Origin: Brevibacterium yomogidense
GTDB lineage: Bacteria > Actinomycetota > Actinomycetes > Actinomycetales > Brevibacteriaceae
Assembly (NCBI RefSeq): GCF_016107685.1
Contig: NZ_JABASY010000001.1
Span: forward strand, 710,187 to 774,186
Direction of reading: 5' to 3'
DNA length: 64,000 nt
Within the stretch, counting starts at the first letter, position 1, and each line of letters begins with the position of its first letter. The translations under genes and the position numbers were made by a program. The notes beneath the pieces were generated by a model that worked only from the letters and a program-made list of their open reading frames with translations, was not told the origin of the DNA and did not search any database. Of this stretch, positions 1-64,000 are shown one piece after another.

Positions 1-2
1 CG

Positions 3-68
3 ATCGCGGAGCGCGAGGCGGGCTCGTGGCTGTCGCTGCCGAGGCGGCAGGCGAAACCGCTCGGTTGA
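3..68 (+). CDS. Possible 3' end of a truncated gene
   Basis: An open frame enters from the left edge of the window and stops at a TGA at 66-68. The visible tail ends in SWLSLPRRQAKPLG. It is too short to assign to a family, and it converges with the GntR gene that ends 21 bases further on. It may be the C-terminus of a plus-strand gene whose body lies outside the window, or chance. Confidence 0.3.
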   Translation: MAEREAGSWLSLPRRQAKPLG

Positions 69-89
69 CGAGGGGCGGAGGAGTGCGGC

Positions 90-779
90 TCAGGCCCTGT
101 GTGTCCGTGCCAGGGAGTTGGAGAGGTGGGCGCGCATGCACGCGGCTGCGGCGAGGGGGTCTCCCGCGGCGATCGCGCGGAGCACGCTGGAGTGCTCCGC
201 CTCGACTTCCGCAATGTGGTCCGAGGGGCCGCCCGCCGGGTGTGCCGCCAGACGGTGCGCAGGCATGACGATCATCGACGGTCCGAGCTCTGCCAGGGCG
301 TGCGCGATGTGTGCGTTGCCGCTCGCCGCGGCCACCGCTCTGTGGAAGGCGAAGTCCGCCTCCAGTGCGGCGGCGGGGACGTGGGCCGCCGCCGTGAAAT
401 CGGTGAGCGCCTGCCGCATGTCGTCCAGCGCGGAAGAGGAGCACCGTGCCGCCGCGAGGGCGGCCGCCTCGGACTCCAGCGCGATGCGGAACTCCAGGAG
501 CTGCGTCCGCTGCTCTGCCGTGTCCGTGGGGAACGCGGGTCGCTGTGCGTCCGCGTGGTGGCCCGGGGGCGTGAGGGCGAAGCTGCCGCTGCCGCGCTGC
601 GTGCGCACGAGTCCTTCCGCCCGCAGTCGTCCGATCGCTTCCCGCACCACGGTGCGGCTCACCCCGAACCGTTCGATGAGCATGCCCTCGCTGGGCAGTC
701 GGTCACCGGGCCGGAGCGTGCCGGACGCGATCTCCGCGCGCAGTGCCGACGCGACCTGTGTGGTGAGGCTGGTGGACAT
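90..779 (-). CDS. GntR-family regulator, FadR/FCD subfamily
   Basis: A 229-residue DNA-binding regulator. Residues about 5-70 form a GntR winged helix-turn-helix (LPSEGMLIERFGVSR, then VVREAIGRLRAEGLV). Residues about 88-222 are an all-helical FCD ligand domain with the usual D..H metal-site pattern (ADFAFHRAVAAASGN). FCD regulators usually sense sugar acids, organic acids or related metabolites. It lies 32 bases downstream of the LacI gene on the same strand, so the two are probably co-transcribed. Its target cannot be read from the sequence; the neighbouring carbohydrate island and the galactarate/glucarate genes at 16-21 kb are both possible. The family call is secure and the ligand unknown. 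Confidence 0.9.
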   Translation of the reverse strand: MSTSLTTQVASALRAEIASGTLRPGDRLPSEGMLIERFGVSRTVVREAIGRLRAEGLVRTQRGSGSFALTPPGHHADAQRPAFPTDTAEQRTQLLEFRIALESEAAALAAARCSSSALDDMRQALTDFTAAAHVPAAALEADFAFHRAVAAASGNAHIAHALAELGPSMIVMPAHRLAAHPAGGPSDHIAEVEAEHSSVLRAIAAGDPLAAAACMRAHLSNSLARTHRA

Positions 780-811
780 GGCTCTGATTGTGACAGGCGG
801 GGCGGCCCGCG

Positions 812-1813
812 TCAGGCGCTCTCACGGCGGACGAGCTCTCCCGCGACCGATTCGACCCGTGGTTCGTCGTCCGCGAGCACGATCCGCGCAGCGGCGGCAC
901 CCACGTCCTCCAACGGGAAGCGGATCGTCGTGAGGCCGGGGGCGAAGTCCCTGAGGTTCGGGATGTCGTCGAACCCCGCCACGCGCAGATCGTCCGGCAC
1001 GCGCAGTCCTGCGTGCCGGAGCGCAGCGATCGCGCCCAGTGCCATGACGTCGTTCGCCGCGACGAGAGTCGTTCCCGCGAGGTCTTCCGCTGAGGTCCGG
1101 GACAGCAGGTCGCGGACCGATTCATAGCCGCCTTCGCTGGTGAAGGCGTGCTCCATCTCGAGTTCCGGCTCGAGGCCCGCTTCCGCGAGGGCGCTGCGGA
1201 AGCCCGCACGGCGTTCGAGGGACGTCACGAGGTCGTCGGGTCCACCCAGGAACGCGAAGCGTGTCTGTCCGTCCTCGACGAGTGCGCGGACCAGCTGATG
1301 GCCTGCACCGCGGTTGTCGATCGTGACGGCCCGCGCTCCGTCCAGCCAGTCCTGGCCGATCGTGACGACCCGACCGCCGTTGCGCTGGTAGCGCTCGAGC
1401 TCCGACAGGAGGCGCGGGTCGATCTCCGTGCGTCGTGATCCCGCCATGATGATGGCGGCCGTCCGGTGGGACGCGAACGCGCTCACTGCGTCCAGCTGAT
1501 CTCCGCCGTTCGTGGCCGCGAGGAGGAGCTGGTGCCGGTCCTCCCGTGCCCGGTGCTGCACGCCCTTCGCGATGGAGGAGAAGTACGGGTCGGAGATGTC
1601 GTGGACCACCAGGCCGATGAGACCCGTGGTGGACCGCGCGAGGGCCTGCGCCTGCGCGTTCGCGACATAGCCCAACGTTTCGGCGGCCTCGCGGACTCTC
1701 TCCGCGATCGCCGGGGCGGGCTTCCGTGCGGAGTCGTTGAGGACCCTCGACGCGGTGGCGAGGGAGACCCCCGCCGCCGCAGCCACCTGTGACAGCGTCA
1801 CCGCTCTGGACAT
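812..1813 (-). CDS. LacI-family transcriptional regulator
   Basis: A 333-residue repressor-type protein. The N-terminal helix-turn-helix is TLSQVAAAAGVSLATASRVL, followed by the hinge helix (RKPAPAIAERVREAAETLGY) and a periplasmic-binding-protein-like effector domain from about residue 60 to the end. I chose the ATG at 1811-1813 because it puts the helix-turn-helix at residue 6, as in the family; an in-frame upstream extension would be non-homologous. It is divergent from the Gfo/Idh operon at 1957. The gap contains two CG-centred palindromes of the LacI type, and the same motif recurs before the permease and binding-protein units. It is therefore the likely controller of the whole 2-16 kb island and of itself. 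The effector is unknown. Confidence 0.93.
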   Translation of the reverse strand: MSRAVTLSQVAAAAGVSLATASRVLNDSARKPAPAIAERVREAAETLGYVANAQAQALARSTTGLIGLVVHDISDPYFSSIAKGVQHRAREDRHQLLLAATNGGDQLDAVSAFASHRTAAIIMAGSRRTEIDPRLLSELERYQRNGGRVVTIGQDWLDGARAVTIDNRGAGHQLVRALVEDGQTRFAFLGGPDDLVTSLERRAGFRSALAEAGLEPELEMEHAFTSEGGYESVRDLLSRTSAEDLAGTTLVAANDVMALGAIAALRHAGLRVPDDLRVAGFDDIPNLRDFAPGLTTIRFPLEDVGAAAARIVLADDEPRVESVAGELVRRESA

Positions 1814-1856
1814 GACGACACCTCCGTTCTGCACATTCTGGACCCATTCGAGCACT

Positions 1857-1872
1857 TTGGAAAACGCTTGCC
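1857..1872. promoter_or_regulatory. Degenerate LacI-type operator, auxiliary or autoregulatory
   Basis: TTGGAAAACGCTTGCC resembles the main operator at 1908-1925, with one arm degenerate. It lies 44 bases upstream of the LacI start codon, so it may serve autoregulation or looping with the main site about 50 bp away. Confidence 0.55.
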
Positions 1873-1880
1873 GGTATCCC

Positions 1881-1909
1881 TTGACACCCCGAGTGCACGG
1901 ACTTAGATT
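1881..1909 (+). promoter_or_regulatory. Sigma-70-type promoter of the Gfo/Idh-DUF993-isomerase operon
   Basis: TTGACA at 1881-1886 and TAGATT at 1904-1909 are separated by 17 bases. The -10 box runs into the LacI-type palindrome at 1908-1925, so a bound repressor would block the start region. Confidence 0.75.
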
Positions 1910-1925
1910 GGAAAGCGCTTTCCAA
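1908..1925. promoter_or_regulatory. LacI-type operator O1
   Basis: TTGGAAAGCGCTTTCCAA is a perfect 18-bp palindrome with the central CG typical of LacI-family sites. It overlaps the -10 region of the rightward promoter. The core GGAAAGCGCTTTCC is shared, with one or two changes, by sites at 5517-5532 and 15894-15909. Confidence 0.85.
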
Positions 1926-1956
1926 CTTACATGACTCACACGATGGAGTGGATCAG

Positions 1957-3228
1957 ATGGCTGACACACGGGTGCTCCGCATCGCAATGAATGGGATCAC
2001 CGGGCGCATGGGCTACCGCCAGCACCTGCTGCGGTCGATCCTGCCGATCCGGGCTCAGGGCGGGATCGTCCTGGACGACGGCACGCGGCTCACGGTCGAG
2101 CCCGTCCTCGTCGGCAGGAACGCCGCGAAGCTCGAGGCGATCGCGCTGGAGCACGGGGTCGAGGAGTGGACGACGGACCTCGACGGGGTCCTGGAGGACC
2201 CGTCGATCGACATCGTCTTCGACGCGTCCATGACCAGCCTGCGAGCCGCGACGCTGGCGAAGGCCATGCGCGCCGGCAAACACGTGTTCACGGAGAAGCC
2301 CACGGCAGAGACACTCACGGAAGCGCTCGAACTCGCCCGCATCCGCCAGGAGGTCGGTGTCACCGCCGGGGTCGTCCACGACAAGCTGTACCTGCCTGGA
2401 CTCGTGAAGCTCCGCAGGTTGGTGGACGAAGGGTTCTTCGGCCGCATCCTGTCGCTGCGGGGCGAGTTCGGCTACTGGGTCTTCGAGGGTGAGCACCAGT
2501 CGGCGCAGCGTCCGTCCTGGAACTACCGTGCGGAGGACGGCGGCGGGATGACCACTGACATGTACTGCCATTGGAACTACGTGCTCGAGGGAATCGTGGG
2601 GCCCGTCCGCTCCGTCGCGTCCCGGTCCGTCACGCACATCCCCACCAGGTGGGACGAGGCGGGGCGCGAGTACGAGGCGACTGCGGACGACGCGGCGTAC
2701 GGAGTCTTCGAGCTGGAGACCCCGGCAGGCGATCCGGTGATCGCCCAGATCAACTCCTCGTGGGCCGTGCGGGTCCACCGTGACGAGCTGGTCGAGTTCC
2801 AGGTGGACGGCACGCACGGCTCCGCGGTCGCGGGACTCACCCGCTGCGTTGCTCAACACCGCTCCCACACACCGAAGCCGGTGTGGAACCCGGATCTCCC
2901 CGTCACCGAATCCTTCCGGGACCAGTGGTCGGAGGTTCCTGCGAACGAAGAGATCGACAACGGGTTCAAACTGCAGTGGGAGGAGTTCCTCCGCGATGTC
3001 GCCGCCGGCCGCGATCACCGCTTCGGTCTGCTGTCCGCGGCACGCGGAGTGCAGCTCGCCGAACTCGGTCTGCTGTCGTCGGCCGAGCGCCGCACGGTCG
3101 ACGTGCCGGAGCTCGCCGTCCACGCCGCGGCCCACGACGATCATGTGGTGGCTCCGGACGCGGGTGACGCCGGTGCGACGGGCGTCGGTGACCGCGCTGC
3201 TGGTGCGGTCGCGGAGGTGGCCCGATGA
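1957..3228 (+). CDS. Gfo/Idh/MocA family oxidoreductase
   Basis: A 423-residue NAD(P)-dependent sugar or inositol-type dehydrogenase by family. The N-terminal Rossmann fold begins RIAMNGITGRMGY, and the catalytic-lysine motif appears as GKHVFTEKPTAETLTEA near residue 110. The C-terminal half is the usual alpha/beta substrate domain; the last 45 residues are Ala/Val-rich and look like an unstructured tail. The ATG at 1957 is preferred to the GTG at 1948 because GGAG at 1945-1948 sits 8 bases before it. It is first in an operon with DUF993 and a TIM-barrel isomerase (4-base ATGA overlap with the next gene), directly behind operator O1. It probably oxidises or reduces the imported carbohydrate; the substrate is unknown. 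Confidence 0.88.
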   Translation: MADTRVLRIAMNGITGRMGYRQHLLRSILPIRAQGGIVLDDGTRLTVEPVLVGRNAAKLEAIALEHGVEEWTTDLDGVLEDPSIDIVFDASMTSLRAATLAKAMRAGKHVFTEKPTAETLTEALELARIRQEVGVTAGVVHDKLYLPGLVKLRRLVDEGFFGRILSLRGEFGYWVFEGEHQSAQRPSWNYRAEDGGGMTTDMYCHWNYVLEGIVGPVRSVASRSVTHIPTRWDEAGREYEATADDAAYGVFELETPAGDPVIAQINSSWAVRVHRDELVEFQVDGTHGSAVAGLTRCVAQHRSHTPKPVWNPDLPVTESFRDQWSEVPANEEIDNGFKLQWEEFLRDVAAGRDHRFGLLSAARGVQLAELGLLSSAERRTVDVPELAVHAAAHDDHVVAPDAGDAGATGVGDRAAGAVAEVAR

Positions 3229-4529
3229 CGGCGATCGTCCTTCCCGCCCCGGACGGCGGCTCGTACGAGCGGACGTTGGGCGCACCGGGGGAGTGGACAC
3301 TCCCCGCAGCTCCCCTCGAGTCGCGACGCGCGTATGCCGCCGCGCACGTCGTTCCTCGCGCCCTGGCGGACAACGCACCGGGGGCCCCTGCGGACCTCGA
3401 TTGGGACGCGACGCTCGCGTTCCGACACGACGTCTGGTCGTACGGGCTGGGCGTCGCGGACGCGATGGACACGGCGCAGCGGGGGATGGGCCTCGACTGG
3501 GCCGCCACCCAGCACCTCATCCGCAGGTCCACCGCCGAGGCCGCCGCAGCGCTCGCGGCCGGCGCACCTGCGCTGCGCGGCAGGTCGGTCCGCGACCTCA
3601 TCGCCTGCGGGGCCGGCACCGATCAGCTCGACCCCGCCACCGTGTCGCCGGGGAGCGAGGGGCTCGAGGCGGTGCTCGCCGCGTACCGCGAGCAGCTCGA
3701 GGTCGTCGAATCCGCGGGCGCGAAGGCGATCATCATGGCGTCGCGGGCGCTCGTGCGCGCCGCGTCGAGTCCCGACGACTACCTGCGGGTGTACGCCACG
3801 CTCCTCGGCGAGGTGCGAGAACCGGTCGTCCTCCACTGGCTGGGGCCGATGTTCGATCCGGCTCTCACCGGTTACTGGGGCAGTGAGTCCGTGGGGGCCG
3901 CGACGAAGACGTTCCTCGATCTCATCCTGGCGCACGCGGACAGGATCGACGGAGTGAAGGTCTCGCTTCTGGACGCCCAGCACGAAGAGGGGCTCCGGGC
4001 CGCACTCCCGCCGGGGGTGCGCCTCTACACGGGAGACGACTTCAACTATCCCGGCCTCATCCACGGCGACGGAACCCGGCATTCGGACGCGCTGCTGGGA
4101 ATCTTCGCGGCGATCTACCCGGCGGCGTCGACGGCCCTGCAGGCGTACGACGCGGGACGGCCCGACGACGGTCTGCGCATCCTCGCGTCCACGGAGTCCC
4201 TGGGGCGGCACGTGTTCGAGCAGCCCACCTTCCACTACAAGACCGGCATCGCGTTCCTGTCGTGGCTCAACGGCCACCAGCCGGGCTTCCAGCTGGTGGG
4301 GGGTCTGCACGCCGGGAGGTCGGTGCCGCACCTGGTCCGCCTCTTCGAGCTCGCGGACGACGCGGGACTCCTGCGGGACCCCGCCCTGGCTGCGGCGCGC
4401 ATGCGGTCCCACCTGGAGGCCGCAGGCTTCGTCTCAGCGCGCACGGGTGTGCCCACGCGCACGACCGTCGCGTCGTTCCCGCAGGCCGACACCGCACAGA
4501 AGTCCCCTCTGCCGGAAGGAGCGCTGTGA
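3225..4529 (+). CDS. DUF993 family protein (aldolase-like TIM barrel)
   Basis: A 434-residue protein of the DUF993 family, predicted to adopt a dihydrodipicolinate-synthase-like TIM barrel. Recognisable stretches are FRHDVWSYGLGVADAMDTAQ near residue 65, PVVLHWLGPMFDPALTGYWG near 205, IDGVKVSLLDAQHEEGL near 240 (a lysine placed like an aldolase Schiff-base residue) and TGDDFNYPGLIHGDG near 270. The family has no biochemical assignment that I can name with confidence. Translational overlap with a Gfo/Idh dehydrogenase upstream and a xylose-isomerase-like protein downstream implies consecutive steps on one carbohydrate. C-C cleavage or a dehydration is the natural guess from the fold. Confidence 0.82.
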   Translation: MTAIVLPAPDGGSYERTLGAPGEWTLPAAPLESRRAYAAAHVVPRALADNAPGAPADLDWDATLAFRHDVWSYGLGVADAMDTAQRGMGLDWAATQHLIRRSTAEAAAALAAGAPALRGRSVRDLIACGAGTDQLDPATVSPGSEGLEAVLAAYREQLEVVESAGAKAIIMASRALVRAASSPDDYLRVYATLLGEVREPVVLHWLGPMFDPALTGYWGSESVGAATKTFLDLILAHADRIDGVKVSLLDAQHEEGLRAALPPGVRLYTGDDFNYPGLIHGDGTRHSDALLGIFAAIYPAASTALQAYDAGRPDDGLRILASTESLGRHVFEQPTFHYKTGIAFLSWLNGHQPGFQLVGGLHAGRSVPHLVRLFELADDAGLLRDPALAAARMRSHLEAAGFVSARTGVPTRTTVASFPQADTAQKSPLPEGAL

Positions 4530-5425
4530 TGAGCGACTTCGAGCTGTCCCTCAACACCGGCACCGTTCGGGACCTCTCCCTCCGCGAGGCCGTCGACGCG
4601 GCGGCCCGCGCGGGGCTCACGTCGATCGGCGTGTGGCGTGACCGTGTCGCGGAGGCAGGACTCGACGAGGCCGCGCGCATGCTGTCGGACGCCGGGCTCA
4701 CGGTGTCCAGCCTGTGCCGCGGCGGCTTCCTCACGGCGGCGGACCCCGACGGCGTCCGCGCCGCACTCGACGACAACATCGCCGCGATCCGCGAGGCGGC
4801 CGCACTCGGCACCGACCGCCTCATCATGGTGGTGGGCGGTCTGCCCGCGGGGGCGAGCTTCGTCGGTGGGAGCGGCCTCGGCGACGACAAGGATCTGCAG
4901 GCGGCCCGCGACCGGGTCGCGGACCGGCTCGCGGAGCTCGTGCCCACGGCCCTCGAGTACGGCGTCACCCTGGTCCTCGAACCCCTGCACCCGATGTATG
5001 CGGCGGATCGCGCAGTGCTGTCCACGCTGGAGCAGGCGCTCGACCTCGCCGCGCCGCACCCGCCTCGTGCGGTAGGGGTCGTCGTCGACACCTTCCACGT
5101 GTGGTGGGACCCGGCTCTCGAGGTGCAGATCGCCCGCGCCGGGTCGGAAGGACGGCTTGCCGCGTACCAGGTGTGCGACTTCAACCTCCCGATCGCCGCC
5201 GACGCCCTGCTGTCACGGGGGATGATGGGCGACGGGATGATCGACTTCGGTCCGATCAGCAGATCGGTCGCCGCCGCCGGGTACAGGGGGCCTGTCGAAG
5301 TCGAGATCTTCAACCAGGAGATCTTCGACCAGGACCCCGCTCTCACGGTGTCGGTCATGAAGGAGCGCTACCGGCGGCTCGTCCTCCCGTCGCTCACGGA
5401 GGTCGCGCACATGCCTGCCGTGTAG
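4529..5425 (+). CDS. Sugar phosphate isomerase/epimerase family TIM barrel
   Basis: A 298-residue xylose-isomerase-like (AP endonuclease 2 superfamily) protein. It starts at the ATG at 4529, which overlaps the DUF993 stop. Metal-site residues expected in the family are visible: LVLEPLHPMYAADRA near residue 150 (Glu), GVVVDTFHVWWDP near 187 (Asp, His), YQVCDFNLP near 213 and GPVEVEIFNQE near 255 (Glu). Members isomerise or epimerise sugars, and some act as lyases on 3-keto glycosides. The position after a Gfo/Idh dehydrogenase fits either use. It ends the first transcription unit; a new promoter follows at 5474. Confidence 0.85.
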   Translation: MSDFELSLNTGTVRDLSLREAVDAAARAGLTSIGVWRDRVAEAGLDEAARMLSDAGLTVSSLCRGGFLTAADPDGVRAALDDNIAAIREAAALGTDRLIMVVGGLPAGASFVGGSGLGDDKDLQAARDRVADRLAELVPTALEYGVTLVLEPLHPMYAADRAVLSTLEQALDLAAPHPPRAVGVVVDTFHVWWDPALEVQIARAGSEGRLAAYQVCDFNLPIAADALLSRGMMGDGMIDFGPISRSVAAAGYRGPVEVEIFNQEIFDQDPALTVSVMKERYRRLVLPSLTEVAHMPAV

Positions 5426-5473
5426 CGCCCGTGCACCGGGGGCTGCGAGGCCGCAGACGCCCGGAAGGAGTGG

Positions 5474-5502
5474 TTGACGTCACTCCTGCCGACCGATACT
5501 GT
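5474..5502 (+). promoter_or_regulatory. Promoter of the permease-containing unit
   Basis: TTGACG at 5474-5479 and TACTGT at 5497-5502 are 17 bases apart. Operator O2 begins 14 bases downstream, over the expected transcription start. Confidence 0.68.
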
Positions 5503-5516
5503 CGAATCCACACCTC

Positions 5517-5532
5517 GGGAAAACGCTTTCCC
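5517..5532. promoter_or_regulatory. LacI-type operator O2
   Basis: GGGAAAACGCTTTCCC is a 16-bp palindrome with one mismatch pair and central CG. It is the exact reverse complement of the site at 15894-15909 and shares the core of O1. It lies between the promoter and the leader ORF at 5554, a classic repression position. Confidence 0.82.
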
Positions 5533-5553
5533 GCTCCGTTGATGGGAGAACCG

Positions 5554-5631
5554 ATGACAAAGAAGTCCATCGCACATCACGTGCCGGACGCCTCAGCGCC
5601 GCACGTGATCACCCTGAGGTGGCACTCATGA
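5554..5631 (+). CDS. Short leader ORF (25 codons) before the permease genes
   Basis: ATG at 5554 follows GGGAGA at 5544-5549 and opens a 25-codon frame starting MTKKSIAHHVPDASAPHV. Its TGA at 5629-5631 overlaps the ATG of the first permease (5628). It begins just after operator O2. It has no similarity I recognise. The good ribosome binding site and the stop-start overlap suggest a translationally coupled leader rather than a functional protein. No runs of rare or identical codons point to attenuation. Chance remains possible. Confidence 0.4.
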   Translation: MTKKSIAHHVPDASAPHVITLRWHS

Positions 5632-6581
5632 GTGTCATCCAGGAACTCGCGACGAACAAGCTCCCGGAGGGGCAGGCGCCGAAGCGCGGCCGGCGCCGCA
5701 CGGCCGCGGAATCGCGCGACAACCGTGCCGCCGCCATCTTCCTCTCGCCGTGGATCCTCGGGCTCTTCGGCATCACCCTCGGCCCGATGGCGATGTCGCT
5801 GTACCTCGCATTCACGGACTACAACCTCATGCGGGCACCGGAATGGGTCGGATTCGACAACTTCGCGCGGATGATGTCCGACGACCGACTCCACAACTCG
5901 CTCGTCGTCACCTTCACCTACGTGCTCGTGGGAGTGCCCCTCCAGTTGGCGCTCGCTCTGGCGATTGCGATGGTGCTCGACCGCGGGATGCGCGGTCTCG
6001 CGTTCTACAGGTCCGTCTTCTACCTGCCGTCACTCCTCGGCTCGTCCGTCGCCATCGCGATCCTGTGGAAGCAGATCTTCGGGTCGACGGGCCTGGTGAA
6101 CCAGCTGCTCGAGATCATCGGGATCCAGGGGATCGGGTGGATCTCCGACCCGCGCACCGCGCTCGGGAGCATCATCCTCCTGCACGTGTGGACTTTCGGC
6201 GCACCGATGATCATCTTCCTCGCCGGTCTGCGACAGATCCCGGCGATGTACTACGAAGCCGCATCGATCGACGGCGCCGGGAAGATCTCGCAGTTCTTCC
6301 GGATCACCCTGCCGCTGCTCAGCCCGATCATCTTCTTCAACCTCGTGCTGCAGATCATCCAGGCGTTCCAGTCGTTCACGCAGGCGTTCATCGTCTCCGG
6401 TGGTCGCGGCGGTCCGTCGGACTCCACGATGTTCTTCACGCTGTACCTCTACCAGACCGGATTCGGCCGGTTCGACATGGGATACGCAGCCGCGATGGCG
6501 TGGCTGCTGCTCGTGATCATCGGCGCGTTCACCGCCATCAACTTCCTGGCCTCCAAGTATTGGGTGTTCTACGATGACTGA
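5628..6581 (+). CDS. ABC sugar transporter permease, MalF/UgpA type
   Basis: A 317-residue integral membrane permease for a carbohydrate ABC importer. About six transmembrane helices run from the segment AAIFLSPWILGLFGITLGPM near residue 30 to the C-terminus. The EAA loop that docks the ATPase is visible as YYEAASIDGAGKISQFFRIT near residue 210. I take the ATG at 5628, with GAGG at 5616-5619, over the GTG at 5619. It overlaps the second permease by 8 bases. The binding protein and ATPase are not here but at 13.3-15.8 kb on the other strand, under a matching operator. Confidence 0.92.
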   Translation: MSVIQELATNKLPEGQAPKRGRRRTAAESRDNRAAAIFLSPWILGLFGITLGPMAMSLYLAFTDYNLMRAPEWVGFDNFARMMSDDRLHNSLVVTFTYVLVGVPLQLALALAIAMVLDRGMRGLAFYRSVFYLPSLLGSSVAIAILWKQIFGSTGLVNQLLEIIGIQGIGWISDPRTALGSIILLHVWTFGAPMIIFLAGLRQIPAMYYEAASIDGAGKISQFFRITLPLLSPIIFFNLVLQIIQAFQSFTQAFIVSGGRGGPSDSTMFFTLYLYQTGFGRFDMGYAAAMAWLLLVIIGAFTAINFLASKYWVFYDD

Positions 6582-7515
6582 CTCGACCCTCGCCCGCGAC
6601 ACACCGCCGCCCGCCTCAGCAGCGCCATCGCGGGTCCCACCAGCCGAAGATCCGCCCCCGGCGGCGGAGGAGCATCGCAGCGACGCGAAGCGGGTCGTAC
6701 GCTCGATCCTCAAGCACGTCGCCCTCATCGTCGTCGGCGGGATCATGATCTATCCCCTCCTGTGGATGGTCGCGAGCTCTCTTCGACCCAACGACATCAT
6801 CTTCCGGGAGCCGGGCGTTCTTCTGGAGACCCTCGAGACGAGCAACTACTCGGACGGTTGGAACGCACTGTCCAACCCGTTCGGGGTGTACCTGTTCAAC
6901 TCCGCGGTCGTCGTGCTCGGGTGCATCATCGGAAACCTGGTGGCCTGCTCGATGGCTGCGTACGCTTTCGCCCGGCTGGACTTCCGGTTCAAGAAGACGG
7001 CGTTCGCGCTCATGCTGCTGACGATCATGCTGCCGTTCCACGTCGTCATCGTGCCGCAGTACATCATGTTCTCCCAGATCGGTTGGGTGAACACGTTCTG
7101 GCCGCTCATCGTGCCGAAGCTCCTCGCGACGGACGCGTTCTTCATCTTCCTCATGGTGCAGTTCATCCGGGGGATCCCCACGGACATGGATGAGGCGGCA
7201 CGGATCGACGGGGCGGGCCACGCACGGATCTTCGGGCAGATCATCCTCCCGATGATGGTCCCCGCCCTCGCGACGACGACGATCTTCACGTTCATCTGGA
7301 CGTGGAACGACTTCTTCAGCGCCCTCATCTACCTGACAGATCCCGACATGTTCACGGTCCCGGTGGCGCTGCGGGCCTTCGTGGACGCAACCGGTGAGTC
7401 CTCGTGGGGTTCGCTGTTCGCCATGTCGATCGTCTCTCTGCTCCCCGTCTTCATCGCCTTCCTCGTGGGACAGAAGTTCCTCGTCAAGGGCATCGCGACG
7501 ACCGGCATCAAGTGA
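6574..7515 (+). CDS. ABC sugar transporter permease, MalG/UgpE type
   Basis: A 313-residue partner permease. A Pro/Ala-rich cytoplasmic N-terminus of about 40 residues precedes six predicted transmembrane helices (first one near IVVGGIMIYPLLWMVASSL). The EAA loop reads MDEAARIDGAGHARIFGQII near residue 206. It starts inside the end of the upstream permease gene (ATGACTGA overlap), which implies coupled translation and a heterodimeric channel. The next gene, a Gfo/Idh protein, follows after 67 bases. Confidence 0.92.
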   Translation: MTDSTLARDTPPPASAAPSRVPPAEDPPPAAEEHRSDAKRVVRSILKHVALIVVGGIMIYPLLWMVASSLRPNDIIFREPGVLLETLETSNYSDGWNALSNPFGVYLFNSAVVVLGCIIGNLVACSMAAYAFARLDFRFKKTAFALMLLTIMLPFHVVIVPQYIMFSQIGWVNTFWPLIVPKLLATDAFFIFLMVQFIRGIPTDMDEAARIDGAGHARIFGQIILPMMVPALATTTIFTFIWTWNDFFSALIYLTDPDMFTVPVALRAFVDATGESSWGSLFAMSIVSLLPVFIAFLVGQKFLVKGIATTGIK

Positions 7516-7582
7516 GTCCGCGTCCCACCGGCTCGCTCCCCGGACCATCCGCTCGACCCTCCGACCGACAGGAGTCCTCCTC

Positions 7583-9058
7583 ATGACCGCCGAACCGACC
7601 CCGGAACACGCTCCGACTGCTCTCACGTCCACGGACGGCTCTCCCCTGCGCTACCTCGTCGTGGGGGCGGGGAACCGGTGCGAGATGTACCTCCGGTCGC
7701 TGCTCGAGGAGCACGCGGACGTCGCGGTCCTCGTGGGGATCGGGGACACGAACCCCGGTCGGGCGGAGTACTTCCGCGCCTTCGCCGCGGAGCGCTCCGC
7801 CGGTTCCGTCATAGTCTTCGACCCGACGGATCTCGAGGCGGTCGTCCGGGCCGAGCGTGTGGACAGGGTCATCGTCACGACACCCGACCACACCCACGCG
7901 CAGCTCATCTGCCGGGCGCTGCGGGCGGGGGCGGACGTCGTCGTCGAGAAGCCTCTCACCGTGGACGACGCCGGCACACGCGCGATCGCGCACGCCGTGG
8001 AGGAGACGGGCCGCACCGTCGTCGTGACGTTCAACTACCGGTACTCGCCCCGCAACACGGCGCTCAAGGAGGTCGTGCAGTCCGGTCGGATCGGACGGGT
8101 GACGTCGATCGACTTCACGTGGATGCTGGACACCGTGCACGGTGCGGACTACTTCCGCCGGTGGCATCGGCTCAAGGAGAATTCCGGCGGGCTGCTCGTC
8201 CACAAGTCCTCCCACCACTTCGATCTCGTCAACTGGTGGCTCTCCGACAGCCCCGAGCGCGTGTACGCCTCCGGTGGTCTCCGGTTCTACGGTCCGGACA
8301 ACGCCGCCGCTGACGGGCGCGTCCGCCACGGACGTGCAGTCGGATCGCAGGACCCGTTCGCGCTCGATCTCCGGACGGACGACCGGCTCACCCGTCTCTA
8401 CCTCGACAACGAGAAGCACGACGGCTACCGGCGGAACCAGGACGTGTTCGAAGGGGAGATCACCATCGAGGACAACCTCGCTCTGGTGGTCGACTACGCG
8501 CAGGGAGCCACACTCAGCTACTCGCTCAATGCGCACTGTCCCTGGGAGGGGTACCGGGTCGCGGTCAACGGGACGCGCGGTCGCGCGGAGCTCGACGTCG
8601 TCGAACGCGCCGCGGTGCTGCCTGCCAGCGGAGGGTCACCGGTCGATCCGTCCGTCACTGCAGGACCGGACCACGACGGGGCGCGGCACCGTGGGGACCG
8701 ACTCGTCGTCCAGGAGCACTGGGGTGCTGCGGAGGAGATCACGATCCACACCGGTGAGGGGAGCCACGGCGGTGGCGACCGACTGCTCCTGGCCGACGTC
8801 TTCCGCGGTCCGCACGACGACCCGTTCGGCAGGCCCTCCGACTACCGGGACGGGATCGCCGCGGTCGCCGTCGGCATCGCCGGGAACCGGTCCCTGGAGA
8901 CCGGATCCCCCGTGCGCGTGCGTGAGCTCGACCTCGGTCCCGTCCTGAGCCGGACGGTCGGGTCCCGACCCGCGTCCGAGGCCGGATCGGGTCCCGACGC
9001 GAGGCCGACGTCCGATGCGGTCGCCGGATCGTCTGAGAGCGCGGAGGTCCCGGCGTGA
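7583..9058 (+). CDS. Gfo/Idh/MocA family oxidoreductase (second of the island)
   Basis: A 491-residue oxidoreductase. The Rossmann fold starts RYLVVGAGNRCEMYLRSLLE, the EKP motif is GADVVVEKPLTVDDAGTRAI near residue 120, and a His-rich substrate-site motif KSSHHFDLVNWW lies near residue 212. It is about 100 residues longer than a minimal family member, with a Gly/Ser/Ala-rich C-terminal tail. GGAG at 7571-7574 supports the ATG at 7583. It has only distant likeness to the Gfo/Idh protein at 1957, so the two probably act on different intermediates. It overlaps the following SDR gene by four bases (GTGA). Confidence 0.88.
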   Translation: MTAEPTPEHAPTALTSTDGSPLRYLVVGAGNRCEMYLRSLLEEHADVAVLVGIGDTNPGRAEYFRAFAAERSAGSVIVFDPTDLEAVVRAERVDRVIVTTPDHTHAQLICRALRAGADVVVEKPLTVDDAGTRAIAHAVEETGRTVVVTFNYRYSPRNTALKEVVQSGRIGRVTSIDFTWMLDTVHGADYFRRWHRLKENSGGLLVHKSSHHFDLVNWWLSDSPERVYASGGLRFYGPDNAAADGRVRHGRAVGSQDPFALDLRTDDRLTRLYLDNEKHDGYRRNQDVFEGEITIEDNLALVVDYAQGATLSYSLNAHCPWEGYRVAVNGTRGRAELDVVERAAVLPASGGSPVDPSVTAGPDHDGARHRGDRLVVQEHWGAAEEITIHTGEGSHGGGDRLLLADVFRGPHDDPFGRPSDYRDGIAAVAVGIAGNRSLETGSPVRVRELDLGPVLSRTVGSRPASEAGSGPDARPTSDAVAGSSESAEVPA

Positions 9059-9972
9059 CAGTCGTGCTCGTCACCGGCGGATCCGGGAGACTGGGACGCA
9101 GCGTCGTCGCGGGCTTCGCGGACGCAGGGCTCTCCGTCACCAGCGCGGACACGACGCTGCCCGACGCTCAGGATCCGCGGGTCGCGTACCGCACCGCGGA
9201 TCTCACCGACCCCGCGGCGGCCGCCGCGCTGGTCCGTGCTGCCGCGCCCGACGTCGTCGTGGGCCTCGCCGCGATCGCGGTGCCCTTCAGCGCACCGGAG
9301 CCCGTCATCCTGTCGGTCAACGCGCTCATCGCCCACAACACCGCCGCTGCCGCAGTGGAAGCCGGCGTCGGCCGGATCGTGTTGGCCAGCAGCCCGACGG
9401 TCGTGGGCTACGGTGCACCCGCAGGGTGGCTGCCGGACTCGCTGCCGCTCACGGAGTCGACGCCGACGCGACCCTGGCACGCGTACGGGCTGTCGAAGCT
9501 CGTCGCGGAGCAGACTGCGCGCATGTTCGCAGCCGCGTACGGCGCGACGACGCGGTTCGCGTCGTTCCGGCCGTGCTTCGTCATCGCACCGGAGGAATGG
9601 TCGGGCGCACCCACGCAGCAGGGGCACACGGTCCGGGAGAGGCTCGCCGATCCTGCTCTCGCCGCGCCGTCCCTCTTCAACTACGTCGATGCGCGGGACG
9701 TCACAGACTTCCTCCTGCGGCTCCTCGACCGCATGCACGTCATCTCAAACGGCGACACCTTCTTCGTGGGTGCCGCCGACGCGCTGGCGCGGAAACCGCT
9801 CGCGGAGCTCCTGCCGTCGTTCCTGCCGGGGTCCGGAGCCCTCGCGTCGGTGCTCACGGGCACGGAGCCCGCCTTCAGCATCGAGAAGGCCCGGCACGAA
9901 CTCGGGTGGAACCCTACTCGCGGGTGGAGGGACCAGCTGATCGACACGGGGGACCCGGAGGTCGCACGATGA
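9055..9972 (+). CDS. NAD-dependent epimerase/dehydratase (extended SDR)
   Basis: A 305-residue short-chain dehydrogenase/reductase of the extended type. The nucleotide-binding motif is VLVTGGSGRLGRSVVAGF at residues 4-21, and the catalytic Tyr-Lys pair is HAYGLSKLVAEQ near residue 142. The substrate part includes RFASFRPCFVIAPEEW. GTG at 9055 overlaps the stop of the Gfo/Idh gene, and its own stop overlaps the ATG of the enolase-superfamily gene. It could epimerise or oxidise a free sugar or lactone, as in uronate dehydrogenases, which share this architecture. The exact activity is not decided by the sequence. Confidence 0.85.
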   Translation: MTVVLVTGGSGRLGRSVVAGFADAGLSVTSADTTLPDAQDPRVAYRTADLTDPAAAAALVRAAAPDVVVGLAAIAVPFSAPEPVILSVNALIAHNTAAAAVEAGVGRIVLASSPTVVGYGAPAGWLPDSLPLTESTPTRPWHAYGLSKLVAEQTARMFAAAYGATTRFASFRPCFVIAPEEWSGAPTQQGHTVRERLADPALAAPSLFNYVDARDVTDFLLRLLDRMHVISNGDTFFVGAADALARKPLAELLPSFLPGSGALASVLTGTEPAFSIEKARHELGWNPTRGWRDQLIDTGDPEVAR

Positions 9973-11051
9973 CCATCACACGACTGTCGACCCGGCTGCT
10001 CACCGGACGGCTCGGACGCTCCTGGGGGGCCGGTGTCCCTCACAATCACGTCGTGGTCGTCACCGTGGAGACGGACCGGGGCGACCGGGGCACCGGTTTC
10101 TCCTGGACGCCGACGATCGGTGCGCGTGCGGTGCAGGCGCTGCTCGAGAACGACATCGCAGATTTCGTGCGGGGACGGGACGAAGCGCCCGAACCGCTCT
10201 GGGACGCCCTGCGGAACCACCTCCACGAAGCGGGCCCCGGACTGGCGACCATCGCACAGGCCGGCCTCGACCTCGCACTGTGGGATCTGCGGGCGAGGCG
10301 CAGTGGCGCTTCCCTCGCGACCCACCTGGGTCCCCGCCGCGACGACGTCGCCGTCTACGGGTCCGGCGTCAACCTGCACTACCCGCTCGACGAACTCGTG
10401 GAACAGGTGCGCGGCTGGGTGGCAGCCGGATTCGACTCCGTCAAGGTCAAGGTGGGGCGACCCGACCTCGCCGAGGACGTCGAGAGGATCTCCGCTGTTC
10501 GTGACGTGCTGGGTCCCGGTCGGGGACTCATGATCGACGCGAACCAGCGGTGGGATCTGCCGACCGCGCGGCGTGCGATCGCGTCTCTGGAGCGCTTCGA
10601 CCTCACGTGGGTCGAGGAGCCGTTGTGCGCGGACGACCTCGCGGGTCATCGCAGTCTGCGTGCGCACACCGACGTGCCCGTCGCACTGGGGGAGAACCTC
10701 CACACGGTGCACCGCTTCCACGAGTTCATCGCGGCGGACGCCGTCGACGTCGTGCAGCCGAACATCGTCCGGGTGGGTGGACTCACCCCGTTCCGCCGGA
10801 TCGTCGAATCGGCCCGTGTGCGCAGCGTGGGGGTCGCCCCCCACCTCCTGCACGAACTGTCCGGGCAGGTGGCACTCACCCTCGCGGAGCCCACCGCCGT
10901 CGAAGTGGTCGACGGCGGTCAGTTCGCGACGATGGGACTGCTCGCGGAGCCGTCCCCGGTCACCGTCGACGGCGGACGTCTCAGGGGAACCGGTGCGCCC
11001 GGGCTGGGCCTCACCTTCGCAGACGAGTCGCCGACCGTCACAGACGGATGA
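9969..11051 (+). CDS. Mandelate racemase/muconate lactonizing enzyme family protein
   Basis: A 360-residue enolase-superfamily enzyme of the mandelate racemase type, probably a sugar-acid dehydratase or epimerase. The KxK base motif is DSVKVKVGRPDLAEDVERI. The three metal ligands sit in MIDANQRWD, VEEPLCADD and ALGENLHTVH, and a candidate second base is the His in VAPHLLHELSG. It ends the rightward operon and is followed by a strong hairpin terminator. It differs clearly from the TalrD-like gene at 16017 and from GudD at 19921, so a different acid sugar is likely. Pairing with an SDR suggests sugar to lactone or acid to 2-keto-3-deoxy acid. Confidence 0.86.
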   Translation: MTITRLSTRLLTGRLGRSWGAGVPHNHVVVVTVETDRGDRGTGFSWTPTIGARAVQALLENDIADFVRGRDEAPEPLWDALRNHLHEAGPGLATIAQAGLDLALWDLRARRSGASLATHLGPRRDDVAVYGSGVNLHYPLDELVEQVRGWVAAGFDSVKVKVGRPDLAEDVERISAVRDVLGPGRGLMIDANQRWDLPTARRAIASLERFDLTWVEEPLCADDLAGHRSLRAHTDVPVALGENLHTVHRFHEFIAADAVDVVQPNIVRVGGLTPFRRIVESARVRSVGVAPHLLHELSGQVALTLAEPTAVEVVDGGQFATMGLLAEPSPVTVDGGRLRGTGAPGLGLTFADESPTVTDG

Positions 11052-11070
11052 GCGGGCTGCGGCGTCCGCA

Positions 11071-11120
11071 CGGAGAACCGCCCTGGCCTCCCGCGTTGGG
11101 GAGACCAGGGCGGTTCTCCG
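11071..11120. terminator. Strong hairpin terminator after the rightward operon
   Basis: A 16-bp perfect stem (CGGAGAACCGCCCTGG pairs with CCAGGGCGGTTCTCCG) encloses an 18-base loop that can itself pair (CTCCC with GGGAG). No long T-run follows. It lies between convergent genes and could act in both directions. Confidence 0.85.
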
Positions 11121-11177
11121 TGGTGTCGCCGGGCCGTGTGGCGAGCATGCGCTGCGCCTCGCCGCACCGTCGTCGCT

Positions 11178-13313
11178 CTACACGGTGCTCGTCCGGGACG
11201 CCTCCGTGTGGAGCGCCGCCGCCTCGTCACGGGTGAGCGTCCCGTCCACGACCAGCACGCGCACGGACCGTGTGAGCGGTGCCGCCGAGGTCGTGGTGAC
11301 GCGGTTCTCCCACGCGAGTGAGAGCCCCACACCGGGGTAGCCGGACAGGCGGACGAACCAGGGGTCCCCGGCTGCGTCGCCGCGGCGGAAGACGAGGGTC
11401 GCCTCGCCGTCGGCGAATCGACCGCTGACCGCCAGCCAGTCGTCCGTGCTCCCGTGGACGGCTTCTTCCCCGTCCTGGGACGACGTGAAGACCTGTGCGT
11501 CCGCCACTGGAGCCAGTCGCCAGAAGAAGCCTCCGTAGCCGCCGTTCGTCCGGCCGTTCGAGCCGGGACTGCCCACGGACACGTCTGCGCGCCCTGCGGG
11601 CAAGAGCGTGAAGTCCAGCCCCAGCTCCCACACCCCATGCGCGACGGCGCGGTGGCTCCAGCGGCGCCGTTCTGTCAGGAGCGGGGCGGCGTCGGGGCCG
11701 CACCATATGAGCGATTCGTCCCGGGCGCCCGCCGTGTCGGTGCTCTCCTCCACGACGACGCGGCCGTGGTCGTCCCTCCACTCGTAGCGGAGTGCGGAGG
11801 CGGTGAACGTGCGCCCGCCCCAGAGGTTCACGCCGGCGACGTCCTGGATCGCGACGCCCACGCCGGTGTGCCACACATGATCCAGTGGCTGCTGGTCGGT
11901 GACGACGACCCCACCCGTCGTGCGGACGGGGTGGAGGAACGGACGGGGTGAGTTCGCCGCCGCGAGCTCTGTGCCTGTGCGGTGGACCGCGACCTCGACG
12001 GTCCCGCCCGCGGCGTGGGTCGAGTCGGGCACTTCTGCTGCGGCCGGCGTCGAGCGGCCTGCCGCAGTCCCGGTGCGTCCCGCTCCGGGATCCGCCACCC
12101 TCATCGTCCCGTCCGTCGGGGGCGGTGCGGCCCACGGAAGGCCCAGGGAGGAGAACCCGGTCCCGGCCTTCACCACCCGTGCGACGGCCTCCTCGATCCC
12201 GGGGAGGACTGCACGGCGGACACCGCCGTCCGTTGTCCAGTCGACGAAGCGACCGTCGATCGGCCGCGGTTCCTCCGCGGTGCGGACGGCTTCGAGCACG
12301 CGCATGAAGGCTCCCGCCCCCGCGAGCGGCGACAGCAGCGCGGTGCCCTCCCCGCGCGAGCGGATGAGGTCCGTGAGGAGGTCGGTCCTGCCCGTCTCGA
12401 CCACGCGCGAACCCTCCGCGGTCTCGACGGTGAGCCGGTCACGCGTGTACTCGAACACGATGCGCCCCTCGGTGCACTCCACGAGGACGGTCGGGTCCTG
12501 CTGCTCCCGCGCGCACAGGGTGAGACCACACGTCACCGGCGTGCCGGACACCGTCTCCAGGCGGATGACGGAGGTGTCGTCGGATTCGATGTCGTTGACC
12601 CGATAGAGCTCCGCCATCACGTCGGCCACGTCGTCCGGGTGGTCGGCTCCTGCGATCTTCAACGCGGTGACGACCGCATGCGCAAGAGGGTTGGTCGCGA
12701 CGCCGTCGACGACGGGGACGCCGTCGAGCGTGCGCCTGCCGGCCCACGGAGAGCGTGTGTAGTAGTCGACCGACCGCGCCCACAGCCCGACCGCCCCGAC
12801 GGCGCGGAGTCTGCCGATCTCACCGGATCGGATGATCCCGTCGATGGCCTGCAGGGCATGCGAGCCGAGGCTCTGGAACCCCACCTGCACGCGTGAGCAG
12901 GAATCTGCTTCCTCCGCGAGCAGGCGGTGGAACTGCGCGAGATCTGCGACGGGAGGCTTCTCCAGCAGGACGTCCGCTCCCGTGCGGAGTGCGGCAGCGG
13001 CCAGATCCGCATGGGTGGAGATCGGCGTGGCCACCACGATGATGTCCGCAACCCGTCCGGACGAGTCCATCTCCTCGATGCTGTCGAACACCGGGACGTC
13101 GGGGCCCAGCGCATCCGCAGCGGCGAAAGGATCCACCGCTGCAGTGAGGACAGCGAGCCCCGCCCTCTCCAACGAGCGGATGTTCTCGTGGTGCCGGGCA
13201 CCGTAGCCGCGGGTCCCCACGAGGCAGATCCGGGCAGGTGGGCGAGCGGAGGTGCCCGCAGCGGGACGGGGGGCGGGCTTCGGCCGCAGGGTCACCGGTG
13301 GTCCTCCCGTCAT
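11178..13313 (-). CDS. Gfo/Idh/MocA oxidoreductase fused to DUF6807 (PmoA-like) domain
   Basis: A 711-residue two-domain protein. Residues about 28-390 are a Gfo/Idh oxidoreductase: ICLVGTRGYGARHHENI, then the EKP motif in GADVLLEKPPVADLAQFHRL. A Gly/Pro/Ala-rich linker spans about 395-445. Residues about 455-705 are a DUF6807 domain, recognisable by RPFLHPVRTTGGVVVTDQQP, DHVWHTGVGVAIQ and NLWGGRTFTA. DUF6807 proteins are carried in polysaccharide- and sugar-degrading loci, but no reaction is established to my knowledge. ATG at 13311-13313 overlaps the ATPase stop. The fusion suggests the two domains act on one substrate, perhaps recognition or ring opening plus redox. It is the third Gfo/Idh protein in this island. 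Confidence 0.85.
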   Translation of the reverse strand: MTGGPPVTLRPKPAPRPAAGTSARPPARICLVGTRGYGARHHENIRSLERAGLAVLTAAVDPFAAADALGPDVPVFDSIEEMDSSGRVADIIVVATPISTHADLAAAALRTGADVLLEKPPVADLAQFHRLLAEEADSCSRVQVGFQSLGSHALQAIDGIIRSGEIGRLRAVGAVGLWARSVDYYTRSPWAGRRTLDGVPVVDGVATNPLAHAVVTALKIAGADHPDDVADVMAELYRVNDIESDDTSVIRLETVSGTPVTCGLTLCAREQQDPTVLVECTEGRIVFEYTRDRLTVETAEGSRVVETGRTDLLTDLIRSRGEGTALLSPLAGAGAFMRVLEAVRTAEEPRPIDGRFVDWTTDGGVRRAVLPGIEEAVARVVKAGTGFSSLGLPWAAPPPTDGTMRVADPGAGRTGTAAGRSTPAAAEVPDSTHAAGGTVEVAVHRTGTELAAANSPRPFLHPVRTTGGVVVTDQQPLDHVWHTGVGVAIQDVAGVNLWGGRTFTASALRYEWRDDHGRVVVEESTDTAGARDESLIWCGPDAAPLLTERRRWSHRAVAHGVWELGLDFTLLPAGRADVSVGSPGSNGRTNGGYGGFFWRLAPVADAQVFTSSQDGEEAVHGSTDDWLAVSGRFADGEATLVFRRGDAAGDPWFVRLSGYPGVGLSLAWENRVTTTSAAPLTRSVRVLVVDGTLTRDEAAALHTEASRTSTV

Positions 13314-14449
13314 GCGGTCGCGTCGATCGCGGTGACCGGGACCTCGGCATCGGCGACGTCGCGGATGCCGTCATCCAGGCGCTCGCCGGTCGCCGCGTCG
13401 AAGACGTGGACGTGCCCCAGGCGCGGGCGGACGTGCACGCGGCTGCCGGCCGCGGGGGGACGACGTCCGTCCACCCGAGCGGTGATGTCGTGACGAGCAC
13501 CTGCGATCCAGGTGTGGCCGTACACGTACGCGTCCGCGCCGAGCTCCTCGACGACATCGATGTCCACAGCGAGGCCCTCACCGTCCGGCGCGCGTTCCAG
13601 ATCCTCCGGGCGGACGCCCACGACGACGGTGTCACCGGCGATCGCGGCGAGCACGTCGCGGGCGATCGGATGATCGGTGTCGCCGAACTGCACGCCGTGC
13701 TCCGTCGTGGGCAGCTCCAGGAGATTCATCGCGGGGGACCCGATGAAGCCGGCGACGAACACGTTCACCGGCCGGTCGTAGAGTTCGCGCGGCGTGGCGA
13801 CCTGCTGGAGCAGTCCGTCCTTGAGGACCGCGACGCGGTCCCCCATCGTCATGGCCTCCACCTGGTCGTGCGTGACGTAGACGGTCGTGACCCCCAACCG
13901 GCGCGTGAGCGCCGCGATCTGCGTGCGGGTCTGCACACGCAGCTTCGCATCGAGGTTGGACAGCGGCTCGTCCATGAGGAACACCTGGGGCGACCGGACG
14001 ATGGCGCGACCCATCGCAACCCGCTGCCGCTGGCCGCCGGACAGCGCCTTCGGCTTGCGGTCCAGATACTCCGTGAGGTCGAGGATGCGGGCGGCCTCCT
14101 CGACGCGCTCCCGCCGCTCCTTCGCCGGGACCTTCGCGATCTTCAACGCGAAGCCCATGTTGTCCGCGACGGTCATGTGCGGATACAGGGCGTAGTTCTG
14201 GAACACCATCGCGATGTCGCGGTCCTTGGAGGCGACGTCCGTCACATCCCTGTCACCGATGAGGATCCGGCCCTCGGTGACGTCCTCGAGACCGGCGAGC
14301 ATCCGCAGCGACGTGGACTTGCCGCAGCCGGAGGGGCCCACCAGGACCAGTACCTCGCCGTCGGCGATGTGGAGGTCGAGGGCGTTGACGGCGGCCTTGT
14401 CGCTGCCGGGGTAGTGACGTGTGGCGCTTTCGAATGTGACGGTTGACAT
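13310..14449 (-). CDS. ABC transporter ATP-binding protein, MalK/UgpC (MsiK-like) type
   Basis: A 379-residue ATPase for sugar import. Walker A is GPSGCGKST near residue 37, the ABC signature is LSGGQRQRVAMGRA near 135, and Walker B is VFLMDEPLSNLDAKLR near 157, followed by the H-loop in YVTHDQVEAMTM. The C-terminal third is the TOBE/MalK regulatory domain. I use the ATG at 14449, preceded by AAGGGA on the minus strand. It sits between the binding protein and the fusion oxidoreductase, and most likely energises the permeases at 5.6-7.5 kb. Such ATPases are sometimes shared by several sugar systems. Confidence 0.94.
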   Translation of the reverse strand: MSTVTFESATRHYPGSDKAAVNALDLHIADGEVLVLVGPSGCGKSTSLRMLAGLEDVTEGRILIGDRDVTDVASKDRDIAMVFQNYALYPHMTVADNMGFALKIAKVPAKERRERVEEAARILDLTEYLDRKPKALSGGQRQRVAMGRAIVRSPQVFLMDEPLSNLDAKLRVQTRTQIAALTRRLGVTTVYVTHDQVEAMTMGDRVAVLKDGLLQQVATPRELYDRPVNVFVAGFIGSPAMNLLELPTTEHGVQFGDTDHPIARDVLAAIAGDTVVVGVRPEDLERAPDGEGLAVDIDVVEELGADAYVYGHTWIAGARHDITARVDGRRPPAAGSRVHVRPRLGHVHVFDAATGERLDDGIRDVADAEVPVTAIDATA

Positions 14450-14463
14450 CGTTGTCCCTTTCA

Positions 14464-14544
14464 CGGGCAGGTACGTGCCCGACGGTCCGAAGTGAGGGGA
14501 GTGGTGTGCACAGTGGCATCGGTCCTGCAGCCCGTGCTGCAGTC
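14464..14544. other. Intercistronic hairpins between binding-protein and ATPase genes
   Basis: The 105-base gap contains two small inverted repeats: CGGGCA/TGCCCG around a 6-base loop (14464-14481), and paired CTGCAG boxes around CCCGTG (14525-14542). Stem-loops in this place commonly stabilise the upstream message of the binding protein or reduce read-through to the transporter genes. That role is inferred here. Confidence 0.45.
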
Positions 14545-14554
14545 CGGAGTGGGA

Positions 14555-15823
14555 TCAGCCGATCGCGGTCTCCATCTCCGAGATCGCGCGCTCTGCAGCC
14601 TCCTCCGGTGTCGTGCGCTCGAAGAGGACGTCGAGCTCGTACCGGTAGAGGATCTCCTGCAGAGCGCTGAAGCCCAGGGGAGGAACGGGCATCGCGGCCC
14701 CGAGTTCGGGTTCGATCGACTCGATGTACTCCGCGGCGAGTGTGTCCGCTTCGCTCAGTTCGGGGATGACCGCCTCACGCACCGTGCTGTTCGCCGGAAG
14801 GCCGCGGTCCGCCAGGTTGATGAGTCCCGCTTCCTCGCTGTTGATCATGAAGTCGATGAAGGCCTCCACCTCTTCGGGGTGGTCCGAGCGGGCGGAGCCG
14901 CTCATGTACATCGCCGACTTGTGGAAGAGGTGCGCCTCCTCGGCGGAGCCGGCGGTGCTCGGGAAGCGGAGGGGGACCAGCTCTGCGCCGGACGAGGCGT
15001 TGAGGGCCGCGAGTTGGTTCGACCACCACATCCCCATCGCCGCTTCGCCCTTGCCCGTCAGCGACTGGTCGGGGCCGGGCGACTGGTCCTCCGTGATGAC
15101 CGATGCCTGCGGCAGTGCGCCGGACTTCGACATCTCGAGCAGCATCGAGTAGTAGCCGGCGGCGTCAGCGGCGTCGAAGCCCAGCGTCCCGTCCGCGTTC
15201 GTGAGCTCCTTGCCGTTCTGGCGGAGCCAGATCTGGAGGCTTCCGGGTTCGTTCGGGCTGCCGAACCCGTACGAGTCCGTGTTCTCCGCCACCTGCCGTG
15301 AGACGTCTGCGAAGTCGTCCCACGTCCATGTGGTGTCGTCGGGCATCTCGAGTCCGGCGTCCTCGATGATGTCGGGGTTCGTCATCATCGCCATCGCGTT
15401 GATGCCGGTCGCGATGCCGAAGAGACCCTCCTCCGTTCGTCCGCTCTCGATGATCGCGTCGTCGACATCGGAGAAGTCCATGTCGCTCAGGTCCATGAGC
15501 GCGCCGTTGTCGGCATACTCGCGGAGGTACTTCTCGTCCATCTGGATGATGTCCGGAGCGTCGTTCGACGCGGTCTGAGTGGCGAGCTTGTCCCAGTACC
15601 CGCTGAAGTCGCCGTACTCGCCGACGACGGTGATCCCCGGGTTCTGCTCTTCGAAGGCGTCGATGATCTCCTGTGTCTGCGTGTGGCGGGTGTCGGACCC
15701 CCACCACGCGAAGCGGAGTTCGACGTCTCCGCTCTCCGCGGCAGCGCCCCCTCCGCAGCCTGTCAGTCCGAGTGCTGACACGGCGAGGACGGCGGTGGCG
15801 AGTCGGAGGTGTCGCTTGTTCAT
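14555..15823 (-). CDS. ABC transporter sugar-binding lipoprotein
   Basis: A 422-residue extracellular solute-binding protein (family 1, MalE-like). The signal peptide is MNKRHLRLATAVLAVSALG, with lipobox LTGC placing the lipidated Cys at about residue 22. The mature start VELRFAWWGSDTRHTQTQE is typical of the family. The ATG at 15823 is chosen because it opens the lipoprotein signal directly; upstream codons would add 39 residues across the operator. It is the first gene of the leftward unit behind operator O3. It captures the unknown carbohydrate for the split ABC importer. Confidence 0.94.
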   Translation of the reverse strand: MNKRHLRLATAVLAVSALGLTGCGGGAAAESGDVELRFAWWGSDTRHTQTQEIIDAFEEQNPGITVVGEYGDFSGYWDKLATQTASNDAPDIIQMDEKYLREYADNGALMDLSDMDFSDVDDAIIESGRTEEGLFGIATGINAMAMMTNPDIIEDAGLEMPDDTTWTWDDFADVSRQVAENTDSYGFGSPNEPGSLQIWLRQNGKELTNADGTLGFDAADAAGYYSMLLEMSKSGALPQASVITEDQSPGPDQSLTGKGEAAMGMWWSNQLAALNASSGAELVPLRFPSTAGSAEEAHLFHKSAMYMSGSARSDHPEEVEAFIDFMINSEEAGLINLADRGLPANSTVREAVIPELSEADTLAAEYIESIEPELGAAMPVPPLGFSALQEILYRYELDVLFERTTPEEAAERAISEMETAIG

Positions 15824-15893
15824 GCTGGCTCTCTTCTGCTCTGAAGGGTCTGGCAAGGGTGAAAACGAAGGCGGGGAGGGGAAGCGCCCCAGT

Positions 15894-15909
15894 GGGAAAG
15901 CGTTTTCCC
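15894..15909. promoter_or_regulatory. LacI-type operator O3
   Basis: GGGAAAGCGTTTTCCC is the reverse complement of O2 at 5517-5532, base for base. It lies between the leftward promoter and the binding-protein start. Confidence 0.85.
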
Positions 15910-15912
15910 GAG

Positions 15913-15940
15913 CGTATATGTGACTCCTCTCACCGGTCAA
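15913..15940 (-). promoter_or_regulatory. Promoter of the binding protein-ATPase-fusion unit
   Basis: Read on the minus strand, TTGACC (15935-15940) and TATACG (15913-15918) are separated by 16 bases, with O3 immediately downstream. Confidence 0.66.
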
Positions 15941-16016
15941 GGGTGAGCGCGAAAGAAGTGTGGAGAGGGGCGGGCGCAGCTGCTCGCCGCGGCTGCGCCC
16001 GCCCTGCGGGCGGCAG

Positions 16017-17147
16017 TCAGTCGTGCGTCACGGTCACCGCATCGGTGGTCCATGCGCGCGCCTGCTCGCTGACGGTGAATCCCAGGCCCGGCCGTTCCGG
16101 TACGAGCATGCGTCCGTCGCGGGTCTCGAGACGTTCGTTGAAGAGGGGGTCCAGCCAGTCGAAGTGCTCCACCCACGGCTCTCTGGGGTAGCAGGCGGCC
16201 AGGTGGAGATGGATCTCCATCGCGAAGTGCGGCGCGAGATCGAGCCCTGCGCGGTCCGCGAGTGTGAGCAGTCGGAGGAACTGGGTGATCCCGCCGACTC
16301 GCGGTGCGTCCGGCTGGATGATGTCGCACGCGTGCGCATCGATGAGTCGTTCGTGCTCGGCGACGGATGCGAGCATCTCGCCGGTGGCGATGGGGGTGTC
16401 GAGTGCGTGGGCGAGTGCGGCGTGGCCTTCCGCGTCGTACGCGTCGAGTGGCTCCTCGATCCAGACGAGGTCCAGGTCCTCGAGGCGGCGGCCCAGGCGG
16501 AGCGCGGTGGTGCGGTCCCACTGCTGGTTCGCGTCCACCATGAGCGGCACGTCGCCTATGTGCTCGCGGATCGCGCTCACGCGGCGCAGGTCCTCCGCGT
16601 TGTCCGGCAGCCCCACCTTGATCTTGATGCCGCCGATCCCCGCCTCGATCGAGGCGGAGGCCGCCTCCTTCACCTCGTCGAGCGACGCGTTGAGGAATCC
16701 TCCGGACGTGTTGTAGGTGCGCACTGAATCCCGGTGCGAGCCCAGCAGCTTGGACAGCGGGAGGTCGGCGCGCTTCGCCTTGAGGTCGTAGAGCGCGATG
16801 TCGATCGCCGCGAGGGCCTGTGTGGCGACGCCTGATCGGCCGACCGAGGCGCCTGCCCACAGCAGCTTCGTGTAGAGCTTCTCGATGTCGTTCGGGTCCT
16901 CGCCGATGGCGGCTCCGGCGACCTCCTTCGCGTGCGCGTACTGCGCCGGCCCTCCGGCGCGCTTCGAGTAGCTGAAGCCCACCCCCTCGTGGCCCTGTTC
17001 GGTGCGGATCTCTGCGAACAGGAAGACGACCTCGGTCATGGGGCGCTGTCGGCCGGTGAAGACCTTCGCGTCGGATATCGGTGTGTTCAGGGGGAGCGTG
17101 ATGGAGGACAGGGTGATCGACGCGATCGCGTCAGGTGAGTACGACAT
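16017..17147 (-). CDS. L-talarate/galactarate dehydratase-like enzyme
   Basis: A 376-residue enolase-superfamily dehydratase. Diagnostic stretches match what I know of Salmonella TalrD/GalrD: GGIKIKVGLPDNAEDLRRV, MVDANQQWDRTTA, WIEEPLDAYDAEGHA, TPIATGEMLASVAEHERL, QPDAPRVGGITQFL, and LDLAPHFAMEIHLHLAACYP. It would dehydrate galactarate (and perhaps L-talarate) to 5-keto-4-deoxy-D-glucarate, the substrate of the KdgD encoded divergently at 17374. The ATG at 17147 gives the usual family length; longer frames run into the control region. Function is well supported; specificity between galactarate and talarate is not resolved. Confidence 0.88.
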   Translation of the reverse strand: MSYSPDAIASITLSSITLPLNTPISDAKVFTGRQRPMTEVVFLFAEIRTEQGHEGVGFSYSKRAGGPAQYAHAKEVAGAAIGEDPNDIEKLYTKLLWAGASVGRSGVATQALAAIDIALYDLKAKRADLPLSKLLGSHRDSVRTYNTSGGFLNASLDEVKEAASASIEAGIGGIKIKVGLPDNAEDLRRVSAIREHIGDVPLMVDANQQWDRTTALRLGRRLEDLDLVWIEEPLDAYDAEGHAALAHALDTPIATGEMLASVAEHERLIDAHACDIIQPDAPRVGGITQFLRLLTLADRAGLDLAPHFAMEIHLHLAACYPREPWVEHFDWLDPLFNERLETRDGRMLVPERPGLGFTVSEQARAWTTDAVTVTHD

Positions 17148-17195
17148 TGTTCTCGCTTCCGTGGAGGGGGATCGGCCTGCGGCGGGCGCCGCCGT

Positions 17196-17240
17196 AAGCA
17201 GTATGACAAGTATCAAACATGGCATACAAGTGCTGTCCAC
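17196..17240. promoter_or_regulatory. Candidate operator region of the galactarate/glucarate genes
   Basis: The 226-base gap between divergent catabolic genes has an A/T-richer patch with two ACAAGT boxes (17206-17211 and 17226-17231) exactly 20 bp apart, that is, on the same helix face. A GntR-type regulator could bind here, but the protein is not identified. Confidence 0.4.
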
Positions 17241-17287
17241 GGCCGACGAGCGATGCTCTGAGTGCATCGAACAATGCGGTAATAGGC

Positions 17288-17316
17288 TTGGACGGGCATG
17301 ACCGAACACTCATACG
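17288..17316 (+). promoter_or_regulatory. Candidate promoter of kdgD operon
   Basis: TTGGAC at 17288-17293 and CATACG at 17311-17316 are 17 bases apart, 57 bases before the GTG of kdgD. The -10 box is a weak match. Confidence 0.45.
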
Positions 17317-17373
17317 CTCGATGCGACATTCGTCTTCCCGCCGACCAGCGGGATCATCGAGCAAGGAGAAAAC

Positions 17374-18306
17374 GTGAGCACGTTCGCACCTCAGGAACTC
17401 GCCGACCACCTCAAGGACGGGCTGCTGTCGTTCCCGATCACGCCCTTCACGAGCGACCTGCAGGTCGACGAAGCCGCGTACCGGAAGCACATCGAATGGC
17501 AGTCCAGCCACGACGTGGGCGGACTCTTCGCCGCTGGCGGCACGGGGGAGGGCTTCAGCCTCAACCCCGAGGAGGCCGCCCGCGTCGTGCGGATCGCGGT
17601 GGAGTCGTCGCGGCCGGGTGTGCCGGTGCTGGCCTCGGCCGGCGGTGCGGTCGTCCAGGCAGTGCAGAACGTCAAGGACGCGGAGGCCGCGGGAGCCGAA
17701 GGTGTCCTCGTCCTGCCGCCCTACCTCACGGAATGCGATCAGGACGGGCTGTTCGCCTATGTGTCCGCCATCTGCGCGGCGACGAACATCGGTGTGATCG
17801 TCTACAACCGGGCCAACGCCATCTACTCCGCGGAGACGGTCGCGCGGTTGGCCGACGCCCACACCAACTTCATCGGCTTCAAGGACGCGCTGGGCGACAT
17901 CGAGCACCTCACCAAGGTGTACGCGAAGAACGGCGATCGTCTCTTCTACCTGGGCGGTCTGCCGACAGCGGAGACCTTCGCTCTTCCTCTGCTCCAGCTG
18001 GGGATGAGCACGTACTCGTCCGCGATGTTCAACTTCGTGCCGGAGTTCGCGCTGAGCTTCTACGCTGACGTCCGTGCGCAGAACCGCGAAGCAGTCACGC
18101 GTAAGCTCAATGACTTCGTGCTGCCGTACCTGGATATCCGCGATCGCGGGAAGGGGTACGGGGTGTCCATCGTCAAGGGCGGACTCAAGGCCGTCGGCCG
18201 CTCGGTCGGGCCGGTCCGTCCGCCCCTGCAGGACCTCACGGAGAAGGACGTCGCGGATCTCGCGGCGCTCATCGAGTCCGCCGGCATCGCACCCGCATCG
18301 AACTGA
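17374..18306 (+). CDS. kdgD: 5-dehydro-4-deoxyglucarate dehydratase
   Basis: A 310-residue DHDPS-family TIM barrel. It begins GLLSFPITPFTSDLQVDEAA near residue 16, as KdgD proteins do. Further marks are GGLFAAGGTGEGFSLNPEEA, the Tyr in GVIVYNRANAIYS, the Schiff-base Lys in FIGFKDALGDIEHL near residue 170, and GYGVSIVKGGLKAVGR. It converts 5-keto-4-deoxyglucarate to 2,5-dioxovalerate with loss of water and CO2. The start is a GTG with AAGGAGA at 17363-17369. It is first in a unit with the dioxovalerate dehydrogenase and GudD. Confidence 0.93.
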   Translation: MSTFAPQELADHLKDGLLSFPITPFTSDLQVDEAAYRKHIEWQSSHDVGGLFAAGGTGEGFSLNPEEAARVVRIAVESSRPGVPVLASAGGAVVQAVQNVKDAEAAGAEGVLVLPPYLTECDQDGLFAYVSAICAATNIGVIVYNRANAIYSAETVARLADAHTNFIGFKDALGDIEHLTKVYAKNGDRLFYLGGLPTAETFALPLLQLGMSTYSSAMFNFVPEFALSFYADVRAQNREAVTRKLNDFVLPYLDIRDRGKGYGVSIVKGGLKAVGRSVGPVRPPLQDLTEKDVADLAALIESAGIAPASN

Positions 18307-18338
18307 ACCGCCGCACGCACCACAGCTCGGGAGGCACC

Positions 18339-19919
18339 ATGACACTCACAGGACATTCGCTCATCGCAGGGGAATCGGTCCCCGGCACCGGTCGGACGAC
18401 CCAGGCGATCAACCCGGCGACGGGGGAGAGGATCGACCCGGTCTTCACCTTGGTCGGAACCGCCGAAGTGGAGCGGGCCACCCGCGCCGCGGAAGAAGCG
18501 TTCCGGACGTACCGCGAGACGTCGCCCGACGTGCGTGCCGGCTTCCTCGAGGCCGCAGCGGACAGGATCGACGCCGTGCGTGACGAGCTGGTCGCCCGCG
18601 CCATGCTGGAGACGGGGCTGCCGGAGGCCCGTCTCACGGGTGAGGTCGGCCGGACGACGAACCAGCTGCGCCTCTTCGCGGGAGTCGTCCGCCAGGGCGA
18701 CTTCCACGGTGTGCGGATCGATCCCGCGCAGCCGGAGCGGACGCCGATGCCGCGTGCCGACCTGCGTCAGCGGAAGGTGCCGCTGGGGCCGGTCGCCGTC
18801 TTCGGCGCCAGCAACTTCCCGCTCGCGTTCTCCGCTGCCGGCGGTGACACCGCCTCCGCGCTCGCCGCCGGTTGCCCCGTCGTCGTCAAGGCGCACAACG
18901 CGCACCCGGGGACGGGCGAGATCGTCGCGACCGCCGTGTCACGCGCCGCGGCGGATGCGGGCGTGCACCCGGGCGTGTTCTCCCTGCTGTACGGCCCGGG
19001 TGCCGAGGTCGGACAGCAGTTGGCGAAGGATCCTCGGATCACCGCCGTCGGCTTCACCGGTTCGCGCGGAGCCGGCCTGGCCCTCGTGGAAGCCGCGGCG
19101 TCCCGGCCGGTGCCGATCCCGGTGTATGCGGAGATGAGCTCCGTGAATCCCGTCTTCGTGCTGCCCGGTGCACTCGCGGGCGACGTCGAGGCCCTCGCGC
19201 AGGGCTTCCTCGGTTCCGTCACGGGGTCCAGCGGCCAGCTGTGCACATCGCCGGGTCTGCTCTTCGTCCCGACAGGGGACGCGGGTGACGTCCTCGTCGA
19301 CGCGGTGCGCGCAGCGTTCTCCGCAGCTGCCGGTCAGACGATGCTCACGCCCGGTATCCACGATGCATGGCAGGAGGGAGTCGCGGCGCTGGGCTCGCAG
19401 TCAGGGGTCAGCGAACTCGTGACGGGAGAGACGGGCGGGACGCAGAACGCCCCGGCACCGGTGGTGTTCGAGACGACCGCGCAGGATTTCGCGTCGAACG
19501 ACGTGCTGTCACACGAGATCTTCGGAGCGGCGTCACTGATCGTCCGGTACGGCTCCCCGGACGAACTGCCGGCGATCGCCGCCGGCATGGAGGGGCAGCT
19601 CACGGTCACGCTGCAGCTGACGGACTCGGACCACGACGCGGCGAGGGCGCTCATCCCGGATCTGGAGCGGCTGGCCGGTCGCATCCTCGTGGGCGGATGG
19701 CCCACGGGGGTCGAGGTCGGCCACGCGGTCGTCCACGGGGGGCCCTTCCCCGCGACCTCCGATTCGCGGACCACGTCCGTCGGCAGTCTCGCCATCGAGC
19801 GCTTCCAGCGCCCGGTGAGCTACCAGTCGTTCCCCGACGCGCTGCTGCCGGAGCCACTGAGGGAGTCGAACCCGTGGAACCTCAACCGTCGCATCGACGG
19901 CGTGGTGAAGGAGGCCTGA
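18339..19919 (+). CDS. 2,5-dioxovalerate (alpha-ketoglutarate semialdehyde) dehydrogenase
   Basis: A 526-residue NADP-type aldehyde dehydrogenase of the KGSADH branch. It shows [20 protein letters not shown] near residue 150, [20 protein letters not shown] near 240, the Glu in [20 protein letters not shown] near 265 and the catalytic Cys in [14 protein letters not shown] near 303. These fit dehydrogenases that finish hexarate degradation by oxidising 2,5-dioxovalerate to 2-oxoglutarate. GGGAGG precedes the ATG. The gene sits 32 bases after kdgD and one base before gudD, which fixes the pathway role. Confidence 0.92.
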
Positions 19920-19920
19920 A

Positions 19921-21261
19921 GTGACGGCTGTACTGAGCAGCACCGGTCCCACGGTCCGGAGCATCGAGGCGATCCCCGTCGCGGGCCACGATTCGATGCT
20001 CATGAACCTGTCGGGCGCCCACGGACCGTTCTTCACCCGCAACATCGCCAGGATCACCGACTCCGACGGCCGTGTGGGCATCGGCGAGGTGCCGGGTGGC
20101 GACGCGATCCGAACGACGATCGAGGATGCCGCCTCCGTCCTCGTCGGCCGGCCGGTGGCGCGGTTCCGCTCGCTCCTGCGTGAGGTGCACGCACGGTTCG
20201 CCGCACGCGACGCGGGCGGGCGAGGGAACCAGACCTTCGACCAGCGGGTGACGATCCACGCGGTGACCGCGCTGGAATCCTGCCTCCTGGACCTGCACGG
20301 CCAGCACCTCGGCGTCCCCGTGGCGGAACTGCTGGGTGACGGACAGCAGCGGGACACGGTCCCCATGCTCGGCTACCTCTTCTACGTGGGGCCGGCCGAT
20401 CGGACCGACCTGCCGTACCGGCGTGAGCCGGACGCTGACGGCTGGTTCCGGCTGCGGCGCGAAGAGTCGATGACTCCGGGGTCGGTCGTCGCACTCGCGG
20501 AGGCGGCACAGGCTCAGTACGGGTTCCGGGACTTCAAGCTCAAGGGCGGAGTCCTTGCGGGCGAGGTCGAAGTGGAGACCGTCACGCAGCTCAAGCGGCG
20601 GTTCCCGGACGCACGGATCACCCTCGATCCGAACGGAGGGTGGCCGCTTGCGGACGCGATCCGCTTCGGACACATGATGGCGGACGTCGTCGCCTACGCG
20701 GAGGATCCGTGCGGCGCGGAGGACGGCTTCTCCGGACGCGAGGTGATGGCGGAGTTCCGCAGGGCGACGGGTCTGCGGACGGCGACGAACATGATCGCCA
20801 CCGACTGGCGACAGATGGCCCACGCGGTCCGGGAGGCCTCCGTGGACATCCCCCTCGCCGATCCGCACTTCTGGACGATGAGCGGATCCGTGCGCGTCGC
20901 CCAGCTGTGCCACGAGTTCGGCCTGACCTGGGGGTCGCACTCGAACAACCACTTCGACGTGTCGCTCGCGATGTTCACCCACGTGGGAGCCGCGGCTCCG
21001 GGAGAGATCACCGCGCTGGACACCCACTGGATCTGGCAGGACGGCGAAGGCCTCACGGCAGACCCGCTGCAGATCGTCGACAGTGGGATCGAGGTGCCGA
21101 CCGCTCCCGGCTTGGGAGTGCAGCTCGATGAGTCGCGGGTCGAAGAGGCCCACGCGCTCTATCAGGAGCACGGGCTGGGCGCGCGTGACGACGCGGTGGC
21201 GATGCAGCATCTCATCCCCGGATGGGAGTTCGACCCCAAGCGACCCTGCATGGTGCGCTGA
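19921..21261 (+). CDS. gudD: Glucarate dehydratase
   Basis: A 446-residue enolase-superfamily enzyme of the glucarate dehydratase type, full family length. The KxK base motif is [18 protein letters not shown] near residue 205; metal-site regions are [26 protein letters not shown] and [12 protein letters not shown]; the catalytic His is in [20 protein letters not shown] near 338. It dehydrates D-glucarate (and often L-idarate) to 5-keto-4-deoxyglucarate. The GTG start follows the aldehyde dehydrogenase stop by one base. With the TalrD-like gene on the other strand, the cell can feed both hexarates into KdgD. Confidence 0.95.
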
Positions 21262-21281
21262 GCCCGACGGGGTGCTGAGGG

Positions 21282-21330
21282 GACGACACGGGTCGGCGGG
21301 AGGACGAGGTTCTCCCACCGGCCCGTCGTC
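21282..21330. terminator. Hairpin terminator between gudD and the MocR gene
   Basis: GGGTCGGCGGGAG pairs with CTCCCACCGGCCC (one G-T pair and one mismatch) around a 9-base loop, extended outward by GACGAC/GTCGTC. The flanking genes converge, so it can serve both. Confidence 0.75.
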
Positions 21331-21357
21331 GTGCACACGGTGGGTGAGGCTTCCGTG

Positions 21358-22806
21358 TCATCGCAGGGAGTCGAACACCTGTCCCAGTTTCCGGATGCCC
21401 GGCACGATCCGGGATTCCGCGATGGCGCCGAAGCCGATGCGGATGTGGTGGGTGGCGGGCGGCCGGAAGAAGAAGATGTCGCCGCGTTCGATGATGATCC
21501 CCTGGGCCGCAGCGGCCGGCAGGAGACGGTCGACGGGGACGTCCGGACCGACGTCGGCCCAGAGACTCACCCCGCCCGGTGGGAACGAAGGATTCTCCAA
21601 CGGCAGATGTGCGGCGACCGCCTCCGTGATGAGGTCGTACTTCCGGCTCATCCTGTCCCGCGTCATGCGCAGAGTGCGGTGGTAGTCGCCCGACTGGATG
21701 AACAGTGCCATCGCCCGCTGGATCTGGCCGGGGGCGTGACGCACCGTGTATCTGCGTTCCTTCTTCGCCGCCGCGATGAGCTCCGGTGACCCCACCATGA
21801 ACCCCAGTCGCAGTCCCGGGGACAGGAACTTCGAGAAGGTGCCCAGGTAGACGACGTTGCCGCATGTGTCGAGCGATGTGAGGGACGGGCTGGGTGCTCC
21901 GTGGTAGCGGAACTCGCTGTCGTAGTCGTCCTCGATGACGACCGTGCCCGCATGACTCGCGCGCTGCAGCAGGGCATGGCGCCTATCGAGCGACATCGTC
22001 ACGTTCGTCGGGTTGTGGTGGCTGGGCGTCGTGTACACGACGTCGACACCGGCGGTCGACCCCGGCACGATCGGACCGTCCCCGTCGACCGGCAGCGGCA
22101 GGACCCGGGCCCCGGACCGCTGGAAGATGTGGCGGGCGTCCAGGTAGCCGGGGTCCTCCATGAGGATCGCGCGTGTGGGGTCCAGCAGCAGGGTCGCCAG
22201 CATCGCAAGCCCCTGCTGCGATCCCAGCGTGATCATGACCTGCGATTCGTCCGCGAAGACACCGCGACCCGGCAGGATCCGGTCGATGATCTGCCGCACC
22301 AGCAGGGGGTCGTCGCCTGCGAGGTCGTCCCGGATGCTGTGGTGGAGGTGGGGTTTGTGCAGTGCCTCCCGGAGGCTGCGCTCCCACGCACGGGCGGGGA
22401 AGCGGTCGTGCTCCACCTGTCCCGCGATGAAGGGGTAGGGGGCGTCGAACCAGTCGGCGGGCTTGTCGATCTCCGGCAGGTCGTGCCCGCCGGGGACGAT
22501 GAGTCGTCGCTGCCAGTCGAACGACTCGTGCGGAGCGGAGCTGCCGGTCGCTGACGACGCTTCCGGGACGTGCACGTAGTAGCCGTGGCGTTCCGTGGCC
22601 CTCACCAGCCCGCTTGCGACCAGCTCCTGATAGCAGAGGGTGACGGTGTTGCGGGAGATGCCAAGCTGGCCCGACAGGGACCGGGAACTGGGCAGCTTCC
22701 CGCCGTGGGGCAACCGGCCGCTCACGATGAGCTCCGACAGCGTGCTCTGCAACTGGCGGTAGAGGGGGACCGCGCTGTCATGGTCGAGATCGACGAAGAG
22801 GTCCAT
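21358..22806 (-). CDS. MocR-family regulator (GntR helix-turn-helix plus aminotransferase domain)
   Basis: A 482-residue PLP-dependent-type regulator. Residues about 10-75 form a GntR winged helix (LPSSRSLSGQLGISRNTVTL). From about 110 on it is a class I/II aminotransferase fold, with SQVMITLGSQQGLAMLATLL, the Asp in VVIEDDYDSEFRYHG and the PLP-lysine segment YLGTFSKFLSPGLRLGFMVG. The ATG at 22806 puts the helix-turn-helix at the usual distance. It is divergent from the amidohydrolase-MFS pair at 22942, its most likely target. Family relatives include PdxR and GabR, but nothing here points to those pathways. Confidence 0.9.
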   Translation of the reverse strand: MDLFVDLDHDSAVPLYRQLQSTLSELIVSGRLPHGGKLPSSRSLSGQLGISRNTVTLCYQELVASGLVRATERHGYYVHVPEASSATGSSAPHESFDWQRRLIVPGGHDLPEIDKPADWFDAPYPFIAGQVEHDRFPARAWERSLREALHKPHLHHSIRDDLAGDDPLLVRQIIDRILPGRGVFADESQVMITLGSQQGLAMLATLLLDPTRAILMEDPGYLDARHIFQRSGARVLPLPVDGDGPIVPGSTAGVDVVYTTPSHHNPTNVTMSLDRRHALLQRASHAGTVVIEDDYDSEFRYHGAPSPSLTSLDTCGNVVYLGTFSKFLSPGLRLGFMVGSPELIAAAKKERRYTVRHAPGQIQRAMALFIQSGDYHRTLRMTRDRMSRKYDLITEAVAAHLPLENPSFPPGGVSLWADVGPDVPVDRLLPAAAAQGIIIERGDIFFFRPPATHHIRIGFGAIAESRIVPGIRKLGQVFDSLR

Positions 22807-22941
22807 AGGTGCCTCCGTTCGACGCGGCCGTGACGAGTCCCGTCGCAGGGGACTGGACCCACTGTATAGGCGCCCTCTGGTCCTGCCGTTCTGTGGGGAA
22901 CCCGCATACGGTGCACGTGTCGGGCAAAGGAGCATTCCCGC

Positions 22942-24567
22942 ATGTCATCAACGGAGAGTCAGCCGGTCCTGCTGTCCGCAGCGGCCGTCCACCAGAGCTT
23001 CGCGCCGGTGCAGACCGCCGAGGCGGTGCTCATCGAGGACGGCCTCGTCACCGCCGCGGGCCCCCTGTCCGAGGTGCGCGGCGCCGCGCCGCAGGGAACG
23101 GAGGAGAAGGACCTGACGGACAGCGTCGTCATCCCGGGACTCGTCGAGAGCCACGCGCACCTGGCGTTCACGGGGATGACGAGCCAGTGGGCGGACCTGC
23201 GCCCGGAGCAGGTGGCGGACTTCGACGCACTCGCGCAGAAGCTCGCCGCAGCCGGCAGTGTCGACGGCTGGTACCGCGGCTGGGGCTACGACGACACCCT
23301 CCTCGCGGAGAAGGAGCACCCGGACCGCACACTGCTGGACCGGGTCTCCACGACGGAACCGGTGCTCATCACACACATCTCCGGGCACTTCGCCGTGGCC
23401 AACAGCGTCGCGCTGGAACGCGCCGGCATCACGGCGGAGACCCCCGACCCGCCGGAAGGCCGCTTCGTCCGCGACGGCTCAGGGAACCTCACCGGCCTCC
23501 TGTGGGAGGTCGGCGCGGTGGGAGCCCTCAAGTGGCACCTCCCGGAACCGCAGCGCGCAGACGGGCTGCGCGTCGTCGCGGACACCACCGCACGGGCGGC
23601 GAGCCGGGGGATCACACAGATCCACGACCTCGGCGTCGGCAGCCAGTTCGGGGCGGACGAAGCGGGCCTCCTGCAGGAACTCGACGCGCAGGGCGGCCTG
23701 CCGGTGCGGGTGTTCGGCTACATCGCAGGCGCGCTCGCCGCACCGATGCTCGAGGACGACCCGGGCCTGTTCCGCCACCCCGTGCGCGGCAACTACGCGA
23801 ACCGGGGCGTGAAGATGTGGGCGGACGGGTCGATCCAGGGACTGTCCGCGGCGCTGCAGGACGAGTACACGTGCTGCCCCGGATCCCACGGCGACCTGCT
23901 GCTCACCGCGGACCAGATCGTCGAACGCGCGCGACCGCTCGCGGAAGCCGGTGCGCAGGTCGCCGTCCACGCGAACGGCGACGCCGCGATCGACACCGTC
24001 ATCAGCGCGCTGCGGCAGCTCCACGGATCAGGGCCGGACGCCGGCATGGAGCACCGGATCGAGCACTTCCAGATGGCCCACCCCGACCACGTGCGCGCCT
24101 GCGCGCAGCACCGCATCGCGGTGTCCGTGTTCGCCAACCACGTGTTCCAGTGGGGCGACAGGCACCGGGACATCTTCGTGGGACCGGAACGGGCCCAGCG
24201 GATGAACCCGCTGCGCGAATGCGTGGACGCAGGCCTCACGACCGGCGTGCACTCGGACTCGCCCATCACAGACATGGACATCCTCCGCACCCTCCACACG
24301 GCAGTGACGCGGCGGACGCGGGACGGGCACGTGCTGGGCGCGGACCAGGCGATCACCCCGCAGGAGGCGCTGCACATCGCGACCGCCGGCAGCGCCGCAC
24401 TCGTCGGAGCGCAGGACTGGGTGGGCCGGCTGGTGCCGGGACAGGCTGCGGACCTCGTCGTCCTCGACCGGGACCCGCTGCGGGACGTCGAACCGGGGAC
24501 CAGCCCGTTCGCGGACCTCACGGTGCGCGCCACCATGGTGGGAGGTCGCTGGGTGCATGGCGACTGA
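22942..24567 (+). CDS. Amidohydrolase family protein (amidohydrolase 3, YtcJ-like)
   Basis: A 541-residue metal-dependent hydrolase. The metal-site motifs are PGLVESHAHLAFTG near residue 65, the Lys in NRGVKMWADGSIQG near 291, VAVHANGDAAID near 340, MEHRIEHFQMAHPDH near 368, and the Asp in TTGVHSDSPITDMD near 433. YtcJ-like enzymes cleave amides, formamides or related bonds in small molecules; specificity is not predictable. It overlaps the following MFS gene by 11 bases, so uptake or export of its substrate by that protein is likely. AAGGAG about 15 bases upstream supports the start only loosely. Confidence 0.87.
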   Translation: MSSTESQPVLLSAAAVHQSFAPVQTAEAVLIEDGLVTAAGPLSEVRGAAPQGTEEKDLTDSVVIPGLVESHAHLAFTGMTSQWADLRPEQVADFDALAQKLAAAGSVDGWYRGWGYDDTLLAEKEHPDRTLLDRVSTTEPVLITHISGHFAVANSVALERAGITAETPDPPEGRFVRDGSGNLTGLLWEVGAVGALKWHLPEPQRADGLRVVADTTARAASRGITQIHDLGVGSQFGADEAGLLQELDAQGGLPVRVFGYIAGALAAPMLEDDPGLFRHPVRGNYANRGVKMWADGSIQGLSAALQDEYTCCPGSHGDLLLTADQIVERARPLAEAGAQVAVHANGDAAIDTVISALRQLHGSGPDAGMEHRIEHFQMAHPDHVRACAQHRIAVSVFANHVFQWGDRHRDIFVGPERAQRMNPLRECVDAGLTTGVHSDSPITDMDILRTLHTAVTRRTRDGHVLGADQAITPQEALHIATAGSAALVGAQDWVGRLVPGQAADLVVLDRDPLRDVEPGTSPFADLTVRATMVGGRWVHGD

Positions 24568-25726
24568 GCCGTCGGAGTGGTGGCGCCGCTTCCGACGATA
24601 CGGGGCGATCGGCACCGTCATCGCGGTCTACTTCGGATTCCACACCCTCGCCCAGACCGCACTCGCGGTCCTGTCCGGCGGCGGGGCGGTCACCGCAGTC
24701 GCCATTGCCCTCTACATGGGGATCGGCCTGCTCTTCGACTCGCCCGCCTCCGCCGTGGCCCACCGCAGCGGTCTGCGCATCGTCGTCGTGATCTCCGGGA
24801 TCGTCGTCCTCGCCAGTTCCCTGGTGGGTGTGCGCGGCGGGAGTCTGGGGTGGTGGGTGCTGCTGCTCGCCGCGGTGCTCGCCGTGTGCTCCTCACTCAT
24901 CTACATCCCCGCGCTCGCCCACTACTCCGCACTGCTGGGCGACAGTCAGGCGCGCGGACAGCGGTTCGCGGTGTTCATGCAGCGCGGGGGAGCGCTCGTG
25001 GCTTCCGGCATGATCGCGATCGCGCTGGGCGCGGCCCGCCCCGAGGTCATGTGGTGGACGATGGTCGCCACCGGTGTCCTGCTGGTGGCGGTGGGCAGCC
25101 TCCTGCCGGGGAAGAGGTCCACCGACCCCGGCGGGGTGCGGCCCGGCCTGCGCAGCGTGGGTGTGGCGATCCGGGAGGCGCGGCGGTCGCGCCGACTGAT
25201 GAGCGGGGTCGCCGTCGCGGCGAGCATGCCTCTGGTGTTCGTCCTCACCGGTTCCGTCCTCGTGCTCGCGCTGCCGGAGCACGGGGGAGCGGTGGGTGTG
25301 GGGCTGCTGGTCCGCGAAGCGGTCGCCGTCGTCGCCGCGCTCCTCCTGGGCCGGGGGACCCTGGCCCGTGCGAACCGCGAGTTCGCGCTCACCTGCGCGG
25401 TCGCGATCGTCGGGATCGCCGCGCTCATCATGTGGCCCTCCCCGCTCATTGTGGTGCTGGGCATCGCGACGACCGGCCCCGTCATCGCCTCCGCGATCGT
25501 TGCGTCCGCGTGGAACACGAACCGTGCCTCACTCGCCTCCGAGCACCCGTGGGCGTGCTTCGCGGCGATGGGGATGGCGGCGCGCGCGTCGGGGCTCATC
25601 TCCCCGTTCGTGCTGTCCGCCGGTCTGGCCGGAGGCAACGTGGCGCTCGGCACTGTGGTCGCGGTCGTCCTCGCGTCCCTGGGCTGGGTCTCACTGGGCG
25701 CGGACCGTCGCACGACGGGGCGGTGA
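24557..25726 (+). CDS. MFS-type membrane transporter
   Basis: A 389-residue hydrophobic protein with about 12 transmembrane helices, beginning YGAIGTVIAVYFGFHTLAQT. A conserved-looking polar loop RGQRFAVFMQRGGALVASG lies near residue 140. Length and helix pattern fit the major facilitator superfamily. The amidohydrolase gene overlaps its start, and the pair is divergent from the MocR regulator. The direction of transport and the substrate are unknown; a specific subfamily is not recognisable. Confidence 0.72.
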   Translation: MATEPSEWWRRFRRYGAIGTVIAVYFGFHTLAQTALAVLSGGGAVTAVAIALYMGIGLLFDSPASAVAHRSGLRIVVVISGIVVLASSLVGVRGGSLGWWVLLLAAVLAVCSSLIYIPALAHYSALLGDSQARGQRFAVFMQRGGALVASGMIAIALGAARPEVMWWTMVATGVLLVAVGSLLPGKRSTDPGGVRPGLRSVGVAIREARRSRRLMSGVAVAASMPLVFVLTGSVLVLALPEHGGAVGVGLLVREAVAVVAALLLGRGTLARANREFALTCAVAIVGIAALIMWPSPLIVVLGIATTGPVIASAIVASAWNTNRASLASEHPWACFAAMGMAARASGLISPFVLSAGLAGGNVALGTVVAVVLASLGWVSLGADRRTTGR

Positions 25727-25765
25727 CGCGTCACCGAGGTCGAGTGTCACCGCTGGCGGCGCAGC

Positions 25766-26680
25766 TCAATACTGACGCTCGAGGTCGATGACCGCTGCGA
25801 GGGGCTCCCCGGCGGCGAACGCCCTGATGTTGTGCTCGACGTGACGCGCCAGATTCGCATTCATGTTCGGCGTGGGATTTGCGACGTGTGGGGTGAGGAG
25901 TGCGTTCGGCAGCGTCCACAGCGGGTGGCCGTCAGGTAGCGGCTCCTGTTCGAAGACGTCCAGGCCCGCCGCAGACAGACGACCTGTCTGCAGGGCGCTC
26001 ACCAGCGCCTCGGTGTCGACCAGGCCGCCACGCGCGATGTTCACGAGAACCCCGTCAGACCCCAGTGCCGCGATCTGGTCCGCGCCGATGAGGTGTCGTG
26101 TGCTCTGCGTCGAAGCCCCCGCGATGATTGCGTCGTCGGCCCGTGCGAGGACGCCATCAAGGTCCGCGGAGGTGTGGGTCGCCACTGCTCCCTCGACCGG
26201 GTTCCCGCTGCGGTTGACCGCGATCGCAGAAGCGCCCAGCGCTTTCAGGAGCGGGATCGTTGCGCGGCCGATCGAACCAGCCCCCACGATGGCGACCGTC
26301 CGGCCGCGCAGCGACCGCACGGCGGACCACGTCTCGTCCTTCAGCCACGTCGAGGCGCGAGCCATGCGTGGGAACAGGCGCAGTGACGCGAGCAGTAGTG
26401 CGACGGCGTGCTCCGCGACATCGTCGGTGTACGCGCCCACGGCGGACGTCCACGTGCGGGAAGAGTCGATCCGTCCGCTCGCGAACCACGCCTCCACCCC
26501 GGCGGACTTCAGCTGCACCCAGCGGATCCGTGCAGGCAGGTCGTCGGGGAAGTCGGTCGGTGTCCCCGTCCACACGAGAGCGTCGGCGTGCGAGAGGGCC
26601 GCGGGTCGGGCACCGGCGGCGTCGATCGCCGCATCGAGTTCCGGGGTGGAAGAGGGCAGCACGGCGATCGAGACAGTCAT
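25766..26680 (-). CDS. D-isomer-specific 2-hydroxyacid dehydrogenase
   Basis: A 304-residue NAD(H)-dependent dehydrogenase. The dinucleotide fold is TVAIVGAGSIGRATIPLLKA near residue 128. The catalytic Arg lies in VLVNIARGGLVDTEAL, the Glu in DVFEQEPLPDGHPLW and the His in LLTPHVANPTPNMN. It probably reduces or oxidises a small 2-oxo/2-hydroxy acid. Its ATG overlaps the stop of the NERD-helicase gene upstream (ATGA), so the two are translated from one message although no functional link is obvious. The family call is secure; the substrate is open. Confidence 0.9.
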   Translation of the reverse strand: MTVSIAVLPSSTPELDAAIDAAGARPAALSHADALVWTGTPTDFPDDLPARIRWVQLKSAGVEAWFASGRIDSSRTWTSAVGAYTDDVAEHAVALLLASLRLFPRMARASTWLKDETWSAVRSLRGRTVAIVGAGSIGRATIPLLKALGASAIAVNRSGNPVEGAVATHTSADLDGVLARADDAIIAGASTQSTRHLIGADQIAALGSDGVLVNIARGGLVDTEALVSALQTGRLSAAGLDVFEQEPLPDGHPLWTLPNALLTPHVANPTPNMNANLARHVEHNIRAFAAGEPLAAVIDLERQY

Positions 26681-28302
26681 GACTTCACCGTAGCGTCACG
26701 GATCGCCGCGATCTCCTCCATGTCGCCCACGACGACCAGCTTCGTCGTCGCCCGGGAGATCCCGGTGTAGAGCATCTTCGGGGCGCGGTCCTGGTCGCGG
26801 ATCCCGTTGACGCACAGGACGACGGCGGGCCGTTCGAGTCCCTTGAAACCCAGGACGTGGCCGTAGAACACGTCCTCCTGCGCGAAGAACTGCTCCCAGT
26901 AGTCGGCGTGGCCGTGCGCGTCGACGGAGTTCTTGTGCTCGGGGTGCCGGCGGCCGGTCGTGAGCAGCGCGATGTCGCCGGGCACCCACCCCTCGTCCAT
27001 GAGGCGTTCGACGGCGTCGTCCGCCGCGTCGACGGAGTCCGACTCGCCGCACTCCACCCATTCGACGTCGAACGCGTGGTCGTTGCGCACGATCGAGGCC
27101 TCCGTCGACAGGTGTGAGAGGACCTCCGCGATCTGCACGGAGTTGCGCAGGTTCTCGTCCAGCTGGAACGGGCTCAGCGAGATGGGGGCGTCGCCTTCGC
27201 GGGGGAACAGCCGCTGCTGCTCGTCGGTGAACGCGTAGAGGGTGCCCTCGACCTGGTTGCGGAGGCACGATTGGACGGCCTCCCACCACAGCGAGGAGAA
27301 GTCCTGGCCCTCGTCGATGACGATCGCGTCGAACAGTTCGCGCCGGGGCCGGTCGTCCGCGCGGCGCTTGAGCTCCGTCGGCAGCCGCACCTCCCAGAAG
27401 TCCGAATCGTCGTCGGCACCTTCTTCCGCTCCCCACGTGAACGCGAGGTCGTGGAAGAGACCCGTGTAGGCCGGGCGCTCCTCGTGCGGCCACTGCGCCA
27501 CCGCGAGCTGCAGGTACCTGCCCAGACCGCGCGAATAGCACATGAGCGCGACCTTCTTCCCCTCCAGCACGAGGGAGCGGGCCTTCATGAGCGCGAGGTG
27601 GGTCTTGCCGGTGCCCGCCCCACCGCTGATCTGCGCCCGAGGGTGGTGCCGGAGGACCCGCAGCAGCCGCTCCTGCTCGATCGCCAGCGAATCCGCGGTG
27701 TCCTCGATCTGCCGCGCGAACAGGGGCACGTTCTCCATCGCCGCGTGCGTCCGCCGCAGGGTGCGGATCGTGGGGTCGATCGGGATGAACGGGGAGTCCA
27801 GGTCCGGGTCGAAGGCCTCCGTGAGCAGCGCGGCGATCCGCTCGCCCAGGACGTCCAGATCTCTGCCGTCGAACAGTCTGTCCCGCGGCGCGTCCGGCAC
27901 GTCCCAGTCGTCGGGCAGGAACGTGTACGGGAGGACCGCGGCGTGCACGACGGGTGTGAACACGACGGACAGCCTGTCCCTGAGGTACTTGTACAGCGTG
28001 TTCTTCCCGATCATCGCCTGTTCGAGCGGTGAGCGCCGCAGCGGGTGGCGGGCGTGGGCGCTGCCCGTGTACCAGCGGCCGTCGTCGATCCCGACGACGC
28101 CGCCCTTCACCTCGAGGACCAGCGCGCCCCGTCCGGGCCACAGGACGAGGACGTCGATCTCCACGTCGCTGCGGTCGTCGGTGAGGCGCTGCCCGTGGAG
28201 GAGGACGACGTCGTCCGGGAGCTGAGCTGTGAGCTTCTCCCACACGACGCGCTCCGCCGGGGACGATGCGAAGTCCGGCTCGTCAAGAATGCAGTGCGGC
28301 AT
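26677..28302 (-). CDS. NERD-domain / UvrD-like helicase fusion protein
   Basis: A 541-residue protein. Residues about 10-135 form a NERD nuclease-related domain, with the Asp/Glu-x-Lys signature spread over DVEIDVLVLWPGRG and LVLEVKGG. From about 215 on it is a superfamily 1 helicase: Walker A GGAGTGKT at 227-234, Walker B FDAIVIDEGQDFSS near 340, and a motif VI-like MLYTGISRATTKLVVVGD near the C-terminus. The ATG at 28302 gives the compact domain start. Likely roles are DNA repair or nucleic-acid processing; some NERD-helicases occur in defence loci, but no other defence genes are near. It overlaps the 2-hydroxyacid dehydrogenase gene. Confidence 0.88.
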   Translation of the reverse strand: MPHCILDEPDFASSPAERVVWEKLTAQLPDDVVLLHGQRLTDDRSDVEIDVLVLWPGRGALVLEVKGGVVGIDDGRWYTGSAHARHPLRRSPLEQAMIGKNTLYKYLRDRLSVVFTPVVHAAVLPYTFLPDDWDVPDAPRDRLFDGRDLDVLGERIAALLTEAFDPDLDSPFIPIDPTIRTLRRTHAAMENVPLFARQIEDTADSLAIEQERLLRVLRHHPRAQISGGAGTGKTHLALMKARSLVLEGKKVALMCYSRGLGRYLQLAVAQWPHEERPAYTGLFHDLAFTWGAEEGADDDSDFWEVRLPTELKRRADDRPRRELFDAIVIDEGQDFSSLWWEAVQSCLRNQVEGTLYAFTDEQQRLFPREGDAPISLSPFQLDENLRNSVQIAEVLSHLSTEASIVRNDHAFDVEWVECGESDSVDAADDAVERLMDEGWVPGDIALLTTGRRHPEHKNSVDAHGHADYWEQFFAQEDVFYGHVLGFKGLERPAVVLCVNGIRDQDRAPKMLYTGISRATTKLVVVGDMEEIAAIRDATVKS

Positions 28303-28516
28303 GACCGAAGCGTAACCGGGCACTGTGCGCAGTGGTCCTCCCACGCCGAACCATCCGATCCGCGATCGGCTCCGAACCCCCCACATGGAACCCCCGAACC
28401 GCCCCCGGCACCACGGTGACGCGCACTCCCGGAGCCGCAGCGACCCGCACTCCCGGCCCCGTCGCGACCCGCGCACCTGGTTCCGCACCCCGCTCCGCAC
28501 CTGGTTCCGCAGCGGG

Positions 28517-30154
28517 ATGCGCCCACAGACCCGGACCCGAGCCTTCGCCTCAGGGCTCGCAGCGACGCTCGTCTTCCTCGGCACCGCGGACGTGCTCGCC
28601 CGCCTGCTGGGGGCCTCGACGTCCCCGCTCACCGCGGTGGGTCTGCTGGTCATCCGCGTGATGCCGACCGATCTCGTGAAGCTCGCCATCTCCCTCTTCG
28701 GGGAGGCGGACAAGCTGGTCCTCGTCCTCTCCGTGGGGCTCGCGGGGCTGGTGATCGGCGGGTTTGCGGGGCTCCTCCTCCGCACCCGGCCCCGGACCGC
28801 ACTGCTCGCCCTCACCGCCGCCGAGGCCGCACTCACCCTCCTCGTCGCCCTCCGCCCCGAATCCGGGGCCGGCGACGTCATCGCCGCGGCGCTGGGTGCT
28901 GTGCTGGGCGCGTTCGCGTTCCTGCTGCTCCTGCGCGCCGGGACCGGTTACCGGTCCGGAGGACACCCGAACTCGCGGGTCCTCCGCACCAGTAACCGGT
29001 CCCCGGAGGATGACGGGCGCGATGGGCGTGGCGGACTCGACGGACGCGACGGACCCGCCGGGCGCGGGGGGAGTGGTGCCCCGACGGGGAGGCGCGGCTT
29101 CTTCACCCTGGCGGGGGCGGCGGTGCTCGTGGGGTCGGTGGGGATCGCGTGCGGGCGGACGATCACCGCAGTGGGCAAGGGCGCGGCGGAAGCGGCCCGT
29201 CGCATCGTGCTCCCGGCGCCGGCGGTGCCCGCACCCGCGGTGCCGGACGGCGCGGAGGTGGGCGTGGACGGGGTCGCGCCCTTCACGACGGCGCAGGAGG
29301 ACCTCTATCGGATCGACACGGCGCTCGTGCCGCCCAGCATCGATCCGGACACGTGGGAGCTGCGGGTCGACGGGCTGGTCGAGGAGCCCTTCACCCTCAC
29401 GTTCGACGACCTGCTGGCGATGCGGCTGGAAGAACACCGCATCACGCTCACCTGCGTGTCCAACCCGGTGGGCGGCGACCTGCTGGGGACGGGCACGTGG
29501 ACCGGCATGCCGATCCGTGAACTGCTGGACCGTGCGGGCGTTCTGCCGGAGGCGGACATGGTGCTGTCGCACTCGATCGACGGGTTCACGGCCTCGACCC
29601 CGCTCGAGGCGATGACGGACGACCGCGCCTCCCTCGTCGCGGTGGGCATGAACGGGGAACCGCTCACGGAGGTGCACGGCTTCCCCGCACGCCTCATCGT
29701 GCCGGGGCTCTACGGGTTCGTGTCCGCGACGAAATGGGTGACGCGGATCGAGGTCACCCGGTTCGACCGGGCGGAGGCGTACTGGACGCAGCGGGGATGG
29801 GACGCGGAGGCGCCGATCCTCGTCGCTTCCCGGATCGACGTGCCGCGGGGGCTGGAGAAGATGAGCGCCGGTGATGTCGTCGTCGCAGGATCGGCGTGGG
29901 CGCAGCAGCACGGGGTGGAGTCCGTGGAGGTGCGGCTGGACGACGGCGACTGGCAGTCCGCGGACGTGGGTGCGGAGGCGAACATCGACTCGTGGCGGCA
30001 GTGGCGCATGACGCTCGCGGACGTGGAGCCCGGCCGGCACTCCGTCACGGTGCGGGCCACCGACCGCAGCGGGACCGTGCAGACGGACGAGCGCCGCGAC
30101 CCCATCCCGAACTCGGCCACAGGCCATCACCGCGTCGAGTTCCGCGTGGAGTGA
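28517..30154 (+). CDS. Molybdopterin-dependent oxidoreductase, sulfite oxidase-like, membrane-anchored
   Basis: About 545 residues from the ATG at 28517. Three or four N-terminal transmembrane helices (first: FASGLAATLVFLGTADVLA) precede a low-complexity linker and another hydrophobic segment GFFTLAGAAVLVGSVGIACG. Then comes a sulfite-oxidase-type Mo-cofactor domain with the molybdenum-ligand Cys in ITLTCVSNPVGGDLL and FPARLIVPGLYGFVSATKWV, and a C-terminal dimerisation domain. The start is uncertain: the frame stays open back to 28325, and the extra Arg/Pro/His-rich codons contain a repeated GCACCTGGTTCCGCA. The linker carries a 64-nt palindromic element (28940-29003). Electron partner and substrate are unknown. 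Confidence 0.88.
   Translation: MRPQTRTRAFASGLAATLVFLGTADVLARLLGASTSPLTAVGLLVIRVMPTDLVKLAISLFGEADKLVLVLSVGLAGLVIGGFAGLLLRTRPRTALLALTAAEAALTLLVALRPESGAGDVIAAALGAVLGAFAFLLLLRAGTGYRSGGHPNSRVLRTSNRSPEDDGRDGRGGLDGRDGPAGRGGSGAPTGRRGFFTLAGAAVLVGSVGIACGRTITAVGKGAAEAARRIVLPAPAVPAPAVPDGAEVGVDGVAPFTTAQEDLYRIDTALVPPSIDPDTWELRVDGLVEEPFTLTFDDLLAMRLEEHRITLTCVSNPVGGDLLGTGTWTGMPIRELLDRAGVLPEADMVLSHSIDGFTASTPLEAMTDDRASLVAVGMNGEPLTEVHGFPARLIVPGLYGFVSATKWVTRIEVTRFDRAEAYWTQRGWDAEAPILVASRIDVPRGLEKMSAGDVVVAGSAWAQQHGVESVEVRLDDGDWQSADVGAEANIDSWRQWRMTLADVEPGRHSVTVRATDRSGTVQTDERRDPIPNSATGHHRVEFRVE
28940..29003 (+). repeat. 64-nt palindromic element, copy A, inside the molybdopterin oxidoreductase gene
   Basis: The 64 bases form a nearly complete stem-loop: GGGACCGGTTACCGGTC at the left pairs with the right arm ending GTAACCGGTCCC, and GGAGGAC pairs with GTCCTCC nearer the loop. 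The left arm is itself palindromic (GGACCGGT, T, ACCGGTCC). It matches copy B at 60697-60760 at 55 of 64 positions with no gaps. It is read in frame as GTGYRSGGHPNSRVLRTSNR plus Ser, in a linker between the membrane part and the catalytic domain. Confidence 0.85.
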
Positions 30155-30225
30155 GGGCGGGACTCCGATAGAGCACTCTCACGCATGTGCGGCCGAGCTG
30201 CGAGTGATCTCTCGGAGAGGTTGCT

Positions 30226-30567
30226 TCAGTCGAACAGGAAGTCGTACAACCACGCACGGACGTCGTGGAGACAGTCCGGAGCCACGGAACCCGTCACCCT
30301 GGTGATTCTTGTTCGTGACACGGTTCGCACTTGTTCGGTCATGGCGAACGAAACAGTAGAGAGCCCCGTCGACCGGCCCCGGACCTGCACGTGATTGAGC
30401 CACCCACGATCGGTGGATGTCACGGGAACAACAGAGACAAGTGCGTCCACGGTTTCCAGCGCATTCTCACTCGAGACGACGATGCACGGACGTCGTCCGC
30501 CCTGCTCTCGCCCCTCTGCCGGGTCAAGGAGGACCCATGCGACAGCGCCGGGGAACAGCGCCGTCAT
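30226..30567 (-). CDS. PemK/MazF-family toxin (mRNA interferase)
   Basis: A 113-residue protein with the PemK/MazF beta-barrel pattern: FPGAVAWVLLDPAEGREQGG, RRPCIVVSSENALETVDALV, SVVPVTSTDRGWLNHVQV and SFAMTEQVRTVSRTRI. Toxins of this family cut mRNA at short sequences. The ATG at 30567 overlaps the antitoxin stop by four bases. I chose it over a longer frame because family proteins begin just before the GAVAWVLLDP strand. It is oriented against its neighbours and forms a self-contained two-gene module. Confidence 0.88.
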   Translation of the reverse strand: MTALFPGAVAWVLLDPAEGREQGGRRPCIVVSSENALETVDALVSVVPVTSTDRGWLNHVQVRGRSTGLSTVSFAMTEQVRTVSRTRITRVTGSVAPDCLHDVRAWLYDFLFD

Positions 30568-30821
30568 CGCGCGGAGTAATCGTCGTGGGGGAGACCGTCG
30601 CCGCTTGTGGTGTCCCATTCAGCGACTTCACGCTCGTACTCCACGAGGAGTGCTGGGTCGGTGGCGTGGATATCCGCTCGTAGTCTGGCAAACCGCTGAT
30701 CCCGTTCTTCGCGCTCAGCCAGTGCCTGCAGATGTTCCCCCAGCGTGCGGCCATAGCTCTCCGCCTGAGCCTTGAGACGGTCGCGGACCGTCGCATCAAC
30801 TTTGATCGTCGTGAGTGTCAT
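30564..30821 (-). CDS. Antitoxin of the PemK/MazF module (ribbon-helix-helix type)
   Basis: An 85-residue acidic protein. The N-terminus TLTTIKVDATVRDRLKAQAE looks like a ribbon-helix-helix DNA-binding strand and helix. The C-terminus, ending WDTTSGDGLPHDDYSAR, is acidic and likely the toxin-neutralising tail. Antitoxin-first order with a 4-base overlap is the standard arrangement. A palindrome across its start codon suggests autoregulation. Confidence 0.83.
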   Translation of the reverse strand: MTLTTIKVDATVRDRLKAQAESYGRTLGEHLQALAEREERDQRFARLRADIHATDPALLVEYEREVAEWDTTSGDGLPHDDYSAR

Positions 30822-30833
30822 ACCAGCAGTATG
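30819..30833. promoter_or_regulatory. Candidate autoregulatory operator of the toxin-antitoxin pair
   Basis: CATAC and GTATG form a perfect inverted repeat separated by five bases (CAGCA), overlapping the antitoxin start codon. Ribbon-helix-helix antitoxins usually bind such short palindromes. The position, so close to the start, is inferred from sequence only. Confidence 0.5.
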
Positions 30834-31032
30834 ACTCGAAGCGGTGGTGGCGTCGAGGCTCGGCCGGCGTCACCGGTTCGAAACTTCCAGAAAGAATCCC
30901 CATCCGACCCATCCACCCCACGGACCGCTCCGAACCAGGGGTACACAGCGGAACATCGCACACCGCGAGACGGTGGCCCACCACAGGACGGTGGACCCAC
31001 CCCACGCCGCTGGACGACGAAGGAGCACGACG

Positions 31033-31770
31033 ATGAAGACAGCAACTGCGGCCAGGACCATGACGACGAGGTCCATGGCGACCCGGGCATTCGCGACCGT
31101 CGGCATCAGCGCGATCGGCCTGCTGGGCCTGAGTGCCTGCGGCGGCTCCATGGACGACGGCGCCGAGGATTCCGGTGCGGAGCAGTCGCAGGAGGCCGGT
31201 GACGGCATGGAGTCCGACGGCGCCTCCGACGACGGCATGGACGACGGCATGGAGACCGAGGAGGGGTCGATGGACATGGACCTCGTGGGCTCCGGCTGTG
31301 AAGCGTATGCGGAGGAGGTGCCGGACGGTGACGGTTCCGTCGAGGGCATGGCACAGGACCCGGTGGCGGTCGCCGCGTCGAACAACCCGATGCTCACGAT
31401 GCTGACGAAGGCGGTGTCCGGTGAGCTCAATCCGGACGTCGACCTCGTCGACACGCTCAACGGCGACGAGTTCACTGTCATCGCACCGACTGATGATGCG
31501 TTCGCGGAGATCCCGGAAGACGATCTGAATGCGCTCGCCGAGGATTCGGAGGCACTCACGGAGGTGCTCACCTACCACGTGATCCCGGGTCAGCTGAGCC
31601 CCGACGAGATCGCCGGTGAGCACGAGACGGTGCAGGGCGACATGGTGACGATCGAGGGTGAGGGCGAGGACATGATGTTCGACGACGCCTCGCTGGTCTG
31701 CGGCGGCGTGGCCACCGCGAACGCGACCGTCTACATGGTCGACGGCGTGATGATGCCCAGCGGCATGTGA
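31033..31770 (+). CDS. Fasciclin-domain lipoprotein (MPT70/MPT83-like)
   Basis: A 245-residue secreted protein. The signal ends with lipobox LSAC ([11 protein letters not shown], Cys about residue 36). A Met/Asp/Gly/Glu-rich spacer of about 55 residues follows, then one fasciclin domain: [58 protein letters not shown], and [13 protein letters not shown] at the end. AAGGAG at 31019-31024 supports the ATG at 31033. It stands next to sigK and rskA. In mycobacteria SigK drives MPT70/MPT83 fasciclin proteins, so it is the likely main target of that sigma factor here. Confidence 0.92.
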
Positions 31771-31807
31771 CGGTCGGTGCACGACCCCTTCCCCTCTCCA
31801 CAGCCCC

Positions 31808-31846
31808 GGGGCGGTCCGATCGACGACGGTTCGGTCGGGCCGCCCC
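31808..31846. terminator. Hairpin terminator after the fasciclin gene
   Basis: GGGGCGGTCC pairs with GGGCCGCCCC (one G-T pair) around a 19-base loop, 37 bases after the fasciclin stop and upstream of sigK. Confidence 0.6.
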
Positions 31847-31914
31847 GCGGACGTGCCCTCCCTGGGCGGCGAGTCGTCACCGGGATCGGCAAGGCACCAT
31901 GTGATGCTGGTTCC

Positions 31915-32601
31915 ATGACGTCCCCCACGCCCGAGGTCCCGGAGACTTCCGGTGCCGGCGCACCCGGCGAGGGCACCCCTGCTGGCGGTGCCCCGGGTGA
32001 CGGTGTCTCCGACGACGGTGTCTCCCGTGATGGCACCTCTCGTGACGGCGCTGATCCCGACCGCTGCGGGCAGCTGCTGAGTCGGATCCGCGACGGCGAC
32101 GACTCCGCGTTCGAACCCCTCTTCCGCGAATACGGCGGTGTGATGCTCGCGGCGATCGTCCGCATCGTGCGGGACAGGTCGCTGGGCGAAGAGGTGCTGC
32201 AGGAGTGCTTCACGGAGATCTGGAAGCGCGCGACGGCCTTCGACTCCACACGCGGGTCCGGCCGGGGCTGGATCATCACCCTCTGCAGACGACGAGCGAT
32301 CGACTGCGTGCGGTCCGTCCAGTCCCAGCGGGATCGGGATGTGGCGCAGGGAGTCGGACAGTTGGGTGGAGTCGGGGAGCCGGCGGAGGACACGGCGATC
32401 GCGCGGGCGGAGGCGACGCGGACCGCGACGGCGCTGCGCGACCTGGGCGGGGACCAGGCGTCGGCGATCGCGCTCGCCTACTACGAGGACATGTCACACG
32501 CGCAGATCTCGGAAGCGCTCGACGTCCCCCTGGGAACCGTGAAGTCCCGCATCAGGGATGGTATGACGAAGCTCAAGACGATGTTGGAGGGAGGGCGATG
32601 A
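31915..32601 (+). CDS. sigK: ECF RNA polymerase sigma factor, SigK type
   Basis: A 228-residue sigma-70 family protein of the ECF class. After a Gly/Thr/Ser-rich N-terminus of about 45 residues comes region 2 (FEPLFREYGGVMLAAIVRIV, then LGEEVLQECFTEIWKRA) and region 4 with the helix-turn-helix MSHAQISEALDVPLGTVKSR. ATGA overlap with the next gene, a RskA-like anti-sigma factor, and the neighbouring fasciclin lipoprotein point to SigK rather than another ECF group. The ATG at 31915 is the first that keeps the compact N-terminus. Release from RskA by regulated proteolysis is known for the mycobacterial pair and only inferred here. Confidence 0.88.
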   Translation: MTSPTPEVPETSGAGAPGEGTPAGGAPGDGVSDDGVSRDGTSRDGADPDRCGQLLSRIRDGDDSAFEPLFREYGGVMLAAIVRIVRDRSLGEEVLQECFTEIWKRATAFDSTRGSGRGWIITLCRRRAIDCVRSVQSQRDRDVAQGVGQLGGVGEPAEDTAIARAEATRTATALRDLGGDQASAIALAYYEDMSHAQISEALDVPLGTVKSRIRDGMTKLKTMLEGGR

Positions 32602-33491
32602 GCATGGACCGGGCTGACCGCGAGTACCTCGCCGCCGGATTCGCTCTGGGCGGTCTGTCCGATGACGACCTCGCCGCCGCACAGCATCTCCTCGAGTCGG
32701 ACCCGTCCTTCCGTCGCGAGGTCGCCGAGTACGAGGACTCGTTCGCGGGCCTCGCGGAGACCGACGCGCCCCTGACCGTGAGCAAGGACGCCGAGGCCGC
32801 GATCCTCGCGATCCCGCGGACCGAGGGCGGGCAGTCGGCTTCCGGCGGACCCCCGTCGGCTGAGCGCTCGTCGGCCGGCCCTCCGACGACAGAGGCCTCT
32901 GCGGTAGCAAAGGACTCTGAGACCGCAGGGGATTCTGAGGCAGCAAGGCACTCTGAGACAGCAAGGGACTCTGACACGGTGGGGGACCAGCCCGTGTCGC
33001 TCGATGCACTCCGCGCGTCGCGGCGGACGTGGCGCGTGGTCGCCGGTGTGGCCGCTGCGGCAGCGGTCGTCGCGATCGCCGGTCTGGGCGGCGCGCTCCT
33101 CCACGTGGCGGGGGAGCAGCGGGATCTCGATGAATCACTTGCGCAGTCGCAGGAGGAACTGGACCGGACCGAGCGGCTGCTGAGCGCGTCCGATGTCCGC
33201 ACGGACACGGTGGATCTGGGGGACGACGGCCGGATGACGGTCGCCTGGTCCGTCAGCGAACAGGTGTTCCAGGTCCGGCCTCACGGCGCGCCGACCGTGT
33301 CGGAGGATCGTGTCATGCAGCTGTGGCTCATCGACGACAGCGGCGCCCACAGCGTCGGGTTCCTCGCGGAGGAGGCCGTCTACGTCGACGGCTCGGAGTT
33401 CACGGACGGTGCACTCGTGGGAGTCACCGAGGAGCCGGTGGGCGGATCGCCGCAGCCCACCTCGGACCCCCTGGCGGTCGTGGAGCTGTAA
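32598..33491 (+). CDS. rskA: RskA-type anti-sigma-K factor
   Basis: A 297-residue single-pass membrane protein. The cytoplasmic N-terminus (ADREYLAAGFALGGLSDDDL) matches the sigma-binding part of RskA. A transmembrane helix lies near residue 155 (VVAGVAAAAAVVAIAGLGGA). The extracytoplasmic C-terminus has the RskA pattern: GRMTVAWSVSEQVFQV, RVMQLWLIDDSGAHSVGFL, VGVTEEPVGGSPQPT. Between them a Ser/Thr/Ala/Asp-rich spacer is built from an 18-bp tandem repeat (32910-32981), so the protein is longer than usual. It overlaps sigK by four bases. Confidence 0.9.
   Translation: MSMDRADREYLAAGFALGGLSDDDLAAAQHLLESDPSFRREVAEYEDSFAGLAETDAPLTVSKDAEAAILAIPRTEGGQSASGGPPSAERSSAGPPTTEASAVAKDSETAGDSEAARHSETARDSDTVGDQPVSLDALRASRRTWRVVAGVAAAAAVVAIAGLGGALLHVAGEQRDLDESLAQSQEELDRTERLLSASDVRTDTVDLGDDGRMTVAWSVSEQVFQVRPHGAPTVSEDRVMQLWLIDDSGAHSVGFLAEEAVYVDGSEFTDGALVGVTEEPVGGSPQPTSDPLAVVEL
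32910..32981 (+). repeat. Four 18-bp tandem repeats in rskA
   Basis: Four diverged copies of AAGGACTCTGAGACCGCA (32910-32927, 32928-32945, 32946-32963, 32964-32981) encode the unit x-D/H-S-E/D-T/A-A/V. They lie in the spacer before the membrane helix, where length changes should be tolerated. Confidence 0.8.
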
Positions 33492-33494
33492 GAG

Positions 33495-33531
33495 AGGGCG
33501 GGACCGGCGCACGATGCACCGGTCCCGCCCT
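33495..33531. terminator. Hairpin terminator after rskA
   Basis: AGGGCGGGACCGG pairs perfectly with CCGGTCCCGCCCT around an 11-base loop, followed by TCTGATCT. It lies between the convergent rskA and tctA genes. Confidence 0.85.
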
Positions 33532-33592
33532 TCTGATCTCTGTGTCGCCCGTGCGATCGCGGCCCCGCCCAGTCGGCGGGATCAGCCGTCGC

Positions 33593-35122
33593 TCAGCTGT
33601 CCACGTCCGTCATCGCGTTGCCGCGTGCCTTGCGGCGCTGTGCGAGCTTGCCGTACAGCGACAGGAACACGACGACACCCAGCACGATGTAGAGGATCGC
33701 GGTGATCCAGCTGCTCACGAGGACGGCGTAGTCGCCGTTCGAGCTCAGCAGCGCGTCGCGCAGGCTGGACTCCGCGAGCGGACCCAGGACCATGCCGATC
33801 ATGAGCGGTGCCAGCGGGATGTCGAAGCGACGCATCATGAAGCCGACGATCCCGATGGCCAGCAGCATCCCCAGGTCGAACACGTTGTTCGACGTCGCGT
33901 AGATGCCCAGCGCACAGAACACGGTGATGCCCGCGTACAGGTAGGGCTTGGGGATGAGCAGAAGCTTCGCCCACAGCGGCGCGAACGGCAGGTTGAGGAT
34001 CAGCAGGACGACCATCGCGATGAAGAAGCTCGCGAGCAGACCCCACACCAGATCCGGCGCACGATCGAACAGCAGCGGGCCCGGCTGCAGGCCGTACTGC
34101 TGGAACGCGGCGAGCATGATCGCCGCAGTCGCGGACACCGGCAGACCCAGCGCCAGCAGGGACGCCATGGCGGTGCCGGTCGTGGCGTTGCCGGCGGCCT
34201 CGGGCGCGGCCAGACCGCGGATCGCACCCGAGCCGAACTGGTTGCGACCGCTGCTCTTGTCGAGGCGCCGCTCCAGGCCGTAGGCCATGAAAGTGGGGAC
34301 CTCGGAACCGCCCACCGGGACGACACCGAAAGGCAGGCCGATGCCCGTGCCGCGCAACCAGGCGGGGGTCGCCTCGCGGAACTCCCGCTTCGACAGGAAG
34401 GGGCGGCCCGACGCGACCATGACCATGGATTCGGGGTCGCGACGCAGACGGGAGGCGACACGGAAGACCTCGCCCAGGGCGAGGACCGCAACCGTGACGG
34501 TCACCAGCGAGATGCCGTCGAACAGCTCCGGGACGCCGGAGGTGAAGCGCTCCGTCCCGGTGACCGAATCGATGCCGACCACCGCGATGGCGAGACCCAG
34601 CACGAGGGACGCCAGCCCCTTGAGGACGGAGTCGGACACGACGGACGACGTCGCGACGAAAGCGAACAGCGCGAGCGCGAAGTACTCCGCCGGGCCGAAC
34701 ACCGCGGACAGCGACGCGAGCGCCGGTGCGAGGAACACGACGAGGATCGAGGAGATCATGCCACCGGTGAACGCGCCGATCGCCGCAGTCGCGAGCGCCT
34801 GGGGCGCGCGCCCGGCCCGTGCCATCTTGTGGCCTTCGAACGTCGACGCGATCGCGGACCCCTGACCCGGGGTGTTCATGAGGATCGCCATCGTCGAATC
34901 GCCGAACAGACCGCCGAAGTAGACACCGGCGAACATGATGAACGCGCCGGTGGGGTCGAGCGCGAACGTCATGGGCAGCAGCAGGGCCACCGCCATCGAC
35001 GAACCGAGGCCCGGCAGGACGCCCACCGCGGTGCCCAGCAGGCAGCCGACCAGCACCCACAGCATGTTCATGGGGGTCAGCGCGGAGCCGAACCCGTCGA
35101 TCAGTGAGAGAACAGAATCCAT
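33593..35122 (-). CDS. tctA: Tripartite tricarboxylate transporter large permease, TctA
   Basis: A 509-residue membrane protein of the TctA family with about 11-12 helices. The start MDSVLSLIDGFGSALTPMNM and the signature GTAVGVLPGLGSSMAVALLL are typical. AIMLAAFQQYGLQPGPLLFD lies near residue 340. GGAGGAGGA stands upstream of the ATG, one base after the tctB stop. It forms the transport channel for a carboxylate captured by TctC. The last gene of tctCBA; the terminator at 33495-33531 follows. Confidence 0.94.
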   Translation of the reverse strand: MDSVLSLIDGFGSALTPMNMLWVLVGCLLGTAVGVLPGLGSSMAVALLLPMTFALDPTGAFIMFAGVYFGGLFGDSTMAILMNTPGQGSAIASTFEGHKMARAGRAPQALATAAIGAFTGGMISSILVVFLAPALASLSAVFGPAEYFALALFAFVATSSVVSDSVLKGLASLVLGLAIAVVGIDSVTGTERFTSGVPELFDGISLVTVTVAVLALGEVFRVASRLRRDPESMVMVASGRPFLSKREFREATPAWLRGTGIGLPFGVVPVGGSEVPTFMAYGLERRLDKSSGRNQFGSGAIRGLAAPEAAGNATTGTAMASLLALGLPVSATAAIMLAAFQQYGLQPGPLLFDRAPDLVWGLLASFFIAMVVLLILNLPFAPLWAKLLLIPKPYLYAGITVFCALGIYATSNNVFDLGMLLAIGIVGFMMRRFDIPLAPLMIGMVLGPLAESSLRDALLSSNGDYAVLVSSWITAILYIVLGVVVFLSLYGKLAQRRKARGNAMTDVDS

Positions 35123-35123
35123 G

Positions 35124-35711
35124 TCAGCGTCCTCCTCCGAAGATGAGTCCGCTGGGCAGGTCCACTGCCAGGGCGACTCCGAAGATCAGGTAGATGGTGC
35201 TCGAGAAGAGGAGCCCCAGGGAGATGTCGAAGAAGTAGCGCGTCGAACCCATCGAACGGGCGATGCACCAGAACAGCACGGCCGCCGCGAGGACCCAGCC
35301 GATCGGCAGGAGCAGCGCGATGAACACCGCGAAGCCGCCCACGGCCCACGCCAGCCGCGGCCAGTCGGTGTACCAGGCGTGCACCTTCCCGACCTCGGCG
35401 GCGTCGGTGAGCACCGCCATCTCCGGCGGCTGCGGCTTCCGGATGATGTCGATGGCCAGGAGCGCCGCGATCGCGTAGAGCGCGACGATGATGAGACCCG
35501 GCACGAACTGGGGGCCGGGACGGTCCACGTCCTCCGCCACATCCATCGTGAACTGGCTGATGAGCATGTAGGTCGCGATCACCACCATGAGCAGGGGGAT
35601 CGCGAGCCCCGCACGGCCGGTCCACCAGCCGTGGTCCTTCACCTCTTCCGTGCCGTACACCTGCGGGTCGATCGACTGACCCGCCTCCACTTCCTGCAGT
35701 TCGTCGCTCAC
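35124..35711 (-). CDS. tctB: Tripartite tricarboxylate transporter small subunit, TctB
   Basis: A 195-residue membrane protein with four or five helices, about the family size. Recognisable parts are GLAIPLLMVVIATYMLISQF near residue 36, RPGPQFVPGLIIVALYAIAA near 65, and FFDISLGLLFSSTIYLIFGV near 160. The GTG at 35711 overlaps the tctC stop by four bases and gives the normal N-terminus. TctB proteins are poorly conserved; the position between tctC and tctA confirms the call. Confidence 0.9.
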   Translation of the reverse strand: MSDELQEVEAGQSIDPQVYGTEEVKDHGWWTGRAGLAIPLLMVVIATYMLISQFTMDVAEDVDRPGPQFVPGLIIVALYAIAALLAIDIIRKPQPPEMAVLTDAAEVGKVHAWYTDWPRLAWAVGGFAVFIALLLPIGWVLAAAVLFWCIARSMGSTRYFFDISLGLLFSSTIYLIFGVALAVDLPSGLIFGGGR

Positions 35712-36706
35712 AGTCCCAGCTCCTCGAGCAGCTTCGCGGTCTTCTCGTCGTCCTCTGCGATGAAGCGTTCGAGGTCCTCGCCCGTCTCCCACACATCCGT
35801 CCACGCATTGCGTTGCAGGGCGTCCTGCCATTCCGGTGTCTCGCGCATCTCTTCGAGGAGCGCGAGCTGCTGGTCGAACTCCTCGTCCGGGACGTCCTTC
35901 GTCGCGAGCATGCCGCGCCAGTTCGACAGCTCCACGTCGTAGCCCTGCTCGATGATCGTGGGGATGTCGGTCCCCTCGATCCGCTCCGGACCCGTCACGC
36001 CCACGGCGCGGACGCGGCCCGCTTCGATCTGGTCGGACACCTCGTTGTAGCCGGTCGACGCGTAGTCCGCGGTGCCGTTGAGGAGCGCCTGGATCGCCTC
36101 ACCCCCACCCGACTTCGGGATGAACGTGATCTCGCTGGCGTCCAGTCCGCCCGCCAGGGCGAGTTCGGCGACGACGAGGTGGTCCAGAGATCCCGCGGAG
36201 CCCCCGGTCCACGGGTGCGCCTTCGGGTCCTCCGACCATTCCGCCAGCAGGTCCTCGACCGATTCGACGGGGGAATCCGCGGGGACGATGACGACGTCGT
36301 AGTCCTCCGCGATCTTCGCGATGGGGCGCACGTCGTCCCACCCCACGGAGGAGTCGTTGATGAGGATGCCGCCGGTCATCGCGGAGCCGGTGGCGAGCAG
36401 AGTGTCCGACCGGTTGCCCATCGTCGTGAAGCGGGCCAGTCCGATGGTGCCGCCGGCACCCGGGATGTTGACGACCTGGGCATTGCCGACCAGCCCGGCC
36501 GAACGCATCGCCTGCTGCTGTTCACGGACGAACCCGTCCCAGCCGCCGCCCGGGCCCGCCGGTGCGATGAGGGTGAGGTTCGCGGTGATGTCCGGCGCCG
36601 CGGTCGCCTTCTTCACGGACACCGTCATCGCCGCGACGACGACCACCGCAGTGATGATCGCGTAGACGGCGAGGACGGTGCGCCGGACGCCTGATGACGT
36701 CTTCAT
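35708..36706 (-). CDS. tctC: Tripartite tricarboxylate transporter substrate-binding protein, TctC
   Basis: A 332-residue periplasmic-type binding protein. An N-terminal hydrophobic segment (TVLAVYAIITAVVVVAAMTV) anchors or exports it; no lipobox Cys is visible. The Bug/TctC fold begins LTLIAPAGPGGGWDGFVREQ, with VVNIPGAGGTIGLARF and TGGSAGSLDHLVVAEL. Members bind citrate, other tricarboxylates, dicarboxylates or aromatic acids, and the ligand is not predictable. First gene of the leftward tctCBA operon. Confidence 0.93.
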   Translation of the reverse strand: MKTSSGVRRTVLAVYAIITAVVVVAAMTVSVKKATAAPDITANLTLIAPAGPGGGWDGFVREQQQAMRSAGLVGNAQVVNIPGAGGTIGLARFTTMGNRSDTLLATGSAMTGGILINDSSVGWDDVRPIAKIAEDYDVVIVPADSPVESVEDLLAEWSEDPKAHPWTGGSAGSLDHLVVAELALAGGLDASEITFIPKSGGGEAIQALLNGTADYASTGYNEVSDQIEAGRVRAVGVTGPERIEGTDIPTIIEQGYDVELSNWRGMLATKDVPDEEFDQQLALLEEMRETPEWQDALQRNAWTDVWETGEDLERFIAEDDEKTAKLLEELGL

Positions 36707-36864
36707 GGGGGCCTCTTCCTGGCGGAGTGGGTCTGTCCGAGAGAAGGGAGCGGACGCTGCAGTGTCGCCGGCCGGCCCCCGAGTCGGGCCAACTTTAGCG
36801 CGTTCTGTGAGGACCTGGGTAAATCCCTGGTCACGGATGTGAGAGGCGGACCGGCACTGCCGGA

Positions 36865-37629
36865 CTACTTCTGTGTGCGCTCCCAGAGACGACGCAGCAG
36901 CTCTTCGCCGAACCCGTCGATCATCACCTCAGGCGCGTCGTCGGTATCGCCGTCGCCGTGCACCTCGCGGTGGAGCTCCTCCATCGTGCGGTCCAACTGC
37001 CCGGCCGTATCCGCGGCCGCCGCGAGGCTCGCAGAGAGATGGTCGGGGACATTCCCGTCGTACTTGTACTGGATCTTGTGGTCCAGGCTCGCCCAGAAGT
37101 CCATGGCGATCGTGCGGATCTGCACTTCCACCGGCACCGGGACGGGGCCGGACGTGAGGAAGACCGGGACCTCGAGGATCAGGTGCACGCTCTTGTACCC
37201 GCTGGGTTTGGGATCCGCGATGTAGTCCTTAATCGTGAGCACCCGCAGATCCGTCTGCGCCATGAGCGCCTCGAGGACCTGATAGGTGTCGGGGATGAAG
37301 CTGCAGACGATGCGCACCCCGGCGATGTCGGTGATGCCCTCACGGATCGCTGCCGGCGTGAGGTCCAGGTCGTACCGCAGCGCCTTGTCGAGGATGCTCG
37401 CCGGCGTCTTCACGCGGGACTCGACGTGCTCGATCGGGTTGTAGCGATGCAGGTGCACGAACTCGTTCCGCAGGATGGAGACCTTCGTGAGCACCTCGTC
37501 GGCTGCGGACCGGTACTCCATGCGGAGGCGGACGAACTCGTCCCGCATCTCCCGGACCATCCGCATGCTCGCCGGTCCCAGCGCGGGCGAGGATCCCTGC
37601 CACGGCACCAGAGGCTGTTCGTCCGTCAT
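36865..37629 (-). CDS. RelA/SpoT-domain small alarmone synthetase
   Basis: A 254-residue (p)ppGpp synthetase-only protein. Family motifs are visible: HVESRVKTPASILDKALRYD, ITDIAGVRIVCSFIPDTYQV, IKDYIADPKPSGYKSVHLIL and VEVQIRTIAMDFWASLDHKI. It lacks the HD hydrolase and the TGS/ACT regulatory domains of the long Rel enzyme, so it resembles RelQ/YjbM-type small synthetases. The ATG at 37629 has GAGG nine bases upstream. It stands alone, between the tct genes and a terminator. Confidence 0.93.
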   Translation of the reverse strand: MTDEQPLVPWQGSSPALGPASMRMVREMRDEFVRLRMEYRSAADEVLTKVSILRNEFVHLHRYNPIEHVESRVKTPASILDKALRYDLDLTPAAIREGITDIAGVRIVCSFIPDTYQVLEALMAQTDLRVLTIKDYIADPKPSGYKSVHLILEVPVFLTSGPVPVPVEVQIRTIAMDFWASLDHKIQYKYDGNVPDHLSASLAAAADTAGQLDRTMEELHREVHGDGDTDDAPEVMIDGFGEELLRRLWERTQK

Positions 37630-37713
37630 GCCGAGACCTCTTTCGCCGGGAAGGGTGTGGAGAGCGCGAAGCGCGTCGTTCGCATCTTCCCATAAGGGGA
37701 GTGACCACACGGA

Positions 37714-37748
37714 GACGGGCCGCAGGAGGGAACCTCCTGCGGCCCGTC
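37714..37748. terminator. Hairpin terminator after the MaoC-family gene
   Basis: GACGGGCCGCAGGAGG pairs perfectly over 16 bases with CCTCCTGCGGCCCGTC around the loop GAA. It lies just beyond the minus-strand stop at 37775 and isolates the alarmone synthetase gene. Confidence 0.85.
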
Positions 37749-37774
37749 GACCTCAGCGGGCTGGGACCGAAGTG

Positions 37775-38320
37775 TCAGGCGTCGGTGCCTGCCGCCTCGG
37801 CGTCCTTCGCGGCGTACTTCTCCTCGAGCTTCGCGATGCGCTCCGCATTGGGGCCGTGGCCCTTCTTGTAGACCATGGCGGTGCGCTCGAAGGAGCAGAC
37901 GACCTCGTCGCGCTGGTTGTAGCCCTCCGTGTGGACGGTGACCATGCCCATCGTCGGACGGGACTTCGATTCGCGGACACCCAGCACCGTCGAGCGGGAG
38001 CGGATGGTGTCGCCCTCGAACACCGGCTTGGGCAGGCTGATCTTCTCCCACGCGAGGTTCGCGAACACGTTCTGCGAGATGTCCGTGACCGTCTGCCCGG
38101 TCACCAGCGCCAGCGTGAAGGTGGAGTTCACGAGCGGCTGGCCGAACTCCGTGTTCGCGGCGTACTCGTGGTCGAAGTGCAGCGGCGCGGTGTTCTGCGT
38201 GAGCAGCGTGAACCACGAATTGTCCGTCGTGGTCACCGTGCGGCCCAGCGGGTGCTCGAAGACGTCACCCACGACGAAATCCTCGAAATAGCGGCCGTTC
38301 CATCCGTAGTGCGTCGTCAT
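37775..38320 (-). CDS. MaoC-family dehydratase/hydratase
   Basis: A 181-residue hot-dog-fold protein of the MaoC type, usually a hydratase for (R)-3-hydroxyacyl-CoA or mesaconyl-CoA-like substrates. The hydratase motif appears as WFTLLTQNTAPLHFDHEYAA near residue 38, followed by GQPLVNSTFTLALVTGQTVT and VFEGDTIRSRSTVLGVRESK. The C-terminal 25 residues are charged and Ala-rich. The ATG at 38320 is the first that precedes the conserved WNGRYFEDFVVGDVFEHPLG. It is monocistronic, about 4 kb from the acyl-CoA cluster. Confidence 0.9.
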   Translation of the reverse strand: MTTHYGWNGRYFEDFVVGDVFEHPLGRTVTTTDNSWFTLLTQNTAPLHFDHEYAANTEFGQPLVNSTFTLALVTGQTVTDISQNVFANLAWEKISLPKPVFEGDTIRSRSTVLGVRESKSRPTMGMVTVHTEGYNQRDEVVCSFERTAMVYKKGHGPNAERIAKLEEKYAAKDAEAAGTDA

Positions 38321-38540
38321 GCTCGGTTCCTCCGTGCCTGGGGTGCGAGTGTGAAGCCGGTGGCTTGCACGGCTCCGGCCCGGCGGGGTCGGAGCGTGAT
38401 CGCCACCATCGTACGGAGACCGCACCGGTCGGGGCGCGGCCGACCGTATGGCAGACGACGGTCCGCTCCGTGAACCGCGTGTGGCACCCCGGAATGAGCG
38501 TGCGGTCCTCCGTGCACCACGTGCGACGCCCCTGAAAGCA

Positions 38541-38574
38541 GTGAGGCTCCCCTGAAGGACCAGGGGAGCCTCAC
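38541..38574. terminator. Hairpin, second of a tandem pair
   Basis: GTGAGGCTCCCCTG pairs perfectly over 14 bases with CAGGGGAGCCTCAC around AAGGAC. On the minus strand it follows the hairpin at 38588-38620, giving a double terminator after the TM2 gene. Confidence 0.85.
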
Positions 38575-38587
38575 GCCGGGGTGGACG

Positions 38588-38620
38588 CTGATCAGTCCGG
38601 AGGCGATCCGGACTGATCAG
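38588..38620. terminator. Hairpin, first of a tandem pair after the TM2 gene
   Basis: CTGATCAGTCCGG pairs perfectly over 13 bases with CCGGACTGATCAG around AGGCGAT, nine bases beyond the minus-strand stop at 38629. Confidence 0.85.
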
Positions 38621-38628
38621 CGGGTGGA

Positions 38629-40104
38629 TCAAGAGGTGGAGATCGTCCAATCGCCGTCCGCGTCCACGACGACGACCGACGGCCCCTCGACAAGATCGCC
38701 GGACCCCGAGTAGTCGCCGATCTCATTGACGACGAGGTTCGGGTAGTCGCCGCCCTCCTGGCTGATGATGAAGTTGCTTTCGCCGTGGTGCTCGAGGTCG
38801 ACCTCGGCGTCTGGACCGTCGTAGAGGAAGACCTTCGCGCCGGACCCGGACTCGGGGAGCTCAGGGGCGTCGGCGACAGGCATGATCTTCAGTTCCCAGT
38901 CGTCATCCGCGTTGACGCGGATGGCTGTGGGTGTCCGGGAGTTGTAGTCCTCGAGCCCGACGACGGACTGCCCGGTCTGACCGGTGGAGAGCCACACGGA
39001 GTTCGACCCCGTGATGTCGCCGCTGTCGTCGACTCCCTGCGCGCTGATGCTGTAGTTGTCGCCGGTGTCCGTGATGGTGAAGATCGCTGCGGTGACGCCG
39101 TCGGGCAGCGCGACGAGATCATCGCCTGAGCCGGTGACGGTCTCGGCATCGAACGTGCCGTACGTGGAGTCGGCCCAGTCCGCTGCGGCGCCTGATGCCG
39201 GCTCGTCGCCCTGCGCGTCGTCAGCCTGTGTGTCGCCGCCTGCCGTGTCATCGGCGGCATCGTCCTGCGTTCCGTCGTCCTGATTGGAGTCATCGGACGT
39301 CGTCGTGTCGTCCGTGGACGGCGGCGTGCTGTTGCTGAAGGTGACGATGCCGGTGGTGGTGAGCACGACGAACAGGATGATGTTGAGGACGATGCCCAGC
39401 AGCCAGACGCCGATCGTGATGATCCACGCCTTCTTCTTGTGACGGTCGTAGCCGGCGAGCGGGCGGCCCTCACGGTCCTTCGTCGCGCCGATGAGATGCA
39501 TGATGAGGTCGATGAGCGCCCAGACGCCCAGACCGCCCGCGGTGAGCAGCTTCGCGATCGCGGTGCCGATCTTGCCGAGGTAGAAGCGGTCTGCACCGAG
39601 CGTTCCCAGCAGCCAGCCCAGCAGCCACGTGACGACGAACGACTTGTCCGATTCGCCCTGTGCCGCACCGTATCCGCCGATCGGCGCGAACTGCTGCTGC
39701 TCTCCGCCGTACGGGCTCGCGGCGAACTGCTCGGAGGGCGCTCCGTACTGCTGCGGCTGCGAGCCGTAGTGTCCCTGGTCCCCGTACTGGCCCTGCTGCG
39801 GGTCGTACTGGCCGGCACCGTACTGACCGGTTCCGTACTGGCCCTGGTCCCCGTACTGCTGCGCACCGTACTGGCCCTCCCCGTACTGCGGCGCGCCGTA
39901 CTGGCCGGCGCCGTAGGAGTCCGTGGGCTGGGAGCCGTACTGCCCCTGCGGGGGGCCGTACGGCGGCTGTGCCTGCGGGTCGGGCCCTGATCCGTACTGC
40001 TGCGTGCCGGATTCGTAGGCAGACATGGGCAGGCCCGTGTTCGGGTTGTACTGGGGTTCGCCGCTGTCGGCGGACCCGGGAGGGCCGTAGGGCGGTTGTG
40101 ACAT
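38629..40104 (-). CDS. TM2-domain protein with a long Gln-Tyr-Gly repeat region
   Basis: A 491-residue membrane protein. Residues about 1-150 are rich in Gln, Tyr, Gly and Pro, with many QYG units (GQYGTGQYGAGQYDPQQGQ). A TM2 domain follows at about 155-235 (TWLLGWLLGTLGADRFYLGK, GGLGVWALIDLIMHLIG), then another helix (IITIGVWLLGIVLNIILFVV). An Asp/Thr/Gly-rich stretch and an extracellular domain of about 180 residues end it. TM2 domains have no established enzymatic role. The repetitive N-terminus would be cytoplasmic and disordered. A short paralogue of the TM2 part lies at 52804. Confidence 0.85.
   Translation of the reverse strand: MSQPPYGPPGSADSGEPQYNPNTGLPMSAYESGTQQYGSGPDPQAQPPYGPPQGQYGSQPTDSYGAGQYGAPQYGEGQYGAQQYGDQGQYGTGQYGAGQYDPQQGQYGDQGHYGSQPQQYGAPSEQFAASPYGGEQQQFAPIGGYGAAQGESDKSFVVTWLLGWLLGTLGADRFYLGKIGTAIAKLLTAGGLGVWALIDLIMHLIGATKDREGRPLAGYDRHKKKAWIITIGVWLLGIVLNIILFVVLTTTGIVTFSNSTPPSTDDTTTSDDSNQDDGTQDDAADDTAGGDTQADDAQGDEPASGAAADWADSTYGTFDAETVTGSGDDLVALPDGVTAAIFTITDTGDNYSISAQGVDDSGDITGSNSVWLSTGQTGQSVVGLEDYNSRTPTAIRVNADDDWELKIMPVADAPELPESGSGAKVFLYDGPDAEVDLEHHGESNFIISQEGGDYPNLVVNEIGDYSGSGDLVEGPSVVVVDADGDWTISTS
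39750..39935 (-). repeat. Imperfect coding repeats (QYG units) in the TM2 gene
   Basis: The minus strand repeats variants of GGCCAGTACGG, each encoding GQYG with two to six variable residues between units. At least nine units lie here. Copies are diverged at third positions. Confidence 0.65.
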
Positions 40105-40269
40105 GGGGTCTTCCTCTTCGACTGTGAGGCGGCCCGTTCCATGTGTGGTGTGCGGTCCGCCCGGCGTGGGATCGGCACAAGTCTGTCATGTCCGGCGCAC
40201 ATCGCCAGGTTCATCGTGTTGCAGGATCGCCATGCACCCGCGCCCGAGGCGGTCGATAGACTCCCAGCC

Positions 40270-40596
40270 ATGAGCAACGAACCGATCTTCAAGGATGCAC
40301 ACGACGTGTCGACCGCCCCTGTTGTCGCACTTGGGCTGCTGGGCGGCTACCTCACCGCTCGGGAGACGACGATCCGCCCGCTGGGCGGTGCTGTGCTCGC
40401 CGCCGCAGGCGCCTATGCGGGCCGCACATGGTTCACGAAGAAGGGTGCGGCGACGACTGTCGGTCTGTCCGCCGCCTACCTGCTGGGCTTCGGGCTGTCG
40501 CACCCGCTGGCGAAGAAGATCGGTCCGTGGCCCGCGGTGCTGTCTGTCACCGCTGCGGCGGCCGCGGCCTCGTACCTGCTGGTGGATCGGGACTGA
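40270..40596 (+). CDS. Small hypothetical membrane protein
   Basis: A 108-residue hydrophobic protein with about three transmembrane helices: APVVALGLLGGYLTARE, PLGGAVLAAAGAYAGRTWF, and ALVLSV-like PAVLSVTAAAAAASYLL. I do not recognise a family. The ATG at 40270 has only a weak ribosome binding site. It ends three bases before the methyltransferase GTG at 40600, so the two are probably co-transcribed. Confidence 0.65.
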   Translation: MSNEPIFKDAHDVSTAPVVALGLLGGYLTARETTIRPLGGAVLAAAGAYAGRTWFTKKGAATTVGLSAAYLLGFGLSHPLAKKIGPWPAVLSVTAAAAAASYLLVDRD

Positions 40597-40599
40597 CGC

Positions 40600-41205
40600 G
40601 TGGCGGGACACGGAAACCTCTGGACCGAGGCGCTGGCACGCAACCCGGAGCATTCGAAGAACTACGCGGAGCGGTGGCGTCGCATCGCGGATTCCGGGCA
40701 GGACATCTACGGGGAGGCCCGCCTCATCGATGCGATGGCCGAGCGGGGGGCGCGGATCCTCGACGCGGGCTGCGGCACCGGGCGGATCGGCGGCTGGCTC
40801 TCGGAGCGCGGCCACACCGTCGTCGGTGTGGATCTGGATCCTTACCTCATCGAGGTGGCACAGGCGGACTACCCCGACGCCACGTGGCACGCGAGGGACC
40901 TGGGGGAGATGGACCTGCGCCAGCCCTATGGTGATCGCATCCGCTTCGACCTCGTCGTCATGGCGGGCAACGTCATGGCGTTCGTGGCGGAGGACGAGCG
41001 GCGCACCGTGCTGGAGCGCATCGCCGACCACATGTACCCGGACAGCCGGTTCGTCTGCGGGTTCGGCGCCGGTCGCGGCTACTCGTTCGACGAATTCTTC
41101 GCCGACGCGGAGGCCGCCGGGCTCACCCTCGACCTGCGTCTGGGCACGTGGGACGTGAAGCCTCCGTCGGAGGACTTCGTCGTCGCCGTCTTCACCCCCC
41201 GGTGA
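40600..41205 (+). CDS. Class I SAM-dependent methyltransferase
   Basis: A 201-residue Rossmann-fold methyltransferase. Motif I is RILDAGCGTGRIGGWLSERG near residue 51, and the acidic motif II is TVVGVDLDPYLIEVAQAD. Later, FDLVVMAGNVMAFVAEDERR is typical of the methyltransferase 11/25 group. The GTG start lies three bases after the small membrane protein stop. The substrate is unknown; it might be a small molecule or a quinone-like compound. Confidence 0.88.
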   Translation: MAGHGNLWTEALARNPEHSKNYAERWRRIADSGQDIYGEARLIDAMAERGARILDAGCGTGRIGGWLSERGHTVVGVDLDPYLIEVAQADYPDATWHARDLGEMDLRQPYGDRIRFDLVVMAGNVMAFVAEDERRTVLERIADHMYPDSRFVCGFGAGRGYSFDEFFADAEAAGLTLDLRLGTWDVKPPSEDFVVAVFTPR

Positions 41206-41291
41206 TCCTCAGCCCTGGACGGCCTTCCGCTCACCGGCCCTGGAAGTCATTCCGCCTTCCGTGAGGCGGAACAGGCCCCTGAGGCGGAACA

Positions 41292-41322
41292 GGGCGCGGT
41301 GCACTTTCACCGCACCGCGCCC
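41292..41322. terminator. Hairpin between the methyltransferase and IclR genes
   Basis: GGGCGCGGTG pairs perfectly with CACCGCGCCC around an 11-base loop. It overlaps the last codons of the minus-strand IclR gene. Upstream, GAGGCGGAACAGG occurs twice (about 41260-41295). A role as bidirectional terminator is likely but the overlap with coding sequence is unusual. Confidence 0.5.
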
Positions 41323-42059
41323 CACCGCTCCCGCTTCTCGCGCAGGAAGTCGACGATGGCGTCGGCGCGGGCATTCACCTCGTCGTGGTCGCCGATGCAC
41401 GCGACGGCGGCGACCGTGCGGCCGCCTGCCTTCACGGCGGTCGCGATGCCCTCGATCTCCACTTCGGACACGTCGGGCGTGACGACGAGCCCGTCGCTCT
41501 CGATCGTCGGCAGGTCCTCGAGGAACCGCTCCACCAGCGGCTGATCCTGTTCGCGTGCGGTGCTGAGCCTGCTCCACAGGTCGCGCCGCTCCATCCCCGC
41601 CAGCAGCACCCACCCGCTGGAGCACCTCAGCAGCGACCTCTTCACGTAGTTCTCCGCGAGGTACGCGTACGTCGGGCTCGTCGAGGCATGGTCGACGTAG
41701 TAGAGGTCCGCACCCACGAGGATCCCCAGCACCGTCGTCATGCCCGTCTGCTCGTGGATCTCCACGAGGTCGTTGTGCGTGACGACGTCTGAGGCCGGTG
41801 TGCCCGCCAGGCGTGTGAGGAAGTGCGGGGCCGGGCCCAGCGTGTAGAGCCTGTCGCGCTCCTCGAGGTACCCGGTCGCGACGAGCCCGTTGGCCAGTCC
41901 CTGCACGGAGCTGAGCGGCGCGTCGAGGATCCGCGCGATCTCCGTGAGGCTCGCGCCGTGGGGGCGCCGGGCTGCCAGGTCGAGGATCTCTGCGACGCGG
42001 TCGATCATCCGGTGCCGCGGTCGCGGCTTCGCACCCGAGGGTGGAACGGGAGCCTGCAC
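41307..42059 (-). CDS. IclR-family regulator of the acyl-CoA cluster
   Basis: A 250-residue regulator. The N-terminal winged helix covers about residues 18-80 (GASLTEIARILDAPLSSVQG). The IclR effector domain follows, with GLVVTPDVSEVEIEGIATAV near residue 200. I choose the GTG at 42059, since GGAGG stands four bases before it. It is divergent from the acyl-CoA dehydrogenase operon at 42217, its probable target. The effector is unknown. Confidence 0.9.
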   Translation of the reverse strand: MQAPVPPSGAKPRPRHRMIDRVAEILDLAARRPHGASLTEIARILDAPLSSVQGLANGLVATGYLEERDRLYTLGPAPHFLTRLAGTPASDVVTHNDLVEIHEQTGMTTVLGILVGADLYYVDHASTSPTYAYLAENYVKRSLLRCSSGWVLLAGMERRDLWSRLSTAREQDQPLVERFLEDLPTIESDGLVVTPDVSEVEIEGIATAVKAGGRTVAAVACIGDHDEVNARADAIVDFLREKRERWGAVR

Positions 42060-42089
42060 GAAGCCTCCAGGGGTCAGGGTCTTTCGCAC

Positions 42090-42119
42090 AGTGTAGAAGC
42101 GTGCCAGTCGACACCGCAA
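42090..42119 (-). promoter_or_regulatory. Candidate promoter of the IclR gene
   Basis: On the minus strand TTGCGG (42114-42119) and TACACT (42090-42095) are 18 bases apart, 31 bases before the GTG start. Confidence 0.5.
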
Positions 42120-42216
42120 TTAGGTAGACGAATCCAGAGCTGCGTACTACGGTGTGAGGCGAGTCGCACGGGACACTCCTGTGTGCGACCACGACGACGA
42201 TTGAGGAGACACCCGG

Positions 42217-43392
42217 ATGAGCGGACATCTCGTCCCGCAGCTCGTCACCGAGGGCGAACAGGCCCGCGCGCTCAGGTTGGAGGTCCGTGCATTCCTCCGG
42301 GAGGAGATCGCGGCGGGCTCCTTCACCCCGTGGGTCGACACGTGGCTGACCCGCTGGGACAACGACTTCACGAAGAAGCTCGCGGCGCGCGGCTGGGTCG
42401 GCATGACGATCCCCACGGAGTACGGCGGCCACGGCCGCACGTTCCTCGAGCGGTTCGCCGTGACGGAGGAGCTGCTGGCGGTGGGTGCACCGGTCGCGGC
42501 CCAGTGGATCGCGGACCGTCAGATCGCGCCTTCACTGCTGCGGTTCGGCACAGAGGAGCAGAAGCAGGCGTTCCTGCCGAAGATCACGAAGGGCGAGCTG
42601 TGCTTCGGCATCGGCATGTCCGAACCGGAATCCGGGTCCGACCTGGCAAGCGTCCAGACGAAGGCGCGGAAGGTGGACGGAGGCTGGCGGGTCACCGGCC
42701 GCAAGACGTGGACCTCCGGCGGGCACGTCGCTGACGGGTTCTTCGCCCTGGCCCGCACGGAACCGCTGGACACCTCGAACCGCCACGCGGGCCTGTCCCA
42801 GTTCATCGTGGACCTGCGCGCCGACGGGGTGAGCATCGACCCGATCATCGCGATGAACGGCAGCCACCACTTCAACGAGGTCACCCTCGACAACGTGTTC
42901 ATCCCCGATGACCGAGTGCTGGGCACCCCGGGCGACGGCTGGCACCAGGTCACCTCGGAGCTCGCGTTCGAGCGCAGCGGCCCCGAACGCTTCCTGTCGA
43001 CCTTCGTGCCGTTCGAGGAGGCCCTCGCCCACCTGCGCGCCACCAGTGCCGGCACCACCGGGACCGCACCCACGCAGCGGACGGGCGGTGCCCTGGGCCG
43101 TCACATCGCCCGCCTCACGGCGCTCCACCATATGTCGCTGTCCGTCGCCTCCAGCCTGCAGGCCGGTGAGAACGCGGACACCGCCGCGGCGCTCGTCAAG
43201 GTGCTGGGTACGACGGAGGAGGGCGACATCGCGGAGACCGTCGACCGGCTCGCCGGCGACTGCGCCGCAGACAACCCGAGGCTGCAGGACCTGGTCGACG
43301 GTGCACTCGCCCAGCGTCCCGGCTTCACGCTGCGCGGCGGGACGAACGAGGTGCTCCGCGGCGTGGTCGCCCGGAGCCTGGGCCTGCGGTGA
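42217..43392 (+). CDS. Acyl-CoA dehydrogenase family protein (first of a pair)
   Basis: A 391-residue flavoprotein of the acyl-CoA dehydrogenase family. Marks are GWVGMTIPTEYGGHGRTFLE near residue 56, FGIGMSEPESGSDLASVQTK near 130, WRVTGRKTWTSGGHVADGFF, and the C-terminal RGGTNEVLRGVVARSLGLR. The glutamate that acts as base in medium-chain enzymes (YEGT) is Gly here, as in family groups whose base lies elsewhere. GAGGAG at 42205-42210 supports the start. The next gene is a second, diverged family member; adjacent pairs of this kind often form mixed tetramers. Confidence 0.92.
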   Translation: MSGHLVPQLVTEGEQARALRLEVRAFLREEIAAGSFTPWVDTWLTRWDNDFTKKLAARGWVGMTIPTEYGGHGRTFLERFAVTEELLAVGAPVAAQWIADRQIAPSLLRFGTEEQKQAFLPKITKGELCFGIGMSEPESGSDLASVQTKARKVDGGWRVTGRKTWTSGGHVADGFFALARTEPLDTSNRHAGLSQFIVDLRADGVSIDPIIAMNGSHHFNEVTLDNVFIPDDRVLGTPGDGWHQVTSELAFERSGPERFLSTFVPFEEALAHLRATSAGTTGTAPTQRTGGALGRHIARLTALHHMSLSVASSLQAGENADTAAALVKVLGTTEEGDIAETVDRLAGDCAADNPRLQDLVDGALAQRPGFTLRGGTNEVLRGVVARSLGLR

Positions 43393-43406
43393 GAGAGGAC
43401 GACGCC

Positions 43407-44555
43407 ATGACAGACGCACAGACCGCATCACAGACCGAGGCCGCATCGAGGATCGCCGACGCCGCGGAGGTCGCCGCCGAACTCCGCACACTCACCGCGG
43501 ACATCTTCCGCGACGCGCAGGACGACCAGCCGGACACCGTCGACCGCCCCCTGGACCTCCAGGTGTGGGCGACGCTCGAGGAGACGGGCCTCGCCCGCCT
43601 CACCGGTCCCGAATCCGCAGGTGGCAGCGAGGCCGGTTGGCTCGAGACCGCCGCCGTGCTGGGGGAGGCCGCTGCTGCCGGGACGCCGCTGCCGCTGCTC
43701 GAGCACGACCTGCTGGCAGGCTGGCTGCGCGACACCGCGGGTCTGCCCGCCGAGGCCCCGGCCGGCACGGACTCAACCGGCACGTGGGCTTCGGGAGGCA
43801 CCCCCACCTCGGGCGCAGGCGCACCGGCGACCGGCCCTGCCCTTTCCACCGCCGCCGAGGTCGTGGCCCCGGCCCGCGCGGTGACCGTCCCGTGGGTGCC
43901 GGCTGCGGCCTCGGTCGTGGTCCTCGACTCCTCGGGGAGCACACCGCAGGTGTACGAGATCGCGGTGGCCGACCTCGCGGTCGAGGAGCGTGAGGCGGTG
44001 GGCGGCGAGCCGCAGGCGGTCGTCGTGCTGCCGACCGCCGTCGACGGCGCGGTCGACGTGTCCGCGGAGGTCGCCCAGGAGTTCCACTATCGCGGCGCGC
44101 TGGGACGTGCCGTGCAGATCGCGGGTGCGGCGGAGGCGATCTCGCAGCTGTGCGTCGAGCACGTGACGACTCGGGTGCAGTTCGGCAGGCCGATCGGGAA
44201 GTTCCAGGCGGTGCAGCAGCTGGTCACGGACGTGGCGAGCGAAGCGGCGCTCACCCGCACCATCGTCGACCGCGCCGTGCTCACCGTGGCCGAACGCGGC
44301 ATGCAGGACCCGGGCGCGCGCTTCCTCGTCGCCGCCGCGAAGGCGTGTGCGGGAGGTGCGGCGGAAGTCGTCGTCCGCAACGCCCACCAGATCCACGGCG
44401 CGATCGGGACCACCCTGGAGCACCCGATCCAGCGGCTCACCCGCCCCATCGTGGGATGGCGCCGCGAATTCGGGTCCACTGCGGAATGGGAAGCGCGACT
44501 GGAGGCCTACGTTGTGGAGGAAGGTGCAGACCTGTGGGAACTGATCACGACATGA
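43407..44555 (+). CDS. Acyl-CoA dehydrogenase family protein (second of a pair)
   Basis: A 382-residue diverged member. Conserved parts are FHYRGALGRAVQIAGAAEAI near residue 230, TTRVQFGRPIGKFQAVQQLV near 257, and NAHQIHGAIGTTLEHPIQRL near 330. The middle contains a Gly/Thr/Ala-rich stretch. FAD-site motifs of the N-terminal half are weaker than in its partner, which fits a non-catalytic or partner subunit. A GTG at 43389 overlapping the upstream stop is an alternative start; I prefer the ATG at 43407 because AGAGGA lies before it. Confidence 0.87.
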   Translation: MTDAQTASQTEAASRIADAAEVAAELRTLTADIFRDAQDDQPDTVDRPLDLQVWATLEETGLARLTGPESAGGSEAGWLETAAVLGEAAAAGTPLPLLEHDLLAGWLRDTAGLPAEAPAGTDSTGTWASGGTPTSGAGAPATGPALSTAAEVVAPARAVTVPWVPAAASVVVLDSSGSTPQVYEIAVADLAVEEREAVGGEPQAVVVLPTAVDGAVDVSAEVAQEFHYRGALGRAVQIAGAAEAISQLCVEHVTTRVQFGRPIGKFQAVQQLVTDVASEAALTRTIVDRAVLTVAERGMQDPGARFLVAAAKACAGGAAEVVVRNAHQIHGAIGTTLEHPIQRLTRPIVGWRREFGSTAEWEARLEAYVVEEGADLWELITT

Positions 44556-45796
44556 ACCGCCCGCTGGACGAGGCTCAGCCGGAGGGGGCTCAGCCGGAGG
44601 GGGCCAGGCCGCTCGACGGGATCACGGTCATCGACCTGTCCCGGGTGCTCGCGGGACCGCTGTGCGGGCAGATGCTCGCGGACCACGGCGCGGACGTCAT
44701 CAAGGTGGAGCCGCCGAACGGTGATGACACGCGGACGTGGGGCCCACCGTTCCTGCCCGACGGATCCGGCGCGTACTTCTCCGGCCTCAACCGCAGCAAG
44801 CACAACGTGTCGCTGGACCTGCGCACGGACGCCGGCATCGAGGTGCTCGAGACGCTGCTGGCCGACGCGGACGTCCTCGTCGAGAACTTCAAGGCCGGCA
44901 CGCTCGCGAAGTGGGGGCTCACCGACGACGTGATCGCGGAGCGGTACCCCCGTCTGGTGCACTGCCGGATCACCGGCTTCGGCACGGACGGCCCGCTGGG
45001 AGGCGCGCCCGGCTACGACGCGGTCCTGCAGGCGTACGGCGCCCTCATGAGCGTCAACGGGGAAGCCGCAGGTCCACCCACGCGTGTGGGTGTGCCGATC
45101 GTCGACATGATGACCGGCTACCTGTCGTTCTCCGGGATCCTCCTGGCACTGCGGGAGAGGGACCGCTCGGGGCGGGGGCAGCTCGTCGACGCGACGCTGC
45201 TGGACTCCGCCATCGCGATGCTCCACCCGCATTCCGCGAACCTGTTGAACGGCGGGACGGAACCGGTCCGGATGGGGTCGGCGCACAGCAATGTCGCCCC
45301 CTACGACGTGTACGACGTGGCGGACGGCCAGTTCTTCCTCGCCGTGGGCAACGACCGGCAGTTCCGCAGCTTCGCGGGACTCATCGGCCTGCCGGAGCTC
45401 GCCGACGACCCGCGGTTCCTCACGAATGCGGACCGGGTGCAGAACTACCCGGAACTCAAGGAGATCCTCGCGGACAAGCTCAAGGCCCTCGATCGGGAGA
45501 CCCTGGGGAAGGACCTTCTGTCGCTCGGTGTGCCGGGCGGCCCCGTGCACCTCGTCTCGCAGGCGCTGGACGACCCGCAGGTCCGTCACCGCGGCATGGT
45601 GATCGAGGACGGCGACTACCGGGGGATCGGCAACCCGGTGAAGCTGGGGCGGACGCCTGCCGGGTTCCGGTGGGCGCCTCGGGCGAAGGGAGCGGACACC
45701 CGCGCGGTCCTCGAGAGGCACGGCTTCGACGAGGAGCGGATCGAGCGGCTCACGGAGACGGGCGCCGCAATCACCGCCGACACGGCGGACGACTGA
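44552..45796 (+). CDS. CoA transferase, CaiB/BaiF (family III)
   Basis: A 414-residue family III CoA transferase. The start of the conserved fold is ITVIDLSRVLAGPLCGQMLA near residue 24, then ADVIKVEPPNGDDTRTWGPP. The catalytic Asp is expected in VGVPIVDMMTGYLSFSGILL near residue 190. It moves CoA between carboxylic acids, probably activating the pathway substrate. The ATG overlaps the upstream stop (ATGA). Confidence 0.93.
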   Translation: MNRPLDEAQPEGAQPEGARPLDGITVIDLSRVLAGPLCGQMLADHGADVIKVEPPNGDDTRTWGPPFLPDGSGAYFSGLNRSKHNVSLDLRTDAGIEVLETLLADADVLVENFKAGTLAKWGLTDDVIAERYPRLVHCRITGFGTDGPLGGAPGYDAVLQAYGALMSVNGEAAGPPTRVGVPIVDMMTGYLSFSGILLALRERDRSGRGQLVDATLLDSAIAMLHPHSANLLNGGTEPVRMGSAHSNVAPYDVYDVADGQFFLAVGNDRQFRSFAGLIGLPELADDPRFLTNADRVQNYPELKEILADKLKALDRETLGKDLLSLGVPGGPVHLVSQALDDPQVRHRGMVIEDGDYRGIGNPVKLGRTPAGFRWAPRAKGADTRAVLERHGFDEERIERLTETGAAITADTADD

Positions 45797-45860
45797 CCTC
45801 GCAAGGACAGAGACCCACATCGAGCAGCGGCGGCGTCTTCGCCGCGGACTAGGAGTCACC

Positions 45861-46727
45861 ATGACAGCACAGACCCCCGAGACCAGTGGCACCGCAGGTA
45901 CCACCGGCGCGGCCGGCAGCGGCACCACCAACGATGCGCTCCTCGTCGAGCGCGACGGCCACGTGGAGACGTGGACGCTCAACCGTCCCGACTCGCGGAA
46001 CCCGATCTCCGACGACGACATGGTCGCGGCGATCGTCGACGCCGTCGACGCGGCGAACGCGAATCCCGAGGTGCGGGTCGTCATCCTCACCGGCGCAGGG
46101 AAGGCGTTCTCCGCCGGTGGCGACGTGAAGAAGATGCGGGACCGCGCCGGGATGTTCGGTGGCAAGCCCCACCAGATCCGCAACGGCTACCGCTACGGCA
46201 TCCAGCAGATCCCCCTGGCACTGCAACGGCTCGACGTGCCGCTCATCGCGGCCGTCAACGGCCCGGCGGTGGGTGCCGGGTGCGATCTCACGGCGATGGC
46301 GGACATGCGGATCGCGTCGGAGACCGCATGGTTCGCGGAGTCGTTCGTGAAGCTGGGCATCATCCCCGGTGACGGCGGTGCGTGGTTCCTGCCGCGCCTG
46401 GTGGGCCCCGCACGCGCGGCGGAGATGACGCTCACCGGAGACCGGGTCGACGCGAAGACGGCACTCGAGTGGGGCCTGGTGTCGCGTGTCGTCGCGCCCG
46501 AGGACCTCATGGCGGAAGCGCGCGCGCTCGCCGACCGTGTCGCGGTCAACCCGCCGCACGCCGTGCGCATGGCGAAGAAGCTGCTGCGCGAATCCGACGG
46601 GTCGAGCCTGTCGTCGCTGCTGGAGCTGTCCGCCGCGATGCAGCCGCTGGCCCACCACGCCCCGGATCACGAAGAGGCGATCGAGGCGTTCCTCGACAAG
46701 CGGGACCCGCACTTCACCGGCGAGTGA
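45861..46727 (+). CDS. Enoyl-CoA hydratase/isomerase family protein
   Basis: A 288-residue crotonase-fold enzyme. Oxyanion-hole regions are VVILTGAGKAFSAGGDVKKM near residue 75 and VNGPAVGAGCDLTAMADMRI near 132. The active-site segment FVKLGIIPGDGGAWFLPRLV keeps an Asp and has Gly where one hydratase Glu usually lies. Sixty-four bases separate it from the CoA transferase. With the two dehydrogenases it gives a short beta-oxidation-like path for one acid; the substrate is unknown. No terminator is obvious after it. Confidence 0.92.
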   Translation: MTAQTPETSGTAGTTGAAGSGTTNDALLVERDGHVETWTLNRPDSRNPISDDDMVAAIVDAVDAANANPEVRVVILTGAGKAFSAGGDVKKMRDRAGMFGGKPHQIRNGYRYGIQQIPLALQRLDVPLIAAVNGPAVGAGCDLTAMADMRIASETAWFAESFVKLGIIPGDGGAWFLPRLVGPARAAEMTLTGDRVDAKTALEWGLVSRVVAPEDLMAEARALADRVAVNPPHAVRMAKKLLRESDGSSLSSLLELSAAMQPLAHHAPDHEEAIEAFLDKRDPHFTGE

Positions 46728-47034
46728 CCGCGGCGAGGCGTTCCGTCCGGGCAGCCTCCACGTCGCCCGGACGCAATGCGTTCCATGGCAGGGTGCGCCG
46801 CCAAGACGGAATGTTCAGCCCGGACGGACTGCGTTCCCACGACGTTCGCAGCGGCGGGCCCGGGGCCGGGGCCTGAGCCGAGGCCCGAGGCCCGAGCCGG
46901 GGGCTGGGCCGGGGCCTGGTGAGGCTCCGACCCGGTGGCCTGCCGTTTCCCACTGCCCAGTACTCTCTGAGGTGCACGACGGAGAGGGCGCAACCCCTGC
47001 TGTCGGTTCATGACTGCGGAACAGGGGAATCGGA
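46728..47034. other. Intergenic region with a GC-rich low-complexity tract
   Basis: 307 bases without a gene. Positions about 46855-46920 are built from irregular GGCCC/GGGGC/CCGAG units (for example GGCCGGGGCCTGAGCCGAGG). GCGTTCC occurs three times before it. GGGGAA at 47024-47029 is the likely ribosome binding site of the symporter. No promoter pair is convincing. Confidence 0.6.
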
Positions 47035-48486
47035 ATGACTGATACGACGATCATGACGCTCATCATCGTCGCGTACCTGGTGATCGTCGCCGTGATCGGG
47101 CTTGCGGGCACCAAACTCATCACGGGTTCGGACGACTTCATGCTGGCCGGGCGGCGACTGGGCCCGTTCATGGTGATCGCGGGTCTGACCGCCACGCACA
47201 TCGGCGGCGGCGCCGTCATGGGTGTGAGCGAGGACAGCTACGTGTTCGGTGTGAGCGGTGTCGCCTACAGTGCCGGCACCGCGCTGGGGCTCATCCTCCT
47301 CGGAGTTCTGTCGGCGAAGAAGCTGCGGAGCCTGTCGCTGCGCACGATCACCGACTACCTCGCGCTCCGCTACAACTCGAAGCTGGTGCGCGGTCTGGCG
47401 TCCGGGCTCTCCATCGTCGCGGTGACCGGCATCGTGGCCGCGCAGGTGAACGCAGCCGGCGGGGCGCTGGCGATCCTGGGGATCGATCCGACTGTCGGAG
47501 CCGTGGTCGCGGTGACGCTGTTCATCGCCTACACGGTGTTCGCGGGGATGTGGGGAGTGGCCCTCACGGACGCGGTCCAGGTCCTCATCGTCGTCATCGG
47601 TGTGCCGATCGCCGCTATCGCCGGACTGCGGGCCGCCGGTGGGTTCGAGGGGCTGCGGACGTTCGTGGAGTCCAGCAGCGACATCGTGACCGCCGACTAC
47701 TTCTCCCCGGTGGGCATGGGCGTCATGGCGATGCTCGGGATCATCACCCCCGTCGTCATGTACGACCTCATCGGCCAGGACTTCTACCAGCGGCTCTTCT
47801 CCGCGCGGAGCGCTGCGATCGCCCGCGGCTCCGCCATCGTGGCGGGTCTGCTGCTCCTGGTCTTCGCGATCTTCCCGGTGATCGGCGGCATGAGTGCGCG
47901 TGCACTCTTCAGCGACCTGGAGAACTCGTCGTCCGCGCTGCCGACCCTCATCACCGAGGTCCTCCCCATCGGCCTCGCCGCCGTCATCGTCGCCGCGATC
48001 CTGGCCGCCGTCATGTCGACGGCGGACTCTCTGCTGATCGCGGGCAGCACCCACATCACCAATGACTTCTACCGGGAGATCATGGGCCGCGACCCGGACG
48101 GCGACAGCAAGCGGACCCTCGTCGTCGCCCGCGTGTGGACGCTGATCCTGGGCGTGGCCGCACTGGTGTTCGCGCTCAGCGTGCCGGGGATCATCACCGT
48201 GCTGGCGCTCGCCTACACGATGTACGCGTCCGGTGTCTTCGTGCCGGTGATCGGCGGTCTGCTGTGGCCGCGCGCCACCCGGGCCGGAGCGCTCGCGGCG
48301 ATCATCGCGGGATCCGTAGGCGGGCTCGCAGGGGTCTTCGGGCTGGTCGACTACGGCAGTGTCCCCGAGGTCGTGGTGGGCGGTGGCGTGTCGCTCATCG
48401 CCTTCGTGGTGGTGTCGCTGCTCACGAAGCCCGCCGACGAGAAGGTCGGCGAGGAGCTGCGTCAGGAGCTGGCCGCCGAGGCCTGA
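47035..48486 (+). CDS. Sodium:solute symporter family protein
   Basis: A 483-residue membrane transporter of the SSS family with about 13 helices. It begins TLIIVAYLVIVAVIGLAGTK, with the typical loop GSDDFMLAGRRLGPFMVIAG and TATHIGGGAVMGVSEDSYVF. The Na-site region near VMSTADSLLIAGSTHITNDF at about residue 330 matches the family. The substrate is not predictable. It is a single gene ending before the hairpin at 48596, so it need not belong to the hut genes downstream. Confidence 0.92.
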   Translation: MTDTTIMTLIIVAYLVIVAVIGLAGTKLITGSDDFMLAGRRLGPFMVIAGLTATHIGGGAVMGVSEDSYVFGVSGVAYSAGTALGLILLGVLSAKKLRSLSLRTITDYLALRYNSKLVRGLASGLSIVAVTGIVAAQVNAAGGALAILGIDPTVGAVVAVTLFIAYTVFAGMWGVALTDAVQVLIVVIGVPIAAIAGLRAAGGFEGLRTFVESSSDIVTADYFSPVGMGVMAMLGIITPVVMYDLIGQDFYQRLFSARSAAIARGSAIVAGLLLLVFAIFPVIGGMSARALFSDLENSSSALPTLITEVLPIGLAAVIVAAILAAVMSTADSLLIAGSTHITNDFYREIMGRDPDGDSKRTLVVARVWTLILGVAALVFALSVPGIITVLALAYTMYASGVFVPVIGGLLWPRATRAGALAAIIAGSVGGLAGVFGLVDYGSVPEVVVGGGVSLIAFVVVSLLTKPADEKVGEELRQELAAEA

Positions 48487-48595
48487 AGCGACCCTTTCTC
48501 TCCCGGAGCTGGCTGCCGCCGCCTCAGATCTTGCCCGAGGCGTCACCTCGAGCCGTCGGCACCTTCTCGCCCGGTTCCCGTTCGCCTTCGTTGAT

Positions 48596-48653
48596 CGAGT
48601 GAGTTCGAATCGGCCATCGTGAGGCCAACAAAGGGCCGAATTCAACTCACTCG
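48596..48653. terminator. Large inverted repeat, likely terminator of the symporter gene
   Basis: Two 20-base arms (starting CGAGTGAGTTCGAAT and ending AACTCACTCG) pair with three mismatches around an 18-base loop, followed by TTTGCCCC. It could stop symporter transcription before hutU. Confidence 0.6.
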
Positions 48654-48691
48654 TTTGCCCCTGACCTCGGACGTTTGCCCCTGGCCTCGAG
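48652..48691 (+). repeat. Two 20-bp direct repeats upstream of hutU
   Basis: CGTTTGCCCCTGACCTCGGA and CGTTTGCCCCTGGCCTCGAG follow each other directly and match at 18 of 20 positions. Confidence 0.75.
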
Positions 48692-48709
48692 TCACTCGAG
48701 AAGGCCGAC

Positions 48710-48729
48710 ATGTCCGGCATGTCGGACAC
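48710..48729. promoter_or_regulatory. Candidate hut operator upstream of hutU
   Basis: ATGTCCGGCATGTCGGACAC is an imperfect palindrome matching 18 of 20 bases of the perfect palindrome at 55346-55365 near hutI. It lies 107 bases before the hutU start. The IclR-type protein encoded at 61665 is the most likely binder. Confidence 0.65.
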
Positions 48730-48836
48730 TTGCGCACCCTTGACCTCTTCTCCGACGGCGCGCGGCACTGGACGATGGTGAGCAACGCACCCGCTCACGC
48801 GATCCGCACCGCGCGATCCACATCGGAGGAGCCGCC

Positions 48837-50624
48837 ATGTCCCAGCCGAATCCCGCCTCGTCGCACACCGCGCAAACCGCAGACACTACCCGCACGCAAA
48901 CCGCACACGCCGCGCCCACCACTCGCACCACGCACTCCCACACCACTCATGACCCGTCCCGCTCGATCCGCGCCCCGCGCGGCACGGAGATCACGGCGAA
49001 GTCGTGGCAGACCGAGGCACCCAAGCGCATGCTCATGAACAACCTCGATCCGGAGGTGGCGGAGCGGCCGGAGGACCTGGTCGTCTATGGCGGCACCGGT
49101 CGCGCGGCCCGGTCGTGGGAGGCATACGACGCGATCGTCCGCACGCTCGACGAGCTCGAGGACGACGAGACGCTCCTCGTCCAGTCCGGCAAGCCGGTGG
49201 GTGTCCTGCGGACCCATGAGTGGGCGCCGCGCGTCCTCATCGCGAACTCGAACCTCGTGGGCGACTGGGCGAACTGGGAGCACTTCCGGAAGCTCGAGGC
49301 GGAGGGCCTCATGATGTACGGCCAGATGACCGCCGGGTCCTGGATCTACATCGCGACGCAGGGGATCCTGCAGGGGACCTACGAGACGTTCGGTGCGATC
49401 GCCCGCAAGCGGTTCGGCGGCACACTGGCTGGCACCCTCACCGTCACGGCCGGCTGCGGCGGGATGGGCGGCGCGCAGCCCCTGTCCGTCACGCTCAACG
49501 GTGGCGCGTGCCTCATCATCGACGTCGACCGCACGCGGTTGGAGCGCCGCCGGGCGAAGCGCTACCTCGACGAGGTGGAGACGGACCTCGGCACCGCACT
49601 CGCGAAGGTGGTCGCCGCGAAGCAGGAGAAGCGCGCCCTGTCCGTGGGGCTGGTGGGCAACGCCGCCGAGGTCCTGCCCACCCTGCTCGACCGCCCCGAG
49701 GCCGCAGACGTCGACATCGTCACCGACCAGACGTCTGCACACGACCCCCTGTCCTACCTCCCGCTGGGTGTGGGTCTCGAGGAGTGGCACGAGGAGGCGG
49801 AGCAGGATGAGGAGAAGTTCACGCTGCGGGCGCAGGAGTCGATGGCGAAGCACGTCCGCGCGATGGTCGAGTTCCAGGACCGCGGTGCGGAGGTCTTCGA
49901 CTACGGCAACTCGATCCGCGACGAGGCGCGCAAGGCGGGCTACGACCGCGCGTTCGAGTTCCCGGGGTTCGTCCCCGCCTACATCCGGCCGCTGTTCTGC
50001 GAGGGGCTGGGGCCGTTCCGCTGGGTGGCGCTGTCCGGTGATCCGCAGGACATCGCGGTGACGGACGCCGCGCTCAAGGAGCTGTTCCCGGAGAACGAGC
50101 ACTTGCACACCTGGCTGGACGCGGCGCACGAGTTCGTCGAGTTCGAAGGGCTGCCGGCCCGCATCTGCTGGCTGGGCTACAAGGAGCGTCACCAGGCGGG
50201 CCTCCTCTTCAACAGGCTCGTGGCCGAAGGCAAGGTGTCCGCACCCATCGTGATCGGACGCGATCACCTGGATTCCGGATCGGTGGCCTCGCCCTACCGG
50301 GAGACGGAGGGGATGGCCGACGGCACGGACGCGGTGGCCGACTGGCCTCTGCTCAACGCCCTGGTGAACACGTCGTCGGGTGCGACGTGGGTGTCGATCC
50401 ACCACGGCGGCGGAGTGGGCATGGGGCGGTCGATCCATGCGGGGCAGGTGTCGGTGGCAGACGGAACGGACCTCGCCGCGCAGAAGCTCGAGCGGCTGCT
50501 CACGAACGACCCGGGCATGGGTGTGCTGCGGCACGTGGACGCGGGCTACGACCGTGCCCACGACGTCGCTGCGGAGCGTGGCATCTGGGTTCCCAGCGAC
50601 GAGGAGCTCGACCACCGGGCGTGA
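48837..50624 (+). CDS. hutU: Urocanate hydratase
   Basis: A 595-residue enzyme that converts urocanate to imidazolonepropionate, the second step of histidine degradation. Hallmarks include [20 protein letters not shown] near residue 80, [20 protein letters not shown] near 195 (NAD-binding region), [20 protein letters not shown] near 380 and [20 protein letters not shown] near 517. It is about 40 residues longer than usual because of a Thr/His-rich N-terminus; GGAGGA six bases before the ATG supports that start. It stands apart from the other hut genes, with a shared palindrome upstream and a terminator downstream. Confidence 0.97.
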
Positions 50625-50646
50625 CGCGGGGATGACCAGTTGTGCC

Positions 50647-50687
50647 GAAGGGCCGCCGCCGCATGTCGCATGCGGGGGCGGCCCTTC
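50647..50687. terminator. Hairpin terminator after hutU
   Basis: GAAGGGCCGCC pairs with GGCGGCCCTTC, and the inner CCGCATG pairs with CATGCGG, making an almost continuous 18-bp stem. Confidence 0.85.
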
Positions 50688-50809
50688 AGTTGGACCGGCC
50701 CTTCATCTGGAAAGGGACGCGGGCGGCACATGTGAACGAGGCGCCAGTGCGAAGCCGGCGGGCGCCTCGGGCTCAGGAGCTCAGCTTTCGCCGCCCCGGT
50801 CGGGGGCGG

Positions 50810-52561
50810 TCAGTCGAGAGGAACCGCTCCGACGGAGGCGCCCGGCACCTGCTCGTCGCAGTCGAAGGCCGTCTGTACGCTGCCTCGGGTCGCGTTCTGC
50901 ACGGCGTTGAACTCTTCGTCGCCCCGCAGCTCGATGACGAGTGAGATGCCGAGCAGCGCCACGATCAGGGTGAAGGGCAGCGCGGAGAGCATCGCGGCCT
51001 GTTGGAGGGCGGCGAGACCACCGACCAGCAGGAGCACGACGGCGGTCAGCCCGGTGACCAGACCCCAGACGAGGAGCACCGTTCGTCGGGGATTCAGCGA
51101 ACCCTGTGAGGACAGCATGCTGAGCACGAACGTGTTCGCGTCCGCCCCGGAGACGAAGTAGAGGACGACGAGGATGATCGCGATGATCGACGTGATCGTC
51201 ACGAGCGGCAGATGCTCCAGGGTGGCGAAGAACGCGGAGTTGATGTCCTCGAGCGCTGCCGCTCCGATCTCACCGCCGCCGTTCATGTCGATGTTGATGG
51301 CGGTGCCACCGAAGATCGTGAACCAGAGGAAGAAGACGAGGCTGGGGACTCCGACGATTCCCGCGACGAACTCGCGGACCGTGCGGCCCTTCGAGATCTT
51401 CGCGAGGAACACCCCGACGAAGGCTCCCCAGCTCAGCCACCACGCCATCATGAAGTAGGTCCACCACTGCATCCACTGGACGTCTTCCGGTGTGCTCGGA
51501 GTGATGAGGCTGACGGTGAAGAACTCGCTGAGGTACTGGCCCACCGACCGGAAGAACAGGTTCGACAGGAAGTTCGTGGGGCCGACGATGAGGACGTAGA
51601 CGCCCAGTCCTGCGGACAGCAGCATCGTGGTCTGGCTGAGGTATTTGATGCCGCGGTGCACGCCGGACAGGGCGGACAGCGTGAAGAGCACCGTGATGAC
51701 GGCGATGATGACGATCTGTCCGACGAGTGAGGACGGGATGCCGAAGACGCCGTCCAGCCCCTCCGCGATCTGCGCCGCGCCGAGCCCCAGTGAGGTCGTC
51801 GTGCCGAAGAGGGTGGCGATGACGGCGAAGATGTCGATGACCTTCCCCAGCCAGCCGTCGACACGCGCGCCGAAGATCGGGCGGAGCATCGGCGAGACGA
51901 GGCCCGGGCGGTTCCGGCGGTGCGTCGAGTAGGCGATCGCGAGGCCGAAGACACCGAACACGCCCCACGCGTGGGGGCCCCAGTCGAAGTAGGAGAACTG
52001 CATGGCGGTGACTGCCGCGTCCATCGTTCCTGCTTCCGCACGTCCGTGCGGGGGTGCGGCGAAGTGGGAGATGGGCTCTGCGACCGCGTAGCTGATGAGG
52101 CCGATGCCCATCACGGCGGAGAGGACCATCGCGAGCCATGCCCACGTGCTGTACTCCGGGCGTGATGCGTCGGGTCCCAGGCGGATCGTGCCGTAGCGGC
52201 TGAGTGCCAGGTAGATGAGCAGCGCGATACAGCCGAGCGGGACGAGGAGGTACAGCCAGCCCACGCTGCGCGCGGTCGCGTCCATCGCGGACGTCATCGC
52301 ATCGTTGAGAGAGGTGGAGGAGACCGATGCCCAGAGGACGAAGAGCGCGATGATCGAGAGCGCTCCCCAGAACACGGCGTCGACCGGGCGGGGCCGCACG
52401 GATGGCGGGAGTGCCGGGGCTGCCGGTGTGGCTGTGGTGCCTGGGGCTGCCTGGGCGGCCTCAGCCGAGGGGGCGGGCTCAGCCAGAGTGGCTGACCCTG
52501 CCGGGGCGGCCGGAGGGGGTTCAGGAGGGTCGCTGGTCGTACTGCTGTCAGAAAGGTCCAT
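50810..52561 (-). CDS. BCCT-family transporter
   Basis: A 583-residue betaine/carnitine/choline-type transporter with 12 helices. After a Pro/Ala-rich cytoplasmic N-terminus of about 50 residues comes VDAVFWGALSIIALFVLWAS. The Trp-rich signature lies in WWTYFMMAWWLSWGAFVGVF near residue 360, and the glycine stretch in VMGIGLISYAVAEPISHFAA near 145. AAGGAA precedes the ATG. The ligand may be a quaternary amine; its place between hutU and hutI also allows a histidine-derived betaine, but nothing proves that. It converges on hutU across the terminator. Confidence 0.93.
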   Translation of the reverse strand: MDLSDSSTTSDPPEPPPAAPAGSATLAEPAPSAEAAQAAPGTTATPAAPALPPSVRPRPVDAVFWGALSIIALFVLWASVSSTSLNDAMTSAMDATARSVGWLYLLVPLGCIALLIYLALSRYGTIRLGPDASRPEYSTWAWLAMVLSAVMGIGLISYAVAEPISHFAAPPHGRAEAGTMDAAVTAMQFSYFDWGPHAWGVFGVFGLAIAYSTHRRNRPGLVSPMLRPIFGARVDGWLGKVIDIFAVIATLFGTTTSLGLGAAQIAEGLDGVFGIPSSLVGQIVIIAVITVLFTLSALSGVHRGIKYLSQTTMLLSAGLGVYVLIVGPTNFLSNLFFRSVGQYLSEFFTVSLITPSTPEDVQWMQWWTYFMMAWWLSWGAFVGVFLAKISKGRTVREFVAGIVGVPSLVFFLWFTIFGGTAINIDMNGGGEIGAAALEDINSAFFATLEHLPLVTITSIIAIILVVLYFVSGADANTFVLSMLSSQGSLNPRRTVLLVWGLVTGLTAVVLLLVGGLAALQQAAMLSALPFTLIVALLGISLVIELRGDEEFNAVQNATRGSVQTAFDCDEQVPGASVGAVPLD

Positions 52562-52738
52562 GGTTCCTTAGATCTGCTGAGGGGGAGGTCCGCGCAGGCA
52601 GGGGGCGACCCGGTTCACTGCGTGCTGGCGGACGTTCAGAGCCGTTTCGGTGTGCACGGCGCGGTACACACTAGCCCCGAACGCAGGTGGGGACCCTGCC
52701 GTAATCGTCCCTCCGGCCGTTATGGGACGGAGCACACA

Positions 52739-52778
52739 GAAGAACCGCCCCCGCGTGTGGACGCGGAGGCGGTTCTTC
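52739..52778. terminator. Hairpin terminator after the small TM2 gene
   Basis: GAAGAACCGCC pairs perfectly with GGCGGTTCTTC, with inner CCGCG/CGCGG pairing. It lies 26 bases beyond the minus-strand stop at 52804. Confidence 0.82.
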
Positions 52779-52803
52779 GACAGAGGCTGACAGCCTGTTC
52801 GAG

Positions 52804-53124
52804 TCACATCATCTCGGTGATGTTCCCTGCGGTGATGGCGGCGGAGCAGCCACCGGAGATCATGCCGAGGACGATGAGGACGATCGTGACGATGCGGGTG
52901 ACCTTCTTGTGCTGCTCGAATCCTTCAAGCGAGCGCCCGTCCTTGTCACGGGTGTTGCCGGTGAGGACCAGGATGAGGTCGATGAGTGCCCAGATCCCGA
53001 AGCCGCCGGCGGTGATGAGCTTGAGGATGCCCGTGCCGATCTTGCCCAGGTAGAAGCGGTCGATTCCGAGGGTGCCCAGGAACTGTGCGAGGGCCCAGGT
53101 GACGAGGTAGGACTTCTGATTCAT
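52804..53124 (-). CDS. Small TM2-domain protein
   Basis: A 106-residue membrane protein that is almost only a TM2 domain: LVTWALAQFLGTLGIDRFYL, GGFGIWALIDLILVLTGNTR, GRSLEGFEQHKKVTRI, then a second helix IVTIVLIVLGMISGGCSAAI. It closely resembles the central part of the 491-residue protein at 38629, without the QYG region or the extracellular domain. TM2 proteins have no settled function. Monocistronic, with its own terminator. Confidence 0.88.
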   Translation of the reverse strand: MNQKSYLVTWALAQFLGTLGIDRFYLGKIGTGILKLITAGGFGIWALIDLILVLTGNTRDKDGRSLEGFEQHKKVTRIVTIVLIVLGMISGGCSAAITAGNITEMM

Positions 53125-53180
53125 GACTCCAGAGTACTGCGGGGCAGCTCATCGACGGAGTTTTCGCATGTGTCAGTTCA

Positions 53181-53228
53181 GCCACCCCTGCACGGGTGGC
53201 CCGACCGCGTCGTGGGTGCGATCGGGCC
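53181..53228. terminator. Paired hairpins after the LPXTG phosphatase gene
   Basis: GGCCCGA/TCGGGCC (53199-53228) and GCCACCC/GGGTGGC (53181-53200) lie side by side just beyond the minus-strand stop at 53237. They share two bases, so they may be alternative. Confidence 0.5.
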
Positions 53229-53236
53229 GCCCGCGG

Positions 53237-55222
53237 TCACACCTTCCGGCGGCGGGCGGCGACGAGTGCGGCGATGCCGGCGCCCAGCAGTGTCACGCCT
53301 GCGCCCAGACCGGCGAGCGTCGCACCGGTGCGGGGGAGCGCGCCGTCACCGGAGCCACCGTCGCCGGAGCCACCGTCGCCCGAACCGCCGCGTCCGTCGT
53401 CGCCGTCCCCGTCCCGGCCGTCGTCCCCCGGCGCGTCGGACGGGCTGTCGGTCGGCTGGTCCGTGGGCTCGCCAGTGGGCTCACCCGTCGGCGCGTCGGA
53501 CGGGCTGTCCGTCGGGTCGCCTGTCGGGTCCTCGGTGGGGGCTGCGGACGGGTCGTCGGTCGGGTCGGGGGAGGGGGCCTCGGCGACGGTGATGGTGCGG
53601 GTCGCGGTTCCCTCGTTCCCGGCGGTGTCCGTCGCGCGGTAGGTGAGGTCGTAGGTGCCGGCGGTGTCCGTGTCGACAGTGCCGTCGACCGTGATGCCCT
53701 CGTCGGTCAGCTCACCGCAGGTGTCAGAGGCGTCCACCCCGGCCAGCGGGTCGAAGTCCTCTCCGACGGCGACCGTCGCATCACCGGGGGTCTCGATCTC
53801 CGGGGCGGTGCGGTCCTTGACCAGTTCGACCTTGTCGATCTCCTCACCGGTGTCCACGCGCACTGTCGTCGTCGTGATCGAGCACTCGCCCACCGCGACG
53901 TTCGCGGTCGTGGGGGTGAGGGACTGGTCTCGCACCGCCGCCCACGGAGTCGTGTCCTCCGGCTCCAGGTCGTAGTACTTGCTGCCCGACGACGAGTTCG
54001 CCGTGATGTAGAGCAGCTCGTTGCCCTCCGGGTGTACCTGGTCGTGGCCCTCCGGCGCCTGCGTCGTCTCCTCGCTCGCGACGTCGACGCCGTCCATGAG
54101 GTGCGTGCGCGCATAAGAGTGGTCGTGGCCGGCCAGCACCATGTCGATGCCGTCGATCTCCGCGAGGATGGGCGCGAACGCCTCCCGGATCTCCTGCCCG
54201 TCCGTGTGCGCATGCTTCGCCGCGCTGTAGATCGAGCGGTGGAAGGTGAGGATCGTCCACGTCGTCTCCTCGCCCTGTTCGGCGATCGTCTGCTCGATGA
54301 ACTCCCGGTGCGACTCGAAGTCGCGGTTCTCCGTCGAGATGTTGAGGTGCAGGACCCCGTTCTGCGTGAACCAGTAGTTGCCGCCGGTCGGGTCGCCCTC
54401 CCACTGGTTCGGCAGGTTGAAGTGCTGGCTGAACAGGGCCTGCGGCTCCGACCGGTTGAAGTCGTGGTTGCCCAGCGTCTGCGCGGACGTCTGCGTGCGC
54501 ATCTGCTCCGGCGCGAGGTAGCCGCGGTACTCGTCCGGGTTGCCGGAGTACGTCTGGATCTGATCGCCCGCGGACAGGAGGAAGTGCGCGTCGGGAAACA
54601 GCTCGTCCGTCCGGTCGAGCGTCGTCTGCCACCCGGCGCCGTCGTTCTCGATGCTGTCGGAAGACCCGATCTGCGCGTCGCCGATGAACGTGAACTCGTG
54701 CTCGATGTCCTCGTCGTGGTTGCGGAACCGGATGACGTCGGACCAGCCACCCTCGTCGCTGCCCACACGGTACGAGTACGTCGTGTCCGGTTCCAGCCCG
54801 GTCACCGTCGCGTGCACGTAGTCGTTCGTGCCGTCGTCGGATGCGCCGTGCGCCGTCTGCTCGAACGCCTGCGCGTCCTCCGGCAGGGTGTCGTGCTCAC
54901 CGGCCGCGATCTGCACCGATTCGTCGACCCCGGAGTCCGTGAACCACGACAGGTTGCGCTCGCTCGCGTCCGAACCCACGCCCAGCAGGATCGACGACTG
55001 GCCTGCAGACTCCGGCGCCTCGTCGCCGATGCCGTTCGCAGGGGCCGTGTCGTCGGCAGGCTCCGTGTCGTCCGCAAGGTCGTGCGGCGCGGTGGTGCCG
55101 CTCTCCACGTGGGTGACGGGGGAGACGGTGTCCGAGGGCGAGGTCGTGGCCGCTGCGGCGACGGCCGGGCTCAGCAGGGTGAGAGCGGCAGTGGCGGCGA
55201 CGAGCCTGGTCAAGCGAGTCAT
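53237..55222 (-). CDS. Cell-wall-anchored (LPXTG) purple-acid-phosphatase-like metallophosphoesterase
   Basis: A 661-residue surface protein. Signal peptide: LTRLVAATAALTLLSPAVAA. A fibronectin-like N-terminal domain (VTGLEPDTTYSYRVGSDEGG) precedes a calcineurin-type phosphoesterase: FTFIGDAQIGSSDSIENDGA, HFLLSAGDQIQTYSGNPDEY, TLGNHDFNRSEPQALFSQHF and DMVLAGHDHSYARTHLMDG. An Ig-like domain, a repetitive Pro/Thr/Asp/Ser stretch (PTDSPSDAPTGEPTGEPTDQ), Gly/Ser/Asp repeats, the sortase motif LPRTG, a helix and RRRKV end it. AAGGA upstream supports the ATG at 55222. It probably releases phosphate or cleaves phosphodiesters outside the cell. Confidence 0.9.
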   Translation of the reverse strand: MTRLTRLVAATAALTLLSPAVAAAATTSPSDTVSPVTHVESGTTAPHDLADDTEPADDTAPANGIGDEAPESAGQSSILLGVGSDASERNLSWFTDSGVDESVQIAAGEHDTLPEDAQAFEQTAHGASDDGTNDYVHATVTGLEPDTTYSYRVGSDEGGWSDVIRFRNHDEDIEHEFTFIGDAQIGSSDSIENDGAGWQTTLDRTDELFPDAHFLLSAGDQIQTYSGNPDEYRGYLAPEQMRTQTSAQTLGNHDFNRSEPQALFSQHFNLPNQWEGDPTGGNYWFTQNGVLHLNISTENRDFESHREFIEQTIAEQGEETTWTILTFHRSIYSAAKHAHTDGQEIREAFAPILAEIDGIDMVLAGHDHSYARTHLMDGVDVASEETTQAPEGHDQVHPEGNELLYITANSSSGSKYYDLEPEDTTPWAAVRDQSLTPTTANVAVGECSITTTTVRVDTGEEIDKVELVKDRTAPEIETPGDATVAVGEDFDPLAGVDASDTCGELTDEGITVDGTVDTDTAGTYDLTYRATDTAGNEGTATRTITVAEAPSPDPTDDPSAAPTEDPTGDPTDSPSDAPTGEPTGEPTDQPTDSPSDAPGDDGRDGDGDDGRGGSGDGGSGDGGSGDGALPRTGATLAGLGAGVTLLGAGIAALVAARRRKV

Positions 55223-55345
55223 GGGAGTCCTTCGATGGGCGCGGTTCGGGTCGTCCACGACGCTAGGGTCTGAGGATTCACTGACGGTGACCTCCGAGTG
55301 AACTGAAAGGTGTTGGTAGATGTCGAGATGGAAGGAGCTGCGCGG

Positions 55346-55365
55346 GTGTCCGACATGTCGGACAC
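55346..55365. promoter_or_regulatory. Perfect 20-bp palindrome, candidate hut operator
   Basis: GTGTCCGACATGTCGGACAC is fully self-complementary. It lies in the divergent gap, 130 bases before hutI and 124 before the phosphatase gene. A near copy is present before hutU at 48710-48729 and I see none elsewhere in the window. Confidence 0.75.
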
Positions 55366-55494
55366 TGGGGTGGGAGACGCCCACCCGCGGGAGCCCTCAG
55401 GACCGCATACTGGCGGGAGGACGGGCCCGGCCCACACCCACCCGGCCGCACGCCCACCCGCCGAGCCCCGCCCCACCATCCGGAGGAGTCACCG

Positions 55495-56682
55495 ATGACG
55501 ACCCGCATCACCGGCATCGCAGAGCTGGTCACCAACGATCCTGCCCACGCACATCACGCGGACCCCGGCGACCGCCTGGGCGTCGTCCGCGACGCAGTCC
55601 TCGTCGTGGACGACGGGCACGTCGTCTTCGCGGGAACGGCCGCCGAGGCCCCACTCGCCTCTCCATCCGACGTCACCGTCGACGCTTCCGGCCGATCCGT
55701 CGTCCCGGGGTTCGTCGACAGCCACAACCACCTCGTGTTCGCCGGCGACCGCACGGAGGAGTTCGCCGCCCGCATGTCCGGGCAGCCCTATTCCGCCGGT
55801 GGGATCCGCACGACGATGACCGCGACGCGCGCGGCGACGGACGCGCAGCTGGAGGAGAACCTCGTCCGCCTGGTCGGACAGGCCCGCAGACAGGGCACGA
55901 CGACGCTGGAGATCAAGACCGGCTACGGGCTCACGGTCGAGGACGAGCTGCGGGCGCTCGAGATCATCGCCCGCCATACGGACGAGGCGACCCTGCTGGC
56001 CGCCCACATCGTCCCGCCGGAATACACGGACGACCCGGACGGCTACGTCGACCTCATCGTCGAGGAGATGATCCCGCAGGCCACCGCCGCCCGGTGGATC
56101 GACGTCTTCTGCGACCGGGGTGCGTTCACGCCGGAGCAGACGGAGCGGATCCTCGTCGCGGGGAAGGCTGCGGGGCTGCGGCCTCGGGTGCATGCGAACC
56201 AGCTGGAGCAGGGCGAGGGGCTGCAGCTGGCTGCCCGCACAGGCTGCGCGTCCGCGGACCACGCGACGCACGCAACAGACGAGGACCTCGGCGTACTTGC
56301 GGAGTCCGGCACCGTCGCAACCCTGCTGCCCGGCGCGGAGTTCTCCACCCGCGCCACCTACCCGGACGCCCGCCGCTTCGTCGCCGCAGGTGTGGAGCTG
56401 GCGCTCGCCACCGACTGCAACCCGGGCTCCAGCTTCACGAACTCGATGCCGTTCTGCCTGGCTGTGGCGGTGCGCGACATGTTCTTCACGCCCGCCCAGG
56501 CGCTCTACGCGGCGACCGCCGGTGGTGCGCGCGCTCTGCAGCGGACGGATGTCGGCCACCTGAGCGCGGGGGCGCGCGCGGACTTCGCGATCCTCGACGC
56601 GCCCTCCTACGTCCAGCTCATGTACCGGCCGGGCGTCCCCCTGGTCGAACGCGTGTTCCTCGCCGGTGAGGAGCTCACGTGA
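55495..56682 (+). CDS. hutI: Imidazolonepropionase
   Basis: A 395-residue amidohydrolase that opens the ring of imidazolonepropionate to N-formimidoyl-glutamate. Typical parts are [20 protein letters not shown] near residue 66 (metal His pair), [60 protein letters not shown] near 230, and [20 protein letters not shown] near 305. GGAGGAG precedes the ATG. First gene of the main hut unit; a 214-base spacer separates it from hutH. Confidence 0.96.
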
Positions 56683-56896
56683 GGCGGCGCCTCTACCGCT
56701 CGCGCTCCCACGCCGTCCGTTCCCACACCGTCCGTTTTCCAGTGGTCCGTTCCGTCCCGAACCCTTCCCACCCGGCCAGTTCCTTCCACCGTTTCGCCCG
56801 GCCCTTCCCGTTCCGCACTGTCATCCGTCACGATGGGGGTACGGGCGGCATCGTCGGCCACCACCGACTCCCATCGTTCCGCAGCAAGGAGGCTTC
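56683..56896. other. Pyrimidine-rich spacer between hutI and hutH
   Basis: 214 bases. A short hairpin (GAGGC/GCCTC, 56681-56693) overlaps the hutI stop. Positions about 56700-56825 are strikingly rich in C and T on the plus strand, with repeated CCGTCCGTT. AAGGAGG at 56886-56892 is the hutH ribosome binding site. No promoter pair stands out. Confidence 0.55.
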
Positions 56897-58600
56897 ATGA
56901 CCGACACTCCCACCGGCCGCCCGCACGCCGAGCCCACCCCCACGACCGGCCCCGCACACACCGCCGGCCCCGCCGCCACCACCGCAACCGGCACCGGCCC
57001 GCACGTCCGAGAGGTCGCCCTCGACCCGGACCGTCTGAGCTTCGCGGACGTCGTCGCCGTCGCCCGTCACGGCGCTCCCGTCACCGTTCCCGAGGCCGTC
57101 CGCACCTCCGTCGCCGCCTCCCGCGCCGCAGTGGACGCCCTCGCGCACGCGGATCGCCCGGTCTACGGGGTCTCGACCGGGTTCGGTGCGCTCGCCCAGC
57201 GGCACATCCCGCACGACCTGCGGACTCAGCTGCAGAAATCGCTGATCCGGTCCCATGCCGCCGGTGTCGGCACCCCCGTCGAGCCCGAGGTCGTCCGCGC
57301 CCTCATGCTCCTGCGCGCCCGCACGCTCGCGACGGGCCGCACGGGTGTCCGCCCGGAGACCTTCGAGACGTACGTCGCCCTGCTGAACGCGGGGATCACA
57401 CCGGTGGTCCACGAGTACGGGTCGCTGGGCTGTTCCGGCGACCTCGCGCCGCTGTCCGCGTGCGCCCTCGTCCTCATGGGCGAGGGTGAGGTCCACGGAC
57501 CCGCAGCGGACGACGGTTCCCCGTCTGCTCTGATCCCCGCAGCCCAGGCGCTCGCGGACGCCGGCATCGCCCCCGTGGAGCTGCGGGAGAAGGAGGGGCT
57601 GGCGCTCGTCAACGGCACGGACGGGATGCTCGGCATGCTCATCCTCGCCCTCCACGACATCGACGTCGTCCTCACGACGGTCGACGTCACAGCGGGCATG
57701 AGCGTCGAAGGGCTGCTGGGGACGGACCGCGTGTTCCAGCCGGACCTCCACCACCCGCTGCGCCCGCACCCGGGGCAGGCGGAGTCGGCGGCGAACATCC
57801 TCACCACCCTCGCGGAGTCGGGGATCGTCGCGAGCCACCGCGACTCCACCCACCTCGTCCAGGACGCGTACTCACTGCGGTGCGCCCCGCAGGTCAACGG
57901 GGCGGCCCGCGACGCGGTGTCGTTCGCCGCGCAGACCGCCGCCCGTGAACTGCGCGCCGCGATCGACAACCCGGTCGTCCTGCCCGACGGGACAGTGTCC
58001 TCGAACGGCAACTTCCACGGCGCTCCCGTCGCGTACGCACTGGACTTCCTCGCGATCGTGCTGGCGGACGTCGCGTCGATGGCCGAACGTCGCACGGACC
58101 GCTTCATGGACCGGTCCCGCAATCAGGACCTCAACCCGTTCCTCGCGGACGACCCCGGGGTGGATTCGGGACTCATGATCGCCCACTACACGCAGGCCGG
58201 TGCGGTGTCGGAGATGAAGCGGCTCGCCTCGCCCGCGAGCGTCGATTCGATCCCGTCGTCCGCGATGCAGGAGGACCACGTGTCGATGGGGTGGGCGGCC
58301 GCCCGCAAGCTGCGGCGGGCCGTCGACGCGTTCGCGAACGTCGTCGGCATCGAGCTGTACGCCGCCGCCCGAGGTGTCGAGCTGCGCGACGCGGCACCCT
58401 CACCTGTGAGCGTCGCCGTGCTCGACCGGCTGCGTGTCACGGTGCCCGGACCCGGGCCGGACCGCTTCTTGAGCCCCGAGCTCGAGGAGACGATCGGTCT
58501 GGTGCGCAGCGGTGAGATCCTCGCCGCCGCGGACTCCGCGGCCCACCTCGTCCGTGTTCTGCCCGAATTCGACTCTCCCCGCACTGATCCGACCCCCTGA
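56897..58600 (+). CDS. hutH: Histidine ammonia-lyase
   Basis: A 567-residue lyase that deaminates histidine to urocanate. The fold shows PVYGVSTGFGALAQRHIPHD near residue 88. The MIO-forming region is EYGSLGCSGDLAPLSACA, with the triad Cys179-Ser180-Gly181 instead of the usual Ala-Ser-Gly. NPVVLPDGTVSSNGNFHGAP near 355 and the C-terminal VDSIPSSAMQEDHVSMGWAA are standard. About 40 Thr/Pro/Ala-rich residues precede the conserved part, yet AAGGAGG four bases before the ATG supports this start. Ser-Gly are retained, so activity is expected. Confidence 0.95.
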   Translation: MTDTPTGRPHAEPTPTTGPAHTAGPAATTATGTGPHVREVALDPDRLSFADVVAVARHGAPVTVPEAVRTSVAASRAAVDALAHADRPVYGVSTGFGALAQRHIPHDLRTQLQKSLIRSHAAGVGTPVEPEVVRALMLLRARTLATGRTGVRPETFETYVALLNAGITPVVHEYGSLGCSGDLAPLSACALVLMGEGEVHGPAADDGSPSALIPAAQALADAGIAPVELREKEGLALVNGTDGMLGMLILALHDIDVVLTTVDVTAGMSVEGLLGTDRVFQPDLHHPLRPHPGQAESAANILTTLAESGIVASHRDSTHLVQDAYSLRCAPQVNGAARDAVSFAAQTAARELRAAIDNPVVLPDGTVSSNGNFHGAPVAYALDFLAIVLADVASMAERRTDRFMDRSRNQDLNPFLADDPGVDSGLMIAHYTQAGAVSEMKRLASPASVDSIPSSAMQEDHVSMGWAAARKLRRAVDAFANVVGIELYAAARGVELRDAAPSPVSVAVLDRLRVTVPGPGPDRFLSPELEETIGLVRSGEILAAADSAAHLVRVLPEFDSPRTDPTP

Positions 58601-58627
58601 TTCGCCCTGTATCGAAGGAGGAGCCCC

Positions 58628-59932
58628 ATGACGGATGTCGTGTCCCTGCTGGGACAGATCGAGGACACCGGCCGCGACCCCCGAGGTCCCGGCTACGTGC
58701 GCCCGGGCTACAGCCGGGTGGAACGCGAACTGCGCGACTGGTTCATCGCCGAGGCGGAATCGCGCGGCTTCGACGTGGAGATCGACCACAACGGCATCAC
58801 CTGGGCCTGGGTGACCGCGCCGGGAGAGAACGCGGTCGTGACCGGTTCGCACCTGGACTCGGTGCCCGGCGGAGGTGAGTTCGACGGCCCCCTGGGGGTG
58901 GCCTCGGCGTTGGCGGCGGTCGACCAGCTGCGGGAGTCCGGCCGGCTCGCCCGGGCCCGCAGGCCGCTCGCGATCGCGGTGTTCCCGGAGGAGGAGGGGT
59001 CCCGGTTCGGCCTGTCCTGCCTGGGATCGCGGCTGCTGACGGGGGCGGTCGGGCCCAAGCGGGCGCTCGCGCTGACCGACGAGCGGGGCGACACGTTCGC
59101 GGACGTCCTCCGCTCCCACGGCCTGGACCCCGAACGGGTGGGGCGTGACGACGAGCGGCTGGGCCGCATCGGCTCGTTCCTCGAGCTCCACGTGGAGCAG
59201 GGTGTGGGGCTCGTCCGCACGGATCAGCCGGTGGCGATCGGGTCCTCGATCATCGGCCACGGACGGTGGCACATCCGCTATGAGGGAGAGGGCAATCACG
59301 CGGGCACGACACCCATGGCCCAGCGGGCGGACCCCGTCGTCGCGGCGGCGCGGATCATCGGTGACATCCCGACGATCGTCGGCCGCTACGACGGTGCCGT
59401 CGCGACGGTGGGACGGACGCGCGTGCATCCGGGCGGGACGAACGTCATCGCCTCGGCGATGGATCTGTGGCTGGACATCCGACACCCCGATGACGAGGTC
59501 GTCCAGGACGTGATCGAGGAGATCGCCCGCCGCGCACGGGACCGCGCGTCCGGGGCCGGATACCGCGGCCACGACGTCCAGGTCACCGTCGATCAGGAGT
59601 CATACTCGCCGACGACCCACTTCGGTGCGGACCTCACCCAGCGGCTCTCCGCGCTGCTGCCGGACGCACCGCTGCAGGCCTCCGGCGCGGGCCACGACGC
59701 GGGGATCCTCGCCGCACACGTGCCGTCCGCGATGCTCTACGTCCGCAACCCCACCGGCGTCTCCCACGCCCCGGAGGAGGCCTGCGAGGACGACGACGCC
59801 CGCGCAGGCGTGATTGCGCTGGCGGACGCCCTCGCGATGGAGCTGGGCGTCGAGGGCGACGGAGAGGGTGGCGCTGGGCCCGGTGGCGCTGGGCGTGCTG
59901 ACGGGCAGGGTGACGAGGAGCACCGCGCGTGA
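58628..59932 (+). CDS. M20-family amidohydrolase (allantoate amidohydrolase-like), probable N-formylglutamate step
   Basis: A 434-residue binuclear zinc hydrolase. Metal-site motifs are VVTGSHLDSVPGGGEFDGPL near residue 75 (His, Asp), IAVFPEEEGSRFGLSCLGSR near 118 (Glu-Glu), FLELHVEQGVGLV near 182 and SGAGHDAGILAAHVPSAML near 355. By sequence it belongs with allantoate amidohydrolases and N-carbamoyl-amino-acid hydrolases. No HutG-type deformylase is present, and its gene lies between hutH and hutF with a 4-base overlap to hutF. It therefore probably hydrolyses N-formylglutamate, the HutF product. That assignment is inference; the family call is firm. Confidence 0.9.
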   Translation: MTDVVSLLGQIEDTGRDPRGPGYVRPGYSRVERELRDWFIAEAESRGFDVEIDHNGITWAWVTAPGENAVVTGSHLDSVPGGGEFDGPLGVASALAAVDQLRESGRLARARRPLAIAVFPEEEGSRFGLSCLGSRLLTGAVGPKRALALTDERGDTFADVLRSHGLDPERVGRDDERLGRIGSFLELHVEQGVGLVRTDQPVAIGSSIIGHGRWHIRYEGEGNHAGTTPMAQRADPVVAAARIIGDIPTIVGRYDGAVATVGRTRVHPGGTNVIASAMDLWLDIRHPDDEVVQDVIEEIARRARDRASGAGYRGHDVQVTVDQESYSPTTHFGADLTQRLSALLPDAPLQASGAGHDAGILAAHVPSAMLYVRNPTGVSHAPEEACEDDDARAGVIALADALAMELGVEGDGEGGAGPGGAGRADGQGDEEHRA

Positions 59933-61668
59933 CCCGGACGTTCTGGTGTGAGCGGGCCTGGGTGGACGGCGCGGTCCGTGACGGCGCGCTGCTGCGGACG
60001 GATGACAGCGGCACCCTCACCGAGGTGCGCACGGGGGTGTCGGTTGGCGAGGCCTCGGCAGACGCAGGCGTCCAGCGCGTGGCCGGGATCGTGTTCCCCG
60101 GTGGGGTGAACGCGCACTCCCACGCCTTCCACCGGTTGCTGCGCGGCCGCACGCACGCGGACGGCGGCACCTTCTGGACGTGGCGCAACGTCATGTACGA
60201 CATGGCGGCACGGCTCACGCCGGAGTCCTACCGTCTGGTTGCCCGGGCAGTGTTCGCAGAGATGCTGGTCGGCGGGTGGACGAGCGTGGGCGAGTTCCAC
60301 TACGTCCACCACGCACCGGACGGCAGGCCGTACGGAACGCCGGACTGGCAGCTCAACGGAGAGCCGGGCGAGCAGCCCTACGGGGAGCCGGGCGGGCAAC
60401 CGTACGGAGAGCCGGGCGGGCGGTCTTACGGGGAGCCGGGCGGGCAACCGGACGCCCCCTTGAGGGGGGAGGAGGACGGCCAGGCGGCGGACCAGCCGCA
60501 TGCGATGGAGCTGGCGCTCGCCGCCGCCGCGGAGGACGTCGGCATCCGCGTGCGGCTCCTCGACACCTGCTACCTCACCGGCGCGATCGGTGAGGAGCTG
60601 TCGGAGGAGCAGGCGAGGTTCGGAGACGGCGACATCGACGGCTACCTCGCCCGCCACGCCTCGCTGGCGGAGGCGCTCGACAGGCGCGCCGCGCGCGGGA
60701 CCAGTTACCGGTCCGGAGGACCACCGACTTCGGGTGTCCTCCGCGCCGGTAACCGGTCCCTGGGTGGCGGGCCGCCCCGCGACCCGTTCGAGGCTGACGG
60801 GCAGGGCCTCGTGAGCCTTGGTGCTGCGATCCATTCCGTGCGCGCTGTCCCCGCTGACGCGATCGCACGGTTCACGGATCTGGAACGCCCGGTGCACATC
60901 CACCTGTCGGAGCAGCCGGCTGAGAACGAGGCGTGCCGCGCGGCGTATGGGCGTACTCCCACGGGAGTCCTCCAAGACGCTGGCGTCCTGGGGCCGCACC
61001 TGTCGCCGATCCACGCCACGCACCTCACGGACGACGACATCGCCGCTCTGGGTGCGGCGGGCACGACCATCGTCATGTGCCCCACGACGGAAGCGGACCT
61101 GGCCGACGGGATCGGCCCGGGGCTCGAACTCGCGGACGCCGGCGCGACGATCGCCCTGGGTTCCGACCAGCACGTCGTCCTCGACGCACTGCGGGAACTG
61201 CAGGCTCTCGAAGCGGGGGAGCGCCTGCGATCGGGTGTGCGCGGCCGGTTCACTCCCGCGCAGCTCATCGAAGCGGCGACGACAGGCGGAGCCCGCAGCC
61301 TCGACCTTCCCGTCGGGGCGCTCGAGGTGGGGCGCGCGTGCGACTTCATCGCCGTCGACCCTCTGAGCCCCCGGACCTACGGTTCGGTGGGGGAGCAGGT
61401 GGTGCTGGCCGGGACCTCGGCGGATGTGCACACGGTCGTGACGGCCGGGCGCGTGCGGGTGCGCGACGGGATCCACGAGCAGCTGGGTGATCTCAGCGCG
61501 CTGTACCGCGAGGCGTACGCGGCGGTCGGGCACACGATTGGTGACGCCGGTAGCGGCGTGGATACGGCCAGTGGTCCGGATTCGGGCGGTGGCACGGATA
61601 CTGAGGCTGCGGATTCGGGCGGTGGCGCCGAGGCTGAGGGCGGCGTTGAGGCAGAGGCGTCGGCGTGA
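59929..61668 (+). CDS. hutF: Formimidoylglutamate deiminase with inserted repeats
   Basis: A 579-residue amidohydrolase, against about 450-470 for the family. Core motifs are NAHSHAFHRLLRGRTHADGG near residue 62, TSVGEFHYVHHAPDG near 120, VHIHLSEQPAENEACRAAYG near 323, the His in IHATHLTDDDIAALG, and IALGSDQHVVLDALRELQAL near 408. Three additions explain the extra length: four 8-residue repeats (145-176), a peptide encoded by the 64-nt palindromic element (257-277), and a Gly/Ser/Ala/Asp-rich tail after about 535. It makes N-formylglutamate and ammonia. GTGA overlaps occur at both ends. Confidence 0.93.
   Translation: MTRTFWCERAWVDGAVRDGALLRTDDSGTLTEVRTGVSVGEASADAGVQRVAGIVFPGGVNAHSHAFHRLLRGRTHADGGTFWTWRNVMYDMAARLTPESYRLVARAVFAEMLVGGWTSVGEFHYVHHAPDGRPYGTPDWQLNGEPGEQPYGEPGGQPYGEPGGRSYGEPGGQPDAPLRGEEDGQAADQPHAMELALAAAAEDVGIRVRLLDTCYLTGAIGEELSEEQARFGDGDIDGYLARHASLAEALDRRAARGTSYRSGGPPTSGVLRAGNRSLGGGPPRDPFEADGQGLVSLGAAIHSVRAVPADAIARFTDLERPVHIHLSEQPAENEACRAAYGRTPTGVLQDAGVLGPHLSPIHATHLTDDDIAALGAAGTTIVMCPTTEADLADGIGPGLELADAGATIALGSDQHVVLDALRELQALEAGERLRSGVRGRFTPAQLIEAATTGGARSLDLPVGALEVGRACDFIAVDPLSPRTYGSVGEQVVLAGTSADVHTVVTAGRVRVRDGIHEQLGDLSALYREAYAAVGHTIGDAGSGVDTASGPDSGGGTDTEAADSGGGAEAEGGVEAEASA
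60361..60456 (+). repeat. Four 24-bp tandem repeats in hutF
   Basis: Units at 60361-60384, 60385-60408, 60409-60432 and 60433-60456, of the type GAGCCGGGCGGGCAACCGTA plus four bases, encode EPGGQPYG and variants. The preceding codons (GRPYG) look like a seed for the repeat. Confidence 0.88.
60697..60760 (+). repeat. 64-nt palindromic element, copy B, inside hutF
   Basis: It is the same element as at 28940-29003: 55 of 64 bases identical, same length, same orientation relative to the gene. The outer arms GGGACCAGTTACCGGTCC and the right arm ending GGTAACCGGTCCC pair, and GGAGGAC pairs with GTCCTCC. It is read in the same frame as copy A, giving GTSYRSGGPPTSGVLRAGNR plus Ser, between two conserved parts of HutF. 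Confidence 0.85.
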
Positions 61669-62516
61669 GTGCAGAGGTCCCCGCGCTGCGGCGGGCGGTC
61701 GCGATCCTGCGGCAGCTTTCGGCGTCGAACAGGGCCGTGAGCGCGGGGGCGCTGGTGCGGATGCTCGGGCTGCCGCGGTCCAGCGTGTACGACCTGTTGG
61801 GAGTGCTCGAGGAGCTGGGCATGGTGCACCGGGCGGAGTCCGGTTACGTGCTGGGCCCGGGCGTGCACGAGCTGGGCGCGTCGTATCTGCGGACGAACCC
61901 CCTGCAGAACCTTGCGGCGCCGCTGATCCGGGACCTCGCGGAGGCGACGCGGGGCACGGCGCAGCTGGCGGTGCTGCGCGGGTGGGAGACGGTGTACCTG
62001 CTCAAGGAGCGGTCGGTGGAATCGGTCGCGGTCATCACGGCGGCGGGAGTGCGGATGCCCGGCTACCTCACGGCGACGGGGCGGGCGATCATGGCGCACC
62101 TGCCCAAGGCGGAGCTGTTGGCGGCGCTCCAGGGTGAGACGGAGTTCGTGAACAGGACCGGCCGGGGCCCGCGCACGTACTCGCAGCTGAGCGCGGAGCT
62201 GTCGCTGACCAGGCGGCGCGGGCACGCGGTGGAGGACGGCGAGGTCACCCCTGGCGTGCGCACGGTCGCGGCGCCGGTGTTCGACGTGCTGGACCGGCCG
62301 ATCGCGGCGATCGGGGTGAGCATCGCCGGTGGGGCCAGTGATGTGAGTGCCGCGGGTGTCCCTGATGTCGGCTCGGGCGGGGGCACGAGGGATGTGGGAA
62401 TGAGCGACGCCGGTACGGTCGGGGCCGGCGTGGGCGGTGCAGATGTTCCTGACGCGGGACGGGTCGTGGAGCAGGTGCGGGAAACCGCAGTGGCGCTCAC
62501 CTCACGCCTGCGCTGA
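61665..62516 (+). CDS. IclR-family regulator at the end of the hut operon
   Basis: A 283-residue IclR-type regulator. The winged helix is at about residues 5-65 (RAVSAGALVRMLGLPRSSVY), followed by the effector domain (LRTNPLQNLAAPLIRDLAEA, MPGYLTATGRAIMAHLPKAE, GVRTVAAPVFDVLDRPIAAI). About 40 Gly/Asp/Val-rich residues are inserted before the last helix, which ends RVVEQVRETAVALTSRLR. GTG at 61665 overlaps the hutF stop. It is the natural candidate to bind the palindromes before hutU and hutI, with urocanate or histidine as possible signal. Confidence 0.9.
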   Translation: MSAEVPALRRAVAILRQLSASNRAVSAGALVRMLGLPRSSVYDLLGVLEELGMVHRAESGYVLGPGVHELGASYLRTNPLQNLAAPLIRDLAEATRGTAQLAVLRGWETVYLLKERSVESVAVITAAGVRMPGYLTATGRAIMAHLPKAELLAALQGETEFVNRTGRGPRTYSQLSAELSLTRRRGHAVEDGEVTPGVRTVAAPVFDVLDRPIAAIGVSIAGGASDVSAAGVPDVGSGGGTRDVGMSDAGTVGAGVGGADVPDAGRVVEQVRETAVALTSRLR

Positions 62517-62579
62517 GGTCGGAACGCTGCCCGCGACCCGGCATGGCATCGTCTGCGCCCCACCGGGTCTCCTACGACT

Positions 62580-62936
62580 TCACCGCAGTACGAATCCGGG
62601 CACCAGCGGATCATCGGAATCGACCGTGAACGAGGATGTGCCTGTCGCGTAGGCCATGCCGGTGATCTCCGGGATGATCGCGTCGTGGCCGTCCGCGCGC
62701 ACGTGGCCCACGCTGCGAGCGGTGAATTCCGACCCCACGATCGATCCGTGCCGCAGCTCCTGCCCCTCCTGCAACTGGCCTGCCGCCATGAGGGTAGCCA
62801 GACGCGTCGCGCCTCCGGACCCGCATGGAGATCGGTTCACCTGGCCGTCCGCGAACACGGTGATGTTGCGCTGGTGCACGGCCTCGCCGCCCACCGGGGA
62901 GAGATCCTTGTAGAGGCGCGGGGAGTGCTGTGAGCA
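62580..62936 (-). pseudogene. 3' remnant of a proline racemase / hydroxyproline epimerase family gene
   Basis: About 118 codons with clear similarity to the C-terminal third of the proline racemase family (normal length about 330-350): EAVHQRNITVFADGQVNRSP, the active-site cysteine region NRSPCGSGGATRLATLMAAG, GSIVGSEFTARSVGHV and ITGMAYATGTSSFTVDSDDP. The N-terminal two-thirds, including the first catalytic Cys, are absent; upstream of about 62936 the sequence becomes A/T-richer and non-homologous. The family motif's Asp before RSP is Asn here. It is a decayed gene, not a functional enzyme. Confidence 0.82.
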
Positions 62937-63135
62937 ACTAATTGTGTCGGCAGGGAGTGTGCCGATCTCGGGGCGCGATTCTGCTTCTGAGTGCTCACTG
63001 TACTGACCCGTACGGTGCTGAAAACGATTCAGTCAATGAGGGAATCGCGCAGTCAACCTCGCAGGGCATGAGAGGGCCGCATCAGCTGCGCCTCTCCACC
63101 AGGTCAGACTTCTTTGGGGCCTAGCCATTGCCTGG
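62937..63135. other. A/T-richer junction region beside the proline racemase remnant
   Basis: About 200 bases with lower GC than the neighbours, for example AACTAATTGTG and GAAAACGATTCAGTCAATGAG. CAGTCAA occurs twice about 20 bases apart. No insertion-sequence ends, transposase fragment or tRNA is recognisable. It looks like the scar of a deletion or of a lost mobile element. Confidence 0.45.
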
Positions 63136-63849
63136 TCAGGCCTCTTCGCCGGGAATCACGTCGTCGTCGGAGCCGCCGCGGTTCCGGCCTCCGCGGCCAG
63201 AGCCACCGAACTCGCCGGAGCCAGGCGCACCGGTTCCACCGAAGCCGCTCCCCGGACCGCCAGGACCACTGGACGTCTGGATCGCCAGCTTCCCGAGCCG
63301 CCAGCCGAGCATCATGACCGCCGCCCCGATGACGATGAGCAGGACACCCAGCGCCCACAGGAGCCCCGTGAGTGCGGCGGTCGGATTGAAGAGCGCGAGG
63401 AACCCGTAGGCCACCGCGAGCACGCCCGCGATGAGGGTCAGCCACCAGCCCCTGATCCCCATGCGCCGAACGCTCAGCGACAGTGCGACCGCGAGTCCGC
63501 CCACCAGCAGTGAGGCGAAGGCGACGAGGAAGACGATCGCCGCGCCCGCCGCCTCCGGGATGAACAGCAGCAGGATGCCCAACGCGGCAGGCACCAGCGT
63601 CCCCAGGATGCTCCCCTGCTTCCGGATGACGGACAGCACTGCGGACAGGACTGCGGACACCAGGAGCCAGACGGCGAACACGAACACGAACGCGGTCGCG
63701 GACTGGAACGGCCACACGAGGAACAGCACGCCCGCGAGCGTCGCGAAACCGCCCTGGATCATGAAGGACACCTGCAGCCGCTTGAGCATGCGCGTGAGGG
63801 TGTCCGGATCTCCGGCGGCGAAGAAGCCGCCTAGGGGCATCTGTGTCAT
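63136..63849 (-). CDS. HdeD-family membrane protein
   Basis: A 237-residue protein of the HdeD/DUF308 family with six helices in pairs: FMIQGGFATLAGVLFLVWPF, FVFVFAVWLLVSAVLSAVLS, ILGTLVPAALGILLLFIPEA, VFLVAFASLLVGGLAVALSL, WWLTLIAGVLAVAYGFLALF and LLWALGVLLIVIGAAVMMLG. A Gly/Ser-rich cytoplasmic tail of about 45 residues follows. HdeD proteins are linked to acid stress in enterics; in actinobacteria their role is not defined. Single gene. Confidence 0.88.
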   Translation of the reverse strand: MTQMPLGGFFAAGDPDTLTRMLKRLQVSFMIQGGFATLAGVLFLVWPFQSATAFVFVFAVWLLVSAVLSAVLSVIRKQGSILGTLVPAALGILLLFIPEAAGAAIVFLVAFASLLVGGLAVALSLSVRRMGIRGWWLTLIAGVLAVAYGFLALFNPTAALTGLLWALGVLLIVIGAAVMMLGWRLGKLAIQTSSGPGGPGSGFGGTGAPGSGEFGGSGRGGRNRGGSDDDVIPGEEA

Positions 63850-64000
63850 GGTGTCTCCCTTTCCAGGAGTCGACGTCCGGCCGGGTACTCGCTCAACACC
63901 GACGGCAGGCGTCCTGATTCCCCCGACAGGTAAGTCGCAAGGATCCGTCCCGGGACAGCAGCGACGGGGCGGCCAGCCCGGTGGGGAGAGCCCCCGACGG
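63850..64000. other. Upstream region of the HdeD gene to the window end
   Basis: 151 bases with no open frame that looks coding. It includes the likely ribosome binding site AAGGGAGA on the minus strand just before the ATG at 63849. No clear promoter pair is seen. Confidence 0.5.

Follow-up and report, generated by a model that had tools for sequence, protein, structure and literature searches.

A probable REP-like, terminator-like palindrome family in Brevibacterium and Cellulomonas with occasional copies inside proteins

Introduction

There is ample literature on dispersed palindromes from Proteobacteria, Rickettsia and pneumococcus. For Actinobacteria, our search of the open-access literature found neither a description of such repeats nor a counterpart of the family reported here, in agreement with the first-pass annotation of this DNA, which knew of none; the word actinobacteria is also absent from the text of the REP survey (PMC3733652). 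The GTAG- and CGTC-tagged REP/BIME sequences covered by that survey are short dispersed palindromes which form species-specific families of tens of copies, are enriched between convergent and tandem genes and occasionally lie inside genes, also outside Rickettsia. The family described here resembles them in these respects, but has a stem of 28 bp (5-13 bp in REPs) and a symmetric four-box layout. Where such REPs carry an unpaired tag at one end of a 20-40 bp unit with a short stem (PMC3733652), the ends are symmetric here (CGAGGGAC...GTCCCTCG), with no unpaired GTAG or CGTC tag, and there is no RAYT, which sets the family apart from RAYT-mobilised REPs. The CGTC REPs likewise lack a dedicated transposase (PMC3733652). 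In the broad sense of a dispersed intergenic palindrome concentrated at gene 3' ends, the family is REP-like.

Rickettsia palindromic elements (RPEs, PMC10969869) are also palindromes that occur as in-frame inserts in unrelated proteins and have relatives elsewhere. RPEs, however, are units of about 150 bp that code for a conserved peptide; nearly half of them are intragenic, with a high fraction in frame. Our units are 70 nt long, encode unconserved peptides and are intragenic in ~9%. Membership among the RPEs, which the first-pass annotation named as the best-known case of such protein-coding inserts, can thus be rejected because of unit size, peptide and the low share of intragenic copies. 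A dispersed repeat named in PMC10969869 and described in PMC3049150 resembles a terminator hairpin, as our element does; it belongs to an unrelated organism, and our family lacks a U-tract. Finally, the MITEs of bacterial insertion sequences are likewise small, dispersed inverted-repeat units without coding capacity of their own, but for our family neither an autonomous partner with matching ends nor a target-site duplication was found.

Results

The window analysed here, a 64,000-nucleotide stretch of the Brevibacterium genome G000 (3.7 Mb), contains two palindromes within protein-coding genes, copies A and B. The boxes of copy A were placed by alignment and positional conservation, and copy B by covariance model and orthologue comparison.

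28937..29006, + strand: copy A, the complete 70-nt unit (69.1 bits with covariance model R2; palindrome z -5.85)
28940-29003, + strand: 64-nt core of copy A, a near-perfect palindrome
28937..28944, + strand: outer left box of copy A, GCCGGGAC (family consensus CGAGGGAC)
28957..28964, + strand: inner left box of copy A, CGGAGGAC
28979..28986, - strand: inner right box of copy A, GTCCTCCG on the + strand
28999..29006, - strand: outer right box of copy A, GTCCCCGG on the + strand
28325/28385-30154, + strand: host gene of copy A, membrane-anchored molybdopterin oxidoreductase (ORF; Oxidored_molyb, PF00174, Pfam 6.9e-45)
60694..60763, + strand: copy B, the complete 70-nt unit, within hutF
60697-60760, + strand: 64-nt core of copy B, a near-perfect palindrome
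about 59962-61668, + strand: host gene of copy B, hutF, amidohydrolase PF01979 (Pfam)

The 64-nt palindrome first noticed in the linker of the molybdopterin oxidoreductase is real: its DNA fold has -28.2 kcal/mol as compared to -15.2 +/- 2.2 in shuffles (z -5.85, 0/200 shuffles), and its 18-nt arm has 6 matches within the window where 0.23 are expected. The second copy in hutF, of identical length, orientation and frame, is equally borne out, with 55/64 identical bases. Judged from the other copies, the natural unit measures 70 nt, not 64.

Copy A lies in a low-complexity linker between the membrane part of its host and PF00174, which forms the C-terminal part. In the orthologues from G038, G015 and others this linker is variable and holds no palindrome, and no counterpart of copy A was found in the relatives compared. 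Copy B sits in a loop of HutF; most Brevibacterium HutF orthologues have no linker at this site and no insert, but G015 (B. jeotgali) and G055 (B. yomogidense) carry orthologous 70-nt palindromes of different sequence there, and the best B. jeotgali match of copy B is its own orthologue. Copy B predates the divergence of its genome's lineage from these two species.

The 70-nt unit consists of box (8), 12 nt, box (8), 14 nt, box' (8), 12 nt and box' (8), with a box of about CGANNNAC occurring twice per arm. Its 28-bp stem covaries: 86.9% of the cells in the model alignment pair, both sides have changed in 16 of the 28 stem pairs, and the covariation score is 0.257 vs 0.135 in shuffled alignments, with a maximum of 0.10 on sliding. 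Variation is greatest in the five pairs between the boxes. Conservation stops at the outer CGA, preceded by a weak CCG. As RNA, the hairpin averages about -50 kcal/mol, equally good on both strands; its 3' flank is purine-rich without a U-tract. Box types vary by lineage (CGAGGGAC, CGACGGAC, CGAGAAAC), and a single genome can hold several (GGGAC type and CGAGACAC type in G000; CGAGGGAC and CGAAACAC in G055). The palindromic left arm reported before, GGACCGGT-T-ACCGGTCC, does exist, but it is confined to the sequence type of the window's genome. Almost every copy has 4-6 of its six frames open.

A consensus BLASTn with the copies of the window's genome returned no match in 56 congeners. That the repeat is private to this genome, as the empty search would suggest, is ruled out by the diverged palindrome at the orthologous hutF site; it was the reading of this site that made the diverged family detectable. 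The proposed search for further copies was thereby rewarded. G000 has six copies at the BLAST level and 8 by covariance model R2, by which we also count ~12-14 in G013, 18 in G015, 7-9 in G037, 14-17 in G038 and 8 in G055. Outside Brevibacterium, an exact-pattern search of 84,980 species together with order- and genus-level searches gave Cellulomonas G414 and G421 (Cellulomonas sp. B6), with ~15-25 copies each, and single copies elsewhere. Counting any match, the occurrence is patchy, with 12/57 Brevibacterium and 4/61 Cellulomonas-genus genomes; G050 and G054 (Brevibacterium) hold weaker relatives with weak matches only. Rfam gave 0 matches above the gathering score. Matches in G336 and G001 probably represent hairpins that do not belong to the family, three viral-contig matches were discarded as embedded in unrelated repetitive sequence, and a Microbacterium pattern match (L136) is due to chance, as there is no palindrome. 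Integron attC sites end in RYYYAAC/GTTRRRY. The ends of our units lack this motif, and an attC identity was rejected.

Two outlying forms were seen. G014, G019 and G049 carry a 68-nt relative with CGAGAAAC boxes (L193, L192, L194 among the loci L192-L194), which is probably commoner than the model could detect. The Cellulomonas-genus genome G419 (L208) has a single 68-nt copy that keeps the four-box layout with different spacers (CGAGGGACGAACTTCCGCACGAGGGACG...).

Copies within proteins occur in four host genes, namely the Mo-oxidoreductase (copy A), hutF (three species), a fused ModB-ModC transporter (G015) and a MoeZ-like ThiF-rhodanese (G000 and G015, at an identical linker position). All of them sit between domains or in a loop, and most of the congeners' host proteins are free of the insert, as the first-pass annotation had expected; this includes most other Brevibacterium ThiF-rhodanese proteins. 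The hutF and ThiF-rhodanese copies are at a matching place in two or three species and are therefore old shared insertions. One might see in such in-frame copies, which four host genes carry at linker or loop positions, a protein-coding selfish DNA like the RPEs that is selected for its coding ability. Several findings speak against it. Intragenic copies amount to only 7 of the 77 examined (~9%), and the intergenic majority largely refutes this scenario. The encoded peptides differ (RGTSYRSGG.., RGTGCWSDG.., EGQVAGSRD..), and two frames are used overall, the ModBC copy of B. jeotgali being read in another frame than A and B. Intragenic copies also decay: the G055 ModB-ModC copy has shrunk by deletion to part of one arm and the G055 ThiF-rhodanese copy is degraded. 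The unconserved peptide, the two frames and the openness in at least four of six frames make selection for the peptide unlikely, and we regard RPE-like DNA as extremely improbable. The frame shared by A and B is real, but it has little meaning given that copies are open in 4-6 frames and the ModBC copy uses another. Likewise, what had been proposed as a protein-invading repeat family holds as a dispersed repeat family, but one that is mainly intergenic, between convergent genes.

Most units are found just downstream of genes that end facing each other. Both flanking genes are known for 61 spacers that hold a copy; 39 of these spacers are convergent, 16 tandem and 6 divergent. By comparison, convergent spacers provide 14.8% of the non-coding bases. 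Since genes were called by a custom script and orthologous copies do not count independently, the p-value for this excess (39/61, p 3e-18) is too optimistic, but the excess as such is large. For the Cellulomonas copies, whose neighbours were called by a program that had no training on this genus, the contexts are mixed. Convergent spacers that lack the element tend towards strong hairpins too, with a median best 70-nt energy of -40.5, as against -30.4 in divergent and -31.2 in tandem spacers. In three compared spacers one species has the element and relatives have a different, ordinary hairpin. The third is G055 C11:162760 (other hairpin) vs G013 (element); the other two sites are:

33495..33531, no strand assigned: ordinary short hairpin in a convergent spacer, where G038 has a 70-nt family element
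53181..53227 (about), no strand assigned: ordinary hairpins, where G037/G038 have a related 61-nt palindrome and G055 yet another hairpin

The G055 spacers at the L178 and L148 sites showed no obvious hairpin, which provides at least one or two counter-examples.

The placement, together with the other hairpins in some orthologous spacers, suggests that at convergent gene ends the hairpin would most likely act as a terminator or insulator that works in both directions without a U-tract, and as a 3'-end protector. It is not a canonical intrinsic terminator, a GC-rich hairpin followed by a U-tract, since the U-tract is missing and the 3' flank is purine-rich; nor is it a general terminator, since most convergent gene pairs in these genomes lack the element. 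A further point against a terminator role is that copies persist in genes that look expressed, where a strong terminator would scarcely be tolerated. Taking all this together, it is on balance probable that we are dealing with a new low-copy actinobacterial family of REP-like, terminator-like palindromes with occasional tolerated insertions into proteins, not of the Rickettsia type.

A further scenario is a non-autonomous MITE of ~70 bp moved in trans by a putative transposase, which would land anywhere while purifying selection leaves the copies in convergent spacers and linkers. Fixed length and dispersed copies fit this picture, as do in-frame copies in unrelated proteins and the patchy occurrence (12/57 and 4/61 genomes), and the enrichment at 3' ends is also compatible with tolerated insertion sites. 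A Y1/RAYT transposase (PF01797), for which the first-pass annotation had proposed to look, is however absent from all Brevibacterium genomes (0/57, control genomes positive), a search that addresses the Y1 family. With the arm pattern (up to 2 mismatches in G015, G055 and G037) no autonomous element was found either; with three exceptions all matches are parts of 70-bp units, so that no longer element with these ends is seen. The flanks show no target-site duplication, orthologous sites being too diverged for a precise empty-site comparison, and many element sites are common to several species by vertical descent. We therefore consider a MITE unlikely.

In G000, six copies (B, C, D, E, the ThiF-rhodanese copy L156 and the L157 copy) have an element at the corresponding place elsewhere and look orthologous, the correspondence of C and D resting on adjacent regulator genes. 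Between G000 and its relatives, pairing in orthologous elements has been kept through 4-8 double changes. The six GGGACC-type copies of G000 (A-F) nevertheless share a mean of 57.7/70 positions with each other, whereas B, C, D and E share 41-49/70 with their orthologues. This greater likeness within the genome indicates concerted evolution. A likely gene conversion event is seen in G038, where two copies 774 bp apart (L170 5723-5792 and 6497-6566) differ by one base and their G013 counterparts (L183) by several. Template switching between the arms of imperfect palindromes (PMC8604942, PMC7202029) would also restore pairing neutrally, and covariation hence shows maintenance but not by itself selection. 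The match between the two copies that lie 346 bp apart in G055 extends over only 83 bp, so that they are no tandem segmental duplication. Around one element (L155, L161), proteins of B. jeotgali and B. yomogidense are ~99% identical, as compared to ~75-95% in other regions, and the element is identical at 70/70 positions; this region may be a recent transfer.

The turnover of box types could also reflect a trans-acting protein that would bind the boxes and whose specificity would drift between species, dragging all copies along. DNA-uptake-sequence dialects offer an analogy for such drift. Within an arm, the outer box co-varies with the inner one (likeness of 6.14 vs 5.90 +/- 0.06 out of 8, above all 2000 within-species shuffles), box types differ between lineages, and the main type of the window's genome is unlike that of its orthologues. 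Yet homogenisation within the element explains the box co-variation as well, several box types coexist within one genome (G000, G055), and copy number is low, all of which makes such a binding protein very unlikely in our eyes. The wider idea of a four-box palindrome recognised by a putative DNA-binding or transposase protein, with a target that shifts between species and pulls all genomic copies, strikes us as quite unlikely as well; were it true, actinobacteria would have a mobile or chromosome-organising element of a new kind, which also inserts its own sequence into protein linkers.

Discussion

We return to the REP-like, terminator-like family as our preferred scenario. Copies A and B are rare insertions into protein linkers, which would be carried as tolerated passengers. 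Such copies could persist without any protein function, since most frames of the unit are usually open and it would land in disordered linkers. Within a genome, sequence types are evidently homogenised, presumably through gene conversion, template switching between arms or both, and the colonisation of new sites would proceed without RAYT. The family is notable for its unusual four-box layout, its patchy distribution in Brevibacteriaceae and Cellulomonadaceae, the pairing kept during sequence turnover and a concerted evolution without RAYT. The orthologous HutF and ThiF-rhodanese copies offer the chance to follow palindromes fixed in proteins over species time.

Two minor observations concern individual copies. 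Copy F (L030, G000 C13, about 6744-6835) is directly followed by an extra right arm, CCGGTAACCGGTCCC, which makes a partial third arm. Furthermore, molybdenum pathways account for three of the four host genes, i.e. the Mo-oxidoreductase (window 28325-30154), ModB-ModC and the MoeZ-like ThiF-rhodanese (L144; L145; L156), a bias which is possibly due to chance or to multi-domain proteins with long linkers.
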